From Actinobacillus seminis (GTDB taxonomy: Bacteria > Pseudomonadota > Gammaproteobacteria > Enterobacterales > Pasteurellaceae): a stretch of DNA of 64,000 nt. A model generated the notes under the pieces. The model was given only the letters and a program-made list of their open reading frames with translations. It had not been told where the DNA came from and did not search any database. The first letter of the stretch is position 1. Every line of letters starts with the position of its first letter. A program made the translations under genes and the position numbers. The stretch lies in contig NZ_NLFK01000003.1 of assembly GCF_002263215.1 (NCBI RefSeq), positions 1-64,000 on the forward strand, in the 5' to 3' direction. Shown piece after piece: positions 1 through 64,000 of this stretch.

Positions 1-146
1 CCCGAATTCATTGTCACAGAAATTAATTCGCCAACTGCGGAGCGTTCTGTTCTTTCAGAAAAACATTCCCCCAACTTTCGCTGTTCCCAATCATCAGTAA
101 ATCCTGCGAAGCGGATTTCTGGTACACATTTTTTTTGTTCTATCAT
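1..146 (-). CDS. hsdS: Type I restriction enzyme specificity subunit, N-terminal part
   Basis: Reading the minus strand from the ATG at 146, the first 48 codons give a typical HsdS beginning (MIEQKKCVPEIRFAGF, then TDDWEQRKLGE). This is the conserved lead-in to the first target-recognition domain. The gene runs off the left edge of the window, so recognition domains cannot be assessed. The start lies six bases beyond the hsdM stop codon, the usual hsdM-hsdS operon order. HsdS selects the DNA target for the HsdM methylase and the HsdR nuclease; hsdR is not in the window. The family assignment is firm despite the short length. Confidence 0.85.
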   Translation of the reverse strand, partial: MIEQKKCVPEIRFAGFTDDWEQRKLGECFSERTERSAVGELISVTMNS

Positions 147-151
147 AGCCG

Positions 152-2686
152 CTACCCCAACAATTTTGCCATTGCCCAAAATGCCTCTTCGACTTCTTTA
201 CGCTGCGTTTGGATTTCGCTCAAGGTTTCTTTGTAGCGTTCATCTAAAACTTTAAGCTGATTGGCTACCTTTCTTGAATAAGAATGGGCAATCTTTTCAA
301 GATCTCCAACTAACGTAGTTAACCATTTTTGTGCGAGCAAGATACAAATATCCTCGCCTGTTAAATGCTCAAATTGAGCTTCTACTTTGGCATCAAATAG
401 TGGCGCTTCTTTTTTCAGTTGATCTTTAGTTTGTTTAATTGCCAAAGCCAATATTTGAATTTGTTGCAAGCGGTCAGATTTTTCCTGTAATTCGCTTTCA
501 CTCCAATCTGTTGCAAGTGTAGCCCAATCGGTAAGCGTATCAATTGCCTTTTTGGCATTAGTTTTTGCTGTTTTTACAATACTTTCCAATGTGCCAATAT
601 CTTCTTCGCTCTCAAATCCACTGGTTAGTTCGGTTTGATGCTCCGCTAAACTTTCTTCATCTTGGCTGATTTGCTGTTTTAAGGCTTCTAACTTGTTTTT
701 ATCTTCCACAAAGAAGTAATCGGCAATCAAGGCTTTCGAGAAAATTGCCCCTGTTTTGCCATCTTCCACTTCTTCCTTACCTTTGGTAACCATATTCGGC
801 ACTAAAGTGCGGGCAAATTCGAAGCCATTTTCCGCCAGTAAATCAAGATCGTTTTCGATAATCCCGTTCCAACAATCTACAAAAAGTTGATACGCTTCGT
901 AAGGATCGGTAAAGGCTGATATCGCAAATTGTTGAAAAAGCGTCATTTCCAATTTGTCAAAAATCGGTAAAATCTCACTGCTTGTTACCGGCTTTTCACC
1001 TAATAATTGCGAAATCACCTCTTGTTTCCACTGTTCAATACCTTGATGCGTTGCAGCAATAAACCCTTGGTAATCGCTATCTTGTTCAATGGTACTGAAA
1101 ACCTCTTCTGCAGAAATATTTAACCGAGAGAAGTGTGGGCGCAAAGGACTGAACAAGGTTGTCTTGAGTTTTGGGAATGCTTGCCAAAAATCGCTAAACC
1201 GCTCAATGTCTTCATTTGGAATACCGCCATTTAAATGTGCGTCAATATTTTGGCTTTCATTTTTAGTGATTGGCGTAATGTAGCGCGGAATATTCAGATT
1301 AAACCGGTTCGCTTCAATTTCTGCCGGATCGGCAAGATGACTAAACCCTGCGCGAGATTCACGGTTACGATACACATCAAGAATTTTCTTTATATCTCGC
1401 TCACGCAGTACGTTGTTGTTTTTCTCTTTGCGGAAGCCTTGTGATGCGTCAATAAACAGTACGTTATTGTGTTTTGGCTGTTTGCGTAAAATCATGACAA
1501 TGGTTGGAATGCCTGTATTCGTGAAGATCCCTGCCGGTAAACCGATAACCGCATCAATTTGACGGCGTTGGAGTAATTTTGTACGGATTTTTTCTTCTTC
1601 GTTACCACGGAAAAGTACACCGTGCGGCAAGACAATCGCCATAATACCGTCTGCTTTTAAGTGATAAAGTGAATGGAGCAAGAAAGCATAATCTGCTTTG
1701 GTAGCGGGCGCTATGCCATATTCTTTAAAGCGAAGATCTTTGTCTTCACGTTCTGTATTCCATTTAGCTGAATACGGCGGGTTGGCGACCACACAATCCA
1801 CAAAAAGCGGGTTATCTTCGCCATTAACTTCACCATAAGGCCAATCGCTTTTTAGCGTGTCGGCATTGCGTAAAATCATATTGGCAGGCTTCACACCACG
1901 CATTAACAAATTCATTCGAGCAATGTTATAAGTTGTATTGTTTTCTTCCTGCCCAAAAAAGCGAATATTATCTCGATATTCATTGCGATTTACTGCCTCG
2001 CTTACGGTTAATAACAATGAACCCGATCCTGCTGTTGGATCATAAACATCACATTTATCTTTATGACGTAATTCCTCAGCCACAATTTCCGCCATAATGC
2101 GAGAAACTTGGTGTGGCGTATAGAACTCGCCCGCCTTTTTACCCGAAGCCATAGCAAATTGAGCGATCAGATATTCGTAAATATAACCGAAAACGTCATA
2201 CTCCGAATTGTCAGTAATTTTGATTCCATTTAATAATTCAATCAATTTTTTGACCGCACTTTCCTTATCTGCAATAGTTTTGCCCAATTTTTCAGAGGTA
2301 AGATTTAAGTCAGAAAAGACCCCTTCAAAATCCTCTTTTTGACTTGGATAAAGACTTTCATTGAAGTGATTGATCGCCTCTGTAACGTGCGACAATTTCC
2401 ATTTTTTTTCGCCGATATTCGCCATCCAAGTGCGATATAAATCTTTCCACTCAATAAAATAACCTAAATCACTTTGGCATTTTTCTACTCGCATTGACTT
2501 AAATGGATCATTATCAAGTTGCTCAAGACTCACGCCATTTTTTAAGAAATAATTTTCTTGATGTTCAGACAGGAATTTATAGAAAAGAAAACCAAGAATG
2601 TAATTTTTATATTCAGATGCGTCCATTTTGCCACGCAAATCATTTGCAGAAGCCCAAAGCGTTGCCGCCAGTTGTTGTTTATTCAT
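152..2686 (-). CDS. hsdM: Type I restriction-modification DNA methyltransferase subunit
   Basis: This 844-residue protein is an adenine-N6 methylase of the HsdM family. An N-terminal HsdM helical domain covers roughly residues 1-150. The SAM-binding motif DPTAGSGS is near 216-223, preceded by GEFYTP near 186, and the catalytic motif NPPY is at about 302-305. The C-terminal third is a long extension containing a predicted coiled coil, making the protein longer than the roughly 530 residues of EcoKI-type HsdM. It is co-transcribed with hsdS, whose start follows by six bases. The start ATG at 2686 leads directly into the family N-terminus. The reading frame is intact. Confidence 0.93.
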   Translation of the reverse strand: MNKQQLAATLWASANDLRGKMDASEYKNYILGFLFYKFLSEHQENYFLKNGVSLEQLDNDPFKSMRVEKCQSDLGYFIEWKDLYRTWMANIGEKKWKLSHVTEAINHFNESLYPSQKEDFEGVFSDLNLTSEKLGKTIADKESAVKKLIELLNGIKITDNSEYDVFGYIYEYLIAQFAMASGKKAGEFYTPHQVSRIMAEIVAEELRHKDKCDVYDPTAGSGSLLLTVSEAVNRNEYRDNIRFFGQEENNTTYNIARMNLLMRGVKPANMILRNADTLKSDWPYGEVNGEDNPLFVDCVVANPPYSAKWNTEREDKDLRFKEYGIAPATKADYAFLLHSLYHLKADGIMAIVLPHGVLFRGNEEEKIRTKLLQRRQIDAVIGLPAGIFTNTGIPTIVMILRKQPKHNNVLFIDASQGFRKEKNNNVLRERDIKKILDVYRNRESRAGFSHLADPAEIEANRFNLNIPRYITPITKNESQNIDAHLNGGIPNEDIERFSDFWQAFPKLKTTLFSPLRPHFSRLNISAEEVFSTIEQDSDYQGFIAATHQGIEQWKQEVISQLLGEKPVTSSEILPIFDKLEMTLFQQFAISAFTDPYEAYQLFVDCWNGIIENDLDLLAENGFEFARTLVPNMVTKGKEEVEDGKTGAIFSKALIADYFFVEDKNKLEALKQQISQDEESLAEHQTELTSGFESEEDIGTLESIVKTAKTNAKKAIDTLTDWATLATDWSESELQEKSDRLQQIQILALAIKQTKDQLKKEAPLFDAKVEAQFEHLTGEDICILLAQKWLTTLVGDLEKIAHSYSRKVANQLKVLDERYKETLSEIQTQRKEVEEAFWAMAKLLG

Positions 2687-2774
2687 TAAATCGCCTAGTT
2701 TTTGAAATAAAAAATTAAGATTAGTTTATCAAAAACTATCGCTTATCTACAACGAAAGTAATGACATATATAAA

Positions 2775-2814
2775 AAAGTGCGGTGAAAAAATAACTCATT
2801 TTTTACCGCACTTT
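2775..2814. terminator. Inverted uptake-signal pair between hsdM and res
   Basis: AAAGTGCGGT at 2775-2784 and its complement at 2805-2814 form a long hairpin, extended by complementary A and T runs. Paired uptake signals commonly serve as bidirectional terminators in Pasteurellaceae. It would separate the type III res-mod unit from hsdM. It lies in the 230-bp gap that otherwise shows no gene. Confidence 0.6.
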
Positions 2815-2917
2815 CTACTTCTCTGTTATTTAGAACAAAAAAAGCAAAAAATTGTAAGGACGACAAAGGTCAACCACAAAGTAAATTTTTTCTAAAAACT
2901 GACGCCTTGTATGGCTG

Positions 2918-5527
2918 CTACAGGCGATATTTACCCGTTATTTCTTTAACTTCTTGTACGACCTCATATTCCAAATCATCAAAATTCCGTCGGAGACAGC
3001 TGAAATTCTTACGTGCATAAGCAATTTTCAGTTGTTCCGATCGGTCTAACAAATTTTCATCCACGCCTGCCTGAATGCCTTTGCCCGTATTTTTCGTTTC
3101 GGCGACAAAGTAGATTTTATGTTGCCCTTTGAACACTACCGCCCAATCGGGGTTGTAATTGCCCAACGGAGTTGGAATTTTAAATTTCTTTGGCAGTTTA
3201 AAATAAAATTCCACCTGTTCACTATGTTCACAATCTCGAGCAAAGCTGTTTTCCGTCCCTGAATCAAGCGAAATATACTCTTCGTGAATGGTTTTAACGT
3301 GATCTTGTACTTCAAAGGTAAAGTCATTCGGGTAAAACTCGAAATCTTCAAATAAGGTCATTTCGTAAGTTTTACCTGCAATGCGGTGATATTCCACACC
3401 GTCCGCCATCATTTCTTGTAAAGCAAGATTGATTTTCTCCGCCACTAAATCGATAAAACGTTGCGGGTTGGCAAAAATCTCTGGCAAGCGGTCTGATTTT
3501 TGCAAAATTTTACCAATCGTTACTCGGGTTAGCCCTGTTTTCTTTTGCAATTCATTAAGCACATCAGGAATTGCCCACGCCGTTTTTGAATGCAGGCTGC
3601 CTACGCTTCGCAATGCGGTTTGAATACCCTCTTGGTTGATCTCCAATTTCACTTTGGTATGCGAAATTTTCGTGGCTTCCACATTTTGCATTTTAGCGAC
3701 TTTTTCCACCGCACTTGCTATCAAGGCTTCATGATCAAACGCCACTCGATAGGTAGTTTTATGTTTAATTCGCTCCCAAATCGCTTGGAAAGCAGGATAT
3801 TGGCTAAAATCTTTACGATAACGCATCGCTTTGCGATCTTCGTGCTTTTTGATATTGCTTTTCGCGAAAGCCACGCCGCAATCTTCTTCGATTTCTCGCT
3901 GAAGCTTTGAAGCAAATTCTTCGTAGCTTTCATTGGCAATCACGGTCAGGATATTTTTGCTTTTATCTTGCAACCGCACACCTTGTTGATTGACAGGCAA
4001 ACGAAGCCCACGCCCGATCTCCTGTCGTTTTTTCAGCTCACTTGCGGTGTCATTTAGCGTACAAATTTGAAACACGTTTGGATTATCCCAACCCTCACGC
4101 AAGGCAGAATGAGAGAAAATAAATCGCAACGGATTATCTAACGATAACAAACGTTCTTTATCTTTCATAATCAGCTGATAAGTGTCGTGATCCGCCTGCG
4201 TGGTACCGTTGGTATCTTTCGCCACGCCTTTTTTATCTTGCGAAAAATAGCCGTTATGCACGCCGTCAGGGGGTTCCCCTGTTAATTCACGATAAATTTC
4301 TTCAAACCACTGATGAAACTTGCCGCCATTGCGGTAATTGTCCACTTTATCAATGAAAAACAGCGACAGCACTTTTACTCCAAGAGATCGGAATTTCTGC
4401 TCTTTTTGCAAATGTTCCGCAATAGTTCGGCGAATTTGCATTTTCTGTAAATCCGCTTTCAATACTGAATTATCCGCTCCCACAAACACTTGCACACCGT
4501 TAACAAACTTAATCATTTGTGCGTCAAAGTCCATTTCGCTCAATAAATAACCATTGCAGTACATTTCATTTTGATTGGAAAGCAAAAACAGATCTTGATT
4601 TGGCTTGATGGAAACGACTTTTTTCTTCATTGCTTTTTTATCATGAAACAGAATCTCAACCTTTGCTGACCAACTTTTCGCCCCTGTTTTAATCTCCTTT
4701 AACGCAATATAAGCCCCATTCACTTCATTTTCTGCCAACACGCTATCCACTTCGATCTGTTTCACATAACCTTGTTCATAGGCTTGCACAGGGTTGAAAC
4801 TAAAAATGGGGTGGTAAGCATTTTTATGGGTGGCTGAATAACGCAAGGTAAACAGCGGATTAAGGCTTTCTATCGCTTTACGGCGAATCTCCGTCTCCAT
4901 ATTTTGCGGTTCGTCAATAATGACGATGGGACGCACTTGTTGAATATAGGAAATCGGCGCTTCACCACTTTCGTTAATGGTATTAATCACGTTGCTATCT
5001 TTGGCGAATGCGTCGATATTGATCACCAAAATTTCAATATGATGGTTTTGTGCAAACTGTTTTAAGCGTGAAAGTTGATTGCTTTTATACTCAAATTTGG
5101 AGTTCACGCTAACATTATCAAACAGCGTGGCAAAATGCGCTTTAGTGATTTCCAATGTATGTAACACGCCCTCCCGAATTGCCACACCGGGCACCACGAT
5201 CACAAATTTTTGCCAACCATATTTAGCATTTAGCTCAAAAATGGTTCTCAAATAAACGTAGGTCTTGCCCGTGCCTGTTTCCATTTCAACGGTAAAATTT
5301 AAACCGTGATCACGCAACGAAGTGCGGCCAATTTTTTGACTATTTTGCTGTTTGGCAAGATTTTCTGCCAAGGGCAAATCCGTTGCCAATTCTGCGTTGG
5401 GGCAAAATTGGCAATGTTGGGCTAATTGAAAGTGATCCGCTTTGCTATTTGGTTGCCCAATAAACAAATTCAGCACCGATTGGATTGCTTGCTGTTGATA
5501 ATCTAAGGTTTCAAATTGGAGTTTCAT
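2918..5527 (-). CDS. res: Type III restriction enzyme, helicase/endonuclease subunit
   Basis: This protein of about 869 residues is the Res subunit of a type III restriction system. It translocates on DNA and cleaves when bound to Mod. A helicase core is visible: Walker A METGTGKTY near residue 82, a DEPQ motif II near 205 and a motif VI-like segment containing QEIGRGLRLP. The C-terminus carries a PD-(D/E)xK-type nuclease core, with PDWAVVF followed by YFVAETK. I chose the ATG at 5527 (MKLQFETLDYQQQ), because the 14 codons upstream in frame look non-coding. It follows mod closely on the same strand, the usual mod-res order. The frame is intact, so the nuclease could be active when mod is switched on. 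Confidence 0.92.
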   Translation of the reverse strand: MKLQFETLDYQQQAIQSVLNLFIGQPNSKADHFQLAQHCQFCPNAELATDLPLAENLAKQQNSQKIGRTSLRDHGLNFTVEMETGTGKTYVYLRTIFELNAKYGWQKFVIVVPGVAIREGVLHTLEITKAHFATLFDNVSVNSKFEYKSNQLSRLKQFAQNHHIEILVINIDAFAKDSNVINTINESGEAPISYIQQVRPIVIIDEPQNMETEIRRKAIESLNPLFTLRYSATHKNAYHPIFSFNPVQAYEQGYVKQIEVDSVLAENEVNGAYIALKEIKTGAKSWSAKVEILFHDKKAMKKKVVSIKPNQDLFLLSNQNEMYCNGYLLSEMDFDAQMIKFVNGVQVFVGADNSVLKADLQKMQIRRTIAEHLQKEQKFRSLGVKVLSLFFIDKVDNYRNGGKFHQWFEEIYRELTGEPPDGVHNGYFSQDKKGVAKDTNGTTQADHDTYQLIMKDKERLLSLDNPLRFIFSHSALREGWDNPNVFQICTLNDTASELKKRQEIGRGLRLPVNQQGVRLQDKSKNILTVIANESYEEFASKLQREIEEDCGVAFAKSNIKKHEDRKAMRYRKDFSQYPAFQAIWERIKHKTTYRVAFDHEALIASAVEKVAKMQNVEATKISHTKVKLEINQEGIQTALRSVGSLHSKTAWAIPDVLNELQKKTGLTRVTIGKILQKSDRLPEIFANPQRFIDLVAEKINLALQEMMADGVEYHRIAGKTYEMTLFEDFEFYPNDFTFEVQDHVKTIHEEYISLDSGTENSFARDCEHSEQVEFYFKLPKKFKIPTPLGNYNPDWAVVFKGQHKIYFVAETKNTGKGIQAGVDENLLDRSEQLKIAYARKNFSCLRRNFDDLEYEVVQEVKEITGKYRL

Positions 5528-5582
5528 TTTAAATTTTTCTCTACCGGATCTGCTCCCCTTCTTTAGCAAAGAGGGGAGTTTT

Positions 5583-7475
5583 CTAAATCACAAAAAATGC
5601 CACTGCTGCATCTTTCATCTGCAATTCAGCATTTTTCTTTAACGCATCGTTACCCGCAAAAAGACGATCTAACGCCACCACTTTTAGCGGTTGTTGAGCA
5701 ATCACACCTGCCAACAACGCTTCATCAATACGTTCCAATAAAATCGCATAATGTTGTGATTTTTCATCTTCAATCCAAAACACACTATTTTCCCACTGCA
5801 CTTTTGCGGTTAATTTTAGCCCTAAACGCAACAGAATTTCATATAACATCGCGTGCGGTTCAGCTCCGTCTTTGACGTTGTCGATAAACATATCCAATTG
5901 CTCCGCAAGGTTTTCCTCTGTTGGCGATTGCCATTGTTTGAAATGGCTATCGGTGAGTTTGAACACCTTAAAACCAATATCAAGCGGTCGATTTTCATCA
6001 TTTTTTTGCAAAATTTGTGAACCTGCTCGGCGAATGCGTTCTTTTGTAATTTCAGAAATTAATGCTGGCTTACCTATTTTTTCCAAAAATTGGATTGCAT
6101 TTTCCAATGTTTTCTTTCCATCAGCAGAAACAGTTTTAATAGTTTCTGTTAAGTCCTCTGGTAATTGAACAGAAATAAAACAACGATGGCTATCTTCATT
6201 CTCAGCATTTAATTGCATAATTGCATCTGCAATACTACCACTACCAGAAAAGAAATCTAAAATTAGGTCATTTTTATCAGTAGCTAACGTTACAAAGAAT
6301 TTTAATAATTTTGTTGGTTTTGGATAATCAAAAATCTTCTCACTAAAAAGCTCATTAATTTCGTCACTACCATTTTTAGTGCTAGCAATACCTTGTAATA
6401 AAGTTGCGGGATTCACAACTCTTCTTTCTTTTTCATATCGCAATACACCGCTCTTATTAAAATAAAAACTTAAAACTTTTTGCCCTTTACTATCAATAGT
6501 TTCTTGTCCTGAAAAATAGGATTTCATCTGTCCTTTTTGAGCCCAACCAGCGCTTAATACCACATCTTCGACAAGTTTTTTATCTTTACAGAGCATTCTT
6601 CCTTTAATCAAAGTTGTCTTTTCAGAATTTCCCCATGTGCCTGTTAGCTCAAAATCATCAGGCGCGTCCCAACGTGTTCCTTTTGGAAAAGAAAATTCAC
6701 TTGCTGGATTTTTAGCTGAAATTTTTTTTAATGCCGAATGTTCAATAATACCTTCTCCACCAGAAAAATTTGGAACTAATTTCTTATCTTTAAAGTAAAC
6801 TAAAACAGTTTCATGAGCTCTTACAAAATGTCCTGCTTGTGTCCCTGTACCTAAAGCCCACACAAGTGACGAAACAAAATTCTCCTCCCCAAACACTTCA
6901 TCACACAATAATTTCAGCTGTGCCTGTTCGTTATCGTCAATGGAGATAAAAATCACGCCGTCATCTTTCAGCAAATTGCGAGCGAGATGTAAACGTGGAA
7001 GCATCATATTCAGCCAATTGCTGTGATAATGCCCATTTTCTTTACTATTTTTGCGAAACGCTTTTTTAAGCAAACCATCTTCACCGATTTCGCCTGTTTG
7101 GGTTTGATAATCCGCTTGGCTTTGAGCGAAATTATCGTTGTAAACAAAGTCGTTACCTGTGTTGTAAGGCGGATCGATGTAGATCATTTTAACCGAATTG
7201 AAATAGGATTTTTGTAACGCTTTCAATACATCAAGGTTTTCACCCTCAATAAAAATATTTTGCGTCTGCTCGAAATTTACGCTTTCTTCTACGCAAGGTG
7301 TAAGCGTTTTGTGGGTTGGGATTTGAAGCTGTTGATAAGCCTGAGACTTACCAGCCCAATTGAGATGATAGCGATCCGGATCGGTGGAAATATTATCAGC
7401 AAAAAGCTGTTTGAATTTATCGAAATCGATTTGACCTTCACTGAAAATTTCAGGTAAAAGCAATTTTAATTGCAA
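5583..7475 (-). CDS. mod: Type III DNA methyltransferase, phase-variable, OFF as sequenced
   Basis: The open frame encodes an N6-adenine methylase of the type III Mod family. The catalytic DPPY motif is near residue 101 (counted from the TTG at 7475) and FFSGSGS, the SAM-binding motif, is about two thirds along. In-frame, protein-like sequence (LANFSLKDQQLL) continues upstream of 7475 into an 8-bp repeat tract, so the true N-terminus starts there. The best start, ATG at 7650 with an AGGA box eight bases upstream, is one base out of frame and would stop at TAA 7489-7491 after about 53 codons. The mod frame itself meets TAA at 7650-7652. With one more repeat unit, or two fewer, the ATG would join mod. 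The gene partners with res downstream. Confidence 0.9.
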   Translation of the reverse strand: MQLKLLLPEIFSEGQIDFDKFKQLFADNISTDPDRYHLNWAGKSQAYQQLQIPTHKTLTPCVEESVNFEQTQNIFIEGENLDVLKALQKSYFNSVKMIYIDPPYNTGNDFVYNDNFAQSQADYQTQTGEIGEDGLLKKAFRKNSKENGHYHSNWLNMMLPRLHLARNLLKDDGVIFISIDDNEQAQLKLLCDEVFGEENFVSSLVWALGTGTQAGHFVRAHETVLVYFKDKKLVPNFSGGEGIIEHSALKKISAKNPASEFSFPKGTRWDAPDDFELTGTWGNSEKTTLIKGRMLCKDKKLVEDVVLSAGWAQKGQMKSYFSGQETIDSKGQKVLSFYFNKSGVLRYEKERRVVNPATLLQGIASTKNGSDEINELFSEKIFDYPKPTKLLKFFVTLATDKNDLILDFFSGSGSIADAIMQLNAENEDSHRCFISVQLPEDLTETIKTVSADGKKTLENAIQFLEKIGKPALISEITKERIRRAGSQILQKNDENRPLDIGFKVFKLTDSHFKQWQSPTEENLAEQLDMFIDNVKDGAEPHAMLYEILLRLGLKLTAKVQWENSVFWIEDEKSQHYAILLERIDEALLAGVIAQQPLKVVALDRLFAGNDALKKNAELQMKDAAVAFFVI

Positions 7476-7508
7476 AAGTTGTTGATCTTTAAGTGAAAAG
7501 TTGGCAAG

Positions 7509-7646
7509 GTTGTGCTGTTGTGCTGTTGTGCTGTTGTGCTGTTGTGCTGTTGTGCTGTTGTGCTGTTGTGCTGTTGTGCTGTTGTGCTGTTGTGCTGTTG
7601 TGCTGTTGTGCTGTTGTGCTGTTGTGCTGTTGTGCTGTTGTGCTGT
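7509..7646. repeat. Octanucleotide tandem repeat, about 17 copies, phase-variation tract
   Basis: A perfect 8-bp period spans 138 bp; the unit on the mod strand is AACAGCAC. It lies just inside the start of mod, between the ATG at 7650 and the conserved protein. Eight is not a multiple of three, so each slipped unit changes the frame. Translated in any frame the tract reads as an eight-residue repeat such as NSTTAQQH. Simple-repeat switching of type III mod genes (phasevarions) is well established in Pasteurellaceae; this unit is seen here directly. Confidence 0.95.
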
Positions 7647-7662
7647 GCATTATGGTGATCCT
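7646..7662 (-). promoter_or_regulatory. Ribosome binding site and start codon of the switchable mod N-terminus
   Basis: On the minus strand an AGGA box is followed by eight bases and ATG (7648-7650), then CAC and the repeat. This decides the start of mod, and it is the only well-placed start before the tract. The rest of 7663-7873 shows no gene. It is AT-rich and holds one ACAAGCGGT-type uptake signal (complement at 7845-7853). Confidence 0.6.
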
Positions 7663-7873
7663 AGAAAAATAACTGTCAAGTGAATTTTACCGGATCAGCT
7701 TTTAATTATAAATAACAATCCAAGAAATTAAGTAAATTTAATGCATAAATTAGTTATTGAATAACCATTACTTAATATTCTTTGCTTTATAAAAATTAAA
7801 CGGTCAATATCCAAACAAAATCTACAAATTTCTGCTTGGTGTTGACCGCTTGTAGATAATCATTCGAAGTCAT

Positions 7874-7951
7874 TGTAGGGACGCCACACTGGCGTCCGTT
7901 CAAAAACGGAGTGAAATTTATGTTATGGACGCCAAGCGTGGCACCCCTATA
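7874..7951. repeat. Intergenic inverted-repeat element
   Basis: The arm at about 7876-7903 (TGTAGGGACGCCACACTGGC and on) is imperfectly complementary to the arm at about 7924-7951 (ATGGACGCCAAGCGTGGC). The first arm also contains its own short palindrome, GGACGCCA/TGGCGTCC. A second pair, ACGGAGTGAA (about 7906) and TTCACTCCGT (about 7952), is interleaved. It resembles a small REP- or MITE-like element sitting 3' of infB, and may act as its terminator. Confidence 0.55.
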
Positions 7952-7966
7952 TTCACTCCGTAAACA

Positions 7967-10441
7967 TTAAATGCTACGTTTAACCTCAACCACTTCGAAT
8001 ACCTCGATTTGGTCGCCGACTTTAACATCGTTGTAGTTTTTCACGCCGATACCGCATTCCATACCGTTACGTACTTCGGAAACGTCATCTTTGAAACGAC
8101 GGAGAGATTCTAACTCGCCTTCAAAGATGACCACGTTATCACGCAATACACGGATTGGGTTATTACGTTTCACGACACCTTCGGTGACCATACAACCTGC
8201 AATCGCACCGAATTTCGGATGACGGAATACGTCGCGCACTTCTGCCAAACCGATAATTTCCTGTTTAAATTCAGGTTGCAACATACCGCTCATTGCTGCT
8301 TTAATTTCGTTTAATAACTCATAAATAATTGAATAATAACGCAAATCGATATTTTCGTTTTCGATAATACGACGTGCTGAAGCATCAGCACGCACGTTAA
8401 AGCCAAGGACAATCGCATTTGAAGCCGCTGCAAGGGTCGCATCCGTTTCAGTAATTCCACCGACACCGGATCCCACTACTTTCACTTTTACTTCAGCAGT
8501 TGAAAGTTCTTGTAAGGATTGAACAATCGCTTCGACTGAACCTTGAACGTCCGCTTTAACGATAACGTTCAATTCCGCTACATCACCCTCTGCCATATTG
8601 CTGAACATATTTTCGAGCTTCGCTTTTTGCTGGCGAGCAAGTTTCACATCACGGAATTTACCTTGACGATACAGCGCCACTTCGCGCGCTTTTTTTTCAT
8701 CACGCACAACTGTTGCTTCATCCCCTGCGGCAGGAACGCCGGATAAACCAAGTACCTCCACCGGAATTGATGGACCTGCCGCATCAATATCTTTTCCGTC
8801 TTCATCACGCATGGCGCGCACACGACCGTATTCAAAGCCGCAAAGTACGATATCACCACGATGTAAAGTACCTGATTGCACAAGAATTGTCGCCACCGGA
8901 CCACGACCTTTATCCAAATAAGATTCGATCACCACACCACTTGCCATACCCTCTTTTACCGCAGTAAGCTCAAGCACTTCAGATTGCAACAAAATCGCAT
9001 CCAACAATTCATCAACGCCGGTTCCTTTTTTCGCCGATACATAAACAAATTGCGTGTCACCGCCAAATTTTTCTGCAATCACTTCATGTTGTAACAATTC
9101 TTGTTCTACACGATCCGGATTAGCTTCCGGTTTATCAATTTTATTCACCGCTACCACAATCGGTACACCTGCGGCTTTCGCGTGTTGAATTGCTTCTATT
9201 GTTTGCGGCATCACTCCATCATCCGCTGCCACCACAAGAACCACAATATCCGTCGCTTTCGCACCGCGCGCGCGCATAGAGGTAAACGCCGCGTGTCCCG
9301 GTGTATCTAAGAAGGTAATCATCTTACCGTCTTCGGTTTCAACGTGGTAGGCACCGATATGTTGAGTAATCCCGCCGGCTTCACCTGCTGCCACTTTCGC
9401 TTTACGAATATAGTCAAGTAACGAGGTTTTACCATGGTCAACGTGCCCCATAATCGTCACGACCGGCGCTCGCGTTACTTTTTCCGCATTGACATCACGA
9501 TCTTCCAATACGGACTCTTCCAACTCGTTTTCTTTTCGTAAAATGACTTTATGTCCCATTTCTTCTGCCACTAATTGGGCAGTTTCTTGGTCAATCACCT
9601 GATTAATGGTCACCATCTCGCCCATTTTCATCATGGTTTTGATGATTTCCGTGGCTTTTACCGCCATTTTATTGGCAAGTTCGGCAACCGTAATCGTTTC
9701 ACCGATCACCACATCTCGGTTAACCGGCGCCGCAGGTTTGGTAAAGCTTTGTTGTAAACTGCTGCCTTTCTTACCGTTTTTGCCTTTTCCTTTTATATCT
9801 TTTTGATTGCGGCGATTAGATTCACGTTCACTTTTGGTATTTTCATCATCACGACCGCTTTTTTTCGCTTTCACGACTTTATTTTTACCGCGACCACGAC
9901 CTTCTTTACGACGTTCTTCTTCATCTTCCGCTTCCAAAGCATAGCTGGAGGTTAAATGATAATCAGTGTAATCTTCCGTTGTATCATCGTTGTCAGAATC
10001 TGCCAATTCAGCATAGCGTTTTGCCTCTTCGGCAGCACGACGCGCTTGCTCTTCTGCCTTTTGACGGGCTAACTCGTCCGCTTTACGACGTAATTCCGCT
10101 TCTTCCGCTTTGCGCTTTTCTTTTTCCGGATCAAGGGCTTTTGCCGCTCTTTCTTGCGCTAATTTTTCGCTTTGTGCACGCGCTTTTTCTTGTGCTTCCT
10201 TTTCTGCCTGCGCTATCTTCGCTTGCTCCGCCGCTTTTCTTTCTTCTTCCGCTTTGGCTTTCAAGCGAGCTTGTTCCTCCGCTTTTCTTGCCGCTTCGGT
10301 CGGCACTGTGCGTTTTTTACGCACTTCAACTTGAACCTCTTTGCTTTTACCTGTTGTCGTTGTACTGTTTACTGTTGTTTTCGTTCTACGCTGTAAACTC
10401 AATTTTTTAGGCGCTGCGGGTTGTTTTACATCATCTGTCAT
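7967..10441 (-). CDS. infB: Translation initiation factor IF-2
   Basis: This 824-residue GTPase brings initiator tRNA to the 30S subunit and promotes subunit joining. The N-terminal third is a highly charged, Lys/Glu/Ala-rich linker with long helical repeats, as in other gammaproteobacterial IF-2. An IF2-N domain ([13 protein letters not shown]) precedes the G domain, with [14 protein letters not shown] (G1), DTPGHAAF (G3) and NKID (G4). Domains II to IV follow to the C-terminus. The length is usual for the family. It lies directly downstream of nusA in the conserved metY-rimP-nusA-infB operon. The frame is intact. Confidence 0.97.
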
Positions 10442-10461
10442 AATCTTCTTACTCCTTTTCC

Positions 10462-12003
10462 TTATTCACTAAACCAGCAAATATTACGTGCCGCCATAAT
10501 TAAATCAGCAGCCTGTTCTGAAGTAAGATCTTCAATATCCGCGAGATCATCAACACCTTGCTCAGCAAGCTCTTCTAGGGTCGTAATTTGTTTTTCAGCC
10601 AATTTTAGTGCGATATGGCGGTTCATCCCGTCCAAATCTAATAACCGATCTTCAATTTGTGCTTGTTTCAACGCTTCTTCTTCAGCAAGCGCTTGTGCAG
10701 TTAACACATTTTTCGCTCGAGTTTGCAATTCTTCTACTAAATCTTCGTCTTCCAACCCATCAATGGCGGCCAACTCGCTCACCGGCACATAAGCCAATTC
10801 TTCCAAAGTAGAGAACCCCTCTTCTACCAAAATATGCGCAAATTCCTCATCAATTTCCAAAGCGTTCATAAACAATTTCAATACCTTATTATCTTCCGCT
10901 TGGTGTTTTTGATTAAGTTCATCAGTCGTCATCACATTCAATGTCCAACCGGTTAATTGGGTTGCTAAACGCACATTTTGTCCGTTACGTCCAATAGCTT
11001 GTGCTAAATTCGCTTCTTCCACTGCAATATCCATCAAATGAGTATCTTCATCCACGACAATAGAACTCACATCAGCCGGTGCCATCGCATTGATCACAAA
11101 TTGTGCCGGATTATCATCCCATAACACAATATCAACACGCTCACCACCCAATTCATTAGTAATTGCCTGCACGCGCGCCCCGCGCATCCCCACACAAGCC
11201 CCCACCGGATCAATAGTCGTGGGAGGCAAGGCACACAGGGGATAGGAAAAAAAAAAAAAAAACCGGATCAATACGTTTATCATTGCTTTCACTGCGATTT
11301 TTGCGCGTGATCCCGGATCACGCGCCGCACCTTTAATTTCAATCAACTCTTCACCGATTTCCGGTACTTCAATACGAAACAACTCGATCAACATTTCCGG
11401 TTTAGCACGAGTAACAAAAAGTTGCGCCCCTTTACTTTCAGGGTTCACCTTATAAAGCACACCGCGGACGCGATCGCCGGGACGGAAATTTTCACGTGGC
11501 AACATATCTTCACGTAAAATAACCGCTTCAGCTTGCTGACCTAAATCTAGAATAATATTTTCACGGTTTACTTTTTTCACCGTGCCGGTCACAATCGATC
11601 CCTCGTGCGAAATAAATTGTTCAACTACTTTATTACGCTCCGCTTCACGAATTTTGGTACTGATCACTTGACGCACGGTTTGCATTGTAATCCGATCAAA
11701 TGCGACCGAATCAATTTGATCTTCTATATAGTCACCTAATTGCACTTCCGGATTTTCAAATTGTGCCGCCTCCAAGGTAATTTCTTTTGTCGGATTAGCC
11801 ACATTCTCTACCACCAACCAACGACGGAACGTATCAAACTCACCGGTTTTGCGATCGATTACCACACGCACATCAATTTCTTGCTCATACTTCTTTTTCG
11901 TAGAAAGCGCAATTGCACTTTCTAAAGCTTCAAAAATTTTCTCACGCGGTAATAACTTTTCATTCGACACCGCTTCGGCGGCCAATAGCAATTCTTTACT
12001 CAT
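10462..12003 (-). CDS. nusA: Transcription termination/antitermination factor NusA, interrupted by an assembly artefact
   Basis: NusA binds RNA polymerase and controls pausing, termination and antitermination. An N-terminal domain, S1 domain ([19 protein letters not shown]), KH domains ([26 protein letters not shown]) and two C-terminal acidic repeats ([32 protein letters not shown]) are in order. The 513-residue frame contains about 19 foreign residues (around [20 protein letters not shown]) just before [10 protein letters not shown]. They are encoded by adapter remnant, A-run and a 10-bp duplicated contig end (11215-11272, 58 bp). A missing base in the T-run at 11287-11289 (minus-strand AAA, expected AAAA) brings the net shift to 57 bp, so the frame stays open by chance. 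The real protein should be about 495 residues with [13 protein letters not shown] here. Confidence 0.93.
11215..11272. other. Sequencing adapter remnant, A16 run and duplicated contig end inside nusA
   Basis: The 32 bases at 11215-11246 are the complement of a sequence starting CCTATCCCCTGTGTGCCTTG, which I recognise as a Roche 454 library primer/adapter. A run of 16 A follows (11247-11262). CCGGATCAAT occurs on both sides (11205-11214 and 11263-11272), showing that two overlapping contig ends were joined. It is not biological sequence. Confidence 0.93.
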
Positions 12004-12025
12004 TCTTTACTTGCTCCTGTATTAT

Positions 12026-12481
12026 TTAAAATTTTGCAATGACGTTGGCTTTTTGCACATTACCAAACACCAAAACTTGCGGCTGTCCGTCAACGATTAG
12101 CGTCAACATATCATTTTCAATTTTTTCCAATTTTCCTTGCCATTTACGACGATCCTGCACAGGAATACGCAAATGCACCGCAATATCCTCACCAACAAAA
12201 CGCACAAATTGGGACAACGTAAACAATGGACGATCCAATCCCGGTGACGATACTTCTAAATTATACTTATCCGCAATTGGATCTTCCACATCCAATATTG
12301 CACTGACTTGCCGACTCACATCCGCACAATCATCCACGGTCACGCCGCCTTCTTTATCAATATATAAACGCACGGTTAAAAAACGACCGGCACGCTGACA
12401 TTCAACGCCCCAAAGTTCACACCCTAAATCCTCAACCGAACCTTGTAATAAAGCTTGTAATTTTTCCTCTAAAGTTGCCAA
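12026..12481 (-). CDS. rimP: Ribosome maturation factor RimP
   Basis: This 151-residue protein acts in 30S subunit maturation. The family pattern is clear: [21 protein letters not shown] in the N-terminal alpha/beta domain, [20 protein letters not shown] and [14 protein letters not shown] in the centre, and a C-terminal SH3-like domain. It is the first protein gene after the initiator tRNA in the metY-rimP-nusA-infB operon, 22 bp ahead of nusA. The length is usual. The ATG at 12481 gives the conserved MATLEEKL start. Confidence 0.96.
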
Positions 12482-12511
12482 AACAACCCCCTAAACTCAA
12501 AATTAAGACAT

Positions 12512-12531
12512 AAAAAAAGGGCAATCAGCCC
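12512..12531 (-). terminator. Rho-independent terminator upstream of rimP
   Basis: On the minus strand, GGGCTGATTGCCC (12519-12531) is followed by seven T (12512-12518). It is the second of two hairpins after the initiator tRNA, so part of the transcription from metY probably stops before rimP. Confidence 0.6.
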
Positions 12532-12556
12532 AGTTCTACATCTAAATTGCCCGTAT

Positions 12557-12580
12557 AAAAAAACCCCAAATCTGGGGTTC
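12557..12580 (-). terminator. Rho-independent terminator after initiator tRNA
   Basis: On the minus strand AACCCCAGATTTGGGGTT (12562-12579) leads into a T-run. It sits 23 bp downstream of the tRNA 3' end. Confidence 0.75.
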
Positions 12581-12602
12581 TTTACTGAACTTGTTTGTAA
12601 AG

Positions 12603-12679
<77 letters not shown>

Positions 12680-12908
12680 TCCGAAATATGGCGAGATTAT
12701 ACGCTTCATAAAAAAATAGCAAGTTTTTTTATTTTATTTTGTTAAAAACATCACCCAAAATAACCGCACTTTACCAAAAAATAAGCAACAACGGATGTTT
12801 CACACCCAGTTCAATACCACATCCGACGCTATTATTACCACCATAACCGACAAATAAAATCACAACAATAATTAACAATTTATATTTTTCATCGCACGTC
12901 TTTAAATT
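12680..12908. other. Gene-free gap
   Basis: AT-rich intergenic DNA between the initiator tRNA and the kinase-like gene. It must hold the metY promoter on the minus strand. One uptake-signal complement lies near 12763-12772. I see no open frame or RNA in it. Confidence 0.5.
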
Positions 12909-13685
12909 TTAGCTATGCCTAGAGCCCCGGGAAAGCGTTTTCCTCAAATCAGGCAAGATATGTTCAAAAACGCGATAAATGGCAATTAAATCCGTTTTTG
13001 CTATTGGTTTAAACATTAATAAAAAGCGATAAAGCCAACGCCATTTAGCAATAAAATCAATGATTTTTTGCCAAATTTTTGCCTCACAATGCTGTGCATA
13101 ATAATCAACCGCCGCGCGCATTTGCTTATCGCTTAACACCTTTGAACGCCCAAGACTGTGAATAAAAATCAATCCATCACACACCTGTTTCCTCAGCAAA
13201 TTTTGACTGCGGGAATGAGACTCAAAGTCAATAAAAAATACCTTGCCCGCCTTCCATGTCATATCGCGCAACGCCGGTCGCCCATGTACAAAACCACAGT
13301 GATGTAAATCAATCAAGGCTTGAACGGCATCCCGTAATATTTGCATTTTTCGTGCCTCAGATAATTGTGGATCCTCAAGCCAATCAGCAATTGTCAACCC
13401 ACCATCTTCCAACACAAAAAAATGCTCACCGCTTAACACTAATTTCGGTACCGGTGCGCCCATTTGCATAAATCTTTGCAAAATTACCGTTTCCCTAACA
13501 AACGCTTTTTGAGGGTTAGGCTTCAATAAATTCCAAATTCCGCGTAATTTTTCCGGTTGTTTTAACCAAAAAATTTGCCCCTTATATTCAAAACGCAAAA
13601 TTCGTTTATTGGGATTAACTTGCAATAAATGTTCAATCCGTTTTGAAAACTCAGCTACATCTTGATTTATCATATTATTGTCCAT
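12909..13685 (-). CDS. Predicted lipopolysaccharide-kinase-like (RIO/InaA-type) protein kinase
   Basis: The 258-residue protein has a compact kinase-like layout. It has a lysine-containing beta segment (FWLKQPEKLRG), an ET helix (AFVRETVILQRF), a hinge (FFVLEDGGLTIADWL), a catalytic-loop-like FVHGRPALRDMTW and a metal-binding-like VFFIDFE. Such architecture is known for InaA/WaaP/Kdo-kinase-like proteins that phosphorylate cell-envelope sugars. The usual HxD is replaced by HGR, with Asp present four residues later in LRDM, a variant I associate with the InaA group. The substrate is unknown. It stands alone, divergent from the gene at 13847. The stop overlaps no other gene. Confidence 0.65.
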   Translation of the reverse strand: MDNNMINQDVAEFSKRIEHLLQVNPNKRILRFEYKGQIFWLKQPEKLRGIWNLLKPNPQKAFVRETVILQRFMQMGAPVPKLVLSGEHFFVLEDGGLTIADWLEDPQLSEARKMQILRDAVQALIDLHHCGFVHGRPALRDMTWKAGKVFFIDFESHSRSQNLLRKQVCDGLIFIHSLGRSKVLSDKQMRAAVDYYAQHCEAKIWQKIIDFIAKWRWLYRFLLMFKPIAKTDLIAIYRVFEHILPDLRKTLSRGSRHS

Positions 13686-13846
13686 TAAAGTGCGCTCAAA
13701 TTTTTACCCGTTTGCAAATTGACATTCGCCAAAATTCACTTACAATCGACCGCACTTTATCTATGATGAACGGGAAAATATCCCGCATTTTACGGCGTAT
13801 TCTAACGCCTTTTCTACCTATTTAAAACTAATATCAAGGAAATCCA

Positions 13847-14398
13847 ATGCGCTTTTACCACTTTTTATTCTCATTTTTACTTTTCCTTTCCGTTTCATCC
13901 GGTTATGCCACCCCCTTTTCCGTCTCCGAGGAAGACATTAATCGCCAATTGAAAAAACAACAAAATATCAAGGGACAATTTGGTTTGCCGGGACTTTTCG
14001 GCTTAAGCTACCAAGTGCTAAATTTATCTACTAAAATTGGACAAACTGCGGAAAAACGCGTCGAAGTGAGCGGATTATTAGACGGTTTATTTGAATTGCA
14101 AGGAAAACGCTTTCCCGCCAAATTAAATTTAACCATGGATATCATTCCGTATTATTCCCCGGAAAAAGGCGAAGTTTACTTGCGCGATATTCGGATTTTA
14201 AACCGGTCAAGTACTGACGGAAAATATGAACAAGAATTGCAAACTATTATGCCCTTTTTGAATAATAACCTTTCCGTCTTGTTAAACAATATACCAATTT
14301 ACACCTTAGACCACAGCAAAACGCGCGATATGCTCATCAAAAAATTCGCCAAAGGAATTAAAGTCGAGCAAGGTCGCCTGGAAGTAGAAACGAAATAA
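13847..14398 (+). CDS. Secreted DUF1439-like (YceB-type) protein
   Basis: The 183-residue product starts with a clear signal peptide (hydrophobic residues about 5-20, likely cut after GYA-TPF). No lipobox cysteine is visible, unlike E. coli YceB. The mature part begins FSVSEEDINRQLKKQQ and contains LNLTMDIIPYYSPEKGEVYLRDIRIL, a pattern I associate with DUF1439 lipid-binding-like beta-sheet proteins. The role is unknown; a periplasmic lipid-binding function is only an inference. The promoter region at 13690-13840 holds two uptake-signal-like sequences. Start ATG follows AAGGAA. Confidence 0.7.
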   Translation: MRFYHFLFSFLLFLSVSSGYATPFSVSEEDINRQLKKQQNIKGQFGLPGLFGLSYQVLNLSTKIGQTAEKRVEVSGLLDGLFELQGKRFPAKLNLTMDIIPYYSPEKGEVYLRDIRILNRSSTDGKYEQELQTIMPFLNNNLSVLLNNIPIYTLDHSKTRDMLIKKFAKGIKVEQGRLEVETK

Positions 14399-14486
14399 TC
14401 TCACCTAAAATACACAAAAATGACCGCACTTTACTCCTCTTTTTACCCGGAAAAGTGCGCTCATTTCTATTGATATTTTGACAAGA

Positions 14487-15962
14487 TTAAGCTGGAAAAA
14501 TGCCTAGACTGTCCCAAATTTCATCAATTTTTTTGGTAACCGCAGGATCTTTGGTAATCGGCACGCCCCACTCCCGCTGTGTTTCACCCGCCCATTTATT
14601 GGTAGCATCAATGCCCATTTTCGATCCTAATCCCGCCACCGGCGAAGCAAAATCCAAATAATCAATCGGCGTATTTTCCACTAACGTGGTATCACGCGCA
14701 GGATCACAACGGGTAGTGATCGCCCAAATCACATCTTTCCAATCACGCGCATTCACGTCATCATCACATACAATCACAAATTTAGTGTACATAAATTGGC
14801 GTAAAAACGACCAAACCCCCATCATCACGCGCTTAGCATGACCCGCATATTGTTTTTTCATGGTCACAATGGCAAGCCGATAAGAACACCCCTCCGGCGG
14901 CAAGTAAAAATCTACAATTTCCGGAAATTGTTTTTGCAAAATCGGAATAAACACCTCATTTAACGCCTCACCCAAGACCGCCGGTTCATCAGGCGGACGT
15001 CCGGTGTAGGTGGAATGATAAATCGGATCTTGGCGCATAGTCATATGCGTTACGGTAAACACCGGAAAATAATCCTGCTCGTTATAATAACCGGTATGAT
15101 CGCCATAAGGTCCTTCCAACGCGGTTTCTTGCGGATCAATATAACCTTCCAGCACAATTTCCGCACTCGCCGGCACTTCCAACTCATTACTCACCGATTT
15201 CACCACCTCTGTTTTATTGCCACGCAATAATCCGGCAAAAGCATATTCCGACAAACTATCCGGCACAGGCGTCACCGCGCCTAAAATGGTCGCCGGATCC
15301 GCGCCCAATGCCACTGACACAGGAAATGGCTGCCCCTGATGAGTTTGTTTCCAATCTTGAAAATCCAAGGCGCCGCCACGATGAGATAACCAACGCATAA
15401 TTAATTTATTTTTGCCAATCAATTGTTGACGATAGATCCCTAAATTTTGCCGCTTTTTATACGGACCTTTGGTGATCGTCAATCCCCAAGTTACCAATGG
15501 AGCAACATCATCCTTCCAACATTGCATAATCGGCAATTTGTACAAATCCACCTCGTCGCCGGACAAAACCCGTTGCTGACAATCGGCTTTCGACAACACT
15601 TTGGTCGGCATATTGAGCACTTGTTTATATTGCGGCAACGTAGACCACAAATCTTTAAAACCTTTCGGCGGTTCCGGTTCTTTTAAAAATGCCAATAATT
15701 TGCCCACATCACGCAATGCACTAACGTCTTCTTGCCCCATGCCCATTGCTACTCGTTTTGGCGTACCGAATAAATTGCACAACACCGGCATATTAAATCC
15801 TTTCGGATTTTCAAACAATAATGCCGGTCCTCCCGCACGCAAAGTGCGGTCGGAAATTTCCGTCATTTCTAAATAAGGATCAATTTCTTGGCTAATTCGC
15901 TTAAGTTCCCCGCGTTCTTCCAACAACGCGATAAAATCACGTAAGTTTTTATATCTCATCAT
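14487..15962 (-). CDS. ubiD: 3-octaprenyl-4-hydroxybenzoate carboxy-lyase
   Basis: UbiD decarboxylates 4-hydroxy-3-polyprenylbenzoate in ubiquinone synthesis, using prenylated FMN made by UbiX. The protein (about 491 residues) matches the family along its whole length, for example ADRTLRAGG-like [70 protein letters not shown] and [15 protein letters not shown] place the start at 15962 or 15959 ([10 protein letters not shown]), behind GGTG; an upstream in-frame ATG at 15974 is also possible. It is transcribed alone and diverges from smpB. Confidence 0.95.
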
Positions 15963-16101
15963 TATTTCACCCATGATTAATAAATTCCGATATTGTTATC
16001 AAGAATATTCGGCAATGCAAGGTTTTTTGCTATCCGTTGCAATATTCGATAGAATGGCACCTATTCTTTTAGCGAAATCTCCATAACGGTAATCCATTAT
16101 T

Positions 16102-16584
16102 ATGACAAAGAAAAAAGCTAAACCGGCGTCCAATACGATCGCCTTAAATAAACGCGCCAGACATGACTATTTTATCGAAGAAGAAATCGAAGCCGGACTT
16201 TCCTTACAAGGCTGGGAAGTCAAATCCATGCGCGCCGGCAAAGCCAATATCAGCGATAGCTATATTATTTTTAACCAAGGCGAAGCCTATTTATTCGGTG
16301 CCGCCATTCAACCGTTAAGCGTGGCGTCCACACATATTGTGTGCGACCCAACCCGTACGCGCAAACTGTTACTTAACCAAAAAGAATTAAGTTCCTTATT
16401 CGGCAAAGCCAATCGCGACGGATTTACTATCGTCGCTCTTGCACTTTATTGGAAAGGACCTTGGGCAAAAGTGAAAATTGGTTTGGCAAAAGGGAAAAAA
16501 TTGCACGATAAGCGGGAAGATATTAAAGATCGCGAATGGAAATTAGCCAAAGATCGCATTATGAAACATGCCGCACGCGGTTAA
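16102..16584 (+). CDS. smpB: SsrA-binding protein SmpB
   Basis: SmpB binds tmRNA and delivers it to stalled ribosomes for trans-translation. The 160-residue protein shows the conserved [20 protein letters not shown] start, [18 protein letters not shown], and the lysine-rich C-terminal tail ([20 protein letters not shown]) that mimics an anticodon stem. The length is typical. The ssrA RNA gene is not in the window. A strong terminator follows directly. Confidence 0.97.
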
Positions 16585-16591
16585 GTTCAAA

Positions 16592-16621
16592 ATAAAGGAC
16601 GCTCAAACGTCCTTTATTTAG
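16592..16621. terminator. Bidirectional terminator after smpB
   Basis: AAATAAAGGACG CTCAAA CGTCCTTTATTT is a perfect inverted repeat with flanking A and T runs, suitable for stopping smpB on the plus strand. Confidence 0.8.
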
Positions 16622-16721
16622 GTTAACATCCATTTATCATTTTGATTTTCCTAGGTTGATTTAGGCATATCCTGTATTAACCCCTTGTTTTATAAAAGAA
16701 TAAAGTGCTGTTAATTTTAGC

Positions 16722-18059
16722 TTATTTTTGCACTTTTTTCTCAACTCGGCTAATAATACAACCGTCTCCCACTCGCGTGGTCAATAATTCACCAACGTTC
16801 ACCTGTGCCAATTGGCGTACAGCTTCGCCTTGCGGATTTTCCGCAATGGAATATCCCCGCGCCAATACTTTGAGCGGACTTAAACTATCTAATTTGCCAC
16901 ACCAATGCGCTAAGTGATGTTGGCGCGCTTGTAAATGTTGCTTGAGACTAAAATTCAATTTAGCGCGCAATTGCTGTACATATTGTTGCTGTTGATGCAA
17001 CCGATAAGGCAGCGGATTGCGCATCAAACGCTGCGAAAGTGCGGTCAGTTTTTGCTGATTTTTTTCGCTGCAACGTGCGATCGCCCAATGCAAACGTTGC
17101 TGCAATTGCGCTAATATATAATATTGCGTGCGCAAACGGGCTTGCGGATGTTGCTGCTGTAAGCGCAAACGCAAACGCTGCAACTGTTGCATTTTTTGGT
17201 TAAACAACCGATCCAGCGCCATTTCGAGATGTTGTTGACGCTGTTGCAATTGCTGTATCAATTCTTGTTGATTGCGGCTAACCAATTCCGCCGCGGCAGA
17301 TGGGGTCGAAGCGCGCAAATCGGCAACAAAATCGGCAATAGTCACATCGGTTTCATGTCCTACTGCGCTGATAATCGGCAAATGGGAAGCAAAAATAGCA
17401 CGTGCCACCACTTCCTCGTTAAAACACCACAAATCCTCCAGCGAACCGCCGCCGCGCCCGACAATTAAGACATCCACTTCCTTGCGCACATTCGCAATGG
17501 CAATCATCTGCGCAATCTCCGCCACCGCTTCATTGCCTTGCACCGCGGTTGGATAGATCACCACCTTTAAACTCGGATCACGACGTTGTAAAATGTGCAA
17601 AATATCTTGCAGCGCCGCACCGGTTTTGGAGGTAATAATTCCCACCGCTTTGCAAAAGTGCGGTAGATTTTTTTTCAAATTTTGCGCAAACAACCCCTCC
17701 GCCGCCAGCTTCATTTTGAGCTGCTCAAATTGTTGTTGCAACAAGCCCTCACCGGCAGGATGCATGGTTTCAATGATTAATTGATAATCGCCTCGCGGTT
17801 CATAAAGACTCACCGACGCCCGCACCAAAATTTGCATACCATTTTGTGGCTTAAACCCAACCCGCATATTTTTCATGCGAAACATGGCGCAACGCACCTG
17901 CGCATTTTCATCTTTTAAGGTCAAATACCAATGTCCGGATACCGGTTGGGTTAAATTGGAAATCTCGCCCGTTAACCACACCACGCCTAACTGCCCCTCC
18001 AATAATTGGCGCACGGAAGCGTTTAGCCGAGACACGGAATAAATCTTATCGTTCATCAT
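16722..18059 (-). CDS. xseA: Exodeoxyribonuclease VII large subunit
   Basis: XseA is the catalytic subunit of exonuclease VII, which degrades single-stranded DNA with XseB. An N-terminal OB-fold is visible ([40 protein letters not shown]). The catalytic core follows ([63 protein letters not shown] split over the core). A long Gln/Leu-rich coiled coil leads to the C-terminus. The start ATG at 18059 or 18056 overlaps the roxA stop codon (TAATG), indicating translational coupling. xseB is not next to it. Confidence 0.95.
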
Positions 18060-19258
18060 TAATCCAATAATACCCAACCGTCATCAATCCAATTACAAAT
18101 ACTATCAAGCAACAACGCTAAAGCGGTCTCCTGATCTTCGCATTTTTCCGTTAATGCGACTAAATCGGCATAAACCACGCATTCGCCATCTGCCAAACGT
18201 TTTAATAATTGACTTTCCAATGGCGTTAGTTCATCCAACCATTCACCGTTGGCATAAATTTGCAATGGATTTTCTAAATACAACAATTTGCAATTATTAT
18301 CTTGCGTCAATTGCCCATTTTCTTCGGCTAAAATTGACCGCACTTCGTCCAAATCCATCATATCCTCGGTCGGCAAAATGTCGTAACGTCGGGTACTTGC
18401 CGCCGCAGCGACCGCTTGTTCAAATAAACGATCAAATTCCGGCGACGTGGCTAGTGTTTCCAACAATTGCACCTTCATTTGTTGCACCATGGCGCGATCC
18501 AATTTACCACAGGCTTGCACATCCGGGTGCAGGCGCAGTGGCAAAGTAAATTCGGTTAAATCAATGTCCGGATTTTGGTGGCAAAAACCTTTTTGTACTT
18601 TTTCCAATAAATCGCTTAAATTCGGGTAACGCAAACCGAAGGAAAAAGTCAAACAATCATCTTGCGCCACGCCATAATGCGACAGACGGGACGGCACATA
18701 CAAAATATCACCGGGTGCCATCACTTCATCAAAAATCAAATCGCCCATATCGTCGAAAATGCGGATCGGCTGATTGGGCTTAAAGGCGGTATTCGGATCG
18801 CACCATTTGCCCAACTGCCAACGTCGGTGTCCGTAACCTTGCACTAAAAAAACATCATATTCATCATAATGTTTACCCACGGAGCCGCCTTTCGGCGCGT
18901 ATGACACCATAATATCGTCGCGCTGCCATTGTGGAATAAACCCAAATTGAGACCATAATTGCCCCAATTCAACTGACCATTGCTCTAAATTTTGCACCAA
19001 TACGGACCATTTTTCCGGTAAATCGGCAAAATCCGCTTCGCTTAACGGGCTGCGTTTAAGCTGCCAATCGTCCTCAGAATATTGTTTCACCAAACGCGCT
19101 GTGGCATCTTCATTTTGTGCAAGTTCAATAATATCTGCCGGCTCAAATTGTCCGACAATTTGCGGCAGCCCGTTACGAATTAACAAAGGCTTTTTTTGCC
19201 AATATTCACGCAAAAATACTTCGTCGCTGATATGTTCAGGTAAACAAAACTTAGTCAC
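18059..19258 (-). CDS. roxA: Ribosomal protein uL16 arginine 3-hydroxylase, JmjC/cupin oxygenase
   Basis: RoxA (YcfD) is an Fe(II)/2-oxoglutarate oxygenase that hydroxylates an arginine in ribosomal protein uL16. The 399-residue protein has the JmjC facial triad: H130 and D132 in GKHYDEYD and H194 in RLSHYG. The start [20 protein letters not shown] and the C-terminal winged-helix region also fit. It sits in a tight minus-strand run ratA-rnfH-roxA-xseA; its first codons overlap the rnfH stop and its stop overlaps the xseA start. Confidence 0.93.
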
Positions 19259-19601
19259 CGGCTTGCTCCTTTTGTTGCTTTTTCAAGGCTTTTTCCGCCT
19301 CTTTTTTCAATTGTGCTTCTTTTTGCTGCTGTTCGGCACGTTTTCGACGAATCTCTTTCGGATCCGCCAGCAATGGACGGTAAATTTCAATCCGATCGCC
19401 ATCATGCAACTGATCGGTTAATTTTGCCGGACGGCTGAAAATGCCCACTTTATTTTCACGCAAATCAATTTCGGTAAATTGTTGCAAAATACCGGATTGC
19501 AGAATTGCCGCTTGGATCACGGTTCCTTCATCCACCGTCATTTTTTTCAAAAAATAACGCTGTGGCAAGGCATAGGCAATTTCAATATTAATAAGCGCCA
19601 C
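19251..19601 (-). CDS. rnfH: RnfH family ubiquitin-like protein
   Basis: The product (about 116 residues) has the RnfH beta-grasp pattern: [49 protein letters not shown], then a basic Lys/Gln tail. Its exact role is unknown; the name comes from neighbourhood with Rnf genes in some species. I chose the GTG at 19601, because a strong GGAGG lies nine bases upstream and the residues before it belong to the overlapping ratA end. The gene overlaps both ratA (upstream) and roxA (downstream), so the four-gene operon is tightly coupled. Confidence 0.88.
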
Positions 19602-20031
19602 GATGATAAACCTCCTTTGCGCGTTGTTTAAAAGCATCCACCATTTTACCGGTTAAATGGGTAAAAATTTGTCCGAAAGCAAAGGAAATAACCGGATTGG
19701 AAAATTCAAACGATAAATCTAAGGAGATGATACTGGATTGTTCGTCCACTTCTTCAAAGCGCCATTCGCCCTGTAAAAATTTAAACGGCCCCTCGACCAA
19801 TTGCATTTTGATGGAATGATAGGGTTGCATTTGGTTTCGGGTGGTAAATTTTTGGCTGATGCCGGCTTTGCTGATGACCAATTCGGCAGTTAGACGTTGT
19901 GCCTCGCACATCAATGTACGCCCAGCGACGCAGCCCGGCACAAACTCAGAATAACGTTCATAATCATTGACTAAGTCATACATTTGCTTGGCGCTATACG
20001 CCACTAAAGCCCGTTGATTTACTGTTGGCAT
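19588..20031 (-). CDS. ratA: RatA-like START-domain protein
   Basis: This 147-residue START/polyketide-cyclase-like protein matches the RatA/Coq10 family: [18 protein letters not shown] near the N-terminus, [17 protein letters not shown] in the centre and [16 protein letters not shown] near the end. E. coli RatA was reported to interfere with 70S formation, while Coq10 relatives bind ubiquinone; which applies here is not decided by sequence. In Pasteurellaceae and enterobacteria it pairs with rnfH as seen here (14-bp overlap). The start follows the family consensus [10 protein letters not shown]. Confidence 0.9.
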
Positions 20032-20105
20032 TGCTAATAAGCCTTATTTTAAATTGACATTTTGTGTATTATAACGGAAAAGTGCGGTCAAAATAAGGAA
20101 GAAAT

Positions 20106-20231
20106 ATGAATTGGATATGGTTTGCGGTCGGTTCGGTATTTTTCGGCGGCTTAATCGCCATTTTAGCTAAACTTGGCGTGGTGATCCGCAAGAAAAGCCG
20201 GTTATCCATGCGTTATCATTTGAGCTGGTAG
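20106..20231 (+). CDS. 41-residue single-pass membrane protein
   Basis: A small open frame encodes [20 protein letters not shown] followed by [21 protein letters not shown]. One hydrophobic segment (residues about 4-24) is followed by a basic tail, a positive-inside pattern that would leave the C-terminus in the cytoplasm. AAGGA sits about seven bases before the ATG. The stop TAG is 49 bp ahead of pth. An uptake signal lies just upstream (20079-20090). I do not recognise a named family. The good ribosome binding site and codon use make it likely real. Confidence 0.6.
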
Positions 20232-20280
20232 CATATTTCCGTTACAATATCGCACCTTTTTATCTTCGGAATATCGTGAT

Positions 20281-20865
20281 ATGTCAGAAATTAAATTAAT
20301 TGTCGGCTTGGGCAATCCCGGTGAAAAATATGCTCAAACCCGCCATAACGCCGGCGAATGGTTACTTGAACGCCTTGCCCGTCAATTTAATTTGAATTTT
20401 AAAGAAGAAAGTAAATTCTTTGGCAAAACCGCACGCGCACTGATTACTGGTAATGAAGTCCGTTTTTTAATTCCAACCACCTTCATGAATTTAAGCGGCA
20501 AAGCGGTAGGCGCGATAGCAACCTTTTATCGTATTTCCCCTGAGCAAATCTTAATCGTACATGATGAATTGGATTTGCCGCCCGGCGTGGCTAAAATCAA
20601 ATTAGGTGGCGGGCATGGCGGGCATAACGGATTGCGTGACAGCATTGCGCAACTTGCCAACAATAAAAATTTTTACCGTTTAAGAATTGGTATCGGTCAC
20701 CCGGGTGATAAGAATCTAGTGGCGGCTTATGTATTAGGCAAACCCTCGCCAACCGACGGGCAGTTAATTGATAAAGCCTTGGATGAAGCAGCGGTTTGTA
20801 TTGAGGTGTTACTCAAAGACGGTATTGCCAAAGCTACTAATCGTTTAAACAGTTTTAAAGCATAG
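20281..20865 (+). CDS. pth: Peptidyl-tRNA hydrolase
   Basis: Pth releases peptides from peptidyl-tRNA that drops off ribosomes. The 194-residue sequence shows [20 protein letters not shown] with the catalytic His22, [12 protein letters not shown] with the substrate-binding Asn, and [10 protein letters not shown] with the catalytic Asp. [14 protein letters not shown] also fits. The length is normal. It is followed after 22 bp by ychF, a widely conserved pair. Confidence 0.97.
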
Positions 20866-20887
20866 CAAATAGCAAAAGGAAAAAATT

Positions 20888-21979
20888 ATGGGATTTAAAT
20901 GTGGTATCGTAGGCTTACCTAACGTAGGCAAATCGACCCTTTTTAATGCACTCACCAAAGCCGGTATCGAAGCGGCAAATTATCCGTTCTGTACCATTGA
21001 ACCCAACACCGGCGTTGTTCCAATGCCGGATCCGCGCATGGATGCGTTGGCGGAAATTGTCAAACCGGAACGTATATTACCAACCACTATGGAATTTGTG
21101 GATATTGCCGGTCTGGTTGCCGGAGCCAGCAAAGGTGAAGGCTTGGGCAATAAATTTTTAGCCAATATTCGTGAAACTGATGCGATTGGTCATGTAGTTC
21201 GTTGTTTTGAAAATGATGATATTGTTCACGTTGCCGGCAAAATCGATCCTGCCGAAGATATTGATACCATCAATACCGAATTAGCACTTGCCGACCTAGA
21301 CAGTTGTGAGCGCGCTATTCAACGTTTGCAAAAACGTGCTAAAGGCGGCGATAAAGACGCGAAATTTGAACTTTCAGTGATGGAAAAAATCTTGCCCGTG
21401 CTAGAAAATGCCGGCATGATTCGTTCTATCGGGTTGGATAAAGAAGAATTGCAGGCGATCAAAAGCTATAACTTTTTGACCTTAAAACCCACTATGTACA
21501 TTGCCAACGTCAATGAAGACGGTTTTGAAAATAACCCATATTTGGATTTAGTACGCGCTATCGCGGAAAAAGAAGGCGCGGTGGTCGTCCCTGTTTGTGC
21601 CGCTATCGAAGCGGAAATTGCCGAATTGGATGATGATGAAAAAGTGGAGTTTTTACAAGATTTAGGTATTGAAGAACCGGGGTTAAACCGTGTAATTCGC
21701 GCGGGCTATGCATTATTAAATTTACAAACTTACTTTACCGCAGGCGTTAAAGAAGTGCGTGCATGGACAGTTTCCGTCGGCGCAACCGCACCCAAAGCCG
21801 CCGCGGTTATCCACACCGACTTTGAAAAAGGCTTTATTCGTGCCGAAGTAATCGCCTATGAAGATTTTATCCAATACAAAGGCGAAAACGGTGCCAAAGA
21901 AGCCGGCAAATGGCGTTTGGAAGGTAAAGATTATGTGGTTCAAGACGGTGATGTCATGCATTTCCGTTTTAATGTGTAA
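20888..21979 (+). CDS. ychF: Redox-regulated ATPase YchF
   Basis: YchF (OLA1 family) is an Obg-like P-loop NTPase that prefers ATP and binds ribosomes. The 363-residue protein has [15 protein letters not shown] (G1), [10 protein letters not shown] (switch I), [19 protein letters not shown] (G3) and a C-terminal TGS domain. AAGGAAAAAATT precedes the start. It is transcribed with pth and ends before a strong terminator. Confidence 0.97.
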
Positions 21980-22039
21980 TTCATTTAAGCAAATGCACTA
22001 AGTTATCACGATTTATTCTTAAAAACGTTGAAAAATCCT

Positions 22040-22071
22040 ACCGCACTTTCTTTAAAGTGCGGTTATTTTTT
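22040..22071 (+). terminator. Uptake-signal terminator after ychF
   Basis: ACCGCACTTT (22040-22049), loop CTTT, AAAGTGCGGT (22054-22063) and a T-rich tail form a classical terminator built from two inverted uptake signals. Confidence 0.85.
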
Positions 22072-22169
22072 TATAAAATCGAAAGAATTCAGTTTTACGC
22101 TAAGGCGAAAAACAAAAAACCTTTTTCGCTTTTTTATTTATCAAAAAGAAGGAAAAATAAGGAAAAATA

Positions 22170-23061
22170 ATGACAATCACAATCCTTGATGGCGGGATGA
22201 GCCGAGAGCTAATGCGTTTAAATGCACCTTTTCGTCAACCGGAATGGTCGGCATTATCGCTTTATGAAAAACCAAGTGCGGTACAGCTGGTACACGAAGA
22301 ATTTATTCAACATGGCGCAGAAGTGATCACCACCAATAGCTATGCGGTAGTGCCTTTTCATATCGGGGAACAACGTTTTACCACCGACGGGAAAACGCTG
22401 GCAGATCTTGCCGGACGTTTGGCGAAAAGTGCGGTGCAAAATAGCGGCAAATCCACCCAAATTGCCGGTTCCTTGCCGCCACTTTTCGGATCTTATCGTC
22501 CGGATTTATTTGATGCCAAACGGGTGAAAGAAATTGCGCAACCGATTATTGACGGATTGGCGCCTTATGTGGATTTTTGGTTGTGTGAAACGCAAAGTGC
22601 AATCATTGAGCCGCAATCTATTAAACCATTGTTGCCGGATAATCGTCCGCTTTGGGTGTCTTTTACGCTCACCGACGACGAACCGACACCGCAGCCACAA
22701 CTGCGTTCCGGCGAAAGTGTGAAAAGTGCGGTAGAAAAAATGCTTGAATTGGGCGTTGAAGCAATTTTGTTTAATTGTTGCCAACCGGAAGTCATTGAGC
22801 AAGCCTTGCAAGTAACACAAGCCACCTTAGCTGAACATCAAGCGCAACATATTCGTATCGGCGCTTATGCTAACGCCTTTGCGCCTCAACCCAAAGATGC
22901 TACCGCTAATGACGGATTGGATGAAGTGCGACAAGATTTGGATCCTGAAAGCTATTTGCTATGGGCAAAAAAACTGGGTGAACTGCGGTGCGACCATTGT
23001 CGGTGGCTGCTGCGGGATCGGCGTGGAATATATTCAACATTTATCGACGCATTTAAAATAA
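22170..23061 (+). pseudogene. mmuM: Homocysteine S-methyltransferase, one-base frameshift near the 3' end
   Basis: MmuM transfers a methyl group from S-methylmethionine or SAM to homocysteine, giving methionine. The first zinc-ligand motif FNCCQPEVIEQAL is in frame. The second, GGCCGIG, is read only in the +1 frame (22867-23061, ...NCGATIVGGCCGIG). The switch is a run of seven A at 22967-22973; six A would restore a single frame ending at 23061 after STHLK. As given, the zero frame continues with a random tail to 23093, overlapping the next start. Because many such homopolymer slips occur in this window, I regard this as a sequencing error, and the gene as likely functional (about 296 residues). 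Confidence 0.85.
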
Positions 23062-23082
23062 CCGGCAACATTAAGGATTGTT

Positions 23083-24498
23083 ATGTCAAATAAAAAAATT
23101 GGTCTCATTTCGCTTACCGCTTTAGTATTAAGCTCCATGATCGGATCGGGAATTTTTAGTTTACCGCAAAATATGGCAGCCGTTGCCGGCTCCGAAGCCT
23201 TACTTATCGGTTGGACAATTACCGGCGTCGGTATTATTTTCCTTGGATTATCATTTTTTTATATTTCGCGCCTAAAACCGGAGTTAGACGGTGGGATTTA
23301 TACCTACGCCCGCGAAGGCTTTGGCGATTTGATGGGGTTTATGTCTGCTTGGGGTTATTGGCTTTGTGCAACCATTGGGATTGTCGGCTATTTAGTGGTC
23401 GCCTTTGAAGGTATCGGCACCTTTACCGACAGTGAAAACCAAATGATTTTCGGGCAAGGTAATACTATCGCGTCCTTTATTGGTTCCTCCATTATCGTGT
23501 GGTTGGTACATATTTTGATCGCGCGCGGAGTCAAAGAGGCGGCATCAGTTAATCTGATTGCGACCTTCGTTAAAGTATTTCCGTTAGTGTTATTTATCGG
23601 TTTGGCATTGTGGTATTTTTCACCGCAAACCTTCAGCCAAGATCTGAAAGGCACCGGTTTAAATAATACCGTCACCGAACAAGTCAAAAACACCATGCTA
23701 ATTACCCTTTGGGTGTTTACCGGCGTAGAGGGTGCCTCCGTGCTATCTGCCCATGCGAAAAAGAAAAGTGATGTCGGACTTGCAACGGTGTTGGGGATTT
23801 TAATCGCCTTAATTCTTTATGTCGCAATTACAGTCTTATCTTTAGGGATTTTACCGCGCGAAGTGATCTCGGAAATGTCTAATCCCTCCATGGCCGGTTT
23901 ATTGGAAAAAATGACGGGATCCGGCGGAAAAATCATCATCACCCTTTGCTTAATTGTCTCCGTACTCGCCTCTTATATTAGCTGGACGATGTATTGTTCT
24001 GAAGTGCCTTATCGCGGCGCACAAAATGGCGCGTTCCCGCAAGCATTGAATAAACTGAACCAAAACGACGTGGCGATTAATTCCCTGTGGTTCACCGGAG
24101 TGGTGGTACAACTTTGTTTATTCTTAGTATTGCTCACCGGCAAAAGCTACGAAACCTTATTGCTTATTTCTACTTCCATGATCTTGGTACCTTACTTGCT
24201 GATCGCGGCTTATTTACTTAAATTAGCCATTGTGCAAAACGCAGCATGGCATATTAAACTCACCGGTTTTCTAGCCACATTATATGGATTATGGATTCTA
24301 TACGCTGCCGGATTGGATTATTTATTGCTTTCTGTGTTGCTTTATGTCCCGGGAATTGGACTTTTCCTTTATTCACGTTACCAATTTTTAGGCAAAAAAT
24401 TGCAACTTAATCAATGGGAAAAAGGGAGCCTCGTATTTATCGGCTTACTTTTTATTTGGGCGATTTATCACAGTATCAATAATATGGATTGGAGTTAA
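23083..24498 (+). CDS. APC-family basic amino-acid/ornithine antiporter
   Basis: This 471-residue inner-membrane protein has about 12 hydrophobic segments. It begins with the APC signature (LTALVLSSMIGSGIFSLPQN). The segments GGIYTYAREGFGDLMGF and WVFTGVEGASVLSAHAKKKSDVG match the arginine/ornithine (ArcD) and lysine antiporter subgroup. Substrate assignment is by family only. Its position behind mmuM suggests methionine-precursor uptake as an alternative, but it does not look like the MmuP subgroup. AAGGATTGTT precedes the ATG. argD lies convergently downstream. Confidence 0.82.
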   Translation: MSNKKIGLISLTALVLSSMIGSGIFSLPQNMAAVAGSEALLIGWTITGVGIIFLGLSFFYISRLKPELDGGIYTYAREGFGDLMGFMSAWGYWLCATIGIVGYLVVAFEGIGTFTDSENQMIFGQGNTIASFIGSSIIVWLVHILIARGVKEAASVNLIATFVKVFPLVLFIGLALWYFSPQTFSQDLKGTGLNNTVTEQVKNTMLITLWVFTGVEGASVLSAHAKKKSDVGLATVLGILIALILYVAITVLSLGILPREVISEMSNPSMAGLLEKMTGSGGKIIITLCLIVSVLASYISWTMYCSEVPYRGAQNGAFPQALNKLNQNDVAINSLWFTGVVVQLCLFLVLLTGKSYETLLLISTSMILVPYLLIAAYLLKLAIVQNAAWHIKLTGFLATLYGLWILYAAGLDYLLLSVLLYVPGIGLFLYSRYQFLGKKLQLNQWEKGSLVFIGLLFIWAIYHSINNMDWS

Positions 24499-24527
24499 TG
24501 ATCGCCTTTATATCCCGATTGTTAACC

Positions 24528-24558
24528 AAAGTGCGGTTAAAATCACCGCACTTTTTAT
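24528..24558. terminator. Uptake-signal terminator
   Basis: AAAGTGCGGT (24528-24537) and ACCGCACTTT (24545-24554) followed by T's form a hairpin between the convergent transporter and argD genes. Confidence 0.8.
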
Positions 24559-24644
24559 TGTCGCTGAAGGAGTTTTTTCGCAAGTCTGCAGTTTGGCAGG
24601 CAAAGAACCGTAGAACGAGGGAACCCCGCCTAAAGATAACCAAT

Positions 24645-25838
24645 TTAGCTCAACGCTTTTTCTAAACGCTGTAAACCGAGAGCCAATTCTTCTTGGCTGA
24701 TGTTTAAGGCTGGAGCGAAGCGAAGTACGTTGGAACCGGCAACTAAAATCATTAAGCCTTGATCAGCAGCTTTTTTGACAAATTCTGTGGATTTTCCATG
24801 GAATTTGTCCACTAATTCCGCTCCGATCAATAATCCTTCGCCGCGAATTTGTTTAAATATTGCATAACGTTGGTTGAGCCGGTGTAGCTTTTCAAGGAAA
24901 TAAGCGGAAGTGCGGTGAACATTTTTTAAGAATTGTGGATCAGATAAAATATCCACTACTTTTCCGGCAACTGCACACCCCAACGGATTACCGCCGAAGG
25001 TGGTTCCGTGTACGCCCGGCGCAAAACTTTTAGCAATATGATCGGTGGTTAGCATAGCACCGATAGGAAAACCGTTACCAAGCGCTTTGGCAGATGTCAA
25101 AATATCCGGGATAACGTTATATTTCATATAGGCGTATAAATAGCCGGTACGAGACAGTCCGGTTTGCACTTCGTCAAAAATCAGCAGCGCGTTGTATTGG
25201 TCACAAAGCTCGCGTAGTCCTTGTAAAAACTCCGCTTTTGCCGGAATGACGCCACTTTCTCCTTGAATAGGTTCAATGATTATCGCACAAGTATGCTCAT
25301 CAATGACGGCTTTGACTGCATCAAGATCGTTGAAAGGGACATGAACAATATCCGCCGGTTTGGGGCCGAAACCGTCAGAGTATTTTGCTTGTCCGCCGAC
25401 GCTGACGGTAAAGAGAGTGCGACCATGGAAACTTTGTTTAAAAGAAATGATTTTGCTTTTTTGATAGCCAAAATGATCTACTGCATAACGACGAGCGAGT
25501 TTTAGTGCCGCTTCATTGGCTTCTGCGCCGGAGTTGACGAACATGACGCGATCGGCAAAGGTTTTTTCCGTTAATTTAGTTGCTAACGCCAAGACCGGTT
25601 CGTTAGTAAACCAGTTGCTGGAATGCCATAACAATTGGCATTGTTGTTGTAATACTGCAACAATTTCTTCATGACAATGTCCGAGAGCGTTAACCGCAAT
25701 GCCGCTGGTGAAATCGATATATTCACGACCGTCCTGATCCCAAACGCGACACCCTTTTCCTTTAACCGGAATAAAATCCGCCGGTGCATAGTTTTGTACC
25801 ATCACTTTTTCAAAAGTGCTTTTTGTGTACTGATGCAT
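24645..25838 (-). CDS. argD: Acetylornithine/succinyldiaminopimelate aminotransferase
   Basis: ArgD is a class III PLP aminotransferase of arginine and lysine synthesis. The 397-residue protein shows [47 protein letters not shown] and the PLP lysine in [15 protein letters not shown]. The length and motifs fit ArgD; a relative such as AstC or a 4-aminobutyrate enzyme is less likely because of the start and GHCHEEIV segment. It is transcribed alone. An ARG-box-like sequence lies about 50-65 bp upstream of its start. Confidence 0.93.
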
Positions 25839-25890
25839 AATTTATCCTTTTATTCAGTATGATGTAGTTTATGAAGCAGTATACTCTCTT

Positions 25891-25904
25891 TGAATAATTA
25901 ATCA
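25891..25904. promoter_or_regulatory. ARG-box-like operator upstream of argD
   Basis: TGAATAATTAATCA fits the ArgR box consensus (TGAATWWWWATTCA) at most positions. A weaker half (CTGAATAAAAGGATA on the minus strand, about 25843-25857) lies nearer the start. Regulation of argD by ArgR is an inference from these sites. Confidence 0.4.
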
Positions 25905-25925
25905 AATAAACGCATAAAAATTCAA

Positions 25926-27377
25926 TCAATTGGTGCCGCCCACGGTGATTTTTTCAATTTTTAACGCCGGTTGACCTACGCCCACCGGTACGCTTTGTCC
26001 TTCTTTGCCGCAAACTCCAATGCCATGATCCAATTCTACTTCATCCGAGACCATGGAAATATTTTGCATAACTTCAATACCGCTGCCGATAAGCGTTGCA
26101 CCTTTCACCGGTTTGGTAATTTTACCTTTTTCGATAAGATAGGCTTCAGAGGTGGAGAAAACAAATTTGCCGGAAGTAATATCCACTTGACCGCCACCAA
26201 AGTGCGGTGCAAAAATGCCGAGATCTACAGACGCGACCAAATCATCAAATTTACTTTTTCCCGCCAGCATATAAGTATTGGTCATCCGTGGCAGCGGTAA
26301 ATGGGCATAAGATTCGCGACGTCCGTTTCCGGTTGGTTGGGTTCCCATTAAGTGAGCATTCATTTTATCTTGCATATAACCTTGCAAAATTCCTTCTTTA
26401 ATCAATGTGTTACATTGACCTGGTACGCCTTCATCATCAATGGTAATGGAGCCGCGACGATTTGGCAGCGTCCCATCATCAACAATAGTACACAGCGGTG
26501 AGGTAACCAATTCGCCAATTTTTCCGCTGAATAATGAACTTTCTTTGCGGTTAAAATCGCCTTCTAAACCATGCCCAATCGCTTCATGCAATAAGACACC
26601 CGGCCAGCCCGCCCCCAATACTACCGGCATTAAACCGGCAGGAGCAGGCACAGCGCTAAGATTTACTAAGGCTTGACGTACCGCTTGTTTGGTAAAATAA
26701 ACCGCTCTTATTTCATTTTGATAAGACTCAAGGAACCAATCTAAGCCAAAACGTCCCCCCAATCCGGCACCGCCGCGTTCCCGTTTTCCATCCTGTTCCA
26801 CAAGTACGGAAATAGACAAACGCACTAACGGGCGAATATCGGCGGCTAGCGTACCGTCGGTAGCAACAACTAAGACTTCTTCATATACGGAACTTAAGCT
26901 GGCGGAAACTTGAATCACTCGAGGATCTTCGGCTCGTGCCACGCGATCTACTAAATGTAGCAATTCAATTTTTTTCTCTTTGGTTAAACTGTCTAGCGGA
27001 TTAATGGCTTGGTAGCGCAAGATAGGAGCTACTGGATTAAAGGCATTTGGCGTAATGATATTCCCTTGTTTGATTTGAGCGATACCTTTGACTGCATTGG
27101 CGCATTGTTGTAATCCTGCGAGTGTAATTTGATCAGAATAGGCAAATCCCGTTTTTTCGCCACTTACTGCGCGCACACCAACACCGCGATCAATATGAAA
27201 TCCACCTTCTTTGATGATGCTATCTTCGAGTACCCAGTTTTCATCTTGGCTTAATTGAAAATAGAGATCTGCATAATCTAAATGCCGATGAGAAAGTTGA
27301 TCGAAAATATTGGATAAATCTTGTAGCGCAAGTTGGCTCGGTGCGAGCAAAGATTGGGTGACTTTATTTAATAACAT
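25926..27377 (-). CDS. tldD: Metalloprotease TldD
   Basis: TldD forms a heterodimer with PmbA/TldE that degrades unfolded peptides, including CcdA and microcin precursors. The 483-residue protein has the zinc motif [12 protein letters not shown] and the conserved C-terminal glycine-rich segments ([10 protein letters not shown]-like [24 protein letters not shown]). The length is normal. It is read alone on the minus strand. pmbA is not in the window. Confidence 0.95.
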
Positions 27378-27440
27378 AAGGTTGTCTCGGAATGCTTGTT
27401 TTTGTTTAAATACGTAGAAGCGCGTTAATTATTGGAAAGC

Positions 27441-27459
27441 GCTCCATCAATGATGGAGC
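27441..27459. other. Hairpin between uvrD and tldD
   Basis: GCTCCATCA (27441-27449) and TGATGGAGC (27451-27459) pair almost without a loop. No T-run follows on either strand, so it is not a clear terminator. It may be a protein-binding palindrome in the tldD promoter region. Confidence 0.35.
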
Positions 27460-27557
27460 AGAGTATAACATTGATTATAGGGATAAACTATCTTGTTAAA
27501 ACATGAAAAAATTTGAGCGCACTTTGGGTCAAATCATGCATGGATAATTTATCCTTA

Positions 27558-29744
27558 CTAATTTGTTAGCGTCAACTTAGCCAAATGAGCAATGAGCCAT
27601 TTAATCCCTTGTCCTTGAAAAGCAATTTGCAAACGGGTATTATTTTCAGCACCTTCGATATTGATAATCGTCCCTTGACCAAATTTTTCGTGTTTGACTT
27701 TTTGCCCGACACGCCAGCCGCTATCCGATAACAAGGCTTCCTGTTTTAATTGTCCAACCATTGCCTGATTATAGGCACGAGTCACGGTTCCTCGAATACG
27801 TACTTCGCGCACGCATTCTTTTGGCAATTCATTGAGAAATCGAGAAGGAAAGTGTCGTTCTTCTTTAGCGTATAAACGACGACTTTCGGCATAACATAGG
27901 GTCAATTTTTGTTTGGCTCGTGTAATGCCAACATAAGCCAAGCGACGTTCCTCTTCCAGACGATCCATATCCATCATGGAACGACTACTTGGAAAAATTT
28001 CTTCCTCCATTCCTACGATAAACACGCGTGGAAATTCCAGCCCTTTGGAGGAGTGTAGGGTCATCATTTCGACATAAGATTGATGTGGTGAGGCTTGTTC
28101 TTCACCGGATTCCAGCGAGGCGTGCGTTAAAAATGCTATCAAATCCGTCATCTCTTCTGCTTCGTCCGGTTTAATAAATTCTTTAGTCGCATTGACTAAT
28201 TCTTCCAAGTTTTCAATGCGCACTTCGCCTTTTTCACCTTTCTCTTGTTGATACATCACATACAAACCGGAATGTTTGATCACAAAATCCGTTTGTTCAA
28301 ACAGCGGCATTTCTTCCGTATCATGCTGCAAGGAATTGACTAATTCAATAAAGCGTAACAGGGCGGTTGCGGAACGAGACGCCAGCATATTTTCTTGAAT
28401 TGCAACGTGGGTCGCTTGCCACAAGGTTAATTGTCGCTCACGGGCGACATTACGCAAAATATCTAAAGTGCGATCGCCGATACTGCGTGCCGGTGTATTG
28501 ACCACTCGTTCAAAAGCCGCATCATCTTGTCGATTGGCGATTAAGCGCAAATAAGCCAGCGCATCTTTAATTTCTTGACGTTCAAAAAAGCGCATTCCGC
28601 CATAAATCCGATAGGGAATATTGGCGCGAATTAAGGCTTCTTCCAGTACGCGGGATTGACTGTTGCTGCGATACAAAATCGCACAGTCATCCAACTTTCC
28701 GCCATCTTCAAGCCAGCGGTTAATTTGACCGGAAACAAATAGCGCCTCATCCAACTCATTAAATGCAGCATAAATATCAATTGGATCGCCTTGTTCACCG
28801 GCAGTCCAAAGATTTTTCCCTAACCGATTAGAGTTATTGGCAATTAATTGGTTAGCACTTTGCAAAATATTACCGGTTGAACGGTAGTTTTGTTCCAAGC
28901 GGATCGTCTGCGCTTGAGAAAAATCTTGTAGAAAACGATGGATATTTTTTATTTTCGCACCGCGCCAACCATAAATGGATTGATCGTCGTCACCGACAAT
29001 CATCACTTTGCCATGTGCACCTGCTAATAATTTAATCCATGCATACTGAATATTATTGGTATCTTGGAATTCGTCCACGAGAATATGCTGAAATCGTTGT
29101 CGATAACGTTGTAAAATCAGCGGTTTTTTTAGGAATAATTCATAGGCTCGCAATAATAATTCGGAAAAATCAACCAAACCGGCACGATCACAAGCATCTT
29201 GATAAATTTTATAAATTTTAATCCATTCCCGTTCTTCACGATCATTATTGTCATCAATTTGATGCGGGCGCAAACCTTCTTCTTTTTTGTTATTAATGTA
29301 CCAGCAGGCTTGTTTGTAAGGATAGATTTTTTCATCATACTGATGAGATTTCATTAAGCGTTTGACTAAACGAAGTTGATCTTCGCTGTCTAAAATTTGA
29401 AAATCTTGCGGCAATCCAGCATCTAAGTGATGTGCGCGCAAGAGGCGATGGGCAATACTGTGGAAAGTGCCTACCCACATTCCGAATAAGCGTTGGGAAG
29501 AATATTTAGCGAGGGTATTTTCTATACGAGAACGCATCTCGGCAGCCGCTTTGTTAGTAAAGGTTACTGCTAAAATACTGCCTTCTGAAATATTTTCGAC
29601 CGCAACCAGCCACGTAATACGATAGGTCAATACTCTTGTTTTCCCACTCCCGGCACCGGCTAAAACCAAATAATTGCCCAAAGGCGCGGCTACCGCTTCC
29701 CGTTGTTTATCATTTAATCCGTCAAGTAATTCTGAAATATCCAT
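27558..29744 (-). CDS. uvrD: DNA helicase II
   Basis: UvrD is the 3'-5' SF1 helicase of nucleotide excision and mismatch repair. The 728-residue protein shows motif I LAGAGSGKTRVL, Ia VTFTNKAAAEM, II VDEFQDTN, III MIVGDDDQSIYGWRGA, IV LEQNYRST, V TLHSSKGLEF and VI YVGITRAKQKL, with a C-terminal Tudor-like tail (VKHEKFGQGTIINIEG). The length matches the family. The downstream neighbour is tldD, and the glycosyltransferase genes lie upstream. Confidence 0.97.
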   Translation of the reverse strand: MDISELLDGLNDKQREAVAAPLGNYLVLAGAGSGKTRVLTYRITWLVAVENISEGSILAVTFTNKAAAEMRSRIENTLAKYSSQRLFGMWVGTFHSIAHRLLRAHHLDAGLPQDFQILDSEDQLRLVKRLMKSHQYDEKIYPYKQACWYINNKKEEGLRPHQIDDNNDREEREWIKIYKIYQDACDRAGLVDFSELLLRAYELFLKKPLILQRYRQRFQHILVDEFQDTNNIQYAWIKLLAGAHGKVMIVGDDDQSIYGWRGAKIKNIHRFLQDFSQAQTIRLEQNYRSTGNILQSANQLIANNSNRLGKNLWTAGEQGDPIDIYAAFNELDEALFVSGQINRWLEDGGKLDDCAILYRSNSQSRVLEEALIRANIPYRIYGGMRFFERQEIKDALAYLRLIANRQDDAAFERVVNTPARSIGDRTLDILRNVARERQLTLWQATHVAIQENMLASRSATALLRFIELVNSLQHDTEEMPLFEQTDFVIKHSGLYVMYQQEKGEKGEVRIENLEELVNATKEFIKPDEAEEMTDLIAFLTHASLESGEEQASPHQSYVEMMTLHSSKGLEFPRVFIVGMEEEIFPSSRSMMDMDRLEEERRLAYVGITRAKQKLTLCYAESRRLYAKEERHFPSRFLNELPKECVREVRIRGTVTRAYNQAMVGQLKQEALLSDSGWRVGQKVKHEKFGQGTIINIEGAENNTRLQIAFQGQGIKWLIAHLAKLTLTN

Positions 29745-29775
29745 TTGCTTGCCACTGTTTTTTTATACAGTCTGA

Positions 29776-30792
29776 TTATATGTGGTTTTTGTATTGAGTG
29801 CAATAAAAAGGTACAAATTGTTGCACCTTGAGTTCATATCGGCTATTTTTTATTTTGCCCAAACTAACGATAAAAAGCAGTAATCGTACTACATTCTTTA
29901 TTCTAGGATAATAGTACAAACAAGCCAGCATGGAGGTAAAATATTGACCTTTGAGTTGTCGGGCATCAAAGTGAATATAATAATATAAAAGTGCGGTCAT
30001 TTTTTTACGATATTTGGCTAAAATATTTTGATCAAATGTCGGACTTTCAATTAGATTTAAATAATCAATTACTTTTTTATTCGAGTAAATTCGTGCTTGA
30101 ATTTTATTTTCTTCGATTTCTCTTGTCATTGAATTTACATTATTAAAATAAAAATAATAAGGTTTTTTCAATGAGCCTTGGCTATTTTTTGCATTCATGC
30201 TTAATGCAAATAAAAATAACAAATCTTCCGAACAAATAATACGCTGTTCAATAAAATGTAATTGTTTAAATGTATTTTTTGCTACCGTCGTTTTAATTAA
30301 TTTTCCCCATATGGTCCAAATTAAGTGTGACGAATGTGAGAAAACATCCGATATAATTTCGCTATGTTGGCAAGTTTTTTCAGTACCGGTATAAATTAAT
30401 CCATCAGGGTGGGGATAACTTTCACCGGCAAAGTGAAATAACTCAATTTCCGGTTGATGTTTGATTTTTTCATACAAAAATTGACAGCAATCTTTATCTA
30501 AAAAATCATCTCCGTCAACATATAAAATATAATCGCCCAACGCGGATAAGGTTCCTTGTTGCCGAGAATGAAAAACGCCTTTATTAACTTGATTATCCAA
30601 GATTTTTATTCTTGTATCTTGGGCAGCATAAGATTGCACCAAAGTGATGGAATTATCGCTTCCTTTGTCATCAATCACAATAATTTCAATATCAGAAAAA
30701 GATTGATTAATACAAGAGGTTAAACAACGCTCTATATAGGGCGCAACGTTGTACACCGGAATAATAATCGAAATAAAAGGTTTATTTATCAT
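29776..30792 (-). CDS. Family 2 glycosyltransferase
   Basis: The 338-residue protein starts with the GT2 fold: ISIIIPVYNVAPYIERCLTS, the nucleotide-binding IIVIDDKGSDNS, and the DXD-like YVDGDDFLDKDC. It likely adds a sugar to lipopolysaccharide or capsule at the inner face of the membrane; donor and acceptor are not predictable. The start follows the stop of the GT25 gene by only six bases, so the two are one transcript. AT-rich codon use typical of surface-glycan genes is evident against the neighbouring uvrD. Confidence 0.85.
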   Translation of the reverse strand: MINKPFISIIIPVYNVAPYIERCLTSCINQSFSDIEIIVIDDKGSDNSITLVQSYAAQDTRIKILDNQVNKGVFHSRQQGTLSALGDYILYVDGDDFLDKDCCQFLYEKIKHQPEIELFHFAGESYPHPDGLIYTGTEKTCQHSEIISDVFSHSSHLIWTIWGKLIKTTVAKNTFKQLHFIEQRIICSEDLLFLFALSMNAKNSQGSLKKPYYFYFNNVNSMTREIEENKIQARIYSNKKVIDYLNLIESPTFDQNILAKYRKKMTALLYYYIHFDARQLKGQYFTSMLACLYYYPRIKNVVRLLLFIVSLGKIKNSRYELKVQQFVPFYCTQYKNHI

Positions 30793-30798
30793 ATTTTT

Positions 30799-31572
30799 TT
30801 ACGGGTAATAAGGATTTAAAAAATAAATAGGCTTTTTTAATACTTTTCTACCGGCAGGTCCGATTAATTTTTTCAAATAATAAAAACGCACATTTTCAAT
30901 TACCCTTTCTTCCTTATTACGGACGGTAGACCCAAAAGGGAGCACCACTTTAATTGGCGTTGGAATCATGGCATAGACATTAGAAAACTCACCGCTTCCC
31001 GTATATAAATCAATCGGCATACTTATTGGCGAAATTGCCTTTAATAATTTTTTTGCACCTTTTTTATTAACTAAATAAGCGTGTGTACCATAACCATAAT
31101 CTGATAAACGACATAATTTAAAGGTATCATTTAATTTATGTTGATCCCAAAAACTGGTTGGCGATTGTACTTCTTTTGTGCCGATATAATCCGCGTAATG
31201 TCCTAATAAAACTAAATCCCAATGAGAAGGGAATTTATCAATTAACGCAATGGCTTCTTTGAAATTTTTTTCAAAGGCTACATCATCTTCCAATACCAAT
31301 GCTTGCTCGATATTATGTATCAACATATATTCATAAATTGCTTTATGACTTAATGCACAACCAATTTCACCTCTTTTTAAGCTACGCTGAATTTTTTGCT
31401 GCGCTGCCGTATCAGCATAAACAGAAGCCACATACTCTTCCGATAAATCTTTACCATAAACTGCATCGATAAATATCGGATCAATTTGATTTTCTTGACA
31501 TAACATAATCATATAATTACGTCTATCAACAGAGGTTTTTAAATTAATAATAAAAACAGTTAAATTTTCCAT
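30799..31572 (-). CDS. Family 25 (LPS) glycosyltransferase
   Basis: The 257-residue protein has the GT25 pattern: VFIINLKTSVDRRNYM at the start, IGCALSHKAIYEYML, and the LVLEDDVAF motif typical of lipooligosaccharide galactosyl- and glucosyltransferases such as Lob/Lex2B/LgtB relatives. The sugar is unknown. Its start codon region (31565-31584) is duplicated across an adapter joint. This supports true adjacency with the pyruvyl transferase gene upstream, from which it is probably 15-25 bp away in the genome. Confidence 0.87.
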   Translation of the reverse strand: MENLTVFIINLKTSVDRRNYMIMLCQENQIDPIFIDAVYGKDLSEEYVASVYADTAAQQKIQRSLKRGEIGCALSHKAIYEYMLIHNIEQALVLEDDVAFEKNFKEAIALIDKFPSHWDLVLLGHYADYIGTKEVQSPTSFWDQHKLNDTFKLCRLSDYGYGTHAYLVNKKGAKKLLKAISPISMPIDLYTGSGEFSNVYAMIPTPIKVVLPFGSTVRNKEERVIENVRFYYLKKLIGPAGRKVLKKPIYFLNPYYP

Positions 31573-31584
31573 TTTGGTTCAGCC

Positions 31585-31622
31585 AGTCGTGGGAGGCAAG
31601 GCACACAAAAAAAAAAAAAAAA
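31585..31622. other. Sequencing adapter remnant and A-run between surface-glycan genes
   Basis: AGTCGTGGGAGGCAAGGCAC plus AC (31585-31606) is the same adapter as in nusA, truncated, followed by 16-17 A. The roughly 20 bp ATTTTCCATTTTGGTTCAGC occur on both sides (from 31565 and again from about 31623), so two overlapping contigs were joined here. Confidence 0.92.
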
Positions 31623-31652
31623 ATTTTCCATTTTGGTTCAGCCTTTTATTTA

Positions 31653-32717
31653 TTAAACGGATTCTTTATTCTCAAGCCGGTATTTTTTAGCAAAATACAC
31701 ATCATAAGTCCATTTTTCATAATAGCCGAAATTTTTGCCATATGAATTATTACAAACTTCATTAGGTAATTCTAATAAGCAGGAAAAAATATGTCCATGC
31801 AAGCGGCTGCTCACTACTTTATCATAAGAAGAAAATAGCTTAATCATTCTATTGATAATACGATTTGAATGATTAAACCAAATTGTATTAACTATATCTT
31901 TTATCCATTTTGATTGGTATTTTTTACCGATTACCGATAGCACATTACTTAATTTCAGAACTACTCTATCTTGGAAATTAATCACATCTTCCCAATCTCG
32001 GACGATATCTTGTGCACTTAATGTTGCTTGAACATTTCGTTCAATATCACTGGCTTCAATATCTTTACGCAAAAAATACAAGGTATTATTTTTATTCGGT
32101 TCTTGAGTTTTGGTTGGCAATGAACCGTATAATTGATGCGCCATATCCGGCGATAAAAATACATTATTTGAAAAAGCAGACATAATGCCTTTCGTCATAT
32201 CATCACGCGCAAATAAATAACATTGAGGATGCGCTTGAAAAATATCGGAAGAGGCTTTTAAATTTTCTGCTTTTGAAAAAAAGGCAGTTTGCGGTAGCAC
32301 GATAATTCGGTTTTTTGGAAAATGAACTACTAAATCTTCTCGTAATTTTTGTTGATCCGGATAAAGATCGCCAAAATTGCCGCCACCATGGCATAATAAT
32401 GTGGTTTTTGGAGTAATTAATTGTTTGACTTCGTTAATATCAAAGGTGGGAATACATCTTCTTAAACGCACATTAATATCATAATCTTTGAAAAATTGTT
32501 CGGTTCCTAAATAAATTAATAAATCTCCTACATTGGTATGTAGTGGATAATCAAAATACATAACATCATTTTTATCATCGATTAATTCACAAATTTGGCT
32601 TAATTGTGATTTTAATAAGGTTAACTTGTTATTCATTTTTACGCTTACTTTATCATCAAAAGGATACTTGAAAATCGCCTTGCTTGGCTTCTTTGCAAGA
32701 TAAGAAAAATGGCTCAT
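31653..32717 (-). CDS. Polysaccharide pyruvyl transferase family protein
   Basis: The protein (about 354 residues) belongs to the pyruvyl transferase family: MYFDYPLHTNVGDLLIYLG near the N-terminus, LLCHGGGNFGDLYPDQQKLR, IIVLPQTAFF, LFARDDMTKGIM and the C-terminal VVSSRLHGHIFSCLLELP. Members add pyruvate ketals to capsule, exopolysaccharide or teichoic-acid sugars. The start is uncertain: ATG at 32717 (MSHFSYL) or at 32636 (MNNKLTLL); neither has a good ribosome binding site. It heads the three-gene glycan cluster. Confidence 0.83.
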   Translation of the reverse strand: MSHFSYLAKKPSKAIFKYPFDDKVSVKMNNKLTLLKSQLSQICELIDDKNDVMYFDYPLHTNVGDLLIYLGTEQFFKDYDINVRLRRCIPTFDINEVKQLITPKTTLLCHGGGNFGDLYPDQQKLREDLVVHFPKNRIIVLPQTAFFSKAENLKASSDIFQAHPQCYLFARDDMTKGIMSAFSNNVFLSPDMAHQLYGSLPTKTQEPNKNNTLYFLRKDIEASDIERNVQATLSAQDIVRDWEDVINFQDRVVLKLSNVLSVIGKKYQSKWIKDIVNTIWFNHSNRIINRMIKLFSSYDKVVSSRLHGHIFSCLLELPNEVCNNSYGKNFGYYEKWTYDVYFAKKYRLENKESV

Positions 32718-32806
32718 TCTAAATCTTAGCGTATAAAAAACCAAGCAATATCCATAAAATTTACACTTTTGACAATGAGATTATTACAATCTTTTATGCC
32801 ACCAAA

Positions 32807-33904
32807 TCACCCTTTATTTTTCAAGCGAATATAAACCGTGACTTCTTCGCGGTCATGATATAAATGTTTGGCGCGAATAAAACAGGCGTGTCCCTGTTGC
32901 AATAAGTCGTCTTCAATACGTTGTAAACATTGTTGAACCTCTACATAACGCTTTTTCATCGGTAATTTCAGATTAAAAATACTTTCGCGGCACCAACCGT
33001 TGATAAACCATTTGCTAATTAACGCGGCGACGCGGCTCGGTTGTTCTACCATATCACACACCAACCAATCTATTTTTTGTTTTTTAGGCGGTTGGAATTT
33101 AAACCCATCTTCAGGGCAATGTTCAATTCTTCCGGTTTCATGCAGACTATCCGCCATTTTTCCATGATCGACGGCATATACAAACAAACCACGTTTCACC
33201 AATTGATAAGTCCAGCCACCCGGACAAGCACCCAGATCAACCGCATACATTGTATCATTCAATCTTGTCGCTTCTTCCTCTTTGGGAATAAAGGTTAAAA
33301 TGGCTTCTTCTAATTTTAAGGTTGAACGACTTGGGGCATCTGTTGGAAATTTTAAACGAGGGATGCCCATAAAATAGGCTGAATGGTTGCGATTATAAGA
33401 ATATCCGACATAACAACCGGTTGCATTAATGAAAAAAATGTGTAAAGTTAGACCGCACTTTTTCCCTCCACGGGTATTCAACCAACCTTGTTTTTTCAAG
33501 GCTTGGCGCAACGGAACGGTAAATTTACGACAAAAGGTCAATAAGGCTTTATCTTCATTCGTATCGGCGGTTTCAACGAGTAATTCATCACTTAAAGTTA
33601 AATCGATCTGATGCGCAAGTACTTGGTATTGTTGCACAATCGGCGAAATGCGATCTTCCGGTGTCATATCGTGTAATAAATCGGAAACGACAACCAGTTG
33701 GCGCACAAAAATCCATTGATGAAAAGGAATTTCACGCGCCAGGCGATCGGCTTCGCCCGCTTGATAGCATTCAAATATTACATAACCTGATTGTTCTACT
33801 ACGCGAGCGAATCCAAAGATCCCAAGTGCGGTCGCTTTTTCGTTCATTTCTACCGCCACTTCTTTTTCAAAACCAGCGCGGCAATATAATGCTAATTTAT
33901 TCAT
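32807..33904 (-). CDS. rlmM: 23S rRNA 2'-O-ribose C2498 methyltransferase
   Basis: RlmM methylates C2498 of 23S rRNA. The protein (365 residues) has an N-terminal THUMP-like region (MNKLALYCRAGFEKEVA), the SAM motif VDLGACPGGWTYQL and the catalytic-core segments WLVCDMVEQPSRVA and NLKLPMKKRY. I chose the ATG at 33904, as the upstream in-frame residues are antisense-like and belong to gcvA. The ATG overlaps the gcvA stop by eight bases (ATGAATAA), so the two are coupled. Confidence 0.94.
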   Translation of the reverse strand: MNKLALYCRAGFEKEVAVEMNEKATALGIFGFARVVEQSGYVIFECYQAGEADRLAREIPFHQWIFVRQLVVVSDLLHDMTPEDRISPIVQQYQVLAHQIDLTLSDELLVETADTNEDKALLTFCRKFTVPLRQALKKQGWLNTRGGKKCGLTLHIFFINATGCYVGYSYNRNHSAYFMGIPRLKFPTDAPSRSTLKLEEAILTFIPKEEEATRLNDTMYAVDLGACPGGWTYQLVKRGLFVYAVDHGKMADSLHETGRIEHCPEDGFKFQPPKKQKIDWLVCDMVEQPSRVAALISKWFINGWCRESIFNLKLPMKKRYVEVQQCLQRIEDDLLQQGHACFIRAKHLYHDREEVTVYIRLKNKG

Positions 33905-34793
33905 CAATTTTATCCTGTGTAATGGAGTTCGTGATCCAATCTCTGAACGCCACAATACGTTCGTTAGTCGTTTGATCAAGATGATTGACCACATAAAAGG
34001 ATTTCGGATCGGACAAATTGCTCGGCAAAACGACTTGCAAATTGCCATTATCAATCTCTTGCTGCGCTAATATTTTATTTGCCAATACGATACCTTGTCC
34101 ATGTACCGCCGCTTGTAATGCCATAAAGGTGTGACTAAAGAGCGGACCATGTTGAATATTCATGCCTTCCAATTGCAAATGATTGATCATATTTTGCCAG
34201 TTATCGCGCGTATGAATATGGATAAGTGTATGTTTTTTCAAATCTTCTGCATTTTCTACCTGCGAGTTCTCGAGTAATTTTGGCGAAGCTAAAATAAGCA
34301 ATTTTTCTTCCGCTAATTTTTCTACATATAAATTATCCCAATATCCTCGTCCATAATAAATCGCAATATCAACATCTTTACTTAACGCACCTTCATCTTG
34401 ATCCACGCCTTTTAAACGCACTTCAATATCGGGATAACGACGATTAAATTCGCTTAAATGCGGTACTAACCATTGCATTCCAAAGGTTTGTGGAACGCTA
34501 ATAGTTAAATGTTTGTCATTTTTTTGTGCCGCGATTTTATCCGTCGCTTCGGCGAGTTTACGTAAAATTTTGGCAACATCAATAAAATAAGCTTGTCCGA
34601 TTTCAGTTAATTCTAAGGCACGATTTTTTCTTTTAAACAACTCCATGCCTATAAAATCTTCTAATAATTTTATTTGATGGCTCACGGCGGCCTGCGTAAC
34701 AAATAACTCTTCCGCCGCTTTTGTGAAGCTTAAATGCCTTGCGGAACATTCGAAAGCTTTCAGTGAATTTAAGGGAGGCAAACGTTTATACAT
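33897..34793 (-). CDS. gcvA: LysR-type regulator of glycine cleavage
   Basis: GcvA activates the glycine-cleavage genes when glycine is abundant, and also controls the small RNA GcvB. The protein (298 residues) has the LysR helix-turn-helix LSFTKAAEELFVTQAAVSHQ and a substrate-binding domain with the GcvA-like PLNSLKAFECSARHLSF start. The ATG at 34793 is preceded by GGGAAG. The divergent gcvB RNA gene starts about 125 bp away, exactly as in E. coli, which supports the name. Confidence 0.93.
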   Translation of the reverse strand: MYKRLPPLNSLKAFECSARHLSFTKAAEELFVTQAAVSHQIKLLEDFIGMELFKRKNRALELTEIGQAYFIDVAKILRKLAEATDKIAAQKNDKHLTISVPQTFGMQWLVPHLSEFNRRYPDIEVRLKGVDQDEGALSKDVDIAIYYGRGYWDNLYVEKLAEEKLLILASPKLLENSQVENAEDLKKHTLIHIHTRDNWQNMINHLQLEGMNIQHGPLFSHTFMALQAAVHGQGIVLANKILAQQEIDNGNLQVVLPSNLSDPKSFYVVNHLDQTTNERIVAFRDWITNSITQDKIDE

Positions 34794-34880
34794 AAATCTT
34801 CCCAATGCTAAAATTTCATTTATAATAAGCAAGATTTTGTTCGGATTAGTTTTTTTATCTTTCAGATAAAAAAATATCCT

Positions 34881-34909
34881 TTGTCCAACCTTACCGATCT
34901 CACTACAAT
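34881..34909 (+). promoter_or_regulatory. Promoter of the GcvB small RNA
   Basis: TTGTCC (34881-34886), 17 bp, TACAAT (34904-34909); the RNA is expected to start 7-9 bases later. GcvA sites should overlap this region since gcvA diverges. Confidence 0.65.
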
Positions 34910-34917
34910 GCGCACAT

Positions 34918-35098
34918 ACTTAATGATTGGTAATTCCTTACTGGTTAAAGAGTTTCGGACTTAAGTATGATGTTGTGTTTGCATATTGTTCGGCAAGATT
35001 GCCCGAACGGAGTAACTGATTAAGTTACTCATTTCACTTCCTGTATATTTTAAAACCTAATTAGGTTACACACCGCTTCAAAGAAGCGGTGTTTTTTT
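34918..35098 (+). ncRNA. gcvB: GcvB small regulatory RNA
   Basis: The roughly 181-nt transcript has the hallmarks of GcvB, an Hfq-dependent RNA that represses amino-acid and peptide transporter mRNAs. A G/U-rich target-binding region (GATGTTGTGTTTGCAT, 34969-34984) corresponds to R1. TTTCACTTCCTGTA (35032-35045) corresponds to R2/R3 and is nearly identical to E. coli. Two hairpins lie between (TTCGGCAAGATTGCCCGAA, about 34989-35007; AGTAAC/GTTACT, about 35011-35029). It ends in the terminator CACCGCTTC-AAA-GAAGCGGTG plus T7. It is divergent from gcvA, as expected. No protein frame competes. Confidence 0.9.
35071..35098 (+). terminator. Terminator of GcvB
   Basis: A nine-pair stem CACCGCTTC/GAAGCGGTG with loop AAA (35071-35091), followed by seven T. 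Confidence 0.9.
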
Positions 35099-35268
35099 AT
35101 CTGCCGAATTCTATCACAATCTCTACCAAATTGCCTTTTTAATCTCGGTCATTTTACTTAATTGTATAAAAAGTAAATATTTTTATCACTAAATTATTTG
35201 CAAGCACCCCAGAATGTTGTAGATTAAAAAACACTTTTTATAAATCACTAAATTAAAGGAAAAACGAG

Positions 35269-36254
35269 ATGAGTAAAGATATTGATTGGAAAAATTTAGG
35301 TTTCAGTTATATCAAAACCGATTATCGCTATATTGCGTACTGGAAAGACGGAAAATGGTCAAAAGGCGAGTTAGCGCAAGACAATGTTTTACATATTAGC
35401 GAAGGATCCACCGCACTTCATTACGGTCAACAATGTTTCGAAGGATTAAAAGCCTATCGTTGTAAAGACGGTTCAATTAATTTATTCCGACCGGATCAAA
35501 ATGCGCAACGTATGCAAGCCAGTTGTCGTCGTTTATTGATGCCTGAAATTCCGACCGAAATGTTTGTTGACGCTTGTAAAAAAGTGGTCAAAGCGAATGA
35601 AGAATGGCTTGCGCCTTATGGTACCGGCGCGACCTTATATTTGCGTCCGTTTTTAATTGGCGTTGGTGATAATGTTGGCGTAAATCCGGCGCCGGAATAC
35701 ATTTTCTCTATTTTCTGCTGTCCAGTTGGAGCATATTTCAAAGGTGGTAAAAAAAAAAAAAAACACGGAACCGGCGCGGCAAAGTAGGCGGAAATTACGC
35801 CGCCAGCTTATATCCGGGTAAACAAGCAAAAGCTAATAACTTCAGCGATTGTATTTATCTTGATCCGGTCACGCATACCAAAATTGAAGAAGTCGGATCG
35901 GCAAACTTTTTCGGTATTACCAAAGATAATAAATTTATAACGCCATTATCACCATCAATTTTACCAAGTATCACTAAATATTCTCTACTTTATCTTGCAA
36001 AAGAACGTTTAGGCATGGAAGCAATCGAAGGGGATGTGTATATTAATGAATTGGATCAGTTTAAAGAAGCCGGCGCTTGCGGAACCGCAGCAGTCATCAC
36101 GCCAATCGGCGGTATTCAATATGGCGACGATTTCCATGTCTTTTATTCCGAAACAGAAGTCGGGGAAATCACACAAAAACTCTACAACGAATTAGTCGGA
36201 ATCCAATTTGGTGATATTGAAGCACCGGAAGGTTGGATTGTTAAAGTGGAGTAA
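35269..36254 (+). pseudogene. ilvE: Branched-chain amino-acid aminotransferase, broken by assembly artefacts
   Basis: IlvE is the PLP aminotransferase making leucine, isoleucine and valine. The N-terminal part (35269-35748) reads through [20 protein letters not shown] and [18 protein letters not shown] to GAYFKGG. The sequence then has 15 A in place of about 16-18 codons, and resumes just before the PLP-lysine motif [15 protein letters not shown] second slip (AAA instead of AAAA at 35781-35783) shifts frame between K and V. The remainder, to GWIVKVE at 36254, is normal. The gene should be about 340 residues and intact in the organism. A terminator follows. Confidence 0.9.
35749..35763. other. 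A-run replacing sequence at a contig joint in ilvE
   Basis: Fifteen A's sit exactly where the conserved segment between FKGG and NGTGAAK of IlvE should be. They have the same length class as the A-runs after adapters elsewhere in the window. No adapter letters remain here, and about 50 bp of real sequence appear to be missing. Confidence 0.75.
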
Positions 36255-36277
36255 ATGATCAAATTTAATCAGTACAG

Positions 36278-36302
36278 AAGTGGACTGCGATCCACTTTTT
36301 CT
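36278..36302 (+). terminator. Terminator after ilvE
   Basis: AAGTGGA (36278-36284), loop CTGCGA, TCCACTT (36291-36297), then a T-rich tail. Confidence 0.8.
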
Positions 36303-36404
36303 TTTTCCCTTTTGGTAAAAAGGTTTTTTATGAAAAATTCGTTCTCATTGGCATGAATATGTTTTAGAATGATAACAGATTATTCACTTCAGATTTGTAC
36401 TGCT

Positions 36405-36953
36405 ATGAAACTAAATATCCCAACGATCCTAACACTTTTTCGAGTTGTATTAATTCCTTTCTTCGTTATCGCATTTTACTTGCCCTTTACTTGGGCGCCA
36501 CTGTTGACCACGGCAATCTTTTTTGTCGCGTCGGTCACGGATTGGCTTGATGGTTATCTGGCGCGAAAATGGAATCAAAGTACGCCATTTGGCGCATTTT
36601 TGGATCCGGTCGCCGATAAAATTATGGTCGCGGCAGCTTTGGTACTTATCGTCGAATATCAACATTCATTTTGGGTGACATTACCTGCGATCGTCATGAT
36701 TTCTCGTGAAATTATTATTTCCGCCTTGCGCGAATGGATGGCAGAAATTGGCGAACGTAGCAAAGTGGCAGTATCTTGGCTGGGAAAAGTGAAAACCACC
36801 TCACAAATGTTAGCGTTAGGCGGTTTATTATGGCGTTATAATGTATTAATGGAAATTGCTGCGATTGTGTTACTTTATATTTCGGCAATTCTCACGGTAT
36901 GGTCGATGCTGCAATATCTTCGTGCAGCAAAAGATACGCTATTAAAGGGGTAA
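36405..36953 (+). CDS. pgsA: CDP-diacylglycerol-glycerol-3-phosphate 3-phosphatidyltransferase
   Basis: PgsA makes phosphatidylglycerol phosphate at the inner membrane. The protein (182 residues) has the CDP-alcohol phosphotransferase motif: [11 protein letters not shown] at about 47-57 and [10 protein letters not shown] shortly after, so all DG, AR, G and D positions are kept. There are about five hydrophobic segments. I chose ATG 36405 ([13 protein letters not shown]), which is the family start; upstream in-frame codons look non-coding. An inverted uptake-signal terminator follows. Confidence 0.95.
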
Positions 36954-36973
36954 AACCGATTGTATTTGTCGAT

Positions 36974-37002
36974 AAAAGTGCGGTCAAAATAACCGCACTT
37001 TT
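36974..37002. terminator. Uptake-signal terminator after pgsA
   Basis: AAAAGTGCGGT (36974-36984) and ACCGCACTTTT (36992-37002) form a bidirectional hairpin. Confidence 0.8.
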
Positions 37003-37071
37003 GCATTGAACGATAAAAAAACGGAAATTGATCTATTTTTAAACATTTGATAAAAAATTGATAATTTGTAT

Positions 37072-37099
37072 TTGACTAATAGCTAAAAATCCGTAGAAT
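37072..37099 (+). promoter_or_regulatory. Promoter of the tRNA-Gly/tRNA-Leu unit
   Basis: TTGACT (37072-37077), 16 bp, TAGAAT (37094-37099), about 33 bp before the tRNA-Gly 5' end. This is a strong sigma-70-type promoter. Confidence 0.75.
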
Positions 37100-37132
37100 G
37101 CACCTGGTTGTTAAGCAACAACCCTTACAAAT

Positions 37133-37208
<76 letters not shown>

Positions 37209-37222
37209 TTTTATAACGTCTA

Positions 37223-37309
37223 GCCCGAGTGGTGGAATCGGTAGACACAAGGGATTTAAAATCCCTCGCCTTTCGAGGCGTGCCAGTTCAAGTCTGGCTT
37301 CGGGCACCA
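37223..37309 (+). tRNA. leuZ: tRNA-Leu (TAA)
   Basis: An 87-nt class II tRNA from GCCCGAG to TTCGGGCACCA with the long variable arm. The anticodon loop TTTAAAA gives anticodon TAA. Leu tRNAs are frequent prophage integration sites, and phage DNA follows here. Confidence 0.95.
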
Positions 37310-37336
37310 TTAAAATATCAATAAATTCAATAAGAT

Positions 37337-37358
37337 AGTCGCTAAATGCGACTTTTTT
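37337..37358 (+). terminator. Terminator of the tRNA unit
   Basis: AGTCGC (37337-37342), loop TAAAT, GCGACT (37348-37353) and a T-run. Confidence 0.75.
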
Positions 37359-37399
37359 ATGCTTGAGTTTCCCTCCCTCTATTTGCTCAAAATGTGACT

Positions 37400-37484
37400 T
37401 GGTGGCTGTTTGGTGGCTGTAAAGTGGCTGTTTGTTTTTTATACACAAATTTCAATTGCATCCACCGGTGGCTGTACAGCCACC
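37400..37484. repeat. Cluster of GTGGCTGT repeats beside tRNA-Leu, possible att-site arms
   Basis: Four direct copies (about 37401, 37411, 37423 and 37468) and one inverted copy (ACAGCCAC, about 37475) of GTGGCTGT lie within 85 bp. Such spaced decamer-like repeats next to a tRNA gene and phage DNA resemble arm-type integrase binding sites. No integrase gene is visible in the window, so this is an inference. Between 37485 and 37952 I see no convincing gene. Confidence 0.35.
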
Positions 37485-37952
37485 AAATGGCAGATTTTTT
37501 ACCGCTAAAAACACGGTATAAAGCAATGTTAAAACGCAATAAATCAACATCTTACTCCCCTATAAAAACGCACGTAAAATCTATTTTTTCATTTAAAATC
37601 ATACAGATAATGAATTCCATAACAAAACACTGCTCTTTTTTGACTGAAAACTCTTGTAATTAACTGAAATGTTTTCACCTAAGATCTTTTTAACACCTCA
37701 TGAGATCCCTTTTACTTACTGGCTTCATTGTATTTTTTACCTAATTGCTTAACTGAAAAAACGTCAATTTTTCGCTATAAATTTCGCGGGGGAGGAAGCG
37801 GATTTTTCGTGACGTAGATGTTTACGTGAAATTTTTACGTGGATTTTTACCCGGACATTTTGCGGGAATTTTCCAGGTAAATCTCATTTTGAAATAAATT
37901 ATATTTTATTTAATAATCAATTAGTTATTATTAAAAGAGAAGAGCGCATAAG

Positions 37953-37976
37953 AAAAAAGCCGCGTTTATGCGGCTT
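37953..37976 (-). terminator. Terminator of the leftward phage operon
   Basis: On the minus strand AAGCCGC-ATAAAC-GCGGCTT is followed by six T (37953-37958). It closes the minus-strand unit that ends at 38013. Confidence 0.8.
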
Positions 37977-38012
37977 TGTTGATAGGGTATTTTATTAAAT
38001 TGCGGGGTAACA

Positions 38013-39614
38013 TTACTCAATAATTGGCGTCAGTTTTTCTTTTGCGCTTGTGGCTTTACTCGACTGACTAGCAAATGTTCCGCTTTGATCGGGTCGCGGT
38101 CCACCGTTATGAGTGTGACTACTCACTGAATTCGCCAAGTCGGCAATTATCTGTATCGCTTCCTCTAAGATCCTGAATATATTCTGCCCCTCCGTTCCCA
38201 TATAACTTAGTGGCGCAATAAATTTATTTTCTTCATCTGAAACGCGCTTTGCCAGTCCAACGATACGCTCCGACAGTTCACCGCCAACACCGACGGATTT
38301 ATTACTTGCGGTTGCTTCGCTAATATTGCCGATAACCTGCGTTGTTTTATTGCCGCCAATGGCTTCTGTGCTATCCGCATCAATGTTGACATTCGACGTG
38401 CCGATCGTTTTTATTTCCTCATCCGTTTCAATATTGCGACTAAAGGATCGGTCGGTAATATTCTGATCGGTTTCTCTAGTTTTATTTCCCGCCGCATCAG
38501 TTCGCTCAAACACCTCCGGACGCTGTTGTTTCAGTTGCTCACCAATGGCGACCGCCGGAACGGTTTTACCTTGCGCAAGCAAGGTTCGCACAAAAGGCTT
38601 ATCAGATCGACCATAAGCAAATCCCACCTCGACAATCGTCCCCACTTCCGGAAAAGCAAAATCACCACTTTGCGATCCGGTGGACGTAACCGGCAAAGGA
38701 ACCGCCGGATAAACCGGAATGCTTTTATCGTCATTTCCATCCTCATCCAGCAATTGTAATTCAACCGCGTACTTCGGACGAAAAGGATCGGAAATATCTC
38801 CGCCACTTGATGGATCCGCTACGCCAACCACTTTCGCGTATTTCGGCAAATGGTACCCGCCGGCAAGCTCCGGGAAATGTTTTTCTATTTGTCGGCGCTC
38901 CGGTGTTTTTTGTAGCGGCTTTCCGTTTTTATCAAGGCTATCCCAAGTTAAGATATAATCATCTCCTGCCAATTCAACGGTTTTAATTTTATTCCCGTTA
39001 ATCATTGCTCCCGGTCTTATCGCCGCGGCAATAGGAATAGTCATTTCATTACTGCCACCGGTTAACGTCACACCGCTTTCAATGTCAACATTTCTCCCGA
39101 ACCAGCGACTATCATCATGCGACCCGATAAACAAGGATCCATCCGGCGATTGTTGCCACATATAATGTTTAATTTCAAATTGTCGCCCAATATTATGCAA
39201 CAACTGGTAGCCGCTGCCGGTATGGGTAAACAACGGGATTGGGCGATCGGCATAGTCGGCTTGCGGAATTTTAACCGGAATTCCGGTCTGTTGCGTAAGC
39301 CACGAGGCGAGATCGCGCAAGGTGATATGGCGGTGTGAACAATTTAATTGTCGCTCGAAAATCGCGACTTTTTCACGAATAAATAATTTTTTATATCCGT
39401 TGTCCTCATCCTGCTCCCGTTCGACAAAGCCATCAAACCATTTATAATAATGATCGTATTCGCCCAATTCAAACACCGCACTTTTCCCAACGCAATGCTC
39501 ATCCGTTAAGACCGTAACAAAGCCACGACCGGTATTATTTAACTCTAAAATAATATCCTCTTTCGCTAGCGCTACTTCCTTTCCATTAATTAAACACGTT
39601 TTTATAATTTTCAT
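38013..39614 (-). CDS. Phage baseplate/spike (VgrG- or gpV-like) protein
   Basis: The 533-residue protein looks like a phage tail spike or hub. A central OB-like region (FAFPEVGTIVEVGFAYGRSDKPFVRTLL) is followed by a repetitive segment (TSNVNIDADSTEAIGGNKTTQVIGNI), the pattern of gp5/VgrG beta-helix needles. The C-terminus has SSHTHNGGPRPDQSGTF, a histidine motif common at spike tips. It is the last gene of a leftward four-gene block with short overlaps. The exact family is not certain. Confidence 0.6.
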   Translation of the reverse strand: MKIIKTCLINGKEVALAKEDIILELNNTGRGFVTVLTDEHCVGKSAVFELGEYDHYYKWFDGFVEREQDEDNGYKKLFIREKVAIFERQLNCSHRHITLRDLASWLTQQTGIPVKIPQADYADRPIPLFTHTGSGYQLLHNIGRQFEIKHYMWQQSPDGSLFIGSHDDSRWFGRNVDIESGVTLTGGSNEMTIPIAAAIRPGAMINGNKIKTVELAGDDYILTWDSLDKNGKPLQKTPERRQIEKHFPELAGGYHLPKYAKVVGVADPSSGGDISDPFRPKYAVELQLLDEDGNDDKSIPVYPAVPLPVTSTGSQSGDFAFPEVGTIVEVGFAYGRSDKPFVRTLLAQGKTVPAVAIGEQLKQQRPEVFERTDAAGNKTRETDQNITDRSFSRNIETDEEIKTIGTSNVNIDADSTEAIGGNKTTQVIGNISEATASNKSVGVGGELSERIVGLAKRVSDEENKFIAPLSYMGTEGQNIFRILEEAIQIIADLANSVSSHTHNGGPRPDQSGTFASQSSKATSAKEKLTPIIE

Positions 39615-40207
39615 GCTAACGCCTTATCTACTTTTCCCCAAAATGAATTATCTTCTTCCGCTTGCGGTGTGGAATTGGTTGCACCAGCGGAATTTTCGCT
39701 TGGCGCGGTTGCCTTGGCTTTCGCTGCATTTTCACTTTGCACCTTGGCTTTTGGCTTGGTTTTCCGCTGCTCTTTTTTCTCGGCGATAGAATTAATTTCA
39801 CGCAAAGTAAAAGAGACTTGCCAGGCTAACTTGTCTTGTAACTCTTGCGCGGAAATCGTATCACTAAATTGAACCTCTCTCATGTTCACCGTCTCCGCGG
39901 TCACACAAGAAACACGGTATTTTTCTTGCTCTCCCTTACTATCTTCCGCCTCGGCTAACTTAAAAAGCGCGGTCAACCACTCGCGACGATTGTAAGGGAT
40001 CAGACCGCTGACGGATAACACCTTCGCTTTTACACCCTTATCGGATTTTTTCGTACTTGATTTTTGTCCTGACATGTCTTTTTCTTCACGCCGCAAGGAA
40101 ACAGAAATTAAGATATTATTTAAATAAATCGGCTTTCCATTTAACGCCAGTTGCACGCTAGGATGACTTTTATTTTGTAAAGGCGCTTGCTTTTTCTCAA
40201 TAAACAT
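39611..40207 (-). CDS. Phage protein, probable baseplate component
   Basis: A 198-residue protein overlapping its downstream neighbour by four bases and its upstream neighbour by eleven. The first half (residues about 14-140: VQLALNGKPIYLNNILISVSLRREEK; VLSVSGLIPYNRREWLTALFKLAE) is compact. The tail from about 145 is a low-complexity Ala/Lys/Ser/Glu-rich stretch ending in FWGKVDKALA. I do not recognise a named family firmly; context and the start resemble baseplate-complex proteins of Pasteurellaceae phages. Confidence 0.5.
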   Translation of the reverse strand: MFIEKKQAPLQNKSHPSVQLALNGKPIYLNNILISVSLRREEKDMSGQKSSTKKSDKGVKAKVLSVSGLIPYNRREWLTALFKLAEAEDSKGEQEKYRVSCVTAETVNMREVQFSDTISAQELQDKLAWQVSFTLREINSIAEKKEQRKTKPKAKVQSENAAKAKATAPSENSAGATNSTPQAEEDNSFWGKVDKALA

Positions 40208-40697
40208 CGAATAACATCCCCTTAATGCCGGATAAATCCCTACTTATAAACAACACACAAGCAGTATAAATATTACTATCGCTTGGAATAGTTGACTGCA
40301 TTTCTATTGCCGCCTGCTCAAGGCGTCCGCGCGTCATAAAAGCATAAACCTCAACGGAGGTAGTAAGCATCTGCGTTATTTTTTGCTGATTTTGCTTTTC
40401 CCGTTCCGCTTTTTTCTGCAACAAACTTCGGATCGCATTCATTGGATCCGCAATACTTTTCGCGCTCACACTCGACGCGGAATTACGCAAAATACTTTGC
40501 ATGGCACGATTAGCGCTTGGCGTGATATCTGCCTGACCGCCAAACGCCGGATAACTGATCGTAGGCGTTTTAATCATCTTCGTTTCCTGTAATGATTTTG
40601 AGGATTTTGCATAATCTAACGCTTGTTTAAAGGCGGGTTCAGCTAACAGTCCCCTGACTTTTTTCCAGTTTCGCAATAAATTCATCAATATCGCCAC
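40197..40697 (-). CDS. Phage protein of unknown function
   Basis: A 166-residue protein in the leftward phage block. It contains a Ser/Lys/Gln-rich centre (AEREKQNQQKITQMLTTSVE) and a C-terminal globular-looking half (YTACVLFISRDLSGIKGMLFDVY). The start could be 40697 or ATG 40685. The N-terminal 20 codons overlap the previous gene in another frame, so a later start is also possible. No family recognised. Confidence 0.45.
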   Translation of the reverse strand: MAILMNLLRNWKKVRGLLAEPAFKQALDYAKSSKSLQETKMIKTPTISYPAFGGQADITPSANRAMQSILRNSASSVSAKSIADPMNAIRSLLQKKAEREKQNQQKITQMLTTSVEVYAFMTRGRLEQAAIEMQSTIPSDSNIYTACVLFISRDLSGIKGMLFDVY

Positions 40698-40962
40698 TGG
40701 TCACCATCAGTGCAATCATCTCTTGTTCTCCTTGTGGGCGCTGCGGATCAGAATAATCCGTTAATTTTTCCGCAAAAACCTTAATTGTATTTCGTGGCGA
40801 TAAATAATAATTTGATTGCTCCTTCACTCCGTGCGACCAATTATGCACACCGATTTTTGTGCCTTTCGCCGATAAAACAAAAGGGGAATTAATTCCCTTA
40901 GCATTGTTCTCGATGGCTAATTTTGCTTGTGGGGAAAGTTTTAATAATTGTTTTTTCCACAT
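40639..40962 (-). CDS. Phage protein of unknown function
   Basis: A 107-residue protein that heads the leftward block. It begins MWKKQLLKLSPQAKLAIEN and includes KIGVHNWSHGVKEQSNYYLSP and QGEQEMIALMVTSGDIDEFI. The last helix could be a tail-chaperone-like tip, but I cannot name a family. Its end overlaps the next gene by 59 bases, or less if that gene starts later. Confidence 0.45.
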   Translation of the reverse strand: MWKKQLLKLSPQAKLAIENNAKGINSPFVLSAKGTKIGVHNWSHGVKEQSNYYLSPRNTIKVFAEKLTDYSDPQRPQGEQEMIALMVTSGDIDEFIAKLEKSQGTVS

Positions 40963-41049
40963 ATTTCACCTTGAGTAAAAAAAATAGCTCCGATTTAACC
41001 TTGTTGCTACAATGTAGACTTGTTTATCAATCCATAAATGAGGATCTTA

Positions 41050-41235
41050 ATGTTTTTTACGCTACTTTACGCTATAAAAATTTTAGTTATTATGCTCTGC
41101 TTCGGGATTTCCGGCTACTTCGTTATTTTTAAACGTGATTTAAAATTAACCCTATTAGCAAGTTACTGGCTGGCATTTGTTCTTATTTGTTGCTTAATGA
41201 TTTTCCCGTTAGCAATTAACTTTTTGATTTCTTAG
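41050..41235 (+). CDS. Small two-helix membrane protein
   Basis: A 61-residue protein starting MFFTLLYAIKILVIMLCFGI, then a short basic loop (FKRDLKLT), then a second hydrophobic helix (YWLAFVLICCLMIFPLAINF). GAGGA lies six bases before ATG 41050. Size and topology would suit a holin or other phage membrane protein, but sequence alone does not show that. It is opposite in strand to the left-hand phage block. Confidence 0.5.
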   Translation: MFFTLLYAIKILVIMLCFGISGYFVIFKRDLKLTLLASYWLAFVLICCLMIFPLAINFLIS

Positions 41236-41275
41236 CGTTGTTTTAAAAGTTGCAATAGTTGTTCTTCGGTTTGCG

Positions 41276-41929
41276 GTCGATAGAGGTCATATTTATGGCG
41301 ATGAATATGCATGGATCCATGACTTCAACCACTTTCATGATGTTTCGTCCGCCATGGCGACGCATAAAAAATGGCGCGAAACTTATTTTTCTACACCTTC
41401 TTCAAAATTCCATCCGTCTTATGCCTTTTGGAGCGGCGATAAATGGAAAGACTTTGATCCCGATAGTGAAAATCCGATAGGCGGGCGGGAAGTCTGGGGC
41501 GGATACGACCCGGCACACAGCGGCGATGCGGCGTGCTTTGTGGTGATTGCGCCACCGGCATTGCCTAATGAAAAATATCGCATTTTAGAACGCCACCAGT
41601 GGCAAGGGCTTTCTTATAAATATCAAGCGGCGCAAATTAAACGATTGTTTGAAAAATATAAAATGACGTATATCGGCATTGACGCAACCGGCGTCGGCTA
41701 TGGCGTCTATGAACAAATTAAGGAATTTGCCCGACGCGCAGCGGTTCCGATTACCTACGATCCGACCGTTAAAACGGAACTTGTTTTAAAAGTTCACAAT
41801 CTTGTTGATGAGGCAATGATTGAATGGTCGGATAAAGAAATTGATATTCCCGCAAGCTTTTTAATGATTAAACAAACCACGACAAGATCCGGCAATGCCA
41901 CGACGTTTATTGCAGATCGAACCGTTTAA
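41276..41929 (+). pseudogene. P2-type terminase large subunit, internal/C-terminal fragment
   Basis: In one frame the sequence reads DRGHIYGDEYAWIHDFNHFH, SAMATHKKWRETYFSTPSSK, then VWGGYDPAHSGDAACFVVIAPP and YIGIDATGVGYGVYEQIKEF. This matches the nuclease half of P2 gpP-like packaging ATPases; the D of GYDPAHSGD is a nuclease-site aspartate. The N-terminal ATPase half is missing, and the end (FIADRTV) stops at TAA 41929 inside a foreign antirepressor piece. It is a truncated remnant at a recombination joint near 41236-41285. Just before it, a minus-strand scrap (KYDLYRPQTEEQLLQLLKQR, stop at 41232) also looks like a true protein C-terminus. Confidence 0.8.
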
Positions 41930-42046
41930 CGGCGGATTTTTCTGCCTTTTTCGTTGCGTTCGACCATGCCTAATTCTTTGCCCATATCAAGGGTAATATG
42001 ATATTCCTTGCACGGTCTTCCGTTGGTGTGTTGATAAACAACGAAT
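41926..42046 (-). pseudogene. Phage antirepressor fragment
   Basis: On the minus strand, about 39 codons read [20 protein letters not shown] then [20 protein letters not shown] and stop at 41926-41928. This is the conserved core of AntA/KilA-type phage antirepressors (usually ...[22 protein letters not shown]). Both the N-terminal part and the C-terminal DNA-binding part are absent. It lies between a terminase piece and a Mu-type head gene, showing multiple deletions. Confidence 0.7.
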
Positions 42047-43311
42047 TTGCGTCAAAAGAAAATGCTGGCGGTCAACATTTTCGAGAAAGAGTTGCACCGA
42101 AGCGCCTTGGCAAAAGCGACAACCATTGCTTGTTTATCAAGTCTTGAGATGACCAAAGATATTTATCAATCTCTGGAAAATGCCCTACGTGAAGGCAAGG
42201 CGTTTCACCAATGGAAAAAAGCGTTAATGGGCGAATTTAAGCGCAAGGGCTGGGTGTTTACGCATGATAAAAAGGTCAGTCGCGGCATAGACGGCAATTT
42301 ACTTGCCGATCCGAAAACCGGCGAATATTTTGGCACGCCGCGACGTCTTAACACCATTTATCGCGTGAATATGCAAGCGGCTTACTCTGCGGCGCGTTAT
42401 CAGCGTCTACGGGATAATGTGGATAATCGCCCTTATTGGCAATATAGCGCGGTCGGTGACTCACGTACCCGTCCGGCGCATTTAGCCTTAAACGGGAAAA
42501 TTTATCGCTATGACGATCCGTTTTGGTCAACCTTTTATCCACCGAACGGGTTTAATTGTCGTTGTACCGTGATTGCGTTAGATGAACGGGATTTAAAACG
42601 CAAAGGGATGAGCAAGCCGGATGAGAGTTCGGCATTTTTAACCGAAGTGGAACGTCCGGCAGACAAAAACGGGGGGCGCGAAAAAACCATGGGTTTTAAA
42701 CTGCCGGACGGTTCAGTGCGTGTTGCGGATAAAGGATTTGATTATAATATCGGACGCTTATCTTATCGCCCGAACTTGGATTTATATCCGGAAAAATTAG
42801 CCCATCAATTTGCGAAAACGGAAATTTCGGAGGAGGAGTTTAAATTAGAATATAAACGCTTTGAAAATGCTTATTTTCTTGAAAAAGAAAAACTAGGATT
42901 TACAAAGATGGAAAAAATCAAAGATAAAGAAGAAATTATTTTAATTCAAAATCTTGCTTCTATGAATTTCCATTTTGCAGCTGGGCGCTTATCTAATAAG
43001 GATGTATCTCTATTAAAAATGAGTACAGCAACAGTTTGGTTCTCTGATCAATCTCTTATCAAAGTCGGTTAGGGGATCCCAAATTTAATATTGATAGTTA
43101 TGCATGGGTTCCAGAAGCGATATTTTCTGCCGATAATATCTATCGAGGAGATGATGGGCGATTAATTGTGATTAAAAATATTGATGGGAGATTATTTGAG
43201 GTTATATTTAAATATCTTCCAAATAAAAAGGAAAGTTTTTTAATTTCTGCTCGATGGACAAGTGAAAAGAAATTGCGTTCAGAAGCTAAAAAATACGAGG
43301 TTGTGCGGTAG
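42047..43311 (+). pseudogene. Mu gpF-like head morphogenesis protein with C-terminal PBECR-type nuclease domain, one-base frameshift
   Basis: The MuF core is clear: MTKDIYQSLENALREGKAF, LNTIYRVNMQAAYSAARYQR and PPNGFNCRCTVIALDERDL. The frame stops at TAG 43070-43072, but restoring one T (GGTTAG to GGTTTAG) joins it to a second open stretch ending at 43311 (DPKFNIDSYAWVPEAIFSAD; FEVIFKYLPNKKESFLISAR; WTSEKKLRSEAKKYEVVR). This tail matches the barnase/EndoU/colicin-like nuclease domains fused to MuF proteins. The N-terminus before MTKDIY (42047-42150) looks foreign, so the gene is also truncated 5'. Whether the nuclease acts on the host, on rivals or in packaging is unknown. Confidence 0.78.
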
Positions 43312-43345
43312 GTCTTCCGCGTCCTAAAGGAAAGGACACCTACAT

Positions 43346-43456
43346 TCAGAGTCCCCGTTCTATTTCAACCGTTCGCCCCGTGGAAGGAAGTTTCACCACT
43401 TTCATATCACAACCTCGTACTTGAAATATACGCCCTTTTATTTTTTTATCAACCAT
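43346..43456 (-). CDS. Possible small protein opposite the head genes
   Basis: A 36-residue minus-strand frame (MVDKKIKGRIFQVRGCDMKV, then VKLPSTGRTVEIERGL) lies in the gap between the head protein and gpG. There is no good ribosome binding site. TACGAGGTTGTG at 43296-43307 is repeated inverted at 43407-43418, so part of this may be a rearranged or structured region. Low certainty. Confidence 0.25.
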   Translation of the reverse strand: MVDKKIKGRIFQVRGCDMKVVKLPSTGRTVEIERGL

Positions 43457-43477
43457 AGGGAGTAATTTAAAATAAAC

Positions 43478-43903
43478 ATGAATAATCCTATTGAAATTAA
43501 AATCAATAACGCCGATCAAATTTCCCACTTATTAGACGAATTGGCGCAGGGCACCAGCGATTTATCGCCGCTGATGCATAAACTTGCCGGCACCATGGAA
43601 AAGGCGGTATTGCAAAACTTTGAAAGCGGCGGGCGTCCGGCATGGGAGGCATTAAAATATCGCCAAGGAAAACCGCTTATCGATACGGAAAACCTTATGG
43701 GGAGTATTACCGGCTATTATGATAAAGAGAATGCTGTCGTGGGAACAAACGAACCTTATGCGGCAATTCATCAATTTGGCGGCAAAGCCAGACGCGGTAA
43801 AAAAGTGGAGATTCCCGCCCGTCCATTCTTAAGGTTAACTTCGCAAGATGAAGAGGATTTAGTAGACGATATTCAGTCCTATTTTCGGGATTTAATCAAA
43901 TAG
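43478..43903 (+). CDS. Phage virion morphogenesis protein (Mu gpG / P2 gpS-like)
   Basis: A 141-residue protein with the virion-morphogenesis pattern: ISHLLDELAQGTSDLSPLMH, MEKAVLQNFESGGRPAWEAL, LIDTENLMGSITGYYDKENA and YAAIHQFGGKARRGKKVEIP followed by ARPFLRLT. In Mu the gene follows F, as here; P2 gpS has a role in tail completion. The frame is intact and there is a plausible start. No further Mu genes follow. Confidence 0.85.
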   Translation: MNNPIEIKINNADQISHLLDELAQGTSDLSPLMHKLAGTMEKAVLQNFESGGRPAWEALKYRQGKPLIDTENLMGSITGYYDKENAVVGTNEPYAAIHQFGGKARRGKKVEIPARPFLRLTSQDEEDLVDDIQSYFRDLIK

Positions 43904-44231
43904 CCGATAATATTGCCTCAATCGCGTGCTAAGGCGTTATTTTATTAAGCGGTGAATTTGTCGAAGAAAAATTTTTAAAACAAATTAAAACGATTTAAAA
44001 CGGTTTTAAAAAGGGTTCTGCTTTTTCTTCTCTCTCTTTTCCTTTCTTTCGCTAAATTCTTCTATACAATTAGTACAAAAATAATTAGTGCAGCAATAAA
44101 AATCTCTAAACCCTATAATCTCCCAGTATAAAAAACCTCTTGTTATATAAGTAAAGCACAACAAGTAAATCTCTAGATAAAAGGGTCAAATAAATACATA
44201 AAAAAAATACAAAAATCTAGATAGATAAAAA
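43904..44231. other. Gene-free, AT-rich gap between phage remnant and TPS locus
   Basis: Short direct AAAACGATTTAAAACGGTTTT-like repeats near 43990-44012 and T/C-rich tracts. No convincing gene, RNA or att sequence is seen. Confidence 0.4.
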
Positions 44232-45182
44232 TTATTTAGCTTCATAAACAGTATCATATAAATTTTTTAGAGTATTTTTAACTTTATCCGAATCTCCTAA
44301 AGACTCTCCTGTATACCCTGATATTATTAGGGTTGCAAACTTATCTGCTTTTAGATGAGAGTCCTCCACCTAAACTACTCGTTACCAGCCAAAGCATTCC
44401 AGCCATAATCAGCAGAATCTTTTGTGTCCAATATACTTAAGCCCGCATTAATATAGACTTGAAGTTCATTCCACCGTTACCCACATGAAAGCCCGATTGT
44501 GCTTCCACTTGGGTGTAATTTACTTTGGCTTGGTTTTGAGAGTAATTTGCCATGCGCTTGAGCCTGTGCCATAAATCGCAACGGATGCCGACACGCCGGC
44601 TTGGGTTTGTTTGCTGTTGTATTGAGTTGCTATCCTGCCGACTTTCAAGGGTTAAATTACCTTTGATGTCCGCATCCAGTCTGTTCGCATTAACTTGTGT
44701 GCCTCGAAGGGCAGTGTCATTTTGGCTTGAAATCGTCACTTGCTTACCGTTGATATGGGTATTGGATTGAGTTATACCGTTCGTGTTTTCTCTGCCTTTA
44801 CCCGCTTGTGCTGATCCTTCAATCTCCAATCCAAAGCTATTGCCATTCATTCCTAAAAATACGCCCCACTCCAACAGCTGTTTTTACTGTCAGTGCGGTT
44901 TTGATAAGTCTCTTGCACTGATTCGAGATTGAGGTTTCTTGCGCTATCCAGGGCAATTTGTGCATCATTTACGCTTGAGCCTATAATATCTAAATCCTCT
45001 TTGGTGGTTTTAAACTGAATATTTCCTGCGCTAATTTCACTACCACTATGGGTGATTTGAGTGGTATGGCTTTCTTGTTTAGATTGACTTGCGCCAACGC
45101 TGACAGGCACTTTTACGCTTGGTTGACTCATATCCAATATCCGCAGTAGATTTACCATCAAAATTTGTACAATATTAACCAT
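44232..45182 (-). pseudogene. Filamentous-haemagglutinin/CdiA-type exoprotein fragment
   Basis: Two overlapping frames and short scraps together read as the pre-C-terminal region of a two-partner-secretion adhesin: SKQESHTTQITHSGSEISAG, IGSSVNDAQIALDSARNLNL, then FLGMNGNSFGLEIEGSAQAG, ASVAIYGTGSS, ANYSQNQAKVNYTQVEAQSG and FHVGNGGMNFK. One shift is a CCCC at 44864-44867 where CCC is expected; at least two more lie near 44560-44630. Further scraps (NAGLSILDTKDSADYGWNAL; FATLIISGYTGESLGDSDKV to a stop at 44232) suggest the tail of the exoprotein or a toxin or immunity remnant. Whether decay or sequencing errors dominate cannot be separated here. Confidence 0.72.
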
Positions 45183-45274
45183 AAATTACCGTTTGTCTTT
45201 TTCCAATGTTCTATTTGTATATTATTAAAAAATATGACAACTAAGAAGTCTTAATTTTCATGATTTTTAACAGG

Positions 45275-45772
45275 TCAATTTATAGACAGCATACTTTGTG
45301 GGATACCGCCGACTTTGTGCAATACTTTCTGGAAATTGTGCAATATATCCAAATCATAATCATACATTTCCAATTCATTATTGGATAATTTTGTCCAATT
45401 ATTCAAGGACATTAGAGCAGTAGTATTCATAGCTCTAAGACAAAAATGTCCATTTTTGGTAATCATAAAAGAAGATAAGTCGTCATACCATATTATAAAT
45501 TCACCCCTGTAATCAGCAATCAAGGATTTATAACATAAGCTATATTCCTCAAAACAAGAGGCTATTTTAGCAAGTAAAGATGGTTTGAAATCATATAAAA
45601 TACTATGAAATTCCGACTCGATAAAAACTATCGGCACTGCATACAAAGCTCCCTGATAGTTATCAATGAAGCATTTGATGTATGTTTCAATTATTAATTC
45701 ATTACCATAATCAAATTCCATAAAGTCAACAAATAGATTCATGTTAGATATTTCATTATAGTTATATTTCAT
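45275..45772 (-). CDS. Unrecognised protein, candidate immunity protein
   Basis: A 165-residue acidic protein with no signal peptide and no family I recognise (MKYNYNEISNMNLFVDFMEF; SLLAKIASCFEEYSLCYKSL; NNELEMYDYDLDILHNFQKV). It lies directly downstream of an FHA C-terminal toxin tip, the position where contact-dependent-inhibition immunity genes sit. An adapter joint (45831-45876) separates the two, so adjacency is not proven. A weak or absent ribosome binding site at 45772 leaves ATG 45739 (MNLFVDF) as an alternative. Very AT-rich, as immunity genes often are. Confidence 0.45.
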   Translation of the reverse strand: MKYNYNEISNMNLFVDFMEFDYGNELIIETYIKCFIDNYQGALYAVPIVFIESEFHSILYDFKPSLLAKIASCFEEYSLCYKSLIADYRGEFIIWYDDLSSFMITKNGHFCLRAMNTTALMSLNNWTKLSNNELEMYDYDLDILHNFQKVLHKVGGIPQSMLSIN

Positions 45773-45830
45773 TGAATGAAAATCTATTACTTTATTGTAA
45801 TGCGTAATAATATTATTTATTTCTCAACTG

Positions 45831-45876
45831 AGTCGTGGAGGCAAGGCACACAGGGGATAGGAAAAAAAAAAAAAAA
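45831..45876. other. Sequencing adapter remnant and A-run in the TPS locus
   Basis: The same adapter as in nusA with one G lost (GTGGAGG), 45831-45861, then 15 A. No overlap between the flanking sequences is visible, so the two contigs need not be neighbours. Confidence 0.92.
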
Positions 45877-45879
45877 TTA

Positions 45880-46663
45880 TCACTTATCATAACGAACCTC
45901 AATAATTTTTTGTCTATCCGGACGTTGTAATTCAATAGTCATAGGTCCTGCTTTACTAAGTCTATAAATTGCTCGCTCTCCATCTTTAAAAAATGGCAGA
46001 TTTTCTACCTTTAGGATATTCTTTCAGATACACAGCATCTTTTATAAATCGTTCCCAGTCTTCATTTATTGTTATATATGTGAAAAATTTTTTAGCTCCA
46101 TTATCATAACCTCCATAAAACTCATATTGACGGGATAGTAACTCACGTTCAGAGGCAAACTCAGCTGTATTACCAAGATCTTCCAATGCTTTCGCATAGG
46201 CTTCTGCATACTCCGGATCATCACTTGAGATTTGTGCAGAACAATGTACTAAAGCACAAGCCGCAGCAGTGAAACGAGCTTCTTTTTCTTTGTCACCATT
46301 GGCAAGATCTTTAATACACTGTAACTCATTAGGATGTAGTTGTCGATTATATTTTTCCGCACTTAACGCCGTTGCTGCACCTTGTGCTACCGTTTCAAGA
46401 TCACCACCAATAATCCCCCTCCTCCACTCATTTGAGCAGATAAGAGCCCCACTAAACCATGAAGCGCAACTTTTTGTGGACTGCCATCTTCCCAATCCAT
46501 TTGTTTCGCTAAGTCGCCCACATACGTTGCGCCAATTTTGGCTAGTGAGGTTGGCGATTTCGTGTTTTTCTTGAACTTTCGCTAAATCATAACACGCAAC
46601 TTTCTCATTCGCCGTTTCAGTATCCGCGAAAGTGCGGTTGGATTTCAATATTTGAATTCGCAT
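45880..46663 (-). pseudogene. FHA/CdiA C-terminal pre-toxin and toxin tip, frameshifted
   Basis: The minus-strand frame carries the typical C-terminal lead-in of FHA-like exoproteins: YNRQLHPNELQCIKDLANGD, RFTAAACALVHCSAQISSDD and TAEFASERELLSRQYEFYGG. Upstream, another frame reads VGDLAKQMDWEDGSPQKVAL and HGLVG, so shifts occur near 46430-46540. At the end, six A at 45988-45993 (five expected) stop the frame at SAIF; one base less continues to GERAIYRLSKAGPMTIELQR and PDRQKIIEVRYDK, with a stop at 45880-45882. The last 60 or so residues would be a short toxin tip of unknown activity. Confidence 0.65.
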
Positions 46664-46693
46664 TGAATTTAGGTTAAATATTTTTCAGAAAAT

Positions 46694-47037
46694 TTAAACA
46701 AATTTATGATTTTCATATTCCCAATCAAAGTAATGCCTTAATTTATTTAGCACTTCATTCCAATCTTTACCCGTAATGCTATTAACACAATGTTGAAGTT
46801 CCAATTCTATATCATCATTAACAACAAAGCTCTTAGAGACTAAAAGCATTTTGTATTTTTAAGTAAATCAATATTAAATACATCTACTGTAAAGTAATCT
46901 CCTCCACATTCTCCTTTTTCACCTATAGTCAAAGATAATTTCAAGTTATATCCCGTTTGTTCAAGCATTAATAATTGAGCTTCATATTTTGATGATACGC
47001 CATAATAGCTCATCGCTTTTAAATCAGCAGTAACCAT
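46694..47037 (-). pseudogene. Imm8-family immunity protein, one-base frameshift
   Basis: The first frame (MVTADLKAMSYYGVSSKYEA; GGDYFTVDVFNIDLLKNTKC) ends at TAG. Restoring one base in the A-run at 46842-46845 (four A, five expected) joins it to LVSKSFVVNDDIELELQHCV and ITGKDWNEVLNKLRHYFDWE, with a stop at 46694-46696. The composite of about 114 residues matches the Imm8 pattern, with a C-terminal W-x-E-x-x-x-x-L then DWEYE segment. It would neutralise a polymorphic toxin, possibly the scrap 7 bp upstream. Probably intact in the cell. Confidence 0.65.
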
Positions 47038-47043
47038 AATTTA

Positions 47044-47274
47044 TTACTCCTTAATATTAAGATGCAAATTACTTTCAGAATGTTCTACATATTTTCCCTT
47101 TCTAGAATCAAATACTTTTGTAATTCTTTCAAAATTATCCTGAACACCTGTTATTGCATAAGAAGATTTATGTTTTACTGATGCTGGTCTATATTTTCCA
47201 GTTCCATCATAACTAGTATAGATAAACAAAACCATCAAGTATATTTGAGAGTATATTCTAAAAGCTTTTTTCAT
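47044..47274 (-). CDS. Small protein ahead of the Imm8 gene, possible toxin-tail remnant
   Basis: A 76-residue frame starts with a basic, hydrophobic stretch (MKKAFRIYSQIYLMVLFIYT) and continues YDGTGKYRPASVKHKSSYAI and FDSRKGKYVEHSESNLHLNI. The second half looks like a toxin C-terminus, and its stop is 7 bp from the Imm8 start, the usual toxin-immunity spacing. Either it is a displaced toxin tip or a small secreted protein; I cannot assign a family. Confidence 0.4.
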   Translation of the reverse strand: MKKAFRIYSQIYLMVLFIYTSYDGTGKYRPASVKHKSSYAITGVQDNFERITKVFDSRKGKYVEHSESNLHLNIKE

Positions 47275-47304
47275 AATATTTTACCTTTTCGGTAATGAAA
47301 ATGC

Positions 47305-47552
47305 TCAGATTACCTTAATTCCATCAATAAGTTCCAGATCTAAATCCATTTCAGTAATAATATCTAAAATCATTTTTTATTTCATCAGTTATCGAAATAT
47401 AATTTTCATATAACTGAATACATATTAGTTCAATAGTGACTCCATACTCATCATAATTAATTAGTTAGTTCTATAGCATTATTAAAATCTTCTGAGGGCA
47501 ATATTAAGTTAAGTAAAGGAAGTAATTTTTCAAATTTCTTTTTTATTAACAT
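47305..47552 (-). pseudogene. MafI-family immunity protein, two homopolymer shifts
   Basis: ATG 47552 follows a GGGGGG box seven bases after the toxin stop. The frame MLIKKKFEKLLPLLNLILPS stops early. Removing one base near 47457-47465 gives NYDEYGVTIELICIQLYENY, and removing one T from the run at 47373-47378 gives MILDIITEMDLDLELIDGIK, ending at 47305-47307. The composite of about 81 residues fits the MafI pattern (EYG..E.LC.QLYE..I.I), small acidic proteins that protect against MafB and CdiA nuclease toxins. Most likely intact in the genome. Confidence 0.68.
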
Positions 47553-47559
47553 ATCCCCC

Positions 47560-48439
47560 CTATTTAACAGGGAATGCTGTAATGACACCATCGCCCATAG
47601 GTTCTACTATCACTCTAATTTTGACACCATCAACAACCCCATCAACTTTGAATCGACTTGGAACACCTTTTTAGTATATAAACTTCCTTTTGTTCCGGTT
47701 TGTTGTATCCATTCTAAATTGGAATCTGTAGCAATATTTGATATAACATCAAGACCTTTTTCAACGGTAAAGCTATCTACCTGTCCGTCTTTGATATGGG
47801 GTTTGCCTGTGGTGAAGGTGGTACACCCCGAGTTAATGACGCCACAACTCGCACAATGAATGCCACTAGGGTTGGCAATAATTACATCCGCTTTTTTACC
47901 CGCCGCTTCCACATAGCCTTTTAATTGGCTTGGGTTGGACGAGTTGACTTCATTTAAAATCACACGCGCTTCGCCATGCGCTAAATAGGGGTTACCTGTG
48001 ACTAAACCGCCCTGTTGGGTTTAGGTGAGCCTGTGGCTGTTGTTGATAATAGCGCCTTTGGTATCCACATCAAATTGGGCATATTTATTATAGGGAAGCC
48101 CCTTACTGTTTTGGGGTTGAATATTAACTTGCGGAATGCTATTTGCGGTAGAAAGGATGATAGGTTGTTGATTGACAGGTGCAGATTTATCGGCACGGAT
48201 TTCAAGATTGGCAAAGGCAGTTTGTGGAGTTACCAACGACAAATACCCAAGGCACGGAACAAACTAAAACTCAACATCTTTAAGGGGAAAACAGAACAAA
48301 AATACACCGCACTTTTTACATCAATCGCATTGACATCATCTGCCTGTGATAATTTATCCGCTGTTTTCGCCAACTCAGATGTCACGACAAAACGCGATAA
48401 AGTGCGGTTAAAAATGACTCGGAATTTATTTTTGTTCAT
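47560..48439 (-). pseudogene. TpsA/CdiA-like exoprotein: secretion domain joined directly to a toxin tail
   Basis: The product starts with an extended signal peptide (MNKNKFRVIFNRTLSRFVVT) and continues after a one-G slip (CCC at 48246-48248 forward) as LSLVTPQTAFANLEIRADKS. The TPS domain follows (VILNEVNSSNPSQLKGYVEA; IIANPSGIHCASCGVINSGC; HIKDGQVDSFTVEKG). A TAA sits in frame at HRLT*TQQGG (about 48001-48011), which is not a homopolymer slip. Right after VEKG comes LDVISNIATDSNLEWIQQTG and, one more shift later, [20 protein letters not shown] and [15 protein letters not shown], stop 47560-47562. The several-thousand-residue repeat region expected in between is missing. Confidence 0.72.
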
Positions 48440-48473
48440 GTTTTGTCCTTAATTTCATCTTGAAATAAGTGAT

Positions 48474-48651
48474 TTAAAAGGTGTAGCCAATATTAAAACG
48501 GTATAAAGATTTGATGTTCTAAAGCTGTTCGGTTTGGTGATGGACATCAATTTGAGTGAAATTAGGTTCATTGGGTGCTGATAACGCCGAAAATGGAAGC
48601 AATAATCCCGCAATGTACATTATTGGCGAGAATAGCGTTCTTGTTTTCCAT
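48474..48651 (-). pseudogene. TpsB transporter remnant with a large internal deletion
   Basis: From ATG 48651, after a one- or two-base slip, a signal peptide reads KTRTLFSPIMYIAGLLLPFS then ALSAPNEPNFTQIDVHHQTE. A few codons later the frame reads NIKSLYRFNIGYTF and TAA (48474-48476). That is the last beta strand of an FhaC/ShlB-type outer-membrane transporter, ending in the aromatic residue recognised by the Bam complex. The POTRA domains and about 15 strands are absent. The end lies 35 bp ahead of the tpsA start, the normal tpsB-tpsA order. Confidence 0.68.
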
Positions 48652-48980
48652 AATTTTTTATCCAAATTCATACAATCTATTTCGCCCCATTAATCATGTT
48701 TTCAAGGCTTTTCAGCCTAATGAAAATTCCTATATTCAGCAAGCCTTTAACTAAGTATTTTTTGCCTTTGTAACCGATTTTTCAAAGTCAAAAAATAGTT
48801 TGCAGAAAGATTACACGACATAAAATTAAGCATCCGCTAATTCTCGTAGCTATCGCGAGATAAGTCTAAACTACAAAAAAGTCAAGGGAATTATCCTTGC
48901 AAGTCCGCATAGCGATAGTGATATGTGTACTTGCCTAACTTATCTTATATTCTATCGTCATTGTTATAAAAAAATTAAAT

Positions 48981-49204
48981 ATGACACTCACCCAATCCCT
49001 TAAACAAGATAATAATCCTTATGATTTTTTAAAGATACCTGACAACCGAGAAGGACAAATAAACATTTTAAAAATTTTGAAGAATTTAGACTATCCTCCG
49101 AATATCCGCAAAGTGATTTATACACCAATGCGGTGGAATCGTTAAACAGCGTTATCCGCCGAGTCATCAAAAAACGCAATTATTCCCACTCAATGGTTGA
49201 TTAA
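48981..49204 (+). pseudogene. IS256-family transposase C-terminal scrap
   Basis: The conserved mutator-type segment LDYPPNIRKVIYT is followed, after restoring one C near 49134, by NAVESLNSVIRRVIKKRNYS and HSMVD. This is the region just after the catalytic glutamate of IS256-like transposases. Its upstream neighbour (ATG 48981, MTLTQSLKQDNNPYDFLKIP) belongs to some other, unrecognised gene. Terminal inverted repeats are not visible, so only a fragment remains. Confidence 0.65.
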
Positions 49205-49252
49205 CTTCATAACATATTGATTTATAAAAATTAATAAAATAAAAACTTATAA

Positions 49253-49274
49253 TTTACCGTCAATTTTACCGTCA
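49253..49274. repeat. Tandem TTTACCGTCA pair, possible att arm sites
   Basis: TTTACCGTCA occurs at 49253-49262 and 49265-49274, a 12-bp spacing, in gene-free DNA left of the lambda-like tail genes. Spaced decamers of this kind are typical of integrase arm sites, but no integrase is present, so this is tentative. The region 49205-49392 shows nothing else. Confidence 0.3.
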
Positions 49275-49392
49275 TTAACACAAAGTGCATTATATTTATA
49301 ATAACAATTGCAATTAACAAAAATTTTCCTAATAATAACATATAGTTGATGATAACGCATCTGTAATGTGACAGGGTTTACTTTGAGAATAA

Positions 49393-49416
49393 AAGGCGGA
49401 CTGCCCGCCTTTACTT
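49393..49416 (-). terminator. Terminator at the end of the lambda-like late operon
   Basis: On the minus strand AAGGCGG-GCAGT-CCGCCTT followed by TTATT, just beyond the last phage gene. Confidence 0.7.
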
Positions 49417-49710
49417 CTAAACCACAATATCCCCTTTCTCTTTTAAATGTCGATAAATTCTATCCAGCATGATCTGTGTCGGCGTTTTCCCTAAATCATC
49501 TTCGGTTAGCGGAGCCTCGAGAATGCCTTTCGCATTTTCGCTGTCGATCCATTTGTAACTTTCGATAATCGGTGTGAAGTCGGTTACTTGACCCTCCTCA
49601 TCAACTCCTGTGCCGATAACGTATTTTGCATTAATCGCGCCATCATCTTGAATAGAATATGTAGCAATCGTTGAATACATTGGGTTTAAAATTTTATTAA
49701 ATGTTGTCAT
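49417..49710 (-). CDS. Small phage tail-fibre-associated protein
   Basis: A 97-residue acidic protein from ATG 49710 (MTTFNKILNPMYSTIATYSI; FTPIIESYKWIDSENAKGIL; DRIYRHLKEKGDIVV). It follows the J gene on the same strand, where lambda-like phages of Pasteurellaceae carry small tail-tip or fibre proteins. I do not recognise a family. An in-frame extension to 49803 is a copied piece of an antitoxin gene and is not part of it. AAGGAAAA precedes ATG 49710. Confidence 0.55.
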   Translation of the reverse strand: MTTFNKILNPMYSTIATYSIQDDGAINAKYVIGTGVDEEGQVTDFTPIIESYKWIDSENAKGILEAPLTEDDLGKTPTQIMLDRIYRHLKEKGDIVV

Positions 49711-49728
49711 AAGATTTTCCTTTGTTTG

Positions 49729-49810
49729 AAATAATTTAATATCATTGCCACCTTTTTCAAGGGCAACAACTGATGGCTGAGAGATACTTAATGCTTCTGC
49801 CATTTGCTTT
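49729..49810. repeat. Copy of an internal piece of the XRE antitoxin gene
   Basis: About 80 bp here match 63146-63227 with one or two differences (encoding MAEALSISQPSVVALEKG and GNDIKL versus KRGNDIKL). The match stops abruptly on both sides. At the right, a plus-strand scrap (GSAATLLKIAGHPETLLELQ, TL stop at about 49880) follows. This is either a recombination scar or a misjoined read. Confidence 0.7.
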
Positions 49811-49886
49811 CCGGTTCAGCTGCAACTTTACTTAAAATTGCCGGTCACCCTGAAACTTTGCTTGAATTACAAACTCTTTAATTACT

Positions 49887-49917
49887 GACCGCACTTTGAA
49901 AGTGCGGTTTGTTTTTT
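49887..49917. terminator. Uptake-signal hairpin downstream of J
   Basis: ACCGCACTTT/GAAAGTGCGGT with a T-rich tail on the plus strand (GTTTGTTTTTTAG). Confidence 0.65.
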
Positions 49918-50028
49918 AGAGTGGCGTTATCGTTTTGCTTGATAACATCATCAATTCTATGATTAGCTTAAACTGAGGATAATGTCTAGGATATGTATTA
50001 TAACGCTTAGATAAATAAGCAGAAACAT

Positions 50029-53000
50029 TTAATGTATATTCTGTATTTTTTTTAATACTCCACCATCTTCAAATACCTCGGGAACATTTGGTGTTATGGT
50101 ACGTACAACATTTCTCGATTTATGGTATTTATAGTATATTCCGTTTTTTCCAGATGATTTTGTTTCGTAATAACCATCCGGAATAGTATCTTCAATGTAA
50201 ATATAACGATCTACCGGTGCCGGATTGATTTTAAATTTAATAACATGTTCATAATAGTAATGAGTTTCCTCATAACGATAAGTATCATATTTTCCAGTTT
50301 CTTTAGATTTAAAAACAGCTCTCTCAAATACATTCCCACCAATTAACTGTGTTACTTCCAAGGCTCCGGTAAATTTACCCGTTGCAGACTCGAAATATGC
50401 ACTTTTTATTGTTGTTCCGCTTATCGTTCCCCCATTAATGGTTGTTCCGCTTATCGTTCCCCCATTTATCGTTGTACCGGATATACTCCCCGCGGTCACT
50501 GCTCCTAAATTCGCACTAATCGCGGATAAACTGTTGATATTTAATTTATCCGCAGTGAGCGACTTAGACACAATATGTTCCGCATTGACCGAGTTAGCAG
50601 ACAAATGCCGCGTAGCAATGGCGCCGCCGGCGATTTCCTTTGCGGTTATCGTATTGGCTGCAATTTGTTGTGCAGTGATAGTGTTAGTAACAATCGAGCC
50701 ACCGTGTATCGCTGTCACGCCGGCATTCTGCCATGCGCTAGGTTCTTTGGTGTATTGCGTGCATTCTTCGAGCATGGGGCGGGCAACATAAACCTCAGGG
50801 TTGCTTTGCGTCTGTTGGTTTGCCCTGACGATCACTTCCACATAACCGCTTTCCGGACAGCGAAATTTAACAAAATTTCGTGAACTTTGATTTACTCCAT
50901 GTTCAAATGAACCTGCGTTAGTGATGCTTTTGCTTGCAACAGCTTTAACATAACCACCTGTAGTGTTAAGTTCTTCAACTAATAACATTGCTCCGCACCG
51001 GTAAGAATTCACATAGGCACTAAAAATGTACCATTGGTTAGGAATTAAACGAATTTTTTGACGACATACATCAGCCCATTGATTTTTAGCTTGGCTGATG
51101 GTTTCAACAAAGGTCAATTTAATTAACCGCTCTTCGCTGCTCAAGGCGTTTTTAAGCGTCCAAGATTCGTCTCCTTGTTTTACACACCTCCGCTTTATCT
51201 TACCGCCGTTATAGTTCCCGTTTGAGCTTTCCCAACCGTAAGCTAGATTGGCAAATATCGGATTTAATAGTAAATTCCCACCTAGCCCTATCGCCAATTT
51301 ATCCGCCGTTAATTCCCCGGCTGCAACATGATTTGCTCGGATTGCTCCTGCTGCAATAGTGGCGGTAGTAACTGCGTTCGCGGCTATTTTACCGGCGACA
51401 ATGGCACCAGCTTGTATTGCATTTGCACCTACGCTATTTGCACTTAATTTTTCGGCTGTGATAGCACCTGCTGAAATCTTAACTGCGGTAATAGCGTTTG
51501 ACGCAATATTATCAGCTACAACAGCGTTAGTTGCAATTTTACCTGCAACAACAGCTCCAGACTGAATTGCATTTGAACTAATAGCATTAGCTTGGATTTG
51601 GCTTGCCCCTACACTTCCAGATTGTAAGTGTGTAGCCCCAATTGCTCCAGCTTGTATTGCATTCGTACCGATGCTATTAGCTGAAATCTGATTAGCCGAA
51701 ATCGTACCGGTTAATTTTGTTGTAGGTATAGACGCTAATTGTGATACTGCAATTGTACCAGTAATCTTATTTGCGCTAATTCCTTGTAATTGACTGTCTG
51801 TCAATTGACCCCTTAATTTCCTGGTAGGAATGGTTGGCATATTTGTTAATGAGAGCGTACCAATGACTTTAGTCGCATTAATAGACTGAATTTGTTCATC
51901 GGTCAGTTTACCGGCTAAATTGGTAGTCGGTATTGGCGCGAGTTGCTCCGGTTGAATAATACCTTTAATCTCATTGGCAAAGACTTCTCCACTATCTGCA
52001 ACGTAAACCGTGCCATTCCATGTGTACAACTTGCCATCTACGGTGTTGTGTACTTGGCGATAGCCTAGAAAGGTATTAACATCCAATCCGTTAACAGTTT
52101 TTATCATCTCGAGATGGCGCGCCGGCAAGGCGCTATCAATCACTTCGTCAATGATATTTTTAGTCAATTCTTCATTAAATTTTTCTAATCTTGCGTCTAA
52201 ATCGACCGCACTTTCGCCTTTAATTCCTTGCTCTTGATAGAATGGTCCATTATTCACACCGCGCACATGACGTAGCCAATAATAGCGCGTTTGCTGTGCG
52301 CCGACCGAATGTGAATAGAGTTTACTCAGCACTTTAGCGACTTTGGTTGCATTGGCAAAATTCGTGTCTTCACTGGCAAAGATTTCTGTGTAGGTGACAT
52401 CATCTACCCAGTCCCACTCAATAGTAATTTCACCTAATCCACCAGTAACTAAAACGCCGGTTGGTACCGGTGGTTTGTCAATGGTAAAAGCGGTTGTTTT
52501 CTCACTAACAATTTGACCATTTTTGTTTTTAGCGTAAATGGTTACGGTATATGCACCATTCAGTAAATTCTCAAAAGAAATATTCGGATCAGTTAATCCA
52601 CGTCGATATTCAAAGAAATTACCGTCTTTGAAAATGCGCACATCAAATGCCACTTCACCGTCGCCGGAACCGACATCAACAGTTACATATAATTTACCGT
52701 CATAGCCGGTCTTAGCGCTAACATCATTAATCTGTGGCGCATGATAGACGGTTTGAGTCGTCGGCACAAAGTGCGCACTTTTATCTACAATCGCTTCTTT
52801 TTGCGGTTCGTGTTGAAGAGCTGTAATGCTATAACTGCCGTCGTCATTTTCAGTAATGCCTATCGCACGGTAAAGCTGAGTAGAAACGGTTGGCGTTTTT
52901 AGTACCCAATCATTCATTGGCTCAAGCCCTGTTGGAACTGTTGCCAAGGTAACTACGGCTTTGTTTTTTCTATCTACACTGGAAATTGCCACTTTTACAA

Positions 53001-54576
53001 CTTTCATTTCATCGTTGAGGTAGCTCAAATAGCTATTACCTGAAATTTCAATAGGCTGATCAAGCGTAACCACTTTACCATTAACCGCTACTACACGACC
53101 GCCAAGCGTTTTTCCTGCGTAATCGTTATCAGCGACTTCGATAATATCCCCCGGTAAATGTAATAAACCTTGGCGACCAACGCTAAATGTAATGGTACAT
53201 TGTTCCAGTAGCGATGTGGCTAAAATCCATTTACCCCAACGGTGGGCTTGCCCTCGGCTTGTTGTGGCGTAAGCGGTCATTTTTTTGACGTTGTAGCCGT
53301 AACGGTCAATCATTAAATCATCAGCGACATATTCCACCGCTTTTTGATACATATTGCGTTCATCAGCATATTCGACTTCTACGGCAGTATAGATAGATTT
53401 CATCGCCGCATACTGGCGAGAGAATTTACCGTCGATAACATTTGCTTGGCTATAAGTACAAACCGGATCGGTTGTACGGTCTTGAATTGCCGTGAATTGC
53501 GTGCCGTTCCATAAGGCAATCGCGCGAAATACCGATGCCATATCAGAAAGCACTTCATAGGCGGAACGTTGATCGGTCAGCCATAAGTTAGCCGTCATTC
53601 GCGGTTCTTTGCCACCGTAACCGTCATCAACCAATTCGTCACAGTATTTGGCAATTTGGTAGAGCTGGAATTTATCTAAGCCATAATCGCCCACACGCTT
53701 ACCTAATCCGGCCAAAGGGTCGGTTACTAAATCGTAAAATACCCAAGCCGGGTTATTTGTCCACGCTTGTTTCCAATCGCCTTTCCAAAGTGCGGTCGAG
53801 TAGGTGCGAGTTTCAGGATCGTAATTGCCGGGTACTTTAACCAAACGCCCATAAAGCAAGAAATTCACATTTGGAAAAGTTGGGTTATAGCGGGAATCGG
53901 TTTTAATGCCAACCAATGCCATATTTGGATATGACAATTTGGTATCAATGATTTCGGTATAACTTACCCAGTTTGTTGTATTTTGTAAGCGTTGGCTTTT
54001 AGAATCCGTTGTTGTGCGCTCTACAGTAATAGTGAAAGGGCGTTCAGGTAAATGATCAACAATGTAGCTTCGATAAAAGCGAGATGATGATTTACCGTTA
54101 ATTTCATAAGTTGCACGCGGCAATCCGTTGATCAAAATACGGAACCAAACCGATGTGCCGTTAGTATCCCCCTTATCGTTTTGCTCATAGAGAGCATTTA
54201 CCCCCAAAGTTACACGCAAACGGGTAACGTCAGGATCGGTAACGGTTCGAGTAATTGGCGTAGTGTATTTCACTTCGGTGTTAACCGATACTTCACGCTC
54301 TGACATTTCAAAGCCTTGTAATGGGGCTTGGTCTTGTGTGCCTAATGTGAATGACACTTCGGTATTTTTAAAGTTGAAACTGGCTTCATCGTTATCATCA
54401 ATACCATTTTCATTTTGAATTGGCGTATTGTCAAAATAGGTTGATTTCCATTTGTTTACCGGCCCTTTAATCGGACCTAATGAAATCAAGCCAATCGCAC
54501 GTAATCGCTGTGCTGATTTAAGACTATCAGGTGCTTCGTGTGGTGTGCGTGCTGAACCTTGTTTTTTACCGCCCAT
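50029..54576 (-). CDS. J: Lambda J-like tail tip attachment protein
   Basis: The 1515-residue protein is the central tail-tip/host-specificity protein. The N-terminal half shows the J core (MGGKKQGSARTPHEAPDSLK; RLRVTLGVNALYEQNDKGDT; WTNNPAWVFYDLVTDPLAGL; LLHLPGDIIEVADNDYAG). Fibronectin-like modules (residues about 630-780) follow. Residues about 900-1100 are a degenerate repeat of ISANAIQAGAI-type heptads, probably an intertwined trimeric stalk. Another repeat (GTTINGGTISGTTINGG) lies near 1380, before a variable tip. It is the last large gene of the leftward late operon. The frame is intact over 4.5 kb. Confidence 0.92.
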   Translation of the reverse strand: MGGKKQGSARTPHEAPDSLKSAQRLRAIGLISLGPIKGPVNKWKSTYFDNTPIQNENGIDDNDEASFNFKNTEVSFTLGTQDQAPLQGFEMSEREVSVNTEVKYTTPITRTVTDPDVTRLRVTLGVNALYEQNDKGDTNGTSVWFRILINGLPRATYEINGKSSSRFYRSYIVDHLPERPFTITVERTTTDSKSQRLQNTTNWVSYTEIIDTKLSYPNMALVGIKTDSRYNPTFPNVNFLLYGRLVKVPGNYDPETRTYSTALWKGDWKQAWTNNPAWVFYDLVTDPLAGLGKRVGDYGLDKFQLYQIAKYCDELVDDGYGGKEPRMTANLWLTDQRSAYEVLSDMASVFRAIALWNGTQFTAIQDRTTDPVCTYSQANVIDGKFSRQYAAMKSIYTAVEVEYADERNMYQKAVEYVADDLMIDRYGYNVKKMTAYATTSRGQAHRWGKWILATSLLEQCTITFSVGRQGLLHLPGDIIEVADNDYAGKTLGGRVVAVNGKVVTLDQPIEISGNSYLSYLNDEMKVVKVAISSVDRKNKAVVTLATVPTGLEPMNDWVLKTPTVSTQLYRAIGITENDDGSYSITALQHEPQKEAIVDKSAHFVPTTQTVYHAPQINDVSAKTGYDGKLYVTVDVGSGDGEVAFDVRIFKDGNFFEYRRGLTDPNISFENLLNGAYTVTIYAKNKNGQIVSEKTTAFTIDKPPVPTGVLVTGGLGEITIEWDWVDDVTYTEIFASEDTNFANATKVAKVLSKLYSHSVGAQQTRYYWLRHVRGVNNGPFYQEQGIKGESAVDLDARLEKFNEELTKNIIDEVIDSALPARHLEMIKTVNGLDVNTFLGYRQVHNTVDGKLYTWNGTVYVADSGEVFANEIKGIIQPEQLAPIPTTNLAGKLTDEQIQSINATKVIGTLSLTNMPTIPTRKLRGQLTDSQLQGISANKITGTIAVSQLASIPTTKLTGTISANQISANSIGTNAIQAGAIGATHLQSGSVGASQIQANAISSNAIQSGAVVAGKIATNAVVADNIASNAITAVKISAGAITAEKLSANSVGANAIQAGAIVAGKIAANAVTTATIAAGAIRANHVAAGELTADKLAIGLGGNLLLNPIFANLAYGWESSNGNYNGGKIKRRCVKQGDESWTLKNALSSEERLIKLTFVETISQAKNQWADVCRQKIRLIPNQWYIFSAYVNSYRCGAMLLVEELNTTGGYVKAVASKSITNAGSFEHGVNQSSRNFVKFRCPESGYVEVIVRANQQTQSNPEVYVARPMLEECTQYTKEPSAWQNAGVTAIHGGSIVTNTITAQQIAANTITAKEIAGGAIATRHLSANSVNAEHIVSKSLTADKLNINSLSAISANLGAVTAGSISGTTINGGTISGTTINGGTISGTTIKSAYFESATGKFTGALEVTQLIGGNVFERAVFKSKETGKYDTYRYEETHYYYEHVIKFKINPAPVDRYIYIEDTIPDGYYETKSSGKNGIYYKYHKSRNVVRTITPNVPEVFEDGGVLKKIQNIH

Positions 54577-54662
54577 ACATACCTCTTAAAAACAGAAAAC
54601 CGCCTGTAAACAATGCTTACAAGCGGTCAAATTTATTCAGAATTTTGCTAATTATTTAATGT

Positions 54663-55235
54663 TTAAACATCATCAAAGGTTTCGATCCCTTGTGAAATCA
54701 ATACAAGGCTTGTCATCATCTTGCCGTAAAGTAAAGGAATCGGTCTGCCTTGCGGAGTTAAGTTACGGATGTTACTAAATGATGTGCTTTGTTTTTTCTC
54801 ACCTTCGTTCACTCCGCTAGGCATTTCAGGTGTTTTAGAGAGTAATGTAACTGCACCGCCGGCCATCATTGCAGCACCCGCTGCGAAATAAGCCCAACCA
54901 GCGGCACCGCCTACATACCAAGAAGCAGCAACAAGCACAACACCAACCACGATATTCACAATTCCTCCAACATTTTTACCGGCTCCAACAATCACCGGTG
55001 TGAAATGAATGGAAGATCTGTCATCAAGGTCAATCATCGGGTTAGTTTGTAGCTGATCATTGTTTAAGTAATTCTTACCAATCCGCACTTTGTAATAACC
55101 ATTACGTAAATGTTCACGCAAACCTTGAATTTGGGTAAGCAGCCCACTCATTAATTCACGGAAGTTACTTACTTCAAGTTCGAATGGTCGATCGCTAAAT
55201 CGTTTGAGATCGCCGTGAAATGTAATTTTTGCCAT
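54663..55235 (-). CDS. I: Lambda I-like tail assembly protein
   Basis: The protein (190 residues) begins MAKITFHGDLKRFSDRPFEL, the lambda gpI pattern with an N-terminal ubiquitin-like fold. It has a hydrophobic Gly/Ala-rich middle (VNIVVGVVLVAASWYVGGAA; MMAGGAVTLL), and ends with QGRPIPLLYGKMMTSLVLIS. It acts with K, L and J in tail-tip assembly. ATG 55235 is chosen from the family start; the gene overlaps the end of K, giving tight coupling. Confidence 0.85.
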   Translation of the reverse strand: MAKITFHGDLKRFSDRPFELEVSNFRELMSGLLTQIQGLREHLRNGYYKVRIGKNYLNNDQLQTNPMIDLDDRSSIHFTPVIVGAGKNVGGIVNIVVGVVLVAASWYVGGAAGWAYFAAGAAMMAGGAVTLLSKTPEMPSGVNEGEKKQSTSFSNIRNLTPQGRPIPLLYGKMMTSLVLISQGIETFDDV

Positions 55236-55960
55236 TGTGAATGTCTCCAAATTGAGTGTGTGGATTTAAGCCAAAAGCCGTCATAAGGCACTCGTGCTGA
55301 TAATCGCCCCTCGCTGTGATGAATCATCATTTGATTACCAAGGTAAACGCCGGCGTGATTGCCTACATCCGCTCCTACCTGAATTAAAATGATATCGCCA
55401 AGCTGTGGATCTTCATCAAAAGGAATTTTTTCAAATCCGCAACGAGCCAAGCCCTCTTCATATAAATTAGCATGATCAAACCACTCAAATTCGTAAGTGG
55501 ATTGATCGGGCAATTCAATACCTGCCAACATATAACAATCAAGAATGATATTACGGCAATCCTGTTTATTATTTTCAAATTGACGACCAATCAGCGGTTC
55601 AATAGGGCGGAACTGTTTAATATCGTTATCTACTACCAGCCAAAAATCTAATTGTGTACGGAGCTGACATTCTCTGTCTGCTGTTGATAAATACGGCAAG
55701 CCTTTTTCTGTTGCGGAATCGGGGTGCGAATGAACCAACGCCACAATATGCCCCAGATCTTTAGCTTGAATAAAGTCATCCGGCGAAATTTCAAAGAACT
55801 TGATCGGATCATCTGCTACGTTTTCACAAGGGAAATAAATCAACTGCCCATACATATATTCAGAAACAACAAAACCGCAAGATTCTTGCGGTTCATATTG
55901 TTTGGAGTAAGCTAGAATTTCTTTTTTTAATCGGTCATCAATTTGCATTTTAATTTCCAT
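55169..55960 (-). CDS. K: Lambda K-like tail tip protein with JAB and NlpC/P60 domains
   Basis: The protein (about 263 residues) has an N-terminal JAB/MPN domain with the metal motif ALVHSHPDSATEKG...STADREC. A C-terminal NlpC/P60 cysteine peptidase domain follows (catalytic Cys in NKQDCRNIILDCYML, His in GNHAGVYLGNQMMIHH). In lambda-like phages it is thought to process tail proteins or open peptidoglycan. Start is ATG 55960 or 55948; 55960 overlaps the L stop. The C-terminus overlaps gene I. Confidence 0.87.
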   Translation of the reverse strand: MEIKMQIDDRLKKEILAYSKQYEPQESCGFVVSEYMYGQLIYFPCENVADDPIKFFEISPDDFIQAKDLGHIVALVHSHPDSATEKGLPYLSTADRECQLRTQLDFWLVVDNDIKQFRPIEPLIGRQFENNKQDCRNIILDCYMLAGIELPDQSTYEFEWFDHANLYEEGLARCGFEKIPFDEDPQLGDIILIQVGADVGNHAGVYLGNQMMIHHSEGRLSARVPYDGFWLKSTHSIWRHSQWQKLHFTAISNDLAIDHSNLK

Positions 55961-56681
55961 ATTGTGTGGTGCTAGGGAAACCGCCAAAGGGTAAGACGGC
56001 ATTTTCGCCAAAACGCAGCTTACAGCCACGAATGCAATGTGAGCATTTATCTTTTTTACGGTCGGTGGTTGGCTTATCAAATTCATCTGCAACTGGACCG
56101 CCTGTGTAACCGCATTGTGCGGAGCGATATTGCCAAATACACACATCAGAAGTAATCATTAGTAGCGGAATTTTGGCGTTATCGGTTTCCGCTGGGGAAG
56201 CCAGTTCAAAGGTCGCTTGTTCATCATCAAGGCTTTTAAGTTGCTCAATAATGAAGTAACTTACTGCTTCTTGTGTCGGATCAGCTTTACTGTTTTTGTT
56301 ACCTGTAAAATTACGAGCATCAAGGAATTGAGCATACACCAAGCGGCGAGTGACTTTACCGCCAACGCCTTGCCCAAAGTTGGCAGCAATGCCGGTAATA
56401 ATGCCATACAAGTTGGAAACTGTAAGCGTAGGGCGTGAACTTGGACCTTGCCCGTTGATTTCGAATCCGTCAGCCTTAATTGGATAAGCTTGGTATTCAT
56501 TGCCTTGCCACCAAATATTCGCACGGCTTTGACTTACACCATTATGGAATCGATACAACTCACCGCTATTGCCATTGCCGTTGGCAATATGGCGTAAATC
56601 AATTTCCCATAGCTCAATCAATGCCCCTTGTTCCAGTTTTGGCAATTCTTGAGCCATTTTTGACGGTAGATCTTTTGGCAT
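55950..56681 (-). CDS. L: Lambda L-like minor tail protein
   Basis: The protein (243 residues) has the gpL layout: ALIELWEIDLRHIANGNGNS, VTRRLVYAQFLDARNF, and a C-terminal cysteine-rich region (VCIWQYRSAQCGY; DKCSHCIRGCKLRFG) that in lambda binds an iron-sulfur cluster. Four or more cysteines needed are present. I start it at ATG 56681 behind GGAG; the ORF upstream codes for non-conserved residues. The order L-K-I-J matches lambda. Confidence 0.87.
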   Translation of the reverse strand: MPKDLPSKMAQELPKLEQGALIELWEIDLRHIANGNGNSGELYRFHNGVSQSRANIWWQGNEYQAYPIKADGFEINGQGPSSRPTLTVSNLYGIITGIAANFGQGVGGKVTRRLVYAQFLDARNFTGNKNSKADPTQEAVSYFIIEQLKSLDDEQATFELASPAETDNAKIPLLMITSDVCIWQYRSAQCGYTGGPVADEFDKPTTDRKKDKCSHCIRGCKLRFGENAVLPFGGFPSTTQYGN

Positions 56682-56743
56682 ATTCTTCTCCAATAAAAAA
56701 GCCCCGATGAAATTCATCAGGGCAAATTGTTTGCAGCACCAAT

Positions 56744-56772
56744 ACCGCTTGTAATTCTTGGCTACAAGCGGT
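56744..56772. other. Inverted ACAAGCGGT uptake-signal pair between antirepressor and L
   Basis: ACCGCTTGTA (56744-56753) and TACAAGCGGT (56763-56772) form a ten-pair stem. This is the second (Apl-type) uptake-signal variant, not the AAGTGCGGT type that dominates the rest of the window. A T-run is absent, so terminator strength is doubtful. Confidence 0.6.
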
Positions 56773-56797
56773 TGGATTTGGTCAATTTTTTTCAAAA

Positions 56798-57622
56798 TTA
56801 ATTTGGTAAGGCAAGGCGATAATGGCTTTCTAGCACTTTCTCGCCCTTATTTAGCCAATGATTAAATTCGACTCTCACACCGTAAGCCAGTGAAGCGATG
56901 TCATTTTTCTGCCAACGCTCCAAACCTAGCATTTGGTGTAGTTGTCGGTGGAATGGCTCGACTTGTTCCGCAAGTCGTTTCGCCAATCTAGTGTGTTTCA
57001 TTATGGCTTCAAATACGTCTGCAGAAATTTGAATATCGTTATTGGCTTTCGGCTCATCAATAATCAGCTCGCCCTCAAGGTAAATTTTATGGATATATTC
57101 GACCGCTTGCGGAAGTTGTTCAGCGGTTAAATCTTCGATACTTTCCACATTGAAACGTTGATGAACAAGATTGTATGCTTCGTTGTACATTAACGCCTTT
57201 TTACCCACCAGCATATTTACTGCATTTCGCAATCCTGTTCTTTGGTCTACTGTGGTTTTACGCTCTGCTTTGCCAAAGTGCCAGTAGTTGTAGAGTGCCT
57301 CAAAACACTCTTCTTGGTAGCGGATCACTTTTTCTTTTAAATCTGCCCGCACTTTTTCGGGGTTAATGCTAAATAGCCAGCCGTTGAGTTTTTTGATTGG
57401 CATACAAATCATCTTTTGTAATCCGCCATTTGTAGGCATAGAGATATCTCTACACCCGAATTTATTACCTGATTTACTGAGTTTTTGTTGTTGTCCGCCC
57501 CAGTCTAATCCCATAGCTTCAACGATAGGTTTAACCGCAGTATAGATAATATCTTCGACTTTTAAAGTAATAAGATCTGAACCGTGAAAAGAGATTGTTT
57601 GAGTAGTGATTTGATTAGACAT
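56798..57622 (-). CDS. ant: Phage antirepressor with P22-type N-terminal domain
   Basis: The 274-residue protein has the P22_AR_N pattern (LITLKVEDIIYTAVKPIVEA; GLDWGGQQQKL; GCRDISMPTNGGLQKMICMP; LNGWLFSINPEKVRADLKEK; YQEECFEALYNYW) and a C-terminal helical region. Antirepressors bind phage repressors to trigger lytic genes. GGAG precedes ATG 57622. It is inserted between tail genes M/Rha and L, so it is a moron-like gene. Its leader contains a structured RNA. Confidence 0.87.
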   Translation of the reverse strand: MSNQITTQTISFHGSDLITLKVEDIIYTAVKPIVEAMGLDWGGQQQKLSKSGNKFGCRDISMPTNGGLQKMICMPIKKLNGWLFSINPEKVRADLKEKVIRYQEECFEALYNYWHFGKAERKTTVDQRTGLRNAVNMLVGKKALMYNEAYNLVHQRFNVESIEDLTAEQLPQAVEYIHKIYLEGELIIDEPKANNDIQISADVFEAIMKHTRLAKRLAEQVEPFHRQLHQMLGLERWQKNDIASLAYGVRVEFNHWLNKGEKVLESHYRLALPN

Positions 57623-57649
57623 AAGTCTGCTCCTGTTTGTTTTTTTCTA

Positions 57650-57755
57650 AGTTTTACCCTATTTTATAGGGTGCCGAGAGGTTAGAAAACCGCAAACAGA
57701 CGGTCGGGATTATTTCCCCAAAGGGTATTGTATTCTCCGCCCTCTCGACATTGAG
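57650..57755 (-). ncRNA. Structured leader RNA upstream of the antirepressor, C4-like candidate
   Basis: The leader folds into nested stems. GTCGAGAGG pairs with CCTCTCGGC as the closing helix (57741-57749 with 57673-57681), ACCG/CGGT (about 57689-57703), GGGA/TCCC (about 57706-57718), CCC/GGG (57717-57725), and ACCCTAT/ATAGGGT at its left. Phage P1/P7 C4 antisense RNAs occupy this position ahead of ant genes and contain a CTCTCG-type closing helix. I infer a C4-like role; the family match cannot be tested here. Confidence 0.45.
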
Positions 57756-57900
57756 CCTGTACAATCTTTTTCTAATGGCAGGAAAAAGATCGCAAAATTT
57801 AGACACAAAAAAACCGCTTGTCTGACGGGTGCGGATTGCCGCTGTTTGTTTAGGTTTCTACGCCTTGAGAAGAATATTACTACTGAAATTTTTAAAAGTC

Positions 57901-57951
57901 AAATAAAAAATAGGTCGTTTTATTCCTTGACCAGAAATATAAAACGACCTA
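57901..57951 (-). terminator. Minus-strand terminator, possible end of an antisense RNA
   Basis: TAGGTCGTTTTAT (57911-57923) and ATAAAACGACCTA (57939-57951) form a 13-pair stem; on the minus strand it is followed by TTTTTTATTT (57901-57910). No minus-strand gene ends here: the next one upstream is rha at 58382, beyond a plus-strand gene. So a dedicated antisense transcript across the Ibs-like gene is likely. Confidence 0.6.
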
Positions 57952-57955
57952 TAAT
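57927..57955 (+). promoter_or_regulatory. Promoter of the Ibs-like peptide transcript
   Basis: TTGACC (57927-57932), 17 bp, TATAAT (57950-57955): near-consensus sigma-70 promoter, start expected about 57962. It overlaps the minus-strand terminator hairpin. Confidence 0.75.
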
Positions 57956-58031
57956 ATTCTTGTTTTCGCAATACTGCGGAAACGAGCTGGGTGCGACCTT
58001 CAATCCACCCAACTTTGAAGAGGATAACACA

Positions 58032-58091
58032 ATGTTTAAATACATTATCCTAGTTATCATCTTATTAGTCATTAGCCTGCCAGCGTACTAA
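58032..58091 (+). CDS. 19-residue hydrophobic peptide, Ibs-like type I toxin candidate
   Basis: MFKYIILVIILLVISLPAY is nearly entirely hydrophobic. It aligns along its whole length with E. coli Ibs toxins (MMxLVIILIVLLLISFSAY pattern), keeping the ISxxAY ending. Ibs peptides depolarise the inner membrane and are silenced by antisense Sib RNAs. GAAGAGGA lies nine bases before the ATG. A strong promoter starts about 70 bp upstream and a terminator follows, so this is a compact transcription unit. Its leader has a hairpin (GCTGGGTG/CACCCAAC, about 57986-58013) that could hide the ribosome binding site. It lies inside a prophage tail operon, on the opposite strand. Homology is judged by eye only. 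Confidence 0.62.
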   Translation: MFKYIILVIILLVISLPAY

Positions 58092-58108
58092 TTTGATGAT
58101 AATTCAAC

Positions 58109-58138
58109 GAGAGGGGGAAACCTCTCTCGTTCTTCAAA
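58109..58138 (+). terminator. Terminator of the Ibs-like transcript
   Basis: AACGAGAGG-GGGAAA-CCTCTCTCGTT followed by CTTC, about 20 bp after the peptide stop. The T-run is short, so strength is moderate. Confidence 0.55.
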
Positions 58139-58158
58139 ATTAATTATGGAGAATATTT

Positions 58159-58359
58159 ATGGCAAAGTCAACCGCTGAAATTCAAAAACGCTCTGATGAT
58201 AAGCGTGGCGTAAAAACCAAATCCTTTAAAATTAAAAAAGACATTTTCGATCTCGTCGAAAAAATTAGCCTTGAACGGGGTCTTGCTCAAAATGCAATGA
58301 TTACTGAGGCTATTTTGCTTTACGCTGAAAAATATGGCATTCAAACTGACTGCCAGTAA
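58159..58359 (+). CDS. Small ribbon-helix-helix (Arc-like) protein
   Basis: A 66-residue basic protein (MAKSTAEIQKRSDDKRGVKT; SFKIKKDIFDLVEKISLERG; LAQNAMITEAILLYAEKYGI) with the beta-strand plus two helices expected of Arc-like regulators. GGAG is present before the ATG. In phages such proteins often act beside antirepressors; here it lies between ant and rha and is transcribed in the opposite direction to them. Target unknown. Confidence 0.75.
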   Translation: MAKSTAEIQKRSDDKRGVKTKSFKIKKDIFDLVEKISLERGLAQNAMITEAILLYAEKYGIQTDCQ

Positions 58360-58381
58360 AAACTAACCGCACTTTGTGCGG

Positions 58382-58921
58382 TTAGATTTGTGTGAGTTTT
58401 GGTAGTTCTGTAAGCGGTAATTCAATTTGCATTTTATCTTCCATAATGCGGATCACACCTTCTAATACCGGCTTTTTGCCTTTCCATTCATTCAAGGCTT
58501 TACCACAAAAGCTCGCAAGCTGTTTTTCGGCTTTATGTTCGCCAATGGCTTGATAGTATTGTTCAAGTAAGGTTAAGCCATTTTGACTCACTTGTTCCGC
58601 CATTGCATTAAAGGCTTTGATGTAAGAAATCTTAATCGCCATTGCTTTCTTGGTTTTGTAGCCCATTACCAGCAACATAAAGCCGTCTTTGGTCATCTCG
58701 AACATTGGGCGTTTTTCACCCTTTTTGTCGATATATTCAACCAAACCAAAATTGGTTCGGTTAAATTCCTCGTCACCATTTTCAAGAATTTCACGAATAT
58801 CACGGATAACATGGTGATGATATTTGCCAAATACTTTTGCCACAATCTCTGATGTGGTAACTGCTTTGCGGTCTTTAACTTGAATGAACTGTTTAAAATT
58901 TTCAGGGTTTGCTAATTGCAT
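58382..58921 (-). CDS. rha: Rha family phage regulatory protein
   Basis: The 179-residue protein has the Rha N-terminal domain: VTTSEIVAKVFGKYHHHVIR, EFNRTNFGLVEYIDKKGEKR and FEMTKDGFMLLVMGYKTKKA then MAIKISYIKAFNAME-like. Rha proteins interfere with phage growth in hosts lacking IHF and act as regulators in many lambdoid phages. The start is clear behind AAAGGACAAATT. It sits in a moron cluster between tail genes M and L. Confidence 0.88.
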   Translation of the reverse strand: MQLANPENFKQFIQVKDRKAVTTSEIVAKVFGKYHHHVIRDIREILENGDEEFNRTNFGLVEYIDKKGEKRPMFEMTKDGFMLLVMGYKTKKAMAIKISYIKAFNAMAEQVSQNGLTLLEQYYQAIGEHKAEKQLASFCGKALNEWKGKKPVLEGVIRIMEDKMQIELPLTELPKLTQI

Positions 58922-58998
58922 AATTTGTCCTTTTGTAAAATTTAGATAATAAAAAACCCGACCATTTCTGATCGGGTTGGGATTGTTTTATTCGTGGG

Positions 58999-59334
58999 TT
59001 ACACAACTTCTTCAAATTCACAAGTAAATATTGTGTGTGTTTTCCCCACTTGTCGAGGGAATTTAGTACATACCACCTTCACTAACTCGCCACCAAGAGC
59101 GATATCTTTAAAATAAAAGGCACGAACTCCGCCGTGTTCTTTCATAAAATTGCGGAATTGTGCCGATTCTTTGTTTTTTATTTTGTAGGTTACGGAATAC
59201 TTACGCAGTAGTGTATTAATTCCATCTTCCATTCGTTGCTGATAGCCGTTACCATACTTCAGCACTTTTCGTCGTGGTTCTTCTTCCACGGTATAACCCG
59301 GTTGAGGACACCACGACAGCGTTTTTAATGCCAT
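58999..59334 (-). CDS. M: Lambda M-like minor tail protein
   Basis: The protein (111 residues) begins MALKTLSWCPQPGYTVEEEP and includes VLKYGNGYQQRMEDGINTLL and FPRQVGKTHTIFTCEFEEVV, the pattern of gpM-like tail-tip proteins. It follows the tape measure gene on the same strand within 10 bp. ATG 59334 is the family start. Confidence 0.85.
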   Translation of the reverse strand: MALKTLSWCPQPGYTVEEEPRRKVLKYGNGYQQRMEDGINTLLRKYSVTYKIKNKESAQFRNFMKEHGGVRAFYFKDIALGGELVKVVCTKFPRQVGKTHTIFTCEFEEVV

Positions 59335-59343
59335 ATTGACCAC

Positions 59344-62300
59344 CTATGCGAGTAAACCGCCGGGACGTCGTTGCTTTTTCAATACTTCAAGCACATTAGC
59401 CTGAATAGCCATAGCAAGTTCTTTCCCTTGTGCCGCTTTTTGTTCTGCTGTAATGTTTTCATTTCCGTTACTGTCAATGTTGATCGTAATCGATACTTCA
59501 TTACTTTGAGTGTTGTTACTACTATTGAACAAACCATCATAACTGCCTGATTTACCGCCAACGTGACCACCACCGGCGAATTTTGGCAAACGTCTTTGGT
59601 TAAGCGCATTTAAGAAACCTACACCATAATGATCCACACTACGAGATGTCATCACAAATTCGTTATTGGATAATCTGGCAAGAATAGAATCACTTGTACC
59701 GGTTCCGGGTCCTTGAACATGACCACCTTTCGCAAAAGCAACACTGGTAATTTGAGAAAGCACATTCACACCGGCAGCGGCAACTGAAGCCATATTCGCA
59801 AATTTCTGTACCGGCGTAAGTGCGGTAGGATCAGCCATAGCTTGGGCAATCGCTTGTGAAAGTTTCACACTCGCTTCGGCAATCGCAAAAGCCTTTGATA
59901 CGGCAAACATTGCTTTGTAAGAAGTAGACTGCTTACCAACATAACCTGCCATGATATTAGCCATTTCACCAAATGCACTGTTCATTATTGAAGTTGATTG
60001 GGAATAATAATCTAATTCTGTCTGACGTTGGCGGTTTTGATAATCAGCAATGATTTGGCTTTTACGTTGCTGAAATTCTTCTTCCTTGATGAGTTTTTGC
60101 TCGTAAATAGATTGTAAAAATGCCAGTTCTTGCGTTTGTTGATTTTCAAGATTTTGATTTTTATCATAGCGTCCGCGAATTTGTGCCACCGGATCGACCG
60201 CACTTTGTGAACGTTGTTCAGCAAATTGAATTTCTGCACTTTGTGCCGCCCTCTGCGCTTCTTGGATATTCAAAATCCCTGCATTTTGCAGTTGCCTGAT
60301 CACTTCAAGTTCTTTTTCAAGAGCATGCGTTGCCGCTTTTTCAGGGCTGTATTTATCCGCTAATTCTTGGCGTTGTTGCTGAAATTTTTTAGCAATTTGT
60401 AATTTAGCCTGCTCGACTTCCTGTTGCGTTGCTACACCTGATTTTGCGTAATCAGCCAAGCGTTTTAAGGTACGCCGTTCTTCCGCTTCTATTTCTTGAT
60501 AAGTAGATTGGCTTTTTTTCGCCAGCTCATCATAAAAACTTAAGAAACTATCACGGCTGCTTTCTTGACGTGAACTCCCGGTTTTTTCAAAGGTTTGGGT
60601 TTGCTGCTCCGTGGCAAACATGGCATCCAGCTGTTTACCCATATCCAGCATGGTTTGTAGCTGTTGCGCAGATAAATTAATAGCCTGTGCGGCGCTTTGT
60701 GCTGCATCCACATCACCGTTTGCTATCGCATTTAATACTTTTGAATATTCTGAACCTGCTGCTCCCAAGGTGTCATACAACCCTGCAAGAATGAAACTTG
60801 CCTTAGCATGTCCTTTATTCTTCAATGTCAACACTTCAAGGCGTTGTTGCATGGTTTGTGAACGTTCTTTCAGCTGTTTGATCGCCTTATCAAAATCAAG
60901 TGCGGCGACGGTTGCTGTATTAGTGCTATTTGCAGTGTTATCAAAAGATGTCGGTAAATTTGCAATAATGCGTTCAGCGACGTCCGCATCAGCACCAAGT
61001 AGTTTAAATTTTTGACGAACATCATCTAAAGTTTTACCTGAACGCAACATTTTTTCGCCTAGCGGAGAAAGCATTTTTTCTAATGCGTCTTCGGCTTTTG
61101 CCGCATTTTCTTGTACGGTTTGAATTTGGTTATTTAACTTTTCAAGTTCTTGTTCATCTATCTCGCCGCCAACTTGAAAACCTTCAAAATCCGTTCCGAT
61201 TTGTTTAGTCGCAATCCCTGCTTTTATTTTTTCAATTTCAGCGTAGTATTTTTTGATGTTATCAAGCTGTTCTGTAATTTTTAGAGACAATGCAGCTTCA
61301 CTAAGCTGATCGTAACTTTCTGCTAAGAGCTGGTTAGCATTTGCTGTATCTAACGCCCATTGTCTAGCATCATGAGCTTTATTACTAAAATACATTAATG
61401 CTGTGGCGGCAATCATTGCAGCACCTGCCGGACCGCCCAATAACGCCATGACGCTACGCAATCCACGTGCGGCTGTCGCGGCTAAATTCGTTGCGGTCGC
61501 AAGGTTGCGTTTTGCGGCGGCTTCTGCGTTGTTCAATGTAATAATTTGCGCTGCCTGTACTTTCATTTGCTCACGAATAGCCGCACGCGTTTTTTTCAGA
61601 TTGTGCCAACTGATATTGTGCATTCAAAGTTGCCATTTCTGCTTGTGCAGCAGTTCGTATTGCTGTTGCTTTGGCTAAAATAGCTTGAGCCTCACGAGTA
61701 TGAGCGATTACATTTTTCGCACTGTTAACACCGGTTTTAAGTAGTTCATAAGAATATTTGGAGACTTGACCAATAGCTAGCGCACCACCAAAAGTTGATG
61801 CAACAGTGATTAATGTTCCTAAATTATTGGCGACCAACTCAATAGTATCTGCGAGCTTTTGCGTTACACCATAGCTATTATCGACTTCGCCAACAAACTT
61901 TGTCATTGACGTTTCTAAGGTGGTAAACGCCATAGAAACGGTTTTGACACGTTTCTCGAAATCTTTGTCGATAGATGTTTTTACTTTTTTTAGCGCGTCA
62001 ATAATCTTTGAGATCTCAAGTTTGCCATTTTTTCCCATGTCTCGCAAAGCACCAACGCTCACGCCTAAACCATCAGCGATAGCTTGCGCAAGTGCCGGTG
62101 TTTGTTCCATTACGGAATTGAGTTCTTCACCACGTAATTGTCCCGCAGCCATTGCCTGCCCAAATTGCATTAATGATGCTTGAGCTGACGCCGCACTAGC
62201 TCCTGACATTGCAACTGTTTTTGCTACAGTTTCAGTTAGTTCTGCCACATCAGATTGAGATATTCCTAATCTTTGTGCATTTTTAGCAAAGCGTTGATAT

Positions 62301-62713
62301 ACTTCCGACGTTGACCCTAATGATTGGTTAGTGCGTAAAGCAATATCAAATACGGTTTCCGTAGCTGCTGCCATTTCAAGTTGAGAATTTGTCACAAGGC
62401 GCATGCGGTTTTGTAATTCGGTGTAACCGTCCATCATCGCGATAGTTTGTCTTGCAAACTCTTGTATTCTTCCTAAATTCTCAAAACGAAACCCCCACTT
62501 TGTCGTTGAATTAATGTTATTCGCTGCTTTTTCGATATTACTTAAATATTGCGTAGTGCGCTCTGAAAATTGTCGAGCTTTTGTTTGTGCTTTCGATAAG
62601 TTAACTTCAAATTGCTTGGCAAATTTTAGTGTTTGTTGATTAGATTTGTTTAACGCATTTTGAAATTGGACTGTTTCCAAATTCAAGTTGATAGACAGAG
62701 AGCCTAGCGACAT
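59344..62713 (-). pseudogene. H: Tail tape measure protein, one-base frameshift
   Basis: The N-terminal part (MSLGSLSINLNLETVQFQNA; MRLVTNSQLEMAAATETVFD; MQFGQAMAAGQLRGEELNSV) is a lambda-H/phage-tail-measure domain, and the C-terminal part (59344-61590) continues with TRAAIREQMKVQAAQIITLN, a long coiled coil and SVDHYGVGFLNALNQRRLPK. The two frames meet at a run of seven T at 61590-61596, where six would make one protein of about 1120 residues. This is most likely a sequencing error. The tape measure sets tail length; at about 1120 residues a tail near 150 nm is expected by the usual proportionality. Confidence 0.88.
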
Positions 62714-62728
62714 TATATCCTCCAAAAT

Positions 62729-62757
62729 AAAAAGCTCGCCAATATGCGAGCTTTTTA
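62729..62757. terminator. Hairpin upstream of the tape measure gene
   Basis: AAAAAGCTCG/CGAGCTTTTT with an 8-base loop (CCAATATG) just before the adapter joint. It is symmetric, so it can work on either strand. Confidence 0.6.
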
Positions 62758-62760
62758 TCT

Positions 62761-62827
62761 AGTCGTGGGAGGCAAGGCCAAAAAAAAAAAAAAACCTATC
62801 CCCTGTGTGCCTTGCCTCCCACGACTG
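62761..62827. other. Two head-to-head sequencing adapters with an A16 run
   Basis: AGTCGTGGGAGGCAAGGC (62761-62778, partial adapter), 16 A (62780-62795), and the full 32-base adapter beginning CCTATCCCCTGTGTGCCTTG (62796-62827). It is clearly two contig ends, each still carrying adapter, joined through A's. No overlap between the flanks exists, so an unknown amount of phage DNA may be missing. Confidence 0.96.
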
Positions 62828-62978
62828 CAAGCACACCAAGAATAACCTTCCAAATTATACCTGTTATCACACCTGCTAAGATTAAAAGGATAAAAATAGG
62901 AATGATAATAAATAAAACAATTACGGAGGTAAACGATTTAGCCAGCCAAGCGATCATTCCGATTTCTTCTCTAAACAT
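62828..62978 (-). CDS. Small phage membrane protein, C-terminus cut by the contig end
   Basis: From ATG 62978, behind AAGGAGGG, the frame reads MFREEIGMIAWLAKSFTSVI, VLFIIIPIFILLILAGVITG and IIWKVILGVLA, then runs into adapter sequence. Two hydrophobic helices are visible. The true end is lost. No family is recognised; it is probably a short phage membrane protein. Confidence 0.55.
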
Positions 62979-63051
62979 ATGCCCTCCTTATATTTTTTAC
63001 TTAGTGTACGAAATTATTTCTATTTGCCAAATAAGTTTCCGACCCGTCATC

Positions 63052-63354
63052 CTATAAGTTGAAAGTAACGGTTTTCCCTGTTGGTAATTCAACTGATAAA
63101 TTTAACACACCCCCCATTGCCTCAATGTAACGCTTAACTGATGATAATTTAATATCATTGCCACGTTTTTCAAGGGCAACAACTGATGGCTGAGAGATAC
63201 TTAATGCTTCTGCCATTTGCTTTTGTGAAAGCGCTAATTCTTCACGGATGCGATAAAGTTGTAACTCCATTCGCATATCATCCGCCATAGCGTTCACTTT
63301 TGCTTGCTTTTCAGCCGGAAGATTATTCATCAGATCTTTCAATTTCACGCTCAT
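63052..63354 (-). CDS. XRE-family (HigA-like) antitoxin or regulator
   Basis: A 100-residue protein with a C-terminal-shifted helix-turn-helix (LALSQKQMAEALSISQPSVV then ALEKRGNDIKL) and a small beta-rich tail (GVLNLSVELPTGKTVTFNL), the HigA2/antitoxin layout. The N-terminus (MSVKLKDLMNNLPAEKQAKV) also fits. No toxin gene lies next to it: the upstream neighbour is the tail gene at 63424. A piece of this gene is copied at 49729-49810. It probably regulates itself; a partner HigB may be beyond the contig break. Confidence 0.75.
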   Translation of the reverse strand: MSVKLKDLMNNLPAEKQAKVNAMADDMRMELQLYRIREELALSQKQMAEALSISQPSVVALEKRGNDIKLSSVKRYIEAMGGVLNLSVELPTGKTVTFNL

Positions 63355-63423
63355 TCAGCTATTACCTTTCTTATTATTTAAGATAGATTTTAATCTATAT
63401 TAAATACAGAAGCAATAGAGAAT

Positions 63424-63699
63424 TTAACGATTTGCCAAATAGGCCACTGAACCGTCATCTTCGTCATCTTCGTCATTTTCACTACCGCTCTTATTGTTAA
63501 AAAAAGGCATTAAATCTGTTAATGTAGTAGCTTTTTGTTTTGGATCTCGATGGATTGCCGCTAAAAGATGTGAAATTTGTGCCGTACGATAATCTTCACG
63601 CCATAGACCAAAGGGTTGTTCTTGATAAAATATTTCCCATTCGCTCAATTCTCGCTCCGGAAGTTGGTCAATTTCTTGTAAAGTTTTACCCAGCGCCAA
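63424..63699 (-). CDS. Phage tail assembly protein T-like
   Basis: A 91-residue protein (MALGKTLQEIDQLPERELSE; WEIFYQEQPFGLWREDYRTA; ISHLLAAIHRDPKQKATTLT) matching the gpT part of lambda-like tail chaperones, which is made by frameshifting on G in lambda. The C-terminus is acidic (NDEDDEDDGSVAYLANR). Here it is a separate frame eight bases after the upstream gene; a programmed slip could join them, but I see no clear slippery site. Confidence 0.75.
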   Translation of the reverse strand: MALGKTLQEIDQLPERELSEWEIFYQEQPFGLWREDYRTAQISHLLAAIHRDPKQKATTLTDLMPFFNNKSGSENDEDDEDDGSVAYLANR

Positions 63700-63707
63700 T
63701 GCGAGAT

Positions 63708-64000
63708 TTAATTGAAATCGGCGCCGGTTGGTGAGTTTTTTGGCGTAATACCTACTAATGCTTGACTGAATTGCTCAAAAGTCGATTTATCCAGCTTAGA
63801 TAACGCATCTAAATCTCCTTTTTTATTTGGATCAAAAAGGTTATTGCCATTTTCATCACAAAGACGAGCAGCGATATTTCGAGCAATACGATAAGGATCG
63901 TAAATTTGCGCCAGTTGTTTGGTTAACTCTTCTTCATCATTGAAATTTAATTCAATACCTTGTGCTTGTGCTAAGCGGATCAACTCTTGTTGTTGACCAT
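63708..64000 (-). CDS. Phage tail assembly chaperone, 5' end outside the window
   Basis: The frame is open to the window edge (…GQQQELIRLAQAQGIELNF; DEEELTKQLAQIYDPYRIAR; DALSKLDKSTFEQFSQALVG) and ends at 63708. It corresponds in position to lambda gene G, the chaperone for the tape measure protein. The TTG at 63983 is an internal codon, not the start. Family assignment rests mainly on context. Confidence 0.65.
   Translation of the reverse strand, partial: GQQQELIRLAQAQGIELNFNDEEELTKQLAQIYDPYRIARNIAARLCDENGNNLFDPNKKGDLDALSKLDKSTFEQFSQALVGITPKNSPTGADFN

What the first reader, a model, noticed from the sequence alone, without database searches (positions are those of the whole stretch)
7509..7650. 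Octamer repeat switches a type III mod gene (candidate phasevarion)
About 17 copies of an 8-bp unit lie between the ATG with its ribosome binding site and the methylase. By counting, the present copy number is out of frame; 18 or 15 copies would be in frame. Most known mod switches use tetra- or pentamers, so an octamer is unusual. Switching mod would change methylation and gene expression genome-wide, together with Res protection.
Basis: partly seen in the sequence, partly recalled or inferred. Interest (0 to 1): 0.75.

Follow-up and report, generated by a model that had tools for sequence, protein, structure and literature searches.

The report
Octamer repeat switch on DNA methylase
A run of seventeen identical 8-letter repeats sits just after the start codon of a bacterial DNA-marking enzyme gene and very probably turns it on and off by slipping; such switches are well known, but close relatives carry a 5-letter repeat at the same spot, so this is an unusual repeat-size variant of a known device.

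Summary
On the minus strand, 17.25 perfect copies of an 8-mer (7509-7646) lie between an ATG with a ribosome-binding site (7650-7648) and an intact type III mod gene (to 5583), followed by an intact res. In this assembly the ATG frame ends after 53 codons, so mod is OFF; whole-unit counts 15, 18 and so on are in frame.

The regulon ("phasevarion") part is inferred by analogy only.

New here: a second species of the same genus has this locus with near-identical flanks but a pentamer, (CACAG)n. That pentamer lies at the mod start in 14 of 26 examined Pasteurellaceae mod 5' ends; the octamer occurs in 1 of 140 family genomes, this one. CACAACAG reads as CACAG with ACA duplicated, so the unit was probably replaced in place. 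Four of 12 scorable pentamer loci are in frame, the third expected if lengths drift freely. The recognition domain is swapped (22% identity) between ends 97% and 94% identical to the sister allele; dN/dS is low.

Verdict: new variant of a known kind. Copy-number change within one strain could not be tested.

The parts
7648..7650 (-). start codon ATG of the phase-variable mod ORF
   Evidence: ATG directly before the array here and in the 12 pentamer relatives scored; 11 of those 12 have an AGG-type ribosome-binding site, L102 has AGAGA
7659..7662 (-). Shine-Dalgarno-like AGGA, 8 nt before the ATG
   Evidence: sequence, scripts
7509..7646 (-). perfect octamer array, 17.25 copies (gene strand, with the preceding C: CACAG, 16 x CACAACAG, CACAA)
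   Evidence: three-unit octamer pattern found in 1 of 140 family genomes, this one
5583..7508 (-). type III DNA methyltransferase mod downstream of the array (641 codons, no internal stop)
   Evidence: Pfam N6_N4_Mtase, PADLOC MTase_III, PDB Mod of 6k0w and EcoP15I 4zcf; dN/dS 0.037 and 0.133 in its conserved ends
6060..6873 (-). variable central region of mod (target recognition domain), swapped relative to the sister species
   Evidence: no DNA alignment here with G002 while both sides are 91-94% identical; 22% protein identity over residues 200-365
2918..5527 (-). type III restriction subunit res (869 aa, no internal stop)
   Evidence: Pfam ResIII + RE_endonuc, PADLOC REase_III, PDB EcoP15I Res 4zcf_C; dN/dS 0.117
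152..2686 (-). type I hsdM directly downstream; context, not part of the switch (the contig begins at window base 1)
   Evidence: NCBIfam TIGR00497; Tandem Repeats Finder lists no array in it
7967..10441 (-). infB, conserved neighbour marking the insertion site
   Evidence: 98% identical in G001 and G002; the R-M genes follow it in G002 but not in the 1.5 kb seen beyond it in G001

Best explanation
[quoted passage not shown] Translation starts at the ATG at 7650 and reads through the repeats. Gain or loss of 8-bp units by slippage during replication moves mod into frame (ON, one count in three) or out of it (OFF, two counts in three, stop just after the array). ON cells make Mod with an N-terminal tail of STTAQQHN repeats, methylate one DNA motif, and can form Mod-Res; OFF cells neither methylate nor restrict. 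Shown by sequence: array, start, frames, intact mod and res, allele swapping, selection. Inferred: slippage in the living strain, loss of protein when OFF, dependence of Res on Mod (known for EcoP15I, recalled), and a change in the expression of other genes. The octamer most likely arose in place from the family's pentamer CACAG by duplication of an ACA triplet followed by spread of the new unit along the array.
For: Perfect 138-bp array after an ATG with a ribosome-binding site, with stops soon after it in both OFF frames. A pentamer ACAGC array in the same place in 14 of 26 examined Pasteurellaceae mod 5' ends. 4 of 12 scorable pentamer loci in frame, 8 out. Same-genus G002 has near-identical flanks and a pentamer. 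Conserved N (97%) and C (94%) ends with a 22% TRD, the pattern described for ModA and ModS alleles (passages of PMC10783040 and PMC8125046). dN/dS 0.037 (mod N end), 0.133 (mod C end), 0.117 (res), against 0.044 for infB. No conserved alternative start. In B. trehalosi an ACAGC tract in another methylase gene correlates with activity by reading frame: 27 copies active, 17 inactive (PMC4996451 section 25).
Against: No two genomes of the same species were available, so length change was not seen. The copy number may be an assembly artefact. Longer units may slip less often than 4-5-mers. Of 26 family mod 5' ends examined, 7 have no array above threshold, G009 among them with two pentamer units out of frame, so the switch is not universal. 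In B. trehalosi group C a different SSR (CGCAA, upstream of the start) did not track activity cleanly. The AlphaFold model was poor (mean pLDDT 59.8) and adds nothing on function.
Confidence: 0.88

Rival explanations
1. The switch serves restriction, not gene regulation: turning the whole R-M system off lets DNA in or avoids self-cutting, and turning it on resists phage; any change in gene expression is a by-product.
For: res is intact and under purifying selection (dN/dS 0.117). The switch controls the methylase that type III Res needs (recalled for EcoP15I). A review says it is not clear whether phasevarions or other benefits such as phage resistance drove such loci (PMC11868660 passages).
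Against: Does not exclude a regulon; reviews and papers report regulons or phenotypes for ModA, ModS and ModP (passages).
Confidence: 0.45
2. Frozen OFF allele: the array no longer slips, or mod is decaying, so the gene is a relic.
For: Out of frame in this assembly.
Against: The array is perfect over 138 bp; no stop in mod or res; dN/dS well below 1; relatives occur in both phases.
Confidence: 0.06
3. Constitutive expression from a start downstream of the repeats (TTG 7475 or 7463, ATG 7187), with the array bypassed.
For: In-frame TTG codons exist at 7475 and 7463; one relative (L096) has ATG at the first of these places.
Against: No clear ribosome-binding site before either; both are TCG in the sister species, and the first is a start codon in 1 of 20 relatives shown; ATG 7187 would remove about 100 residues holding many invariant columns.
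Confidence: 0.05
4. The array tunes transcription or mRNA structure rather than reading frame.
For: A heptamer array in G121 lies before the start codon of another mod, and B. trehalosi group C has CGCAA repeats upstream of its ATG (PMC4996451), so such arrangements exist.
Against: Here the array lies after the ATG; the promoter scan of 5400-8100 found 3 sites against a shuffled mean of 7.3, one of them (7712-7684, 9 of 12) upstream of mod, which says little either way.
Confidence: 0.05

Closest known systems
(ACAGC)n type III mod genes of Pasteurellaceae (this gene family; probably the group that includes ModP of Actinobacillus pleuropneumoniae)
   Same: ATG and ribosome-binding site, in-ORF repeat, conserved ends, swapped TRD; near-identical flanks and a res 95% identical in G002
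   Different: Unit is 8 bp (CACAACAG) instead of 5 bp (CACAG); octamer in 1 of 140 genomes, pentamer arrays (5 or more units, any gene) in 42 of 140. Identity with A. pleuropneumoniae ModP was not tested; the primary paper is not held
ModA phasevarions of Haemophilus influenzae and Neisseria
   Same: SSR in the mod ORF, ON/OFF by frame, conserved ends and variable TRD (PMC10783040 passages)
   Different: AGCC tetramer; regulons shown by experiment
ModS of Streptococcus suis
   Same: In-ORF SSR with one ON frame in three, shown by Western blot (PMC8125046 passages)
   Different: GAGCA pentamer, a Gram-positive host
M.Btr188III of Bibersteinia trehalosi and type I HsdM of G001, G024, G026, G028
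   Same: A start codon followed by the same ACAGC array at the start of a methylase gene (PMC4996451 section 25)
   Different: Methylase with a bipartite site, or type I HsdM, not type III; pentamer
Octamer and nonamer SSRs of H. influenzae
   Same: Long-unit SSRs in a Pasteurellaceae species (PMC2651432 section 16)
   Different: Between or upstream of other genes, 1-6 copies for the octamer; the mod SSR of that species is AGCC

Membership tests
Type III restriction-modification system | Mod with DPPY and FxGxG motifs, TRD between them, EcoP15I-like | tested here: met
   DPPY and FFSGSG in sequence; Pfam N6_N4_Mtase; PDB 4zcf_A E 3e-53; PADLOC MTase_III E 4e-183
Type III restriction-modification system | Adjacent Res with helicase and PD-ExK domains | tested here: met
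   GTGKT, DEPQ and PD...ETK in sequence; Pfam ResIII and RE_endonuc; PDB 4zcf_C
Phase-variable mod gene (in-ORF SSR) | SSR with unit not divisible by 3 between start codon and methylase | tested here: met
Phase-variable mod gene (in-ORF SSR) | Both OFF frames end soon after the array | tested here: met
   stops at 7491-7489 and 7468-7466
Phase-variable mod gene (in-ORF SSR) | Alleles differ in the TRD, ends conserved | tested here: met
   97 / 22 / 94% with G002, a second species of the genus
Phase-variable mod gene (in-ORF SSR) | Copy number varies between cells or isolates of one species | not testable with these tools
   one genome per species held; across species 3 to 36 copies
Phasevarion | ON and OFF cells differ in methylome and in expression of many genes | not testable with these tools
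   needs SMRT or nanopore sequencing and RNA-seq
ModP (A. pleuropneumoniae) | Conserved-end identity with published modP alleles and a GCACA tract (tract recalled) | not tested
   Nahar 2023 not held; only review passages seen
ACAGC-pentamer mod family of Pasteurellaceae | Pentamer unit in the array | tested here: not met
   unit is 8 bp; one leading CACAG remains
ACAGC-pentamer mod family of Pasteurellaceae | Homologous ends and same array position | tested here: met
   76-97% over residues 1-190 in 16 of 16 relatives compared; layout

The most novel reading that the evidence does not exclude
A hypermutable repeat can change its unit size in place while keeping the switch: in one lineage the family-wide pentamer CACAG was converted into the octamer CACAACAG by duplication of an ACA triplet and homogenised along the whole array, resetting the slippage rate of the methylase switch. 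The 'start codon + (CACAG)n' tail would be a shared N-terminal switch module used by both type III Mod and type I HsdM across the family, with unit size as an evolvable setting of switching rate.
Probability: 0.45. Interest if true: 0.55.

Novelty: new variant of a known kind. Interest (0 to 1): 0.4.

Why it matters
Phase-variable methylases let a clonal population hedge its bets over DNA marks and restriction. Two species of one genus with the same mod locus and near-identical flanks but 8-bp and 5-bp units are a natural pair for asking how unit size sets switching rate, and how a long perfect array can change its unit without losing the switch.

Tried and rejected
Tried with little result: an AlphaFold model of the array-plus-Mod frame was poor (mean pLDDT 59.8, 25-sequence alignment); the repeat tail has pLDDT below 50, and no fold search was made. 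The promoter scan found fewer sites than shuffles (3 against 7.3). The octamer pattern had no match in viral contigs. No octamer-pentamer hybrid array (17-base pattern) turned up in the other 139 family genomes, so the step from 5 to 8 bp has no witness. An ACA duplication alone also does not explain the 3' edge, CACAAC here against CACAGC in G002, so a second change or a different path is possible.

Rejected: a chance repeat; a relic gene; a downstream constitutive start.

Literature: the survey of type III systems (Atack 2018) and the ModP paper (Nahar 2023) are not held; only their entries in reference lists and review passages were seen. I therefore do not claim that no octamer mod has been printed. 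Searches with octanucleotide or 8-bp-repeat terms (capped listings) showed no paper that I could see tying an octamer to a mod gene; PMC2651432, the one with octamers and phase variation that I opened, puts its octamer elsewhere. Papers opened as passages only: PMC13076061, PMC12456177, PMC11868660, PMC8259958, PMC8125046, PMC10783040, PMC6211672; passages plus one section: PMC2651432 and PMC4996451.

Rows dropped: L104 (run of N in the array) and L106 (contig edge, ATG not visible) were left out of the 12 frame calls though counted among the 14 pentamer loci. In the same, eight loci with other repeat units (L010 and L097 being one genome) had 4 in frame and 4 out; L018 had no ATG in reach and L094, L112 and L020 no array. 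Of the 121 loci held, those without an N-terminal match were not examined. The 26 family genomes are those's loci with such a match; 140 genomes were searched and 75 had any match. L105 (3 copies) counts as a pentamer locus through although one search's threshold missed it.

Full report
What is there. The gene is on the minus strand. Of five rows that Tandem Repeats Finder reports for the window, the strongest by far is 7509-7646, period 8, 17.2 copies, 100% matches (score 276, next 117). Extended by script it is 138 bp, 17.25 copies. In gene orientation the sequence is AGGA-8 nt-ATG-CACAG-(CACAACAG)16-CACAA-CCTTGCC. Chance is excluded: 16 two-unit matches against a shuffled mean of 0.01.

Frames. 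The ATG at 7650-7648 is out of frame with the methylase; its product is 53 aa and ends at 7491-7489. The third frame ends at 7468-7466, and only the methylase frame runs on to 5583. Whole-unit counts of 15, 18, 21 and so on are in frame. The copy number comes from a 22-contig assembly and may be mis-sized; that would change the present state, not the design.

The genes. Mod matches Pfam N6_N4_Mtase, PADLOC MTase_III, and the solved Mod subunits 6k0w and EcoP15I 4zcf. Res matches Pfam ResIII and RE_endonuc and EcoP15I Res. Neither has an internal stop. A type I hsdM follows. infB lies on the other side and is 98% identical in both genus relatives. In G002 the R-M genes also follow infB; in G001 the match to the window ends at infB in the 1.5 kb seen beyond it, and no mod relative is found in that genome. 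So the R-M block is a variable insertion at infB.

Relatives. I examined the mod 5' ends of 26 Pasteurellaceae genomes, being the loci with an N-terminal match (140 genomes searched, 75 with any match at E 0.001). Fourteen have the pentamer ACAGC just before mod; the ATG before it is visible in 13, the other (L106) being cut by a contig end. One, our own, has the octamer. One each has GGATC, CCTTG, CGCAA and a truncated heptamer. Seven have no array above threshold, G009 among them with two pentamer units. The octamer pattern occurs in 1 of 140 family genomes and a looser octamer or hybrid pattern again only here. Pentamer arrays of at least five units, in any gene, occur in 42 of 140. Named loci among the 80 from genome contigs show the same pentamer in Actinobacillus ureae, Mannheimia haemolytica, Gallibacterium anatis, Avibacterium paragallinarum and Aggregatibacter segnis, and these appear to be the same genomes as loci of the family search; three Moraxella loci have tetramers.

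Unit change. G002, a second species of the same genus, has a near-identical leader, the same ATG-CACAG start and the same CTTGCCAACTTTTCACTTAAAG exit, with 35.4 pentamer copies in place of the octamers. CACAACAG is CACAG with ACA doubled. The 3' edge, CACAAC against CACAGC, needs one more change. No intermediate was found. Replacement of the unit in place is an inference, but both flanks of the array are homologous, so the locus is the same.

Is it a working switch? Across the 12 pentamer loci whose frame could be read, copy numbers run from 3 to 36; 4 are in frame and 8 out, the one third expected if length drifts freely. Eight further loci with other units in the same call had 4 in and 4 out. 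That is one genome per species and partly draft assemblies, so it is supportive, not proof. Against G002 the dN/dS is 0.037 for the first 200 codons of mod, 0.133 for the last 125, 0.117 for res and 0.044 for infB, so the OFF gene is maintained. The recognition domain is swapped: identity with G002 is 97% (residues 1-190), 22% (200-365), 39% (366-470) and 94% (500-630). ModA and ModS alleles are described in the same way (passages). No conserved later start exists: the codon at 7475 is a start in 1 of 20 relatives shown.

Shared module. In G001 a type I HsdM gene begins with the same ATG-(CACAG)n; in G024, G026 and G028 an ATG lies 5-9 nt before the same pentamer array on HsdM genes (TIGR00497 hits of 168-183 bits, below the curated cut-off of 242.75). 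Two of the four are in frame with that ATG. In B. trehalosi a methylase with MPN(STAQH)n is active with 27 copies and inactive with 17 (PMC4996451 section 25). That is independent evidence from a related species that this repeat works through frame.

How it most likely works. Slippage adds or removes 8-bp units; one count in three gives Mod with a repeat tail; OFF counts give a short peptide. Res is thought to need Mod (recalled for EcoP15I), so restriction switches too. Whether other genes change is open. A review lists A. pleuropneumoniae ModP1 as m4C, CAA(m4C)T (PMC12456177 passage), and m4C type III enzymes share the DPPY motif (PMC8259958 passages), so the methylated base cannot be read from sequence here.

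Placing. It works like a phase-variable type III mod gene, and meets every feature of that kind that I tested in sequence; variation within a species could not be tested. It is not a standard member of the ACAGC-pentamer group because the unit differs. I recall, without a call, that A. pleuropneumoniae modP has GCACA repeats; identity with ModP was not tested. The interest lies in the change of unit size between sister species, not in a new mechanism.

Noticed in passing
L122:6879-8625 (G001), L123, L124, L125: Type I hsdM genes of four relatives start with an ATG and the ACAGC pentamer array known from the type III mod genes; two are in frame and two out of frame with the nearest ATG in the assemblies.
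   Followed up: partly
G116 (family search): This genome has 137 forward and 82 reverse matches to a 25-base ACAGC pentamer pattern, far more than any other of 140, which suggests many or very long phase-variable arrays.
   Followed up: no
L140 / L116 (G121:C29, contig end): A heptamer array, AGCCTAC, truncated by the contig end, lies just before the ribosome-binding site and ATG of another type III mod gene: a possible long-unit repeat upstream of the start rather than inside the ORF.
   Followed up: partly
window 7876-7966: An element between infB and mod that by eye looks like an inverted repeat; the gap between infB and mod is about 80 bp shorter in G002; only short partial copies (24-25 bp) elsewhere in the genome.
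   Followed up: partly
window 1-2686: A type I hsdM without a listed tandem repeat lies next to the type III system, so two R-M systems sit together beside infB; the contig begins at base 1, so hsdS and hsdR are not visible.
   Followed up: no
window: The uptake-sequence word AAGTGCGGT occurs 38 times and ACAAGCGGT 7 times on both strands; GC is 40%.
   Followed up: partly
L094 (G009): Best-scoring relative in the family search (70% identity) has only two pentamer units and is out of frame with its ATG, perhaps a nearly locked OFF allele.
   Followed up: no
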